Positions 1-64,000 of a DNA stretch of 64,000 nt are shown here, piece after piece. Both the position numbers and the translations under genes were made by a program. Positions within the stretch are counted from its first letter, which is position 1, and the number at the start of each line of letters is the position of its first letter. The stretch is from assembly GCF_048128805.1 (NCBI RefSeq), contig NC_136019.1, positions 13,942,905 to 14,006,904 on the forward strand, given 5' to 3'. The notes beneath the pieces were generated by a model that did not search any database, was not told the origin of the DNA, and saw only the letters and a program-made list of their open reading frames with translations. Source of the DNA: Centroberyx gerrardi (taxonomy: Eukaryota > Chordata > Actinopteri > Beryciformes > Berycidae).

Positions 1-13286
<13,286 letters not shown>

Positions 13287-13365
13287 CTTGCCACAGGAAT
13301 GCGTCCAATACAGTGAATTAATAGGCCAGTTTATGCCATGCAGCTTCTCTCCAAACCGCTAAACA

Positions 13366-13390
13366 CCGGCAAAATGGCGACCGGAAGCTC
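13366..13390. promoter_or_regulatory. Candidate dhx15 core promoter with YY1-like and ETS-like sites
   Basis: About 85-100 bases upstream of the dhx15 start codon the plus strand reads AAAATGGCGA directly followed by CCGGAAG (13371-13387). AANATGGCGGC-type YY1 sites next to CCGGAAG ETS sites are typical of TATA-less housekeeping promoters. No TATA box is visible nearby. The function is inferred from motif and position only. Confidence 0.45.
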
Positions 13391-13419
13391 TTACCTCATC
13401 ATTATTATCCTTGACAAAA

Positions 13420-16400
13420 TGACTCGAAAGCCGCAATTTACTTTGAGACCCGACGAGCACTTTGCATGAAAACGGTCCCGACCGTATTGAGCTCAGCACA
13501 TCGTGTTGTCAGTGGAAGCGCATCGCACTGTGTGCAGTTAAACTGCGGTGGGTGGGATGCGGGTGAAGATGCAGGAGGTCCGCTGCCTCTCGGTCGGGTC
13601 GGGATGATGTGCCCGCCAAACAACACAGGCGCTACTGTTGCCTCGCCCCCTTTAGTCCAGGCTTCAGTCCCACTGCAGCAGGCAGCTCTGCGCTTTCATA
13701 CTGGCCCTGCTGACACAGAGCATGGTTTAGATGGGATGTTGTCCCAAGGAACCCATCTGGGAATATTTTTGTTGTTACATATGACCTGGTGCAGAAATGC
13801 ATAACTGTTTAAACTGTAAGTGAGTTAACAATGGGGACAGTGAACCCTATCAGAATAGTCATTCTTATACATTTTAGTGTGCTGATACTCTAAGGAGTGA
13901 AATAAAATTGAAATTAAACAATATATATTTTTACTGGGGGCCCCTCGGAACCCTCTCATGGACCCTTGGTGGTCCTGGGACCCCATTTTGGGAACCAGTG
14001 GCATCAGTGTGGTCTAGGATGGCAACAACTTTGAGACATTACATTATAGAGAATAGCTTTCACAGTGCAGGCATTCATCTAGAAAATCACATCAGTGATT
14101 AAAGCAAAGTTCTCACAGAAAGATTCTGCATAGCCTGTGTTATTCTTATGATCTTTAAATTGATAGTTTACTCTTAACTTGAACAGATGAACAAATTTCT
14201 TTCAAGGCCAAGGAAAAGACAGTCAAGAATTGTGTGTGATGTAATCAAGCAACATATTTAGTAGCTGCTCCACTGACAAATACACTGAATGTACAAAATA
14301 TAATCTTCCTCATACTGACTTCCAGTGTCTATTGCACAATCCACATCTCAATTGTCTCAAAGTTTAAAAATCCTTCTGTAACTCGTGTGTTTCTATTTAT
14401 CTACATCTCCTCCTTTGTGATCGGTATAGATTTAATAAGGGAAATCAATAACGAATGATGGCTTTTACCTGGATTCGCCTCATCAGTGTGCTTCATCAAA
14501 AGAGTTTGCACATTCTAATTTGTCCAAAATATTGAGATGAGATGTTGTCAATAACATAAAAACTCAAACAAACCTTCAGTGTCGATCAAACACTGATTCT
14601 AACTCATTACAGATGGAGCAGTTCCCGTGTCTATTGATAAGATTGCAGATTAGAGTTTTGCTTGTCTTGATTTTACTGTACTGCTCACAAAGTCCTATTG
14701 ATTGGACTGTCCTGGGTAGCAAAGTCTATGTGAATTCTGTTTGAGAGTGGCTTCGACCTTTAGATAAACACAAGTAGCTATGATCTATACTCAGAAAATG
14801 AGAAAACTATATTAATCGATTGCAGCATTCTGGGAAAAAAAGCAATCAGAAGTCTAAATGAAGGGAAATCATTTCATAGTAGCACGTTTATTGTGCTGTC
14901 ATTACAGAGAAAGTGCATCTTACCTGTGAAATGCAATGTCCCATCTGCTAATTTGGGACCATAGCTAAAGTTGCCTAATAAATCTTTGGTCATGAAATTT
15001 GATCCAATAATAAGCTGCTGATTTGGCCACACCAGTTACCATTTTAAGAGAGAGTTCCACTAACTTTGGCACATTTCTCACATATAAATATCTTCACACA
15101 TTAGTGAAATATCTGTCTTGGTATTAGTATCAAGACCTACAATCTCTTGCCTTTATCTTATTTATCAACCTCCACAAATAAATTACTGTAATAGTAAATA
15201 AGTACTTGTGAGAACTTAAAGATTCTTTCCCTTGCACAGTATTTACACAGTATTTAGCATTTAGAGATGATATATGGTGCTACTGAACAAAAATGTGTTG
15301 TTTTTCTCGGTGTACAAGACCAACAAAGCAATTTGATGCACTTTACTATGACTATAACTTGAATGCATATTTAAAATTATAGTACTTGAAGTTATTTTTG
15401 ATCACAACAGCCATTTAGATCGTGGGGCTCTGACAGACACAGACAAACACCTGAGCAATGTGGAAGGTCCGAACACCAGACCAAGGAGAGCGGATGGGCA
15501 TGCAAAATGTTGTTCTAGGCTTTGTTTGAAGGGCTTAAAGCCCATCTTTCAACCTCTACGATTATAAAGTGATGAATAATCTGTCACTGAAGACAATCAT
15601 TGCCATTGACACAGGTAATTACACAGCCTGGACATTGCTAACAAGCTGCGTAATGGCAAATGGCTCATTGCTTATAACTGGGGGATTGATGGTGATGGTT
15701 AAGGAGAAGTCAACGTTACAACAAAGCCATATTAATGCTCTAATATTCAAGGCTAATTTAAAATACTAGCTTTTCCCCCCCCTTTCTGTCTGTCTCTCTT
15801 TCACAGGCTATTAAATAACAGTCCAATTGTGTGTGAAATAGCTCTGCCAAACAGAGCTGCAGTGCCGACTGTGAGAGAACGGACAATACTGGGGACGGAT
15901 CAGTTGGATTATTGCACATATGAACTGAACTGAACCTCCAATTTCCAGCTTTAAACAACTGCACCCTAAACAAGTTAAAAGGCTGCAATATGATGATGAC
16001 ATATCTTTCCATAATAGAACACAACTGTGACCCAGAAGGGATGTTTTGTTGTTGTGGGTGTTTTTGCATTACTGACTGTTGGTAGCCACTCCATATATAC
16101 AGGAATGCACCCATGCACCCTCCCTTTCACTCTTGCCAGCCCAATGAGCAGGTAAGACACCGCACAGGTACGTTTACATAACTTGTTAGACTGTGGTCAT
16201 GTTGAGAAAACATGAAAAGGCAGGGGAGAAACATTTTCACATTGTCAATATCATTCCTTCATTTCATGCAATAGTGGAGGAATGTATGAAACAAAATCAC
16301 ACAAGGAAAATAACATCAGCTGATAATAAGTGCTTGATGAGCAAAAGTAACTAATGATGTGGCATACAAAGGGAATATGCAATGTCATAGTTTTGCGTTT

Positions 16401-17169
16401 TCTTGTGCTTGTTAAACCAGTAGCATTGCTGCATGGAAGCCATGTTGTGTGTAGCTTTGTGCTTACCTTGTGATCAAATTCAATGAAGTGATTAGAATTG
16501 ACTGTGTGATTGGAGTACTGCACACAACCCTTACACATTAGATAACGTGCACTGAAGTCCTGCAACAGTGTGGATGAACAAGCTGATGTACATCTAAAGG
16601 TAATTTGTATGTTGATCATTCTGTAGTATGTTTTTGTCTTGTTTTTTTGTTTTTTAGTAAATTAGAGACAATATGAGTAATGTGCTTTTATTATTGTGAG
16701 GTTATGTAGTTTCCATAACCTCACTGCATAAGGGACATCATTATGTAGTCGAAGCAGAAATACTGAAAATTCAATGTGTGGGCTGACATAATGTGCTAAT
16801 ATTGCATTAACAAGTAGTTTTAACCTTAAGGTCTCTTGGCTACCAAGGGTGAGGCATTCTGTAGTTGGACAAGAGAGATTCAAATGTGCTTGGAATGGAG
16901 GCTGAGAGGTTTTGGGAAATATGCTTATACTTGGCCAAACTTTTTGATGCATCTTCAACCACAAATTTGCAGCTGAATGAATTTCACTGCATAAATCAAC
17001 CGTTCCAATAATTACACAACCTCTTTGGGAAACTGGGTTTTGATATCTGAGGCTCTTCTGTCGCATTTCCAAACTCAACATTCCATAGTACGAGTAGTTC
17101 ACATTGTTAAACTGGTTTATGTTTTTTTCCCCATTCATACCCTGTTATTTTTTTAATTTTTTTTTACAG
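13420..17169. other. Intergenic region between dhx15 and sod3
   Basis: AT-rich DNA between the divergent dhx15 and sod3 genes. No convincing open frame was found. Around 13930-14005 is a GC-rich repeat-like block (ending GGGACCCCATTTTGGGAACC in spirit) reminiscent of a DNA-transposon end. A 5' untranslated sod3 exon must lie somewhere here, because a splice acceptor precedes the coding exon, but I could not place it. Confidence 0.5.
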
Positions 17170-17190
17170 GATTGACTAACAGGGCTCAAC

Positions 17191-17829
17191 ATGTTTACCC
17201 TCAGCTATCTGTTGTTTACTCTGGGTGTGCTTAACTTCAAGGGAGCCTCTGAAACACAGGGCAAAGTGTCACTATCAGATGCTCCTATTGAGGTCCGTGA
17301 CTACAATGGCAGCCTGTACGCTACCTGTGAGATGAAACCCAGCACCACGTTGCCTCTGGGTCAACCACAGATCTACGGACAGGTCCTATTCAAACAAGTC
17401 TACCCAGCTGGCCGAATGCAAATCATAGTCAGCCTCCGGGGCTTCCCCACCAGGGAAAGTGAGCGTGCTATCCACATCCACCAGTTTGGGGACTTGAGTA
17501 AAGGCTGCAGTGCAGCTGGACCCCACTTCAACCCCTTAGGGCAACACCATGCCAACCACCCAGGGGACCTAGGCAACTTCGGTTCCAGCCGTGGTCAGGT
17601 CCACGCGTCGGTCACAGCCAAAGTCACGTTGTTTGGGACTCAGTCAGTGCTGGGGCGTTCAGTCGTCCTCCATGAGAGGAAGGATGATATGGGCAAAGGG
17701 GGGGATGAGGAGAGCCTAAGGAGTGGGAATGCGGGCCAGAGAATTGCCTGCTGTGTCATCGGAATGAGCAGCTCCAGCTTGTGGGAAAATACAGCAGAGT
17801 CTAGCTGGGAAGATTCTGCTGAAGAATGA
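17191..17829 (+). CDS. sod3: sod3, extracellular Cu/Zn superoxide dismutase (212 residues, one coding exon)
   Basis: Secreted enzyme that dismutates superoxide to oxygen and hydrogen peroxide outside the cell. The first ~19 residues are hydrophobic (FTLSYLLFTLGVL), consistent with a signal peptide. Metal-site motifs are all present: HIHQFGD gives copper ligands His95 and His97, His112 in AGPHFNP is the bridging ligand, His120 and Asp126 flank GDLGNFG, and His161 in VVLHERKDD is the last copper ligand. Cys106 and Cys187/188 can form the intrasubunit disulfide. GDLSKGC and the extracellular-type layout separate it from cytosolic SOD1. A polypyrimidine tract and acceptor (TTTTTTTTACAG, exon start 17170) precede the ATG, so there is an intron in the 5' UTR. 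The C-terminus is acidic and Ser-rich (SSWEDSAEE) and lacks the Arg/Lys heparin-binding cluster of mammalian SOD3. It looks intact. Confidence 0.95.
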   Translation: MFTLSYLLFTLGVLNFKGASETQGKVSLSDAPIEVRDYNGSLYATCEMKPSTTLPLGQPQIYGQVLFKQVYPAGRMQIIVSLRGFPTRESERAIHIHQFGDLSKGCSAAGPHFNPLGQHHANHPGDLGNFGSSRGQVHASVTAKVTLFGTQSVLGRSVVLHERKDDMGKGGDEESLRSGNAGQRIACCVIGMSSSSLWENTAESSWEDSAEE

Positions 17830-18023
17830 GCTCTAATCAAGAGCACTGCGCACCCAACTTCAGTGGCTTGTTTTCTTATCTAGAAATCAGATGGCTAACA
17901 ATGCACTCTCAGTAGAGAGAAGAAGTGCTGTTGCGTCATTTGAGAGAAAATGTTAAGCTGCAGTGATCTGATGCTATAAGACTCTTGAACTTTGATGAAA
18001 TACCAAAGTGGCTTACTTTCCTG

Positions 18024-18029
18024 AATAAA
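18024..18029 (+). terminator. sod3 polyadenylation signal AATAAA
   Basis: A canonical AATAAA lies about 195 bases after the sod3 stop codon, followed by a T-rich stretch. It is the first such hexamer downstream on this strand. Confidence 0.65.
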
Positions 18030-18059
18030 TTTATTCATTAAAATCTACTCCTGTGCTCA

Positions 18060-21000
18060 TCTTTGCCTTGCAATAGCTGTGCAATATTACATTGTAATAC
18101 ACAGATGTAAGGAAATACCCTTTCAAACCAAGTGAAATGTAACCAAGACAAATACTCTGGTAATGTAAAACAGAACACTTGGTACAATGATGAATTGCAG
18201 TAGTTTGTAATAAATTGGCGTTATTATCTGGGTCTGCGGGTTAATGACGATGTTGGCTGCATTTGGAAGCATTAAAGGTCAGTACTTATGGAAACCATGG
18301 ATAAGGTACCAGAATATCATAACTGTAAATTGGTTCAAGGTTTAAACCTTTACATCTTAAAGCTTTTCAACTTAACACAATTCAGTGGGGTAATAATTAA
18401 GCTGGGGCAGTTTTTAACATACAGTTTTGTATCAAAGTATTTAGAATGGATTTAAAATTGAACTTATAAATATCAAATGTCTAGGCTAGGCATTGCGCTG
18501 GCAAAATACTGTGAAATCTGAATCGGGATAATTGAGGACCACCTCATCAGTCCAACCCTGATTCCCCTGCTGGTTGAGGACAGTGGCATCAGCTGCTGCT
18601 GCCCCATCACTGACATCACCAGGTCCTGTCGGCTCTTATCACGCCGGCCCACCATCTCCTATCTTAATAGAGATCTGACTGTACGCCGTGGCTGCGCGCT
18701 GACCCCCGGCACGGCCTTTCTGCTTATCGGCCGTCCACAAGCTCTCGCTCCTCCAACGTCCTGCGACTTTGCCGGCCTTGCTTCCCAGCAGGGCCTTGGG
18801 AGCCATGTTGTTGTTGTTGCAGTCAGTTTCAGTTTTGCCTCCGGGAAATTTGGAAACTACTGAGGTAGGTCACAAGGGACAAAGAACCATAGGCAGCAGG
18901 GCCTAACCCTGTGATTAATTATTATTATTATTAATCTGTGATTGAGCAAACTCCTACATCAACGAGCGGGTTGATGACAGTCACAATGTACTTAGTGCCT
19001 TCGCTCATGTAGTTTGTGTCTATGCTCATAACCTGCCAGCTGGATTTTGCTTTGATAAAAGTAAAAAAAAAAATAAAAGAGTAGAGAAATAGAAATCAAT
19101 CAACAACTTAAATCTTTCAAGGGAAGCCATGCCCATGTGGTAAGACAATATCATAGTGTGTCATGTTGCTAGTACCTTTATAGGGCCTTCATGCAGTGGA
19201 GCAGAGATTTAGGCTAAAGCTAACACAATTTACCTGTCTGCAACTGACTATAATGTTGGTATATTTGACTCATGAAGTGATGAGAAAATGCACAGAGTAA
19301 TTGCAGAGACACTGAACCCATATGCCTGTGCACACCAAACAAATGATGCAATTACACATTGAGCATCTATGATACATTAGAATTATTACCTCCACGGGAA
19401 ACAAGCAGGGAACAAGATGACTGACACATTTCGCCCCGTTTTTTTTCTCTTCTTCCATTACCTGGGATAATAACAGCCTTGTCAGCAACGGAGTGGAAAG
19501 TTACACTCTTCGAATCACGGCACCGGGGAGCAGACCTGCAGGGCTCGGTGAACTCAAGTGTCTCAGAGGCACCGCATGATAAAACTCGGGTAAGCGTAAA
19601 AAAGCAAGGTGAGCGAATGAAGCGCGGGTCACAAGGGCATTGACCATCACTGGCAGGGGCGTCTGGTTGGTATAGTAATTAACCCTGCTGAGTGGTTGGC
19701 CTGGAAACTGCTGGCTTCAAGTGCCCCTGTCCACCCCCATCCCTCAACTCTTTGGAGGACCCAGAGATGATGGGGTGTCAAACCCGTCCCACTCCCAGCA
19801 GCCCCCTGGCTCTCCGATCACACTTATTAGAGCCGGCGAGCGTTGTTGTGACCCGTCTGGGCCGCTCCACTATCCAGGCTCCAGGGCAGGATGAGTGGGG
19901 GCTGGGGATCAAAACAAAGCAAGCTGATTCTGAGATAAGATTAGTGGATATACAACCCATTTCAACATCTAAAACATGAAAGGGTAGCAGCTACAGCAGG
20001 TACACAGCTACAAAAATCACAAGGCACACACTCGCACACACATACAAATTATTTCTCCCTTGATCTTTCTTTCAAACACAAATATAGAGAGGCAAACACA
20101 CACCTGAGTGGTTTTTCGCTGCGCGGGGCCCACCGGAGCACTTCGCAATGCACATTATTACTTGCCCTCTGGTGGGGGATGTCGCTGCCACAGATAAAGG
20201 GCTAAGATTAGTTTTGGCATGGGCCGGCTGCTGTGACCGTAGCCTCATTTTTATCCGTAGTGGCGATGATTGGCTACAGCAGCTCTCGGCTCTCCTCTTC
20301 TGCTCTCTGGGGGTCTGGGAGGCAGCCTGAATCTTTCAGCTGTCGGACAAGACCAAACACTGGCCAATGAAATCCTGGCAGGTAACGGTCAGAGCAGAGG
20401 CGCTGTGAGGAGTTACTCCCTGTGTTACGTGCAAGTCTGAAACTCATCTCTTCCTTTCTCTTTTACCCCCACTCCCTCCTCTACTTGCACCTAATGCTTT
20501 GTCTCTGTCCCCCAAATGCCTAAAATGAGACTCCAACAACTTAAAATCGCTGGATTTAGTGGTCATACTTCAGTTATTGGTGGCCACACATCTTTTTGAA
20601 CACCTGCCGACCTGCTGACAAAAACATTCTTTTGATTGTAACGCAAAAAACAAGCAGAAGATGCATGTCGGAAGAAGACTCGGATATCCCACAGTGCAAA
20701 GTGGCAGGGTGTGACAGACTAGTGGGGGATGGTCCAGGGATGCAAGGCGGGACAGAAAAGAGAGAAATGTCAACTTGAATCCATGTCACATGTCTAACAA
20801 GCCCACAAGAGCAGCTGATACTGCACCCAGACCTTCCTAAGTATCAGTCTGCTGTTTTGGCAGCCGTATCCCAGGGACACCTTGTGTGTACTCTGTGTCA
20901 GACAATACATCTCACTGCCGTATTCTTACTTTTCTAATAGAGATGCAAAGCTTACTAATTTGTTAAAGGCATTCACACTCACGCAAAGGCTCAAAAACTG

Positions 21001-22618
21001 GCCAACTTTATGAGGAGCCCAAAGGCACACTGGCATCGTCTTGCAATGTCATTAGCTCAGATTCCATCTGCTTTATAAACTTAACAAATTCCTTACAAAA
21101 AAAAAAAAAAAAAAGAGGCTTGCTGCAGTGTGCCAAATCAGCTGCCTGGCACAGGGCCGACGCTGGGTACAAACCGTGGCTTCCCAGATTTTTTTCCCCC
21201 TCTCCTTGCCTCTATTTTGTGTCAAAGATTAAAAATAGCAAGTGGCCTTCTGCAGAATAAGCAGTTCATGGATTCTGGCTTTGACGCTGTGTTTGCCTGG
21301 AGAGGCCAGCTGTCACCTGCATGCAAGGAGAGGAGGCCTCGCCACTGATTCTCAATACACACTGGGCTCTGGACTTTGGCTGCAAGACAAAACGGGTGTG
21401 TCTGTGCATCTATTTTACACAGCTAGAAAACTTTTGGTGTCTGGTAACTTTGCTTAATAAGTTATGCAATTATGCTGAGATGCTTAGTGTGTGTGTGTGT
21501 GTGTGTTTGTGTGCCAGCTTGTATATATGCACCAAAGCTGAAAAAAAAAGTTTCTTTGGAGATCAACAAAACATGAAACAGTAGACAAACATAACACAAA
21601 AACAGGCTCCTGTTGAGAAAAAACAAAATGCTGGCTAAATTCAACTTAAATCAGAATTCATATCTGTTATACCTATGATTTTGGATGGTTCAGTGTGAAT
21701 TTGTGATACATGAACAACTCTCCCCCAAGGCTGGAAAGAAGAGAGTCAAGTTGAGCGACTCTAATCTGTAAAGCAATCAAAAGACTGGAGCTGCTGCATT
21801 GACAATTAATGGGACACCAACCTTGTGAACACTGTGACATTAGTCGGGGTGATTTTCTGGGGATATGGGCTCATTTTCTGGTTCAGAACATTACTATCAA
21901 ACAAACCTCATTTGTGTGTGAAAGCTCAAACAAATATTGTACGAAGTTCACAAAGTCAGTCTGCGTGTCAGAGGTGCAGTCTCACATTTTGTCTTTATCG
22001 GAACTCACAGATGAAAGTCCTGGTTGGGAGGGAGTTGATAATGTTTGCAAATATCAATTGAACTTTTCAATGTCATAAGACTAACGTGTATTGTTGCTTT
22101 GATGTGAATATACAGCAAGAGTAGCTGCAGTCTGCATGTTAAGAGCTTCTTCTTATCTAATCTGTTCATTTTTCTCTTTTTTCTGACTGAAATGTGTGCT
22201 TGCTTACATCTTCCGTGACATCTGACATGTTTCTGGCCACAAAGAAAATCTGCATCTGTGCAATTACTCGCCCTGGGAAGAAAAATAACAGCCGACAACA
22301 CTGTGGGTTTATGCATTTACATCATTCAAAGATTTATAAATATTAGGAGTAAATATTTCCACAAATAAGGCACATGAACTCTCATGGAAACATCTACTTC
22401 TAATTAGAGAAGAATGAGAAAAGAACCGGTCAGTGACTGTAAGAATCATCCATACAAATAAATAGATTTAAATACAATCTCTGGATCTAATATCTACTCA
22501 GATATTAGAAATGGTAACATTATTTATCTATCTACACTTATCCGCAACACATTCATAACAAGTTTAGGTAAACCAGTTTGGACCCCCTGTAACAGTAATC
22601 ACAAAATACAGCACTCAG
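18060..22618. other. Intergenic region between convergent sod3 and ccdc149
   Basis: No gene is recognised. The content is AT-rich with a TTA trinucleotide tract near 18916-18934, a poly(A) run at about 21096-21114 and a GT tract near 21487-21516. A GC-richer island around 18540-18800 could be conserved regulatory sequence, but nothing in the sequence proves this. Confidence 0.5.
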
Positions 22619-22624
22619 TTTATT
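22619..22624 (-). terminator. Possible ccdc149 polyadenylation signal
   Basis: AATAAA on the minus strand, about 415 bases past the long-isoform stop codon at 23040. It is a plausible 3' end, but other AT-rich hexamers occur nearby. Confidence 0.35.
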
Positions 22625-23039
22625 GGCAACCCTTAGGAAGAGGAAGAAAGCAAACAATTGGGATTATCTTATCGCAGGGGAAAGGGAGAAGGGAATATGG
22701 GGCAGAGGAGTTGAGGCTGCCATATTTGATATTTTCTTTGCTAAATTCCTCCTCTAGGGCATCAAGTTTGCAACTGGACTGATTTCAAGATTGTCTGTTC
22801 TTGCGCAGCAACAAGCCCGTCTAGATGCAAAGTGCACCTCCGGCTCTGTCAGCGGTGGCTGAAAAAGCGTTTTCTCTCTGTTATATTGACTAAAACAGAA
22901 CTGCCCAGAGTGGGAAAGTGAGCTAGCGAGCTGTGGCTACGTTGTGAGAATGCATCCAGGGAGGATTAATGCAATCATCAATAAAAAGGACTCAGACAAG
23001 GATTTAAATAAGCTCCCAGCATCTTTCAACGATGTCAGA

Positions 23040-38242
<15,203 letters not shown>

Positions 38243-39783
38243 CACAGAGATTTTACAAAATGTCAGGATGTTGGCTCTGTCTGCTCTGAGCTGCCTCTCC
38301 TCCGTTTGTTTATCCTGCAACGTCACTTAATTCAGACCGGTGTCAAGTCCTCTGGAATGACAAATAGAGCTTCCGGTACAGATTTCAAAATAAAGGTTTT
38401 CTTGAAGGACATACCGTTTTTGAGTGAGCTACCGGTATATGACAGCGTGTCAGCGACAATGGAATATTATGAGGGATGATCTGTAATTTATGAGGGATGA
38501 TCTGTAATTAAATGAACATGTTTTTTTTCTTGTTTTTTTTTTAACTAAATCTCCTTTTCACAGTTTAGTGATTTTTGCTGTTGCTGACTGTCACTATAGG
38601 GTTAGACGGATTTACTAGTTGGCCGATACAGGCCTAATGGGTTGATATTGGCCCAACTGATCAATCACTTAACCTGAATTGATTCTAATGCAACATTTTG
38701 ACTGGATGCGTGAATGTAATTTTTAATGTTGTTGCTGTTGGTGGTTGTTTCAATGGAGAGTTGTAGTGATCTAAATGGTGTTTCAGAGGCTTTTCCATCC
38801 TGCCAATAATGCAATTACGGGGTTTGTTTTTGTTTTGACATGAAAATTGTCTAAAAATATTGTTATCACTATTGCCCTTCAAAAACCCACATAGGCTGAA
38901 CCCTAATCATGTTCTGTGCACCCAAAACACTTTTTCCCACACGTGACAAACTTTGTGCTTTTATTTTGAAGGCAAACCGGCTTAACGTTCAGTCTGGCTG
39001 TTTCTGTCTAGCTTGATGTGGTTTGTGTGGGTGGGCGGCTTAAAAAATCAAGACACATTTTGATTTACAACAAATTCCGTCTTAAAAATGTTCGGTATTT
39101 TCACTTTGGTCCTTTTTATGGGCTAACTAAAAACAAGTAAAAAAATAAATAAATTAAAAAAATAAAAAACGATTCCAACTGATTTGACACTGACGCGTCA
39201 GCCTAGGTCTAATATAGTCAGTTTGGTGAAGTTATTGTCAAAACGTGGACAATTCAACTACTGTCTACAGATTAGCCTATTCAAAACAGCACACTTCCTC
39301 TTTATTAGGCCTAAAACTAAATAACGCAATCTGACTACTGGAATAACATAAACAGAACATGAAGAACATGATGTTAGATGATCAATTTCTTTATTTATGC
39401 ACACACCGTTATCTGAATAACAATATTATCGTCACGTGGACCATTAAAAATAATAATAAAGAAATAATTAAAAAGTCCCCTTTTATTTGTTTCATGATTT
39501 TCACATGGACCATTAACTATAAAGAAAAAGTCTCAATTTTGTTTCATGGTTTTCAATAAACATTTCACATGGCCTGCAGACTGACCAATCATATGACTAA
39601 AAAGTATAGAATATGTATAGAAACATGACAAAAGGCACAAAATACAGTCAATCAGTTACTAGAGCAAAATGGATTGTTTTCTTTAAAGGAAATCAATTAA
39701 CCAGTTCATCTTATATCATACTGTTACTTTCACAAGAGCATTTAGAGATGTATTTCTAATTCATACCCATAGATGGTGCTACA

Positions 39784-40660
39784 ATAATAACCTTTATTTG
39801 TATAGCACCTTTCATACACAACATGCAGCTCAAAGTGCTTTACATCAATAAAAGGCAGATAAAAGACAGATTAAAAAGATAAAATTCATATAAAAGAACA
39901 AGCAAGATGCATTGCATTAAAAGAATCAAATCAAGTAAAATAGAAAGATAGAAGAACACAACAAATACTCCCACTTTTAGATGCACATTGTGAGTGAACC
40001 CATATGTTTTTCTTTAATTTACTTTTCCCCTGTCCTTCCTGATTCTACTCTTGATCCGATATTTACGTCAGATCTCACTGCCTCAGGCAGACGAGAATCA
40101 TAGATTCTCCTCTTGGTCAAAAACCTCACCATCCACAGATGGATGAGAATCATACAGGGTAAAGCTCTGTCCCCCCCACATATAGTGTTCACTTGTGCAA
40201 GTAAGCATTACCCGGACAAGACCAATGAAAATGTGTACTTGCCCGTGTCAGCTCTATTGGGATCCTGAACAGAAACAGTTAAAATGAAGGCTACTTAAAA
40301 GCTAAGCTGAAAAGATAAGTTTTTAGCAGTCGTTTGAAAATGCTTACAGAGCCCGCCTCCCTAATATTCTTTGGGAGGGTGTTCCACAGTTTAGGAGCAT
40401 AGTTAAAAAAGGCTGCATCCCCAATCTTCTTTTGAGTGGGGTTTTGTACTTCTAGCAAACCAGCAGTAGAAGACCTGAGGGCTCTTGATGGAATGTAGAA
40501 CAGCAGGGATTCTGTAATGTAGGCCGGTCCTAAGCCATTGAGAGCTTTGTATACAAGTAAAAGAACTTTAAAATCAATTCTAAAGGACACTGGGAGCCAG
40601 TGCAATGTAGCTAGAACCGGAGTGATATGCTCTCGCTTCCTTGTTTTTGTTAAAAATACA
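39784..40660 (-). mobile_element. 5'-truncated L2/Rex-type LINE, reverse transcriptase C-terminus
   Basis: The minus strand is open from 40660 to 40291. It reads KRExITPVLATLHWLPV, then FKVLLLVYKALNGLGPAYI, LRSSTAGLL, FNYAPKLWNTLP and FKRLLKTYLF, the standard C-terminal landmarks of L2/Rex1-like reverse transcriptases. The 3' end reads AAAGGTTATTATT at about 39784. Short TACAA direct repeats (39780-39784, 40657-40661) flank it. The corresponding point in the right duplication copy (near 55620) has no insertion. Confidence 0.85.
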
Positions 40661-40738
40661 AGCCAAGCAAAACAACTAGCAAGTGTTGCCGATGATTTTC
40701 AGTTAAAACCATTTATTATCCCTCTGTCATATGGAAAC

Positions 40739-40847
<109 letters not shown>

Positions 40848-41146
40848 ACACACTGTATATCCAATATATCCATCCAATGCAATTCAACGCAGTCTTCTTC
40901 TGAGCTCAACATCCCCTTTCTGTCTCCTCAGTGCTGTTCGAACGCTCTTCGCTTCATTAGACAAAATTATGTAAAAAAAAAAAAAAAAAATCACGTAAGG
41001 AAGTAAATAATCATTACATTAAAATTGCTCCTATGATTTGTCTCTGACTGGGCATTGGACACATGACTCAGTTTTGAAAGTGCTTAGAGTCCACTTCACT
41101 TCTGGACTCAATGACTTGAAGTCCAGTCCATTGGGACACTGAGACT

Positions 41147-44100
41147 TCACTCAGGGTTTGCTGGCTTCATTACAGCCCAGGTGAAGTCTTCTCTTTTGAA
41201 CATTTTTTTCAGGGTGGGCCTTGAATTCCAGCCTTGGTTTTTGGCAAACTTGTAAACACATCCGAAGAGATCAGGAAATACCAACATCAGATCAATGTTG
41301 GCTGCATCTTCAGCACTGTAAACAGAGAAAGAAATTATGTAATTAAGTAATGAACACTCAATTCACCAATCCCTGACAGTGGTCTACTTTTGATGACCCC
41401 GGTTGTATGGTTACCTTGTGTCCTGTCCTACAGTACGTCCTGTTTAACTCTGTCCTGATTCTTGTCATCTATTGCTAAACTAATGAATAATAATAAAAAC
41501 AAAGTTTACAAAGTGCTTCACAATCAAGAAAACAACAACAACAAAAAAGACAGAAACAAGGTTACAAAGCAAAGAAGAGGACAGTGGCAAAAACTGACGT
41601 GATCGTGAATGTGGGTGTGATATGGACCCTTGTTAGGGCAAGGGGTGGAGGAGGGGGTAAAGTTATACCAACAAATAAATATAGTGGAACAATGGTGGAA
41701 TAAAAACATAATTAAATAAGTGCATGCCAATAGAAAAATGCCTGCTTGAGCTCCTCTAGGAGGCTGCTCCAAAGAGGAGGTCCGGACAAAGGCCCAGTCT
41801 ACTTTGGTCTTTAGAACAATTAGAAGTCCCCTGTCCAGGAATCTAATGTTGCACTTTGGCTCATAAGGGGTGATGAGGTCAGATATATAACTGGGGTCAA
41901 ACCTATCTGTGCTTTAAAAGTTACCAAGAAAATCTTAAAAGTCAGTTGAGAAACCAACAGGTCACCAGAATAAGGGTGATGTAATTTCTTCCGTTAGCAC
42001 CAGTTAAAATCCTATCAGATGCATTCTGTACAAGTTGGAGAGACTTTTGATGTAGACAGGAATAAAGAGTTGCACTAGCTCAGGAGAAGAGTCCAAGAGG
42101 AAATAAATGTATGAATGACTTTCTCCAGATTGCTGAATGATGAAAAAAGCTTCAAGAAATTATTCTTAACTGAATGAAACAGGACTACAACTCGCTTTCC
42201 CAGAACATCAAAGCTAAGGTCAGCATTTATATTAGCGCACTGAGTGCAAAGTTCATTTTGAATTAGATTTATGGTATTTATGGTATGGTATGGTATGGTG
42301 CTAAATTATGGTATTACAGGTGCCAAACAGTGCTCTTTCTGAATTGCAGCTGCCTTTCTTTAAAAAAAATTCAAGACACAAGTATAATTTTCATTTTCAG
42401 TATTTACAAATTACCGTAAGCATGGCTTTGCTGTGACATTTTAAGGTTATTTATCATTTTAACCTCAGTCTAACTTACTAGTGCTCAAGGAGGTTGCGTA
42501 TGAAGCGCAGTAATCCCAGTGTGTTGTCAGGGTATTTCTTCTTCATCTTCTTGCCATCCATCTTCTGGACCAACTCTGGAGGCAACTGGAAAACCAACAA
42601 AATTACTGATAAAGTTGCTTCCACGGAAATAGAAGTGCAGCAACAGTTATGTCGCAGTTACCTTGTTTTTCCACTGACTGAAGAATCCATTTTGGTCCAG
42701 TTCACAGATTAGTGTCTGGTCAGCTTCTTCATATTTCGCCACCTCTGTCTGATTACCAATCTTTCTCAAGTATTCTACTTTCCTGAAAGAGAGTTATACT
42801 TCAGGCTACATGATTTACAGAAAGTACATAAGTTAAAACAAAAATAAAAGTAACTTCTTGTCAAATCATATTGATCTAAAATGTTGTAAAACAGCCTTGA
42901 AAATATGTAGATAAAAACATGTCAGTGAATGAATGAAAGAAAGAACAGCCAAAGTAGCATCAAAACTGTATGAGAAAGGCATGACTTTAAATAATTTTCA
43001 TTTGCATGTCTCATTACAGAGCGAGCAATCAATGCAATAGTGAAGCAATGGACAAGATTTTGGTTAGAATTGATTGGGGTGATGGAAAAGATGAGAAAAT
43101 AGGGTCCAGGACAAAAATGGCCAGTTATATTTAAATTGCTTCTTCCTCACCTTTCATTGGGCCAAAAGAAAGGATGAGCCAAACATTCCTCCACTGTAGG
43201 TCTCTTCTTTGGTTCTCCATTGATCATGTCCTCAATGAGATCCTTTGCAACCACGTCTTGAACATGTTCCAGACTGTAGTTCCCTTTGTGAATGTTGTAC
43301 TCACATTCAAAGGATTTGCCAAACGGATGGTTTCCTCCAGAGAGGATGTAATAGATCAACATCCCTGCCACCTTAAGAATTAGCATAACAATTTAGTAAT
43401 TACAGAATGATTTTTCACTTCATTAATTAAATTGCTCTCTAACAGAAAAGAACAAACCTGTATATCAGTGCTCCACTTGTATGGTATACTAATATCTTCT
43501 TCCAAAGTCTCTTTGGCCATCCAGCATTTGGTTCCTGCACCTCTTGTGTGTAAAGTTGTTTTTCCTTCAGGTAATCGTCGGCTTATGCCAAAATCAGCTA
43601 ATTTTGCCCTCCTATTAACATCTGCAGGACAAATGGCGTAGACCAAGTCAATAAACGGTGTTATATGTATAGCTATATAGATCAAAATAAATTTCAACAT
43701 TGATGTATACTTATTAAATTTTGGAAAGTGAATTGCATATTTCCTCAATTCTTTCTTGTCTTACCAATCAAGACATTCTGGGGTTTGAGATCCCGGTGAA
43801 GAATCTGAGGATTTTGACGATGAAGCACACTTAAACTATGGAGAACCTGATGCACAAGTTCTCTCCTCATTTCAGAGAGACTGTCTTCTGGAAATTCACG
43901 TCTGATATATTCTTCCAGGGTGTATTCACATAGCTGAAGAATAAGGTAACCAAAGTTCTCATCCTCTGTAAAGTCAACGTATCGTACAATGGACGTATCG
44001 TCAAGCTCTGGAAGCCGTAAAAATCCTTCCTCATTCTTCAGCACCTGATAGCTGGATTTAGACATTCTCTTAACTGCGACTTCAGTGCCGTCACTTCTCA

Positions 44101-45697
44101 GCCCCAAGAAGACTTCAGTTCCATCACTTCCCTTTGCTATGTGGAATTCCACATCTTTCACATACATAAGGCTTCCAACTCTGGTTACTTTACTTTCATC
44201 AGTGTTAGCAAGCTTCTCTAATTTTTTCTTCCATCTCTCGCTGACTTTATGCCATTTCTGTGGCTTTGATGATGTACCAGTGTTGGGGAGGAATGGCTTA
44301 ACATTTGAACTTTGAACAGAATCTGCAACAGGAAGTGCTGTTGGGACACTTGCAGCAGAGCAAACTTCATCATTTGGCTCCTCTGGCTTTTTCTTCTTCA
44401 TTTTCTTGGATCCCGGTAACGCTTTACTGGTTGGTGTAGAATCTTCACATTCTGAGTTTGGTTTGTTGAAATGAATTTGCAATCCTATAATGATTTCTTT
44501 CAGGCTGTTATTACTTTGCATATCTACAGATGTCAGTATATCCTCAGGAACTGAAGTTATTCCCTTTGATGTAAAGATGTCAGCTGCATGCTCAAATGAA
44601 AGCAAGTTAGCAAGTATGCCATATGTGTAGACTCTCACATCAGAGGTGTATTCTTTCTTAACAAAAAGAGCGATTGTTGTGCATAATTTCTCAAGGAAAA
44701 TCTGATTCCATCCATTTTTGACTGTTTTCTGTGTAATCACATAGATTGTTTCCAGAATAGCTTTCAGTACATCAGGACTTCGTCTTGAGGAAAGTCTTTC
44801 CAGCAGTTGGGGGATCATACCCAGTGATATCTCATTTGGTATCTCTCTCATTGTGCAGAAAACTGATTGTAGACTTTGAACAACTGAAGATGTGAAATTT
44901 TCCTCTGGAATGTTTGGAAAGCGTTTGACTGCATCTGCAATGTAGGAGTTCAGATTTCCTGTGTCCTTCAGCCATATGATACTTCTCTGACGGTATTGTT
45001 CGGCATTTGGCCCAGTAACAGTAAAGAGTACTTCACTTATGGTCAGATGGGTCTGAGGATCCTCCTGCAGCATGTGACTGTCAAACATCTTGAAAACTTC
45101 TTGTGGTGTTTTCTCTCGTACAGCAATTTGCAGATCGACAAAATGTTTTATTTTGGAGCAGAATTCGTTACCATTTGATGCAAGGTTATGTATCACTTTG
45201 GATATTTTTTTATTGTTTTCAAGATCTTGAGGTTGTAGCACAAGGAATAGTGTTATCTTTGCACCAGCACAGATTAGCTCTTTCACGATATCGTCTCTGT
45301 CATGGATGGCAGCAGTTTGCAGTGGTGTAGCATGTAGGATGGGATTATCCACTCCATTTGAATTAGCTTTTGCTTCAAGCAATTTCCCCACAAAAACAAT
45401 TGGAGCTTTGGATAATGAGGCATAATGCAAAGGTGTCCACTTATTATTGGAAGCCTGGTTTGGGTCTGCACCCTGACGTAGCAAGAAATTACAAATATCC
45501 TCCTTGTGATTCACAACAGCAGCAATCAAAGGCGATATTACATCATTCACCTCTTTGCATGGGTAAAGTCCATTAATGTCATTGTCCTTTAATGATTTCT
45601 TGAGCTTTCTGAGTTTGTTGTCAATTATACACTGTATTATAGGATGTGTTTCTCTTGGGATGACTGTAGTCACTTGTAACTGTTGGAAGAAATCCAT
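41147..45697 (-). CDS. Copy A: ankyrin-kinase-KEN protein, RNase L/IRE1-like endoribonuclease (904 residues, intact)
   Basis: Six coding exons with matching phases: 43765-45697, 43458-43621, 43151-43371, 42662-42782, 42479-42585, 41147-41315 (2715 nt). Layout: about three ankyrin repeats (residues ~55-150), an alpha-helical HEAT/ARM-like middle (~165-410), a disordered linker with a Lys-rich stretch SKKMKKKK (430-437), a protein kinase (~505-770) and a KEN nuclease (~773-904). The kinase keeps a Gly loop [12 protein letters not shown], Lys543 in [15 protein letters not shown] (634-641), DFG (654-656) and HPFGK, so it looks catalytically competent and IRE1-like. KEN keeps [12 protein letters not shown] with Arg843, Asn844 and His848 at the RNase active positions. 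By family knowledge such domains dimerise on nucleotide or ligand binding and cleave RNA. The ankyrin part is much shorter than RNase L's nine repeats, so 2-5A sensing is doubtful. A splice acceptor (CCCCACAG, exon start about 45715) shows a 5' UTR intron. Confidence 0.85.
41770..42110 (-). mobile_element. Decayed LINE in intron 5 of copy A
   Basis: In broken minus-strand frames one can read [23 protein letters not shown] and, further on, KAQIGFxPSYISDL, corresponding to LINE reverse transcriptase landmarks LQLVQNAAARLLT and YKALNGLAPSYISDLL. Stops and frameshifts are frequent. A shorter version is at the same intron position in copy B, so this insertion predates the duplication. Confidence 0.65.
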
Positions 45698-45715
45698 TTC
45701 ATCACTTCAGAATAA

Positions 45716-48700
45716 CTGTGGGGTGACAAAAGTATGAGGTTAGTGTAACATTTGGTGCCTTTTGAAACTTTAAAGTAGCCCAGTTATGCAACTACTGACA
45801 GAAAGAGTTTTGCCACTGTGACCTCTATTGATAGATGATTTTGATTATCAATATCCATTTGATTATCACTATTCAATATATGCTAATTTATCATTATTTC
45901 AATTAAATTTACAACACAATTCACATCACAATTAATATTCTTGATCATCTCTTCTACCGAAAATGTGAAAGGCCTTTGTCAATGGCGTTGATTTACTAAA
46001 CTCTCACCTATGGCAAAGTCCCAGCATCTAATATCATTTCCCACCATAACTTCCAAACCAATGCAATGCTATTATTTGGTCAGTGAGCTAAATTATTAGA
46101 TGTAGGTCACCAAACACACACTGTTCAGAGTGAATACTAGTCCTAAATGCTTCCCTGATGTGATTTTTTAAAGATATGGCTTCCAAATAAATTCTAGCAA
46201 TTTTTGCTTGTTTTTTGCTCTACATTATTATGATAAAAACTACATGGGCAAATTTGGACTCACTTGGGCTAAGGTATGGAGAGTGCCACACCTTGTCCAA
46301 CCCAACTGTTTTAAGACTTTGAACTTCCTCATTCAGACTGGCAACAGGAATTCAACTTTCAATGTTCACAGCTGTGAAATAAAAATGTTCTTTGATCTTA
46401 CAAGGTACAATGATTAAATCTTGTGTGGGTAACTAGATATTCATAAACAAGGTGATTTGAAGATATCCCTGAGGCCAAACTGTTTTACCTTAAAGGATAA
46501 TTACAGTTATTTTCAACCTGGGTCCGATTTTCCAAATTTTTGCCATAGTTCAAAATTTTGTCACAGCTGTAGAGCTTCATGTGCCTCCAATTTGCTGCTG
46601 CAGGGAGCGTTGCTCTCCAATACAGCGGGCCAACACAATCGCCAACAGTTGAACCAAAAAAACGATTACAACACATCCTTTCAACACAATAACACTCACA
46701 CTGCAGTTACACACGTCTTTAAATAGCTGTGAACAGTTGAACTGAACAGTTATCACAAGGGTCAGTTCAGTTACAATAGTCCATCTGATACTTTTTAGTG
46801 TTGCTTTAAAGTCTGCAGCACAAAACGCTACAACAATAAGGCCAAATGCACATTTTTACAAGTAGAATTAAGGAGTGAAATTTGATGCTTTTTCATTTTG
46901 AAAATCAAAGGTGAGTTCCACCTTCGCCGTCTCTGATAGGCTAGTGAACAGTTAATGGATAATTACATACTGTAGTGTTAAAAATCACAAGTCACCACCC
47001 TCGTTATTATCCCCAATCACCACTCCCAACTCCATGTTCACCTCTATTGGTGCCCTGGGAGGTGAAGCCACTCCTAGGAAGTTATATAAGCCTCACCTGG
47101 TAAGCCTTAGATTCCTTTCCCTCCAGGCCTCACTTGAACTTTTCATTCCACCATGTGACATTCAGTTAAGATTCATTATTTGATTGAATGTTTAATTTAT
47201 TGTTATTGTGTTTAGATCCCCATGAATAGTCAGAATTGAAGAGACTACCAAGTTGATGGATGCATTAAATAATGTAAGTTGGAAAGGTAATGATAACCTT
47301 TGTTGAACCTTTATTGAAATACTACTATGTTTACTGTTTTTCTGATTTACTTTATTTTTATACAGACAAATCATCCATGCTCCTTGATCCCTTGCTTCAA
47401 TGTGCACCCCAGTCCAGACGTTCTTCTGTGAACTAGCACCAACATTGCAGTTTTTTCACATAGTGTGGCCCGGAAAAAGATCAAATGGTTTCAACTTTTG
47501 ACATATGACCATATAAATATGAAATATGAATATATTCAGAAACTTTAAGAGTTTGACTTGTAGATGGAAAATAAGCTTTTTAGAACTAACGTAACCCATT
47601 CCTATACAGAATATAGGTCTGTTTTGGTAACTAGGTAGGAAGCTAGTGTTGTCTCCATAAATTAGCCAATGCTAACGTTAACTTAGCTCTGCCTTAACTT
47701 CGGTAGGTTGCTTGTTGTTAACATCAGGACAGGAAGGCTAAACTTGTTTTTTATGACCTGCAAGTAATTGAAAATGCTTTGCAACTTCACTTACTTAAAG
47801 GGATATGCCACCTACAAAGACTATAGTTTTTTCTCCTTCAGAATAGCGGGCAGCAATATCCTCAACCTCTTCACTGCCGTTTATTAGTTTTCCCCGGTAT
47901 CAGTACCCATGCCACATGCTAACAGTTAGCTTACATATGTCATTCTCATTTATTTACAATGTCCCCCAGCCACTTTTTTTTTTAAACAGTGCATTAAATA
48001 TGTTAGAGCAGAGGTTTTCAAACTGTGTGCCGCAAGGTCAAGTGAGGCAAAGTCAAGTGTGCCTGGAATTTCAGACCTTAATGCATTTTACTCATAGTCT
48101 AACTTAGCTTCACAAAATCCTGAGAATTTTCAATGCAGCATAACTAGTAATTTGTATAAGCAGTCACTTCCTAATATTGGCTATTTCATGTTTTAAAATT
48201 ATTTTCTATTTAATTTTATCCTATTTGCTCAGTCCAAGTGGACCTGATTCATGTCTTCTGTCCATCTGGCTGATGGGAGTTATATTTCTTGTGGGCCTAA
48301 TGGAGGCCATACTAGACCATGGTGCAAAGTTTCATGGCTCTAGCATTTACCATCTCACGGGAAATGGAGAAAAGCTCTGACGCATCTATAATGCAATTAA
48401 CTCATAGGCTATGCAGCATCTACATTTGTGATCATCCTTTTTGACTCCATACATGAAAATGACGTAGTTTCTATGAATTATATTGCATCACTTAATTCAT
48501 AAAATGTTTTTTTTTAGTACATAGCAGTGGTATTTGTACTGTTATTGAAACTGTACTTTTTTTTATAATTTAGAATTCACATCAACAAGATTTGATTTGG
48601 CCAATCCTGCTCATTGACCCCTCATGTGCGTGCATGTGTGAGATATCTTTGAATACAATATAATGATAATATGTGTTATAAGTAATTATATTATTTTTTT

Positions 48701-49147
48701 TTTTAGTTATTATTATTCTAAGTAATTATGACTACACTTACATGAGGTGTGCCTTGAGATTTGGCTTTGACCTTTGGTGTGCCTCAGCCCCAAAAATATT
48801 GTTTGCTATGTTTTTATTATCTTGTCATTTTACATACTGTGAAGCACTTTGTAAACTGTGTTTTGTGCTATATAAATAAAGTTTATGACTATATTATTAT
48901 ATATTGGATAATATTCTATGGCATATTCTTACCTTGAATTCTGGTAAAAATGAATGAATAAATAAATAAATGAATAAATGAATTAATTAATTAATAAAAA
49001 CACACACAATACATATATATTATATTATATATATTGTCATGAAATTATAGAAATGACTTCCTATACCTTTTAACTATTTATTTCCTGACAACTCCTTCTT
49101 TTCTGCCATCAGCTTTGTGTCAATGTGAAGAATAGGGAGAATCCAAG
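45716..49147. other. 5' flank of copy A; no gene seen
   Basis: The first ~450 bases match the flank of copy B (CCAAACACACACTGTTCAGA near 46109 and 61634). Beyond this the two copies differ. A TATA-like AAGTTATATAAGCC at about 47078-47091 has no supported open frame behind it. The rest is AT-rich, with an AATA/AATG tract near 48948-48995. The 5' UTR exon of copy A should lie here but was not located. Confidence 0.5.
48829..48893 (+). mobile_element. LINE 3' tail, plus strand
   Basis: The stretch GAAGCACTTTGTAAACTGTG followed by TGCTATATAAATAAAGTTTATG is the usual 3' end of fish L2/Rex-type LINEs, here with no attached coding part. Confidence 0.6.
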
Positions 49148-49578
49148 ATGAAGTGACGACATGTTCACATTACATTAGCCTACCTAAAGTGTACAGGATA
49201 TTCTCGTTCCTATGTTCAAATATCCACTTCTCACCATAAACAAGTAGAAGTAAATCGTATGCAGACCAATCTTTGTTTTCCATTCCATCTATCTGAGTTC
49301 AATTGATGATTGAAAAATACATACCAGGGTTCTTTTGAGGTGCGAGCCCGTGTGATGTGGGTCTGATGAGTGCTCTGTGCGCTCCCTCTACCTGTGCCCG
49401 TCCCTTCCTGGACACACCTATACATTATACACCCTGTGCACCCAATTACCACCACCAAGTGCCCACAAATATGAATACAAAATATAGGCTATTTGTATAA
49501 AATAAATTAGACATAACATAAACAAACATAAAGAATACTGTACTGATATGGTAAACTTACCATATCAAAGTATATTGT

Positions 49579-49579
49579 C

Positions 49580-49636
<57 letters not shown>
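49579..49636. repeat. (CT)n microsatellite
   Basis: About 28 CT units with a single TTT interruption, marking the left border of the repeat patchwork. Confidence 0.92.
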
Positions 49637-49640
<4 letters not shown>

Positions 49641-50205
49641 ATATTCTGTTCTGCCAAGTTACTGAACAGGTTGGATTGGTTGAGGTTGGGCAGGGAGAGT
49701 TAGGGTGAGTCATGGAGAGGCATCTGAAGATTTTTCAATGTGATAAAGCAGAATAGTACAAGCACCAGCATATAACTAATAACAATGATTCTGTCATCTG
49801 TGCCTACAGTATATTGGTATAAAACTCTGTCTCAGATGTTGTTTCAGCGTCTCTCACTGATTCTCATGTGGAACCATGTCTGTGTATCAAGAGGAGAGGA
49901 TGGGAGGTGGGAGTGTCTGGTGGGTTTGGGGTTACATGGCATGAAAATGTAAGGAAACACATTCTTGACAAAAACGGGTTACTGAAGAGAAAAACAAAAA
50001 ATACACTTTATCCTGCACTCCATGTTACTGTGAGGACATGGGCTGCAGTACCTCTTCAAACCATTTGGTAACCTTGTAATTAGCAGCAGCAGCAGTGCTT
50101 CTTGTAAAACATGTGACTTCCATGAGTGTTGGGCAAACACAATATGTTTCTATCTGACTTACTATCAAGAATTACATGAATTTTTCCTGTAATTGATAAA
50201 CTATG
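49637..50205. repeat. Block X, first copy
   Basis: An approximately 565-bp non-coding block (starting CATTATATTCTGTTCTG) repeated at 51010-51571 and 52614-53172 with few differences. It is interrupted from its neighbours by LINE-containing blocks, giving an X-Y-X-Z-Y-X order. Confidence 0.85.
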
Positions 50206-51810
50206 AATCAGCTTTATTGGCACGACAGGAAAGAGACCTATGTTGCCAAAGCAATACAGTGGTTCAGTTGTAGTAACATTGCAAACATTAACCAACCAAT
50301 AATATATGAATATCAACAATTATAACAACAACAATATAATCAAAAGCCATTTATCAACAATTAAATTAAATTCAGGCATTTAACACACGTGGTGAACAAA
50401 GTGTCACAGCAGAGATTTGTAACTAGCTCTTCTCTCTGAGGTTGTGGCATTCTGATACAAACTTTGCTGCTAGTGGCATGGATTTATCAAATGATAACTT
50501 CTGTTCTTGTGGGAGGAAACCAAAGTTTGGGATTATTATTTCAAATTTGGGATAATACGCTTCTCTAATTATTTGATACTTTGGGCAGGACAGCAGGAAA
50601 TGTGTCTCAGTTTTTACCTCCTGTCGATCACAACGATCTAATCTTTGTTCTCTTGGCTTCCAAGATTTTGAGTGTCTCCCTTTTTCAATTTCTAATTTCT
50701 AATCACAAATCCTATATTACGAGAGTATTTTTCTTTCTTTTAATGCAGGGAGTTGAAGATAAATTTCCACTTTGATCTCTCTGTCTAGTTGTTATGATTT
50801 CGGTTCTCCAGTGTTTTGTATAGTTTGATTTTAAGAGGTGGTCAGTTTGTTTAATTTGGGACTTGAACCTGGGCTTCTTTGGATCATGGTCCTGATTAAT
50901 GCTAGTGAGCTGTTCAGCAAGTTGGCTAAGATGGTCTGCATTTGTGGAAAGATTATTATTAAAAAATGCTTTGTATTGAATTAAGTTGTGATCTGACTCT
51001 CTCTCTCAACATTATATTCTGTTCTGTCAAGTTACTGCAGGTTGGATTAGTTGAGGTTGGGCAGGGAGAGTTAGGGTGAGTCATGGAGAGGCATCTGAAG
51101 ATTTTTCAATGTGATAAAGCAGAATAGTACAAGCACCAGCATATAGCTAATTATAATGATTCTGTCATCAGTGCCTACAGTATATTGGTATAAAACTCTG
51201 TCTCAGATGTTGTTTCAGCGTCTCTCACTGATTCTCATGTGCAACCATGTCTGTGTATCAAGAGGAGAGGATGGGAGGTGGGAGTGTCTGGTGGGTTTGG
51301 GGTTACAAGGCATGAAAATGTAAGGAACACATTTGTGACAAAAATGAGATACTGAAGAGAAAAACAAAAAATACACTTTATCCTGCACTCCATGTTACTG
51401 TGAGGACATGGGCTGCAGTACCTCTTCAAGCCATTTGGTAACCTTGTAATTAGCAGCAGCAGCAGTGCTTCTTGTAAAACACGTGACTTCCATGAGTGTT
51501 GGGCAAACACAATATGTTTCTATCTGACTTACTATCAAGAATTATATGAATTTTTCCTGTAGTTGATAAGCTATGATTGGGAACAGGATTGTGAAGCTAA
51601 CAAGTTCACTATTGAAAACGGTCAAAAGTCTGTCTTTGAATGCTTCTGCATTAATTTATTGGCAGGATGCTACAGGCAATCAACCAATAAGGGTCGTATT
51701 TTGTTGCTGTTGTCATAGTTGCTGCTATTTTCTTTATTTTGCTGCTGTTGTTGTTTTGTTGTTGCTGCCGTTTTCTTTTTAGTCGTCTCTGTCTCTCAAA
51801 TTCAAATTCA
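50206..51810 (-). repeat. 1605-bp tandem unit 1, carrying a LINE 3' fragment
   Basis: Matches 51811-53205 at a constant offset of 1605. Its first ~570 bases are the 3' part of a non-LTR retrotransposon on the minus strand: RLDRCDRQEVKTETHFLLSC, the C-x-H-x-C C-terminal signature of such elements, and a 3' end at the sequence GCTTTATTGGCACGACAGG (shared by many fish LINE tails). The open frame at 50581-50775 is identical to that at 52186-52380, so the duplication is recent. Confidence 0.85.
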
Positions 51811-53205
51811 AATCAGCTTTATTGGCACGACAGGAAAGAGACCTCTGTTGCCAAAGCAATACAGTGGTTCAGTTGTAGTAACATTGCAAACATTAACCAA
51901 CCAATAATATATGAATATCAACAATTATAACAACAACAATATAATCAAAAGCCATTTATCAACAATTAAATTAAATTCAGGCATTTAACACACGTGGTGA
52001 ACAAAGTGTCACAGCAGAGATTTGTAACTAGCTCTTCTCTCTGAGGTTGTGGCATTCTGATACAAACTTTGCTGCTAGTGGCATGGATTTATCAAATGAT
52101 AACTTCTGTTCTTGTGGGAGGAAACCAAAGTTTGGGATTATTATTTCAAATTTGGGATAATACGCTTCTCTAATTATTTGATACTTTGGGCAGGACAGCA
52201 GGAAATGTGTCTCAGTTTTTACCTCCTGTCGATCACAACGATCTAATCTTTGTTCTCTTGGCTTCCAAGATTTTGAGTGTCTCCCTTTTTCAATTTCTAA
52301 TTTCTAATCACAAATCCTATATTACGAGAGTATTTTTCTTTCTTTTAATGCAGGGAGTTGAAGATAAATTTCCACTTTGATCTCTCTGTCTAGTTGTTAT
52401 GATTTCGGTTCTCCAGTGTTTTGTATAGTTTGATTTTAAGAGGTGGTCAGTTTGTTTAATTTGGGACTTGAACCTGGGCTTCTTTGGATCATGGTCCTGA
52501 TTAATGCTAGTGAGCTGTTCAGCAAGTTGGCTAAGATGGTCTGCATTTGTGGAAAGATTATTATTAAAAAATGCTTTGTATTGAATTAAGTTGTGATCTG
52601 ACTCTCTCTCTCAACATTATATTCTGTTCTGTCAAGTTACTGCAGGTTGGATTAGTTGAGGTTGGGCAGGGAGAGTTAGGGTGAGTCATGGAGAGGCATC
52701 TGAAGATTTTTCAATGTGATAAAGCAGAATAGTACAAGCACCAGCATATAGCTAATTATAATGATTCTGTCATCAGTGCCTACAGTATATTGGTATAAAA
52801 CTCTGTCTCAGATGTTGTTTCAGCATCTCTCACTGATTCTCATGTGCAACCATGTCTGTGTATCAAGAGGAGAGGATGGGAGGTGGGAGTGTCTGGTGGG
52901 TTTGGGGTTACAAGGCATGAAAATGTAAGGAACACATTTGTGACAAAAATGAGATACTGAAGAGAAAAACAAAAAATACACTTTATCCTGCTCTCCATGT
53001 TACTGTGAGGACATGGGCTGCAGTACCTCTTCAAACCATTTGGTAACCTTGTAATTAGCAGCAGCAGTGCTTCTTGTAAAACACATGACTTCCATGAGTG
53101 CTGGGCGGGATATGTTTCCATCTGACTTACTCTCAAGAATTATATGAATTTTTCCTGTAGTTGATAAGCTATGATTGGGAACAGGATTGTGAAGCTAACA
53201 TGTTC
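51811..53205 (-). repeat. 1605-bp tandem unit 2 (partial)
   Basis: Second copy of the LINE-containing unit, preceded by an (AATTC)-type simple tail (TTCAAATTCAAATCAGC at 51801 on) that is missing from unit 1. Similarity to unit 1 stops at about 53205, just before a short telomere-like tract. Confidence 0.82.
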
Positions 53206-53213
53206 ACCACTGA

Positions 53214-53227
53214 CCCTAACCCTAACC
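53214..53227 (-). repeat. Short interstitial telomere-like tract
   Basis: CCCTAACCCTAACC, two and a third units of the vertebrate telomere repeat in the C-rich orientation, sitting exactly where the tandem repeat similarity ends. Confidence 0.75.
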
Positions 53228-54727
53228 ATGTATTTTTGTCTAAGAAGGCTTCAGCTATAACCAGTCTTCAATATCTAACTTCCTAAAACAACAAACCACT
53301 GCTTGATATTTTACTGTAATATAATCTATAGCACCTACGGTAACAAATTAAGCAGAGTTAGACAAACTGAGTAATATTATCTGTCTCTCAGGTCCTGGTG
53401 TATACTTTTTTCTTGTATAAAACAATAAGCACATTAAATTGATTGCAAAATACATCCAAGAACAGCACAAATTATATTTCTTTCCACACACTGGAATGTG
53501 AGCTGGATTTTTAGGACAACACAAACTGCCTTGTCCGATTGTCCACTCTCTTGACTTGATTCCTTCACAGCCTTTCCAAAGTGGTCGGACCTCTGAAAGC
53601 CTGAGAGGCCATGAGAATAGATAACAGGACAAGGCCCATGAGACAAAGTCAAGCTCAAGAACCTAAAAGGATTCCAAACACTGCTTGGCCCAGCTCTGTT
53701 ATTAATGACAGAAAAACTACATAGGAATTGATACTTAACAGTTCATTATATCCCTTCCCTCCCTCTCTTTTCCCTTCAAAAATGTGACTTTTTAGTGGAA
53801 CACGTTGGATGCAGAAGGGGAAATAAGGCACAGCCCCTAACTAACTCACAAGCTCAAGTCAGTGATGATGTGCTCAAAGATCTGAGTGTCAAGGGAAATT
53901 CACTATTTTGGGGGATAATAAGAGACAAATATCTCACCATTACTCAGAAATTCTGTCTACAATGCAACAGAGCAGTTTAACAAATTCCAATGCATATAAA
54001 CCAAACCCATTCTAATTTTTCATTCATATTTTTTATGGGGCAATAACATGAGTGGAAAAATTAACCAGGCATTCTGAGACCATTTCTGAGACACGGCCAT
54101 ACCTGTGATGTTGTCATATGTCCTGAAGTTCATCTCTATGTGGTCCCATTGGAAAACCATACAGCTCTCTGCACTGGAAACAGCAATTGCCACACAGACA
54201 TCATTCTTATGGGAGAATATGTCTAGCCAACACAGCTACAGCTAGTGTGTGTGGACTATAGACCATAGACTGTAAAAACATGCCTATACGTACCAATCTG
54301 GCTGCATGCACACACAAAGCCCACAAACAGGTAAGAGGTGATGTTGAAAAAAAAAAAAGGCATAAGAAAGGCAATGGATAAAAATATTTAAATGGAGGAT
54401 ATTGTTAAAATGCATTTTTCTTTATGGCAGTGAAGTCTGGGGCCTCTTATTTAAAGTTACTTATTGAAAAGTGGATAAAACCCCAACAGAACAGCTGCAT
54501 CCTGATTTCTGCAGGCACATTCAGCTTACCAACAGAAGCTCCTCTAAGCTGGCATCCAGGGCAGAGCAGGGCAGGATCCCCAGAAAAGAGCCTGCAAGTT
54601 CTGGACTCACCTGGTTCACCCTACTTATCTATCACAATCAATTTAATGGATCAGCTGAATTAATTTGAATTGAGTTTAATTTAAGTGTTATTGCATGTTT
54701 ATCTAGGGTATTATTTTACTAGGCTAC
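53228..54727. other. Spacer between duplication copies; no gene seen
   Basis: AT-rich sequence without recognisable coding or mobile features. Minor open frames at 53348-53658 and 54424-54668 lack family resemblance, splice context and codon bias I could support. Confidence 0.5.
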
Positions 54728-54786
54728 TGCCCTTCAAAAACCATACTGGCTGAAGCCTAATCTGTTCTGTACACCCCAAAACTCAC

Positions 54787-55014
54787 TTTTTCCAAACGTG
54801 ATAAACTTTGTGCTTTTATTTTGAAGGCTAACTAGCTAATCGTTGCGTCTGGCTTGACGCGCTTTGAGTGGGCGTGGGCGGGCTGGAGCGCTCGTGCCGT
54901 TTACCAACAACCCGTCAGCTGTGTCAAACCACACACATAACCAGAATAAGACCTGAAGTAAAGTGAGTTTGCCTTCAAAATTAAAGCGCAAAGTTTGTCA
55001 TGTTTGAAAAAAGA
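54787..55014. mobile_element. Foldback (inverted-repeat) element, complete only in the right duplication copy
   Basis: The left arm (54787-54832, core AAACTTTGTGCTTTTATTTT) is complementary to the right arm (54968-55014, core AAAATTAAAGCGCAAAGTTT) over about 46 bases with few mismatches. The loop between is about 135 bases. In the left duplication copy only the left arm is present (about 38929-38975). Confidence 0.65.
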
Positions 55015-55333
55015 GAAAGTATTGGTGTGAAAAGTAACAAATCCTTACGTTATACTGTGAAAATGATATTTAAGAAAGCAAGACATACATTTTGATTCAC
55101 TACAGATTCCCTCTTAAATGAGTTACAGATTACATTCTTAAATCGCCTATTCAGAACAACACCCTTAGTCTTTATTAGGCCTAAAACTAGAGAATTTGTC
55201 TCAAAAACTCATAGAACATGTTAGATGAGAAATGTATGTATTTTTTCATGTATGCACATACTGTTATTTGAATTGCACTATTATCTTAACATGGACCATT
55301 ACAAATGAAAAATGTTTGAAAAAGTTTAGTTTC

Positions 55334-55351
55334 TTAGGGTTAGGGTTAGGG
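55334..55351 (+). repeat. Interstitial telomere-like tract (TTAGGG)3
   Basis: Three perfect TTAGGG units, absent at the matching site near 39540 in the left duplication copy. A further two-unit tract (AGGGTTAGGGTTA) is at 61911-61923. Confidence 0.85.
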
Positions 55352-56285
55352 TTTCATGATTTTCAATAAGCAATGCACTACATTTTATATGGCCTACAGA
55401 CTGACCAGTCATATATGATTAAAAATACTGTTGTATAAAAACATGAGTAATAACACATATTACAGATAATCTCTTACTACTGCAAAATTGATTACTGCAG
55501 TTTCCTTACAGGACATGAATTAAACATCTTAAATCATATCTTAAATCACATTGTTTTCACAGTGGCACTTTCACAAGAGCAGTTAGAGATATTTCTAATT
55601 CAGGCCCATAGATGGTGCTACAGGCCAAACAAAACAATTAGAAAGCGTCACCATATATATGCAAAACTTTATGAGATTGAATATTTACAGATAAGCATTA
55701 ATTACTACCAGTGTACCATCCAATATGCCGTTTTCCTGCACTATGTTGTTGGAGTCATACAGTGTGAACAGTGGGACATGTTAATAACAATTCCATCAAA
55801 ATTTCTCATGTGATTTGTCTCTGACTGGGTACTGGACTCTTGACTAATTTCTCAAAGTGCTTTGAGTCCACCTCACTTCAAGTCACTGAGTCCAGACTCT
55901 TGAACTGGGACACTGAGACTTCCCTCAAGGTTTGCTGGCTTCATTACAGCACCGGTGGTGAAGTCTTCTTTTTTGAACATTTTTTTCAGGGTGGGCCTTG
56001 AATTCCAGCCTTGTTTTTTGGCAAACGTGTAAACACATCTGAAGAGATCAGGAAATACCAACATCAGATCAATGTTGGCTGCATCCTCAGCACTGCAAAC
56101 AGAGAAAGAAATTATTATTCCCAAGTAATGAACATTCAATTCACCAATCCCTGACAGTGGTCGACTTTGTGGATGACCCCAGTTGATTGGTTACCTTGTG
56201 TCTTGTCCTACAGTATTTGCTGCATAAGTCTCTGTTCTGACTTTTGTTTGTGGTGTAATTTATCTGGTAACTATTGCTAAACCAA

Positions 56286-56304
56286 TTAATAATAATAATA
56301 CTAA

Positions 56305-56348
<44 letters not shown>

Positions 56349-56373
56349 ATAATAATAATAATAATAATAATAA
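56286..56373. repeat. (AAT)n(ACT)n(AAT)n trinucleotide repeat in intron 5 of copy B
   Basis: About 29 trinucleotide units. Copy A has only a short AAT/ACA tract at the same site, so it expanded after duplication. Confidence 0.9.
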
Positions 56374-56534
56374 ACAGAAACAAGTTTACACAAGGTGGGT
56401 GTGATATGGACTCTTGTTAGGGTAAGGGGTGGAGGAAGTGTAAGGTTATAGCAACAAACCAATAAAGTGGAGCAACAGTGGAAAGAAAAACATTAAATAA
56501 ATGTGCAGTGATTTAAAAGATGACACCAACTGTG

Positions 56535-56725
56535 CCTGCCTGAGCTCCTCCAGGAGACCGCTCCAAAGAGGAGGTCCGGACAAAGGCCTGGTCTACTTTG
56601 GTCTAGATTAATGACTAGAAGTCCCCTGTCCAGGGATCTAATATTGCACTTTGACTCATAAGGGGATACAAGGTCAGAGATATAACTTGGGGTAAAACCT
56701 ATCTGTGCTTTAATAGTGATTAGCA
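56535..56725 (-). mobile_element. Decayed LINE in intron 5 of copy B
   Basis: The minus strand reads KAQIGFTPSYISDLVSPYES and LRSS-like IRSLDRGLLV, matching LINE reverse transcriptase landmarks. It is the counterpart of the relic at 41770-42110 but truncated at its 5' end. Confidence 0.65.
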
Positions 56726-59700
56726 AATAGAGATGGCAATACAGTTTGACTTGGTGGTATGGTTCTACTCTTGGGGATGCTTCCTGCTGCAGTAATACAG
56801 CATAACAGCATAGTAATACATAGCATGATAAGTAAGGGAGCATTGCAAATAACCCCCATGGGAATGAACTTAGAAATAAAGACCCTCCAGGGAGCATACA
56901 AACAGAGCAGAACCACAGTAGGTGGAGGCTGGGGTGGAGGAGGCTCTTGCAAATAGCAGCAGCCGTAACAGCGGGTGTGAAATACTGCTCTTTCTGAACT
57001 GTCTTGTGAAAAAGTTTGAGACATGCAACACTTTATGTCAGCAAGGCTTTAAAAGTTGCATGGCTATCTGAATTTCTAGATTTCAGGGTATAGCTGCGTA
57101 TTACCAGCATAGCAATAGAAACCGATATTGTCTATGGATAATGTATGAATCATTTGCTGCATTAATGAGGGCAACCTCTGTGCTGTGCATTGTTCTTAAA
57201 CCAGATTGAAATGTCTCAGATATATGTCAAAAGAATGGACCAAAAACAGAAAAAAGTATAATTTCTAGTTTCATAATTTCCAAATGAATAAGGATGGCTG
57301 TCCTGTGACATTTGAAGGTCCTGTATCATTTTAACCTCAGTCTAACTTACTAGTGCTCATGCAGGTTGCGTATGAAGCGCAGTAATCCCAGTGTGTTGTC
57401 AGGGTATTTCTTCTTCTTCTTCTTGGCATCCATCTTCTGGACCAACTCTGGAGGCAACTGGAAAATCAATAAAATTACTGATAAAGTGGCTTCCACGGAA
57501 ATAGAAGTGCAACAACAGTTACGTCGCAGTTACCTTGTTTTTCCACTGACTGAAGAATCCATTTCGGTCCAGTTCACAGATTAGTGTCTGGTCAGCTTCT
57601 TCATATTTTGCCACCTCCGCCTGATTACCAATCTTTCTCAAGTATTCTACTCTCCTGAAACAGAGTTGTACTTTAGGCTACATGATTTACAGAACGAACA
57701 TAACGTAAAACAAATCGGTGGAATTTTGTCGTATCATATTGATCAAAAAATGGTGTTGTAAATAAGCCATGGAAATATGTATACGAAAACAATGAAAGAA
57801 CAGCCAAGGTAGCATCAAAACTGCATGAAAAAGGCTTGACTTTAAATAATTTTCATTTACATGTCTCATTACAGAGCGAGCAATCGATGTGTTGAACAGA
57901 CATGCTTTGGGTAGTTTTGGAGGTTATTTTTCAAGTGTCCACTGGCCCTACAGAACTGCATTGAACAGCTATGTATGCTAGCAAGCAGGATATAATAGTG
58001 AAGCAAATTACAGGACTTTGGTCAGAATCAATTGGTGTGATGGAAAATATGCTTCTATCTCACCTTTCATTGGACCAGAAGAAGGGATGAGCCAAACATT
58101 CCTCCACAGTAGGTCTCTTCTTTGGTTCTCCATTGATCATGTCCTCAATGAGATCCTTTGCAACCACATCTTGAACATGTTCCAGACTGTAGTTCTCTTC
58201 ATCAATGTTGTACTCACATTTATAGGATTTGCCAAACGGATGGTGTCCTCCAGAGAGGATGTAATAGATCAACATCCCTGCCACCTTAAGAATTGACATA
58301 ACAATTTAGTAATTACAGAATGATTTTTTACCCAGTCATCAATTAAATGGCTCCAACAGAAAAAAAAAACGAACCTGTATATCAGTGCTCGATTTGTATG
58401 GTATATCAGCATCTTCTGTCAAAGTCTCTTTGGCCATCCAGCATTTGGTTCCTGCGCTTCTTGTGTGTAAAGTTGTTTGTCCTTCAGGTAATCGTCGGCT
58501 TATGCCAAAATCAGATAATCTTGCCCTCCTCTTAACATCTGCAGGACAAATGGCATAGACAGTAAATTATGTTATACGTTGATCAAAATAAATTCCAATA
58601 TTGGTGTATACTTTTAAAATTTCAGACAGTGAATTGCATGTTTACTAATTTCTTACCAATCAAGACATTCTGGGGTTTGAGATCCCGGTGGAGAATTTGA
58701 GGATTTTGATGATGAAGCACACTTAAACTATGGAGAACCTGATGCACAAGTTCTCTCCTCATTTCAGAGAGACTGTCTTTTGGAAATTCACGGCTGATAT
58801 ATTCTTCCAGGGTGTATTCACATAGCTGAAGAATAAGGTAACCAAAGTTCTCATCCTCTGTAAAGTCAATGTATCGTACAATGGATGAATCATCAAGCTC
58901 TGGAAGCCGTAAAAATCCTTCCTCATTCTTCAGCACCTGATAGCTGAATTTAGACATTCTCTTAACTGCGACTTCAGTGCCGTCACTTATTTTCAGACCC
59001 AAGAAGACTTCAGTTCCATCACTTCCCTTTGCTATGTGGAATTCCACATCTTTCACATACATGATGCTTCCAACTCTGGTTACTTTCCTTTCATCAGTGT
59101 TAAAAAGCTTCTCTAATTTTTCGTTCCACCTCTCACTGATTTTATGCCATTTCTGTGGTTTTGGTGATGGACCAGTGTTTGGGAGGAATGGCTTAACATT
59201 TGAACTTTGAACAGAAACCAAAACATGAACTGCTGTTGGGACACTTGCAGCAGACCAAACTTCATAATTTGGCTCCTGTGGCTTTTTTGGCTTTTTCTTC
59301 TTTTTCTTCTTCTTTTTCTTGGATCCCGGTAACGCTTTACTGGTTGGTGTAGAATCTTCACATTCTGAGTTTGGTTTGTTGAAATGATTTTGCAATCCTC
59401 TAATGATTTCTTTCAGGCTGTTATTACTTTGCATATCTACAGATGTCAGTATATCCTCAGGAACTGAAGTTATTCCCTTTGATGTAAAGATGTCAGCTGC
59501 ATGTTCAGATGAAAGCAAGTTAGCAAGTATGCCATATGTGTAGACTCTCACATCAGAGGTGTATTCTTTCTTAACAAAAAGAGCGATTGTTGTGCATAAT
59601 TTCTCAAGGAAAATCTGATTCCATCCATTTTTGACTTCTGTTTTCTGTGTAATCACATAGAGTGTTTCCAGAATAGCTTTCAGTACATCAGGACTTCGTC

Positions 59701-60644
59701 TTGAGGAAAGTCTTTCCAGCAGTTGGGGGATCATATCCAGTGATATCTCATTTGGTATCTCTCTCATTGTGCAGAAAACTGATTGTAGACTTTGAACAAC
59801 TGAAGATGTGAAATTTTCCTCTGGAATGTTTGGAAAGCGTTTGACTGCATCCGCAATGTAGGAGTTCAGATTTCCTGTGTCCTTCAGCCATATGATACTA
59901 CTCTGACGGCATTGTTCGGCATTTGGCCCAGTAACAGTAAAGAGTACTTCACTTATGGTCAGATGGGTCTGAGGATCCTCCTGCAGCATGTGACTGTCAA
60001 ACATCTTGAAAACTTCTTGTGGTGTTTTCTCTCGTACAGCAATTTGCAGATCGACAAAATGTTTTATTTTGGAACACAATGCATTACCTTTTAATGCAAG
60101 GTTATGTATCACTTTGGATATTTTTTTATTGGTTTCAAGATCTTCAGGTTGTAGCATAAGGAATAGTGTTATCTTTGCACCAGCACAGATTAGCTCTTTC
60201 ACGACATCGTCTCTGTCATGGATGGCAGCAGTATGCAGTGGTGTCCACCTCTGTAGGATGGGATTATCCACTCCATTTGGATTAGCTTTCGCTTTAAGCA
60301 ATTTCCTCACAAAAACAATTGGAGCTTTGGATATTGAGGCATAATGCAAAGATGTCCACTTATTATTGGAAGCCTGGTTTGGGTCTGCACCCTGACGTAG
60401 CAGGAAATCACAAATATATCACAAAAACCTTCTTGTGATTCACAACAGCAGCAATCAAAGGGGAAATGTCATCATTCACCTCTTTGCATGGGTAAAGTTC
60501 CTTAATGTCATTGTCCTTTAATGATTTCTTGAACTTTTTGAGTTTGCTGTCAATTATACACTGTATTATAGGATGTGTTTCTCTTGGGATGACTGTAGTC
60601 ACTTGAAACTGTTGGAAGAAATCCATTTCATCACTTCAGAATAA

Positions 60645-62322
60645 CTGTGGGGTGACAAAATTATGAGGTTAGTGTAACATTTGGTGCCTTTTGAAACTTT
60701 AAACTAGCCCAGTTATGCAGCTACTGACAGAAAGAGTTGTCTGTGGCCGCTATTGATAGATGATTGTGATTATCAATATTCATTTGATTATCATTATTCA
60801 CTTGAGTATCATTATTCATTATATGCTAATTTTCAATGGTAGAGAAGTCATTATGCTATTCATTTTCTGTGATCAAACAGCAACAGGATGTCTACTGAAG
60901 TTTACCTCAATGTGACTGAAAGTCTATTTGAACTTTAGCTGAACTGGAACCTCTAGGAATCTCAGGTAGGGGATGAGTAGAGCTGTAGATGCTGTAACTC
61001 AGATTTTAGATATTCTATATACTCTGTCACTCTTGTGTTTGAGACTTCATTCTTTAATAAAGATTTGGTTTTAGGCCTATCACTATGTTTCTGCCACCTC
61101 TCTAGAATTAAAAAAAGGTTGGCTGCAAGAATAGCCTGGTAAGTTTACCAGTGTGAAATACCTAACACTAAAAATCTGCTGGCATTCAACCACAAACTGT
61201 GATTGGTAACAGGATTGTGAGGCTAACATGTCCACCACTGAAAACTGTCCAAAGTCTGTCTTGTATGGTTCTGCTTGAACATACTGGCAGGATGATATGG
61301 GCAATTAACACAACAAAAAATAGATAAAGTAAATCTCTGTTGCATTTTCTTATCATCTACCCGAAAATGTGAAATGCCTTGTGTTAGCTCTCAAAGTCCA
61401 TATTAAAGTAGACACTTGATGACTTCAGTAGCTCTGGCTAAAGTAGCAAATAGATATATATAGAAATATATAGAGATATTTATGATCAGTGGCATTGATT
61501 TAACAAACCTTAAGGTGTGGTCCCTGCGTCTAATATCATTTCCCAACATAACTTTCAAACCTGCTTATATTGACTACATTTTTGGGTGCAAGTGATATTA
61601 TTTGGTCAGTCTGCTAAATTATTAGATGTAGATCACCAAACACACACTGTTCAGTGTGAATACTAGTCCTAAATGCTTCCCTGATGTGATTTCTTTTTAA
61701 GATATGGTTTCCAAATATACTTCTCCAAGGTAATCATGTTAGCTCTATTAGAGTGACTTGAGTAAAACTAAAATCATTTTACTTTAAAATACATCCGTAT
61801 TCTGCGTTGACTTTGAATGTTGTTTGCTAAAACTTAACTACTCCCTATAGCCTTTGATTGGTTATAAAAAATAAATAATAAATCTGAATCTAATGAAAAT
61901 GAAATTACTGAGGGTTAGGGTTAAAATAGAATAGAATTTATCTTTTTAAATGCATTGGGAAATTGACCAGTATAAAGGCAGAAATGTAATCATTATTTAT
62001 CATATTTAAATAATCCTATTACATTATAAATGTATTAGACAGCGTATTACAACTCTCATGCAGAATAATAAAAAATACATGACTAGAAGAGTCAAACTGT
62101 GATTTTTTTTCGGGTGAATGCAATACGCTTCTGTATGAAACAATAGCTTATAGGCCTATATGTAAGGGGGAAATTAAACTTAGTGTCAAGGTTTACTGTC
62201 CACTTTGAGAATGAATTATACCTGTTTTTCAAAAACCGGCACATACCTATACCTAAACTGATGTGGTTTCTAGTGCGTAGCCTCTCTCTTGCTCTCTCTC
62301 ACACACACGCACGCACGCACGC

Positions 62323-62371
<49 letters not shown>

Positions 62372-64000
62372 AAGCTCCCCTCTCAGTTAACTCTCAGTTC
62401 TTTGTAAAACACTTGACTTCTTGAGTGTTGGACAAACAGGATGTGCCATCTGTCAGTTATTCTCGAAAGTCACTTGAATTTTGCAGAGCAGAAAATCATG
62501 TTCTAGCATTTTCAAGGGAAAGATCAGTAATTTTCACATATTTCTTATTGTAAGCTATGGTGGGGGATGTCACTTCCCTGAACTGACAGGCAGCATTATT
62601 GTTTCTGTGCCCTTTAACCCATCTCAGAATTTTTCTTACACTGACTTGGAAATCCAGTCCCAACTTCATCAAGGTAATCATGTTAGACCTTTTAGAGAAA
62701 GTTACTGACCTCTGCTGGTCATGTGAAAACCATCTAGATGTTGTGAGCGAAACTCATGGCGAAACCGCATCATTGGTGATGGATGACGTGTTTACTGTTG
62801 TCTGTTACGGTTTCATTTCATGATTTTTGATGCTTGAGAAGGGAGAAATGGACTTTGACTCACTGACATTCTGCCACAACCCTGAAACAAACCCTGATAC
62901 ACGATGAAACACATCGTAAAATCATATTTGTACACATTTATTTTGATACTCAACAGATTAAGCTTACAGTATATTTTGAGAGTAACATTCAGTATGCTTA
63001 AAACAATCGTAAAAAAGAATCTGCATGTGATAAAGCTTGCATATTCCATTTTTTTTCTATGATTGGTAATACCATTGATTTAGTATGAGTAGAAGCACTT
63101 TGTCTTGAGACTTCTCAGTTTGTTAGTTGTATCTAAAAAGAATTTGGTGAACATTCTGTTTTGAATGTCATGCTCTTGCAAGCTGCAGTAATATTTTTAA
63201 GTTAAGTGCAAAGATTTGTTCTGATTTTTGTGTGATATGACAAACAGGTAGTGGCATTTCAGTCCTCGTTATATGTACACTTTGTAGCTTGTATATCAAC
63301 ATTCAGTATTTTCAAAGAAATGTATGAAAGAAAGGAAAAGCATCTCAACGCAGGTTGATACATTTACATAAACGTCTTTGTTTCCTGCATGTTTGGACAA
63401 ACAGATGATGTCTTCCATCAAATTTATTTCTTGAGGCCTTTAATCTTCAACTGTTTCAATGACAGACCAATAGTCAAGGTCCCACTATTGGGTTTTTATA
63501 AAGACACACATCAGAAGCTGTTTCTTTATACAGAGGGGTATTTTTGTATTAGCTTGAAAACAAATGATAGCTCCCGGCGATCTGAGGTAAACTCCACAGT
63601 GAGACAAGTGACGACATGTTCACATTACAATAGCCTACCTTAAAAGTGTTTTAAAATGTCCACTTCCCACCATAAACAAGCAGAAGTAAAACCCTATGCA
63701 GACCAATAGTTGTTTTCCATTCCTTTTATCTGAGCTCAATTGATTGTGATTAATACCAATAAAGTTAATCAAGAAAAATACATACCGGGGTTCTTTTGAG
63801 GTGCGAGCCCGTGTGATGTGGGTCTGATGAGTGCCCTGCGCGCTCCCTCTACCTGTGCCCGTCACTTCCTGGACACACCTATACATTATACACCCTGTGC
63901 ACCCAATTACCACCACCAAGTGCCCACAAATATGAATACAAAATATAGGCTATTTGTATAAAATAAATTAGACATAACATAAACAAACATAAAGAATACT
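60645..64000. other. 5' flank of copy B to window edge; no gene seen
   Basis: Flank shared with copy A up to about 61710 with inserted pieces (including 61199-61310, similar to 51573-51690). A degenerate copy of the end of block X is at about 62398-62480. The block at 63606-64000 repeats 49148-49546. No supported open frame occurs. The homology has not ended at position 64000. Confidence 0.5.
62298..62370. repeat. (CA)n/(CG CA)n microsatellite
   Basis: About 36 CA units beginning with several ACGC units, preceded by a CT tract. No counterpart is present in the left duplication copy. Confidence 0.92.

Follow-up and report, generated by a model that had tools for sequence, protein, structure and literature searches.

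We identified two neighbouring genes, A and B, on the minus strand of the window, the whole 64-kb stretch of fish DNA that was analysed (Table 1). Gene A has six exons, with GT-AG borders at all of its introns (5/5) and an in-frame TGA four codons 5' of the ATG, and encodes 904 aa. Pfam placed Ank_2 at residues 58-149 (the ankyrin matches, amounting to 3-4 repeats, are confined to 55-149), Pkinase at 522-768 (E 3.7e-37) and Ribonuc_2-5A, the KEN domain, at 775-857 (41 bits against a Pfam cut-off of 23.3 bits; E 2.3e-10). The gene structure and domain order, both observed directly, bear out for gene A the RNase L order proposed in a first-pass annotation of this DNA, and the profile search that it suggested matched both the KEN and the ankyrin models. 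No lumenal sensor or transmembrane segment was found in the product by translation, Pfam or Kyte-Doolittle analysis, as had also been noted; the maximum 19-residue Kyte-Doolittle mean (1.58, residues 136-155) lies inside the last ankyrin repeat, indicating that gene A is without a clear transmembrane stretch. An Rfam scan of the 64-kb window gave 0 matches at the gathering score.

Table 1. Exons of genes A and B and the insertion in gene B, in window coordinates.
Feature	Position	Strand	Content
Gene A exon 1	43765..45697	-	Ankyrin repeats (Pfam 55-149), helical middle (~150-430), Lys-rich linker, kinase N-lobe
Gene A exon 2	43458..43621	-	DFG and activation segment
Gene A exon 3	43151..43371	-	Kinase C-lobe with HPFGK and HPFFW
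Gene A exon 4	42662..42782	-	KEN start, Trp810
Gene A exon 5	42479..42585	-	KEN active site Arg843-Asn844-x3-His848
Gene A exon 6	41147..41315	-	KEN end (FPDLF...Y) and stop
Gene B exon 1	58657..60626	-	Frame broken after codon 66
10-base insertion, gene B relative to A	60418..60427 (to within a few bases)	-	Alignment of B with A
Gene B exon 2	58375..58538	-	
Gene B exon 3	58064..58284	-	
Gene B exon 4	57534..57654	-	
Gene B exon 5	57351..57457	-	
Gene B exon 6	55873..56092	-	To the end of the open frame of B

The middle region of gene A gave nothing above cut-off in Pfam, where the weak matches were limited to ARM_CPL3, ARMC9_ARM and Herpes_BTRF1, and a single match in the PDB (E 0.81). The Herpes_BTRF1 match, being below the Pfam cut-off, was taken as chance. 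An AlphaFold model of residues 1-420 was helical throughout and poor overall (mean pLDDT 48.7), with block means of 55-77 at residues 291-410. The region is perhaps ARM-like, a label that we offer as a guess because all of the Pfam matches are weak and below cut-off.

Gene B has the same exon structure as gene A, and the two are 92% identical in DNA over 2787 aligned columns, a resemblance beyond chance. Two neighbouring genes had been claimed at this locus; gene A is intact, but gene B is frameshifted by the 10-base insertion, which leaves an ORF of 72 residues, followed 3' by a single open frame of 864 codons that spans five splice junctions. Two further copies lie beyond the window, forming an array of four in tandem, A to D, of which A and D are intact (2/4) and B and C broken (2/4). 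Copy D encodes 929 aa, while copy C is truncated and has Ile at the position of the KEN residue Asn844. The array is flanked by CCDC149-type and LGI-type genes, with SOD3 also among the neighbours, and a genome search found no further copies elsewhere. Ka/Ks was 0.65 between the intact copies A and D, which is weak constraint, and 0.75 between A and B.

The frameshift in B, the truncation and Asn844 replacement in C and these Ka/Ks values are what would be expected of a decaying recent tandem family with little function in the fish studied. We consider this quite improbable, since the reading frames of A (904 codons) and D (929 codons) are uninterrupted, with every splice site present, and their exons are nearer to each other (Ks 0.06) than are introns 1-4 (~0.20 differences per aligned site, from a global alignment that may inflate the figure). 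The nearer exons fit gene conversion or selection on exons.

All three of the kinase motifs named in the first-pass annotation, HRD, DFG and HPFGK, are present in the gene A translation. In the alignment, from which these residues were read directly, the fish kinases keep Lys, Glu, HRD and DFG, with APE replaced by AKE. Gene A is 37% identical to human IRE1 over the kinase, against 29-31% to RNase L; at 22 kinase columns the fish proteins share the IRE1 residue and not that of RNase L, the reverse holding at 7, and a phmmer search with the fish protein scored human IRE1 at 177 bits and RNase L at 103 bits. The KEN domain of gene A, however, is 29-30% identical to RNase L against 21% to IRE1. 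Among KEN columns uniform within each of the three groups, with exactly two groups agreeing, 6 join the fish proteins to RNase L, 2 join them to IRE1 and 3 join RNase L to IRE1.

The fish KEN retains Trp810, Arg843, Asn844, His848, Phe862-Pro863 and Tyr870, including the R-x4-6-H motif of KEN/HEPN proteins as Arg843-x4-His848, a pattern that fits selection on the active site. In A and D, Gly837 (with the same letters in B) replaces an Asp common to IRE1 and RNase L, where it is Asp661, which we take to be an active-site residue. The domain is also shorter than those of RNase L and IRE1 by 10-13 residues in the alignment, and both changes may harm activity. One candidate exon for the absent stretch was found in intron 5, kept in A, B and D, and was dropped because by eye it resembles transposon coding sequence. 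It is unlikely, in our judgement, that the protein is a pseudonuclease whose KEN no longer cuts RNA and whose role is that of a kinase or a scaffold: the Gly837 replacement and the shortened KEN would suit such a protein, as would the kinase motifs being its best-kept part, whereas the retained KEN residues, and an intron 5 search yielding only that transposon-like candidate, speak against it.

We placed the fish proteins in a kinase plus KEN tree of 8 sequences rooted on yeast Ire1, in which they group with mammalian RNase L (support 99/99), with vertebrate IRE1 apart. The KEN-only tree recovered the same grouping (97/97), while the kinase-only tree did not resolve the groups; a tree of 6 sequences gave three pairs and could not tell the hypotheses apart. 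The ern1 of this genome pairs with human IRE1 (99/99), separately from the array proteins. In AU tests, grouping the fish proteins with vertebrate IRE1 gave p 0.0056 and grouping RNase L with vertebrate IRE1 gave p 0.0137, values that are too favourable because the groupings were chosen with the tree already in view. The fish proteins would thus belong with RNase L within the kinase-KEN family, a placement that is provisional because long branches meet in the 8-sequence tree, as the tree tool warned.

Searching the whole genome with pig RNase L gave 36 matches. Of these, 4 cover the pre-kinase stretch and the N-terminal part of the kinase; they correspond to array copies A to D, and the search revealed no other RNase L locus. 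It matched no KEN exon, and even the KEN exons of the array escaped a genome-wide scan with the Pfam KEN model, which makes the evidence against KEN genes elsewhere weak. Pattern searches for relatives returned 20 matches in a viral contig collection and 93 in a genome contig collection, with 0 true relatives in either.

Elsewhere the genome carries two IRE1 genes, which we call ern1 and ern2. The kinase identities and the kept HRD and DFG would agree with a derived paralogue of one of these that had shed the lumenal and membrane portions and acquired ankyrins. Such an origin appears very improbable, given the sister grouping of human IRE1 with ern1, the AU rejection of a joint group, and the alignment of the stretch before the gene A kinase to RNase L. 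In addition, none of the five introns of gene A (0/5) coincides with the 8 ern1 introns of the same region (offsets of 4-12 alignment columns, with ern1 borders taken from tblastn, without splice-site check). Simple orthology, which the first-pass annotation had weighed for both families, therefore fails for ERN1; the array is nevertheless the closest RNase L relative found in the genome, so it may be co-orthologous with RNASEL.

In the better ankyrin register, read by eye, gene A keeps none (0/8) of the eight residues, Trp60 and Phe126 included, that we take to contact 2-5A in RNase L. In a second register, nearly as good, Trp87 corresponds to Trp60 (1/8). Copies B, C and D have an aromatic residue, Trp, aligned to Phe126. 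Genome searches found no OAS exon, and as a control the same tool did find a family related by fold. These results suggest that the fish protein is probably not 2-5A-triggered, in line with the other trigger that had been proposed. Under a rather unlikely alternative, the array would be a fish RNASEL co-orthologue still switched on by 2-5A, or by a related oligonucleotide from another nucleotidyltransferase, through a reshaped pocket. Besides the missing contacts and OAS exon, its shorter ankyrin region and its SOD3, CCDC149-type and LGI-type neighbours, which presumably differ from those of human RNASEL, argue against this. On its side are the RNase L clade in the trees, the array's standing as the best RNase L match in the genome and the only such locus found, the two Trp correspondences, and the available part of PMC6307210, which counts fish among OAS holders, contrary to the earlier claim that teleosts lack OAS; the 20 species modelled there include the elephant shark and no bony fish. 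One ISRE pattern, searched in the 64-kb window and hence excluding C and D, was not found near A or B; its 1 match (1.12 expected) is at 7418, far from the array.

The fish protein resembles RNase L (PDB 4OAU, 4O1O) in its ankyrins, linker, kinase fold and KEN and in having no visible membrane part, and RNase L is its nearest relative in KEN sequence and tree. RNase L has nine ankyrin repeats and a pseudokinase, and binds 2-5A via the second and fourth of its ankyrin repeats together with the pseudokinase (PMC4730318). In the fish protein, by contrast, 3-4 repeats and a helical region precede a kinase with HRD and DFG in place of the HQD and DFD of RNase L, and the 2-5A contacts, the full KEN length and the Asp are missing. 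With IRE1 (ERN1/ERN2; PDB 5HGI, 2RIO) it shares Lys, Glu, HRD, DFG, HPFGK and the KEN Arg, Asn and His, but it differs in its N-terminal ankyrins, its intron positions, its RNase L-like KEN and its lack of a lumenal or transmembrane part. It also has the R-x4-6-H motif with a polar residue after Arg given for KEN/HEPN RNases in PMC3710099. The sections of that article available list kinase and ankyrin fusions, though not the ankyrin, helical, kinase and KEN order of the fish protein, and the main text contains no mention of fish or Danio. The literature searched, mainly open-access and with many off-topic returns, yielded no account of a fish protein of this kind.

We tentatively favour, at close to even chances, the reading that the products of genes A and D are soluble kinase-RNases of the RNase L lineage whose sensor differs and for which 2-5A is probably not the trigger, because of the domains, the tree, the AU tests, the KEN identity and shared KEN columns, the pig RNase L matches, the kept kinase motifs, the missing 2-5A contacts, the OAS searches that found no exon and the lack of a transmembrane stretch. 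In the A and D proteins, as judged from their sequences, 3-4 ankyrins, a helical region and a Lys-rich linker appear to replace the nine ankyrin repeats of RNase L. The ankyrin-helical region would bind some ligand or partner, upon which two or more molecules would pair through their ATP-loaded kinases, with possible phosphorylation of activation-segment Thr residues by those kinases. Pairing would bring two KEN domains together for RNA cleavage of the IRE1 and RNase L type. The protein might have a role in defence or stress. Against this favoured reading stand the kinase being nearer IRE1 and giving no resolved tree when used alone, the long branches, the KEN searches of the genome that missed the array's exons, the AKE, Gly837, the short KEN, the two broken copies of four and the Ka/Ks of 0.65, together with the ISRE lying away from A and B, the fish OAS indicated in the part of PMC6307210 available and the poor AlphaFold model. 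A fuller version is possible but somewhat unlikely: a separate branch of cytosolic kinase-RNases, akin to a soluble IRE1 on the RNase L line, would have retained an active kinase and exchanged the 2-5A sensor for an ankyrin-helical sensor of another signal, and in fish lacking OAS would detect stress or viral infection and respond by cleaving RNA.

The two intact copies beside two broken ones are a natural set that invites comparison of selection. RNase L itself is a pseudokinase linked to the OAS and 2-5A system. If the favoured reading is true, a relative of RNase L with kinase motifs and another sensor, in a genome where OAS was not found, would represent a line from before or beside the tie to 2-5A, and the fish array would offer a direct route to asking what else activates a cytosolic KEN nuclease.

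We identified four tandem copies (A to D) of a gene encoding ankyrin repeats, a helical region, a kinase and KEN, the RNase domain of RNase L and IRE1. When protein A was searched against the whole genome (779 million bases), with 50 of 193 candidates scored so that counts are lower bounds, at least 51 matches were found, at least 26 of them on the contig carrying the window (C23:13984054-14029572). These 26 make up the four copies, which share one orientation and are spaced 12-15 kb apart; the other 25 matches listed reach at most 58.5 bits, lie in the kinase part and include two exons of the IRE1 gene on contig C7. The gene and domain anatomy of the array proteins was observed directly. The first-pass annotation had proposed tandem RNase L-like genes, which holds for A in exons and domains and for B only in part: B has the six exons, and its frame is broken after codon 66 by a 10-base insertion, past which 864 codons are open across all five splice junctions. 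In exon 5 of copy C the active-site Asn844 is replaced by Ile, the Asn being kept in A, B and D.

Positions of the array genes, the domains of product A and a flanking gene
Feature	Position	Strand	Description
Gene A	45697-41147	minus	six coding exons, GT-AG introns, 904 residues
A, ankyrin repeats	aa 58-149		Pfam
A, kinase	aa 522-768		Pfam, E 3.7e-37
A, Ribonuc_2-5A (KEN nuclease)	aa 775-857		Pfam, 41 bits against a cut-off of 23.3
Gene B	60626 to about 55873		six exons as in gene A
Copy C (sequence L023)	L023:7317-9163		broken; Lys-rich linker deleted, frame lost, stop at codon 454
Copy D			intact, 929 residues
SOD3-like gene	17176-17826		Cu/Zn SOD domain, 118 bits

On one side of the array lie a SOD3-like gene (Sod_Cu) and a CCDC149 gene, and on the other an LGI-type gene with EPTP repeats. 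We take these neighbours to be the vertebrate DHX15-SOD3-CCDC149-LGI2 block (DHX15 by eye, without Pfam confirmation), a neighbourhood that presumably differs from that of human RNASEL. Between A and B, tandem 1.6-kb units (49624-53349; 98.5% identity over 1410 columns) recur at about 64-66 kb in the extended stretch; their ORFs resemble retroelement remnants by eye, and the one ORF tested had no Pfam match.

On sequence comparison, B and D are evidently recent duplicates and A is older. Introns 1-4 differ at 12 of 693 aligned sites between B and D, and at 124 of 627 between A and D (equally A and B), an A-D divergence possibly inflated by forced alignment. Despite these divergent introns, A and D are close in their exons (Ks 0.061, Ka 0.040, ratio 0.65), which fits gene conversion of exons. 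Ka/Ks is 0.75 for A and B, and constraint is therefore weak or masked. In the middle region (aa 150-415, within 43765-45697 of A and 58657-60626 of B), A and B are nearly identical (Ks 0.023, compared with 0.066 for A and D), an unevenness likely to reflect patchy gene conversion. A transposon-like coding remnant (YISDL...PYEP) lies in intron 5 of A (41316-42478) and of B (56093-57350) and also in the last intron of D; being common to all three copies, it is older than the duplications that gave them.

We provisionally place the family on the RNase L line. In an eight-sequence tree with yeast Ire1 as root, thinly sampled and carrying a tool warning that long branches meet (all branches were retained), the fish proteins group with mammalian RNase L at 99/99 for kinase plus KEN and 97/97 for KEN alone, the kinase alone giving no resolution. 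The AU test gave p 0.0056 when the fish proteins were joined to vertebrate IRE1 and p 0.0137 when RNase L was, the groups having been defined once the tree had been seen. The KEN of A is 29-30% identical to RNase L and 21% to IRE1, and 6 KEN columns unite fish with RNase L against 2 with IRE1; the kinase is 37% identical to human IRE1 and 29-31% to RNase L, and has 22 columns on which fish agree with IRE1 against 7 on which they agree with RNase L. No intron position is common to A (five introns) and the C7 IRE1 gene (eight introns), the offsets being 4-12 columns, with the exon borders of the IRE1 gene derived from tblastn. Pig RNase L gave at least 36 matches genome-wide (63 of 141 candidates scored): four are the array copies, at about query 296-469 (pre-kinase stretch and kinase N-part), one is a weak kinase match on contig C2 (E 9e-4), and the remaining 31 cover ankyrin sequence, with one of them extending to position 319; no KEN exon is among the matches listed. 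Searched in the genome, the Pfam KEN profile matched two exons, belonging to the IRE1 genes on C3 and C7, and none of the KEN exons of the array, which introns split; this makes it a weak test for additional KEN genes.

The kinase keeps Gly526, Lys543, Glu556, His634-Arg635-Asp636, Asn641 and Asp654-Phe655-Gly656 (A numbering), with an activation segment containing Thr residues and an APE motif reading AKE. RNase L, in contrast to IRE1 and the fish proteins, has altered equivalents of Arg635, Lys638 and Gly656, the Lys of Lys543 being kept. In KEN, A and D share Trp810, Arg843, Asn844, His848, Phe862, Pro863, Leu865 and Tyr870 with both RNase L and IRE1; Gly837 replaces an Asp found in IRE1 and in RNase L, where it is the important residue Asp661. 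The fish KEN is also 10-13 residues shorter than either, with the gap ahead of FPDLF, and a search for an overlooked exon supplying this stretch gave no convincing candidate. PMC3710099 describes KEN as a HEPN RNase (R-x4-6-H) joined to kinase and ankyrins.

Over 96 columns the ankyrin stretch of A aligns to RNase L repeats 2-4 with 31% identity, at a pairwise BLAST E of 2e-7 within a file of four sequences. Taking the contacts of RNase L with its activator 2-5A to be Trp60, Asn65, Gln68, Lys89, Phe126, Glu131, Tyr135 and Arg155, none of the eight is kept in this register, and in a second register of nearly equal score Trp60 is the sole match (both by eye). Residues 150-430 had no PDB sequence match below E 0.8 and no Pfam family above cut-off, with weak ARM-type matches; a model of residues 1-420 was poor (pLDDT 48.7) and helical throughout. 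A Lys-rich stretch follows (about 431-437 in A, longer in B and D). Searches for the 2-5A synthetase OAS with OAS1_C and human OAS1 gave no match in the genome, an empty answer that by itself shows nothing; DZF_N, related to OAS by fold, gave 12 exon matches there. As the abstract of PMC6307210 names fish among OAS-bearing animals, we do not assert OAS absence for fish generally.

According to PMC4730318, RNase L has nine ankyrins and a pseudokinase, the latter binding 2-5A together with ankyrin repeats 2 and 4. The fish proteins are not to be classed as RNase L, since they lack its nine ankyrins, its pseudokinase, its Asp661 and its 2-5A contacts. A fish co-orthologue of RNASEL, still triggered by 2-5A or a related oligonucleotide, is an unlikely reading. 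Three points make it slightly more probable and slightly lower the two readings below: the alternative register in the ankyrin alignment, what the PMC6307210 abstract says on OAS in fish, and the choice of groups once the tree was known. Searches of an open library of papers found no fish protein of this kind described. In public databases such genes may bear automatically assigned names, for example RNase L-like or IRE1-like.

The best-supported account, tentatively put at just under an even chance, is a soluble kinase-RNase of the RNase L line with a different sensor. We infer ATP use, pairing, RNA cleavage, a trigger, expression and a role for the A and D proteins, and an array protein may work like RNase L. 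That these genes form a separate soluble kinase-RNase branch of the RNase L line, with a new sensor and a stress or antiviral role in fish without OAS, seems somewhat unlikely.
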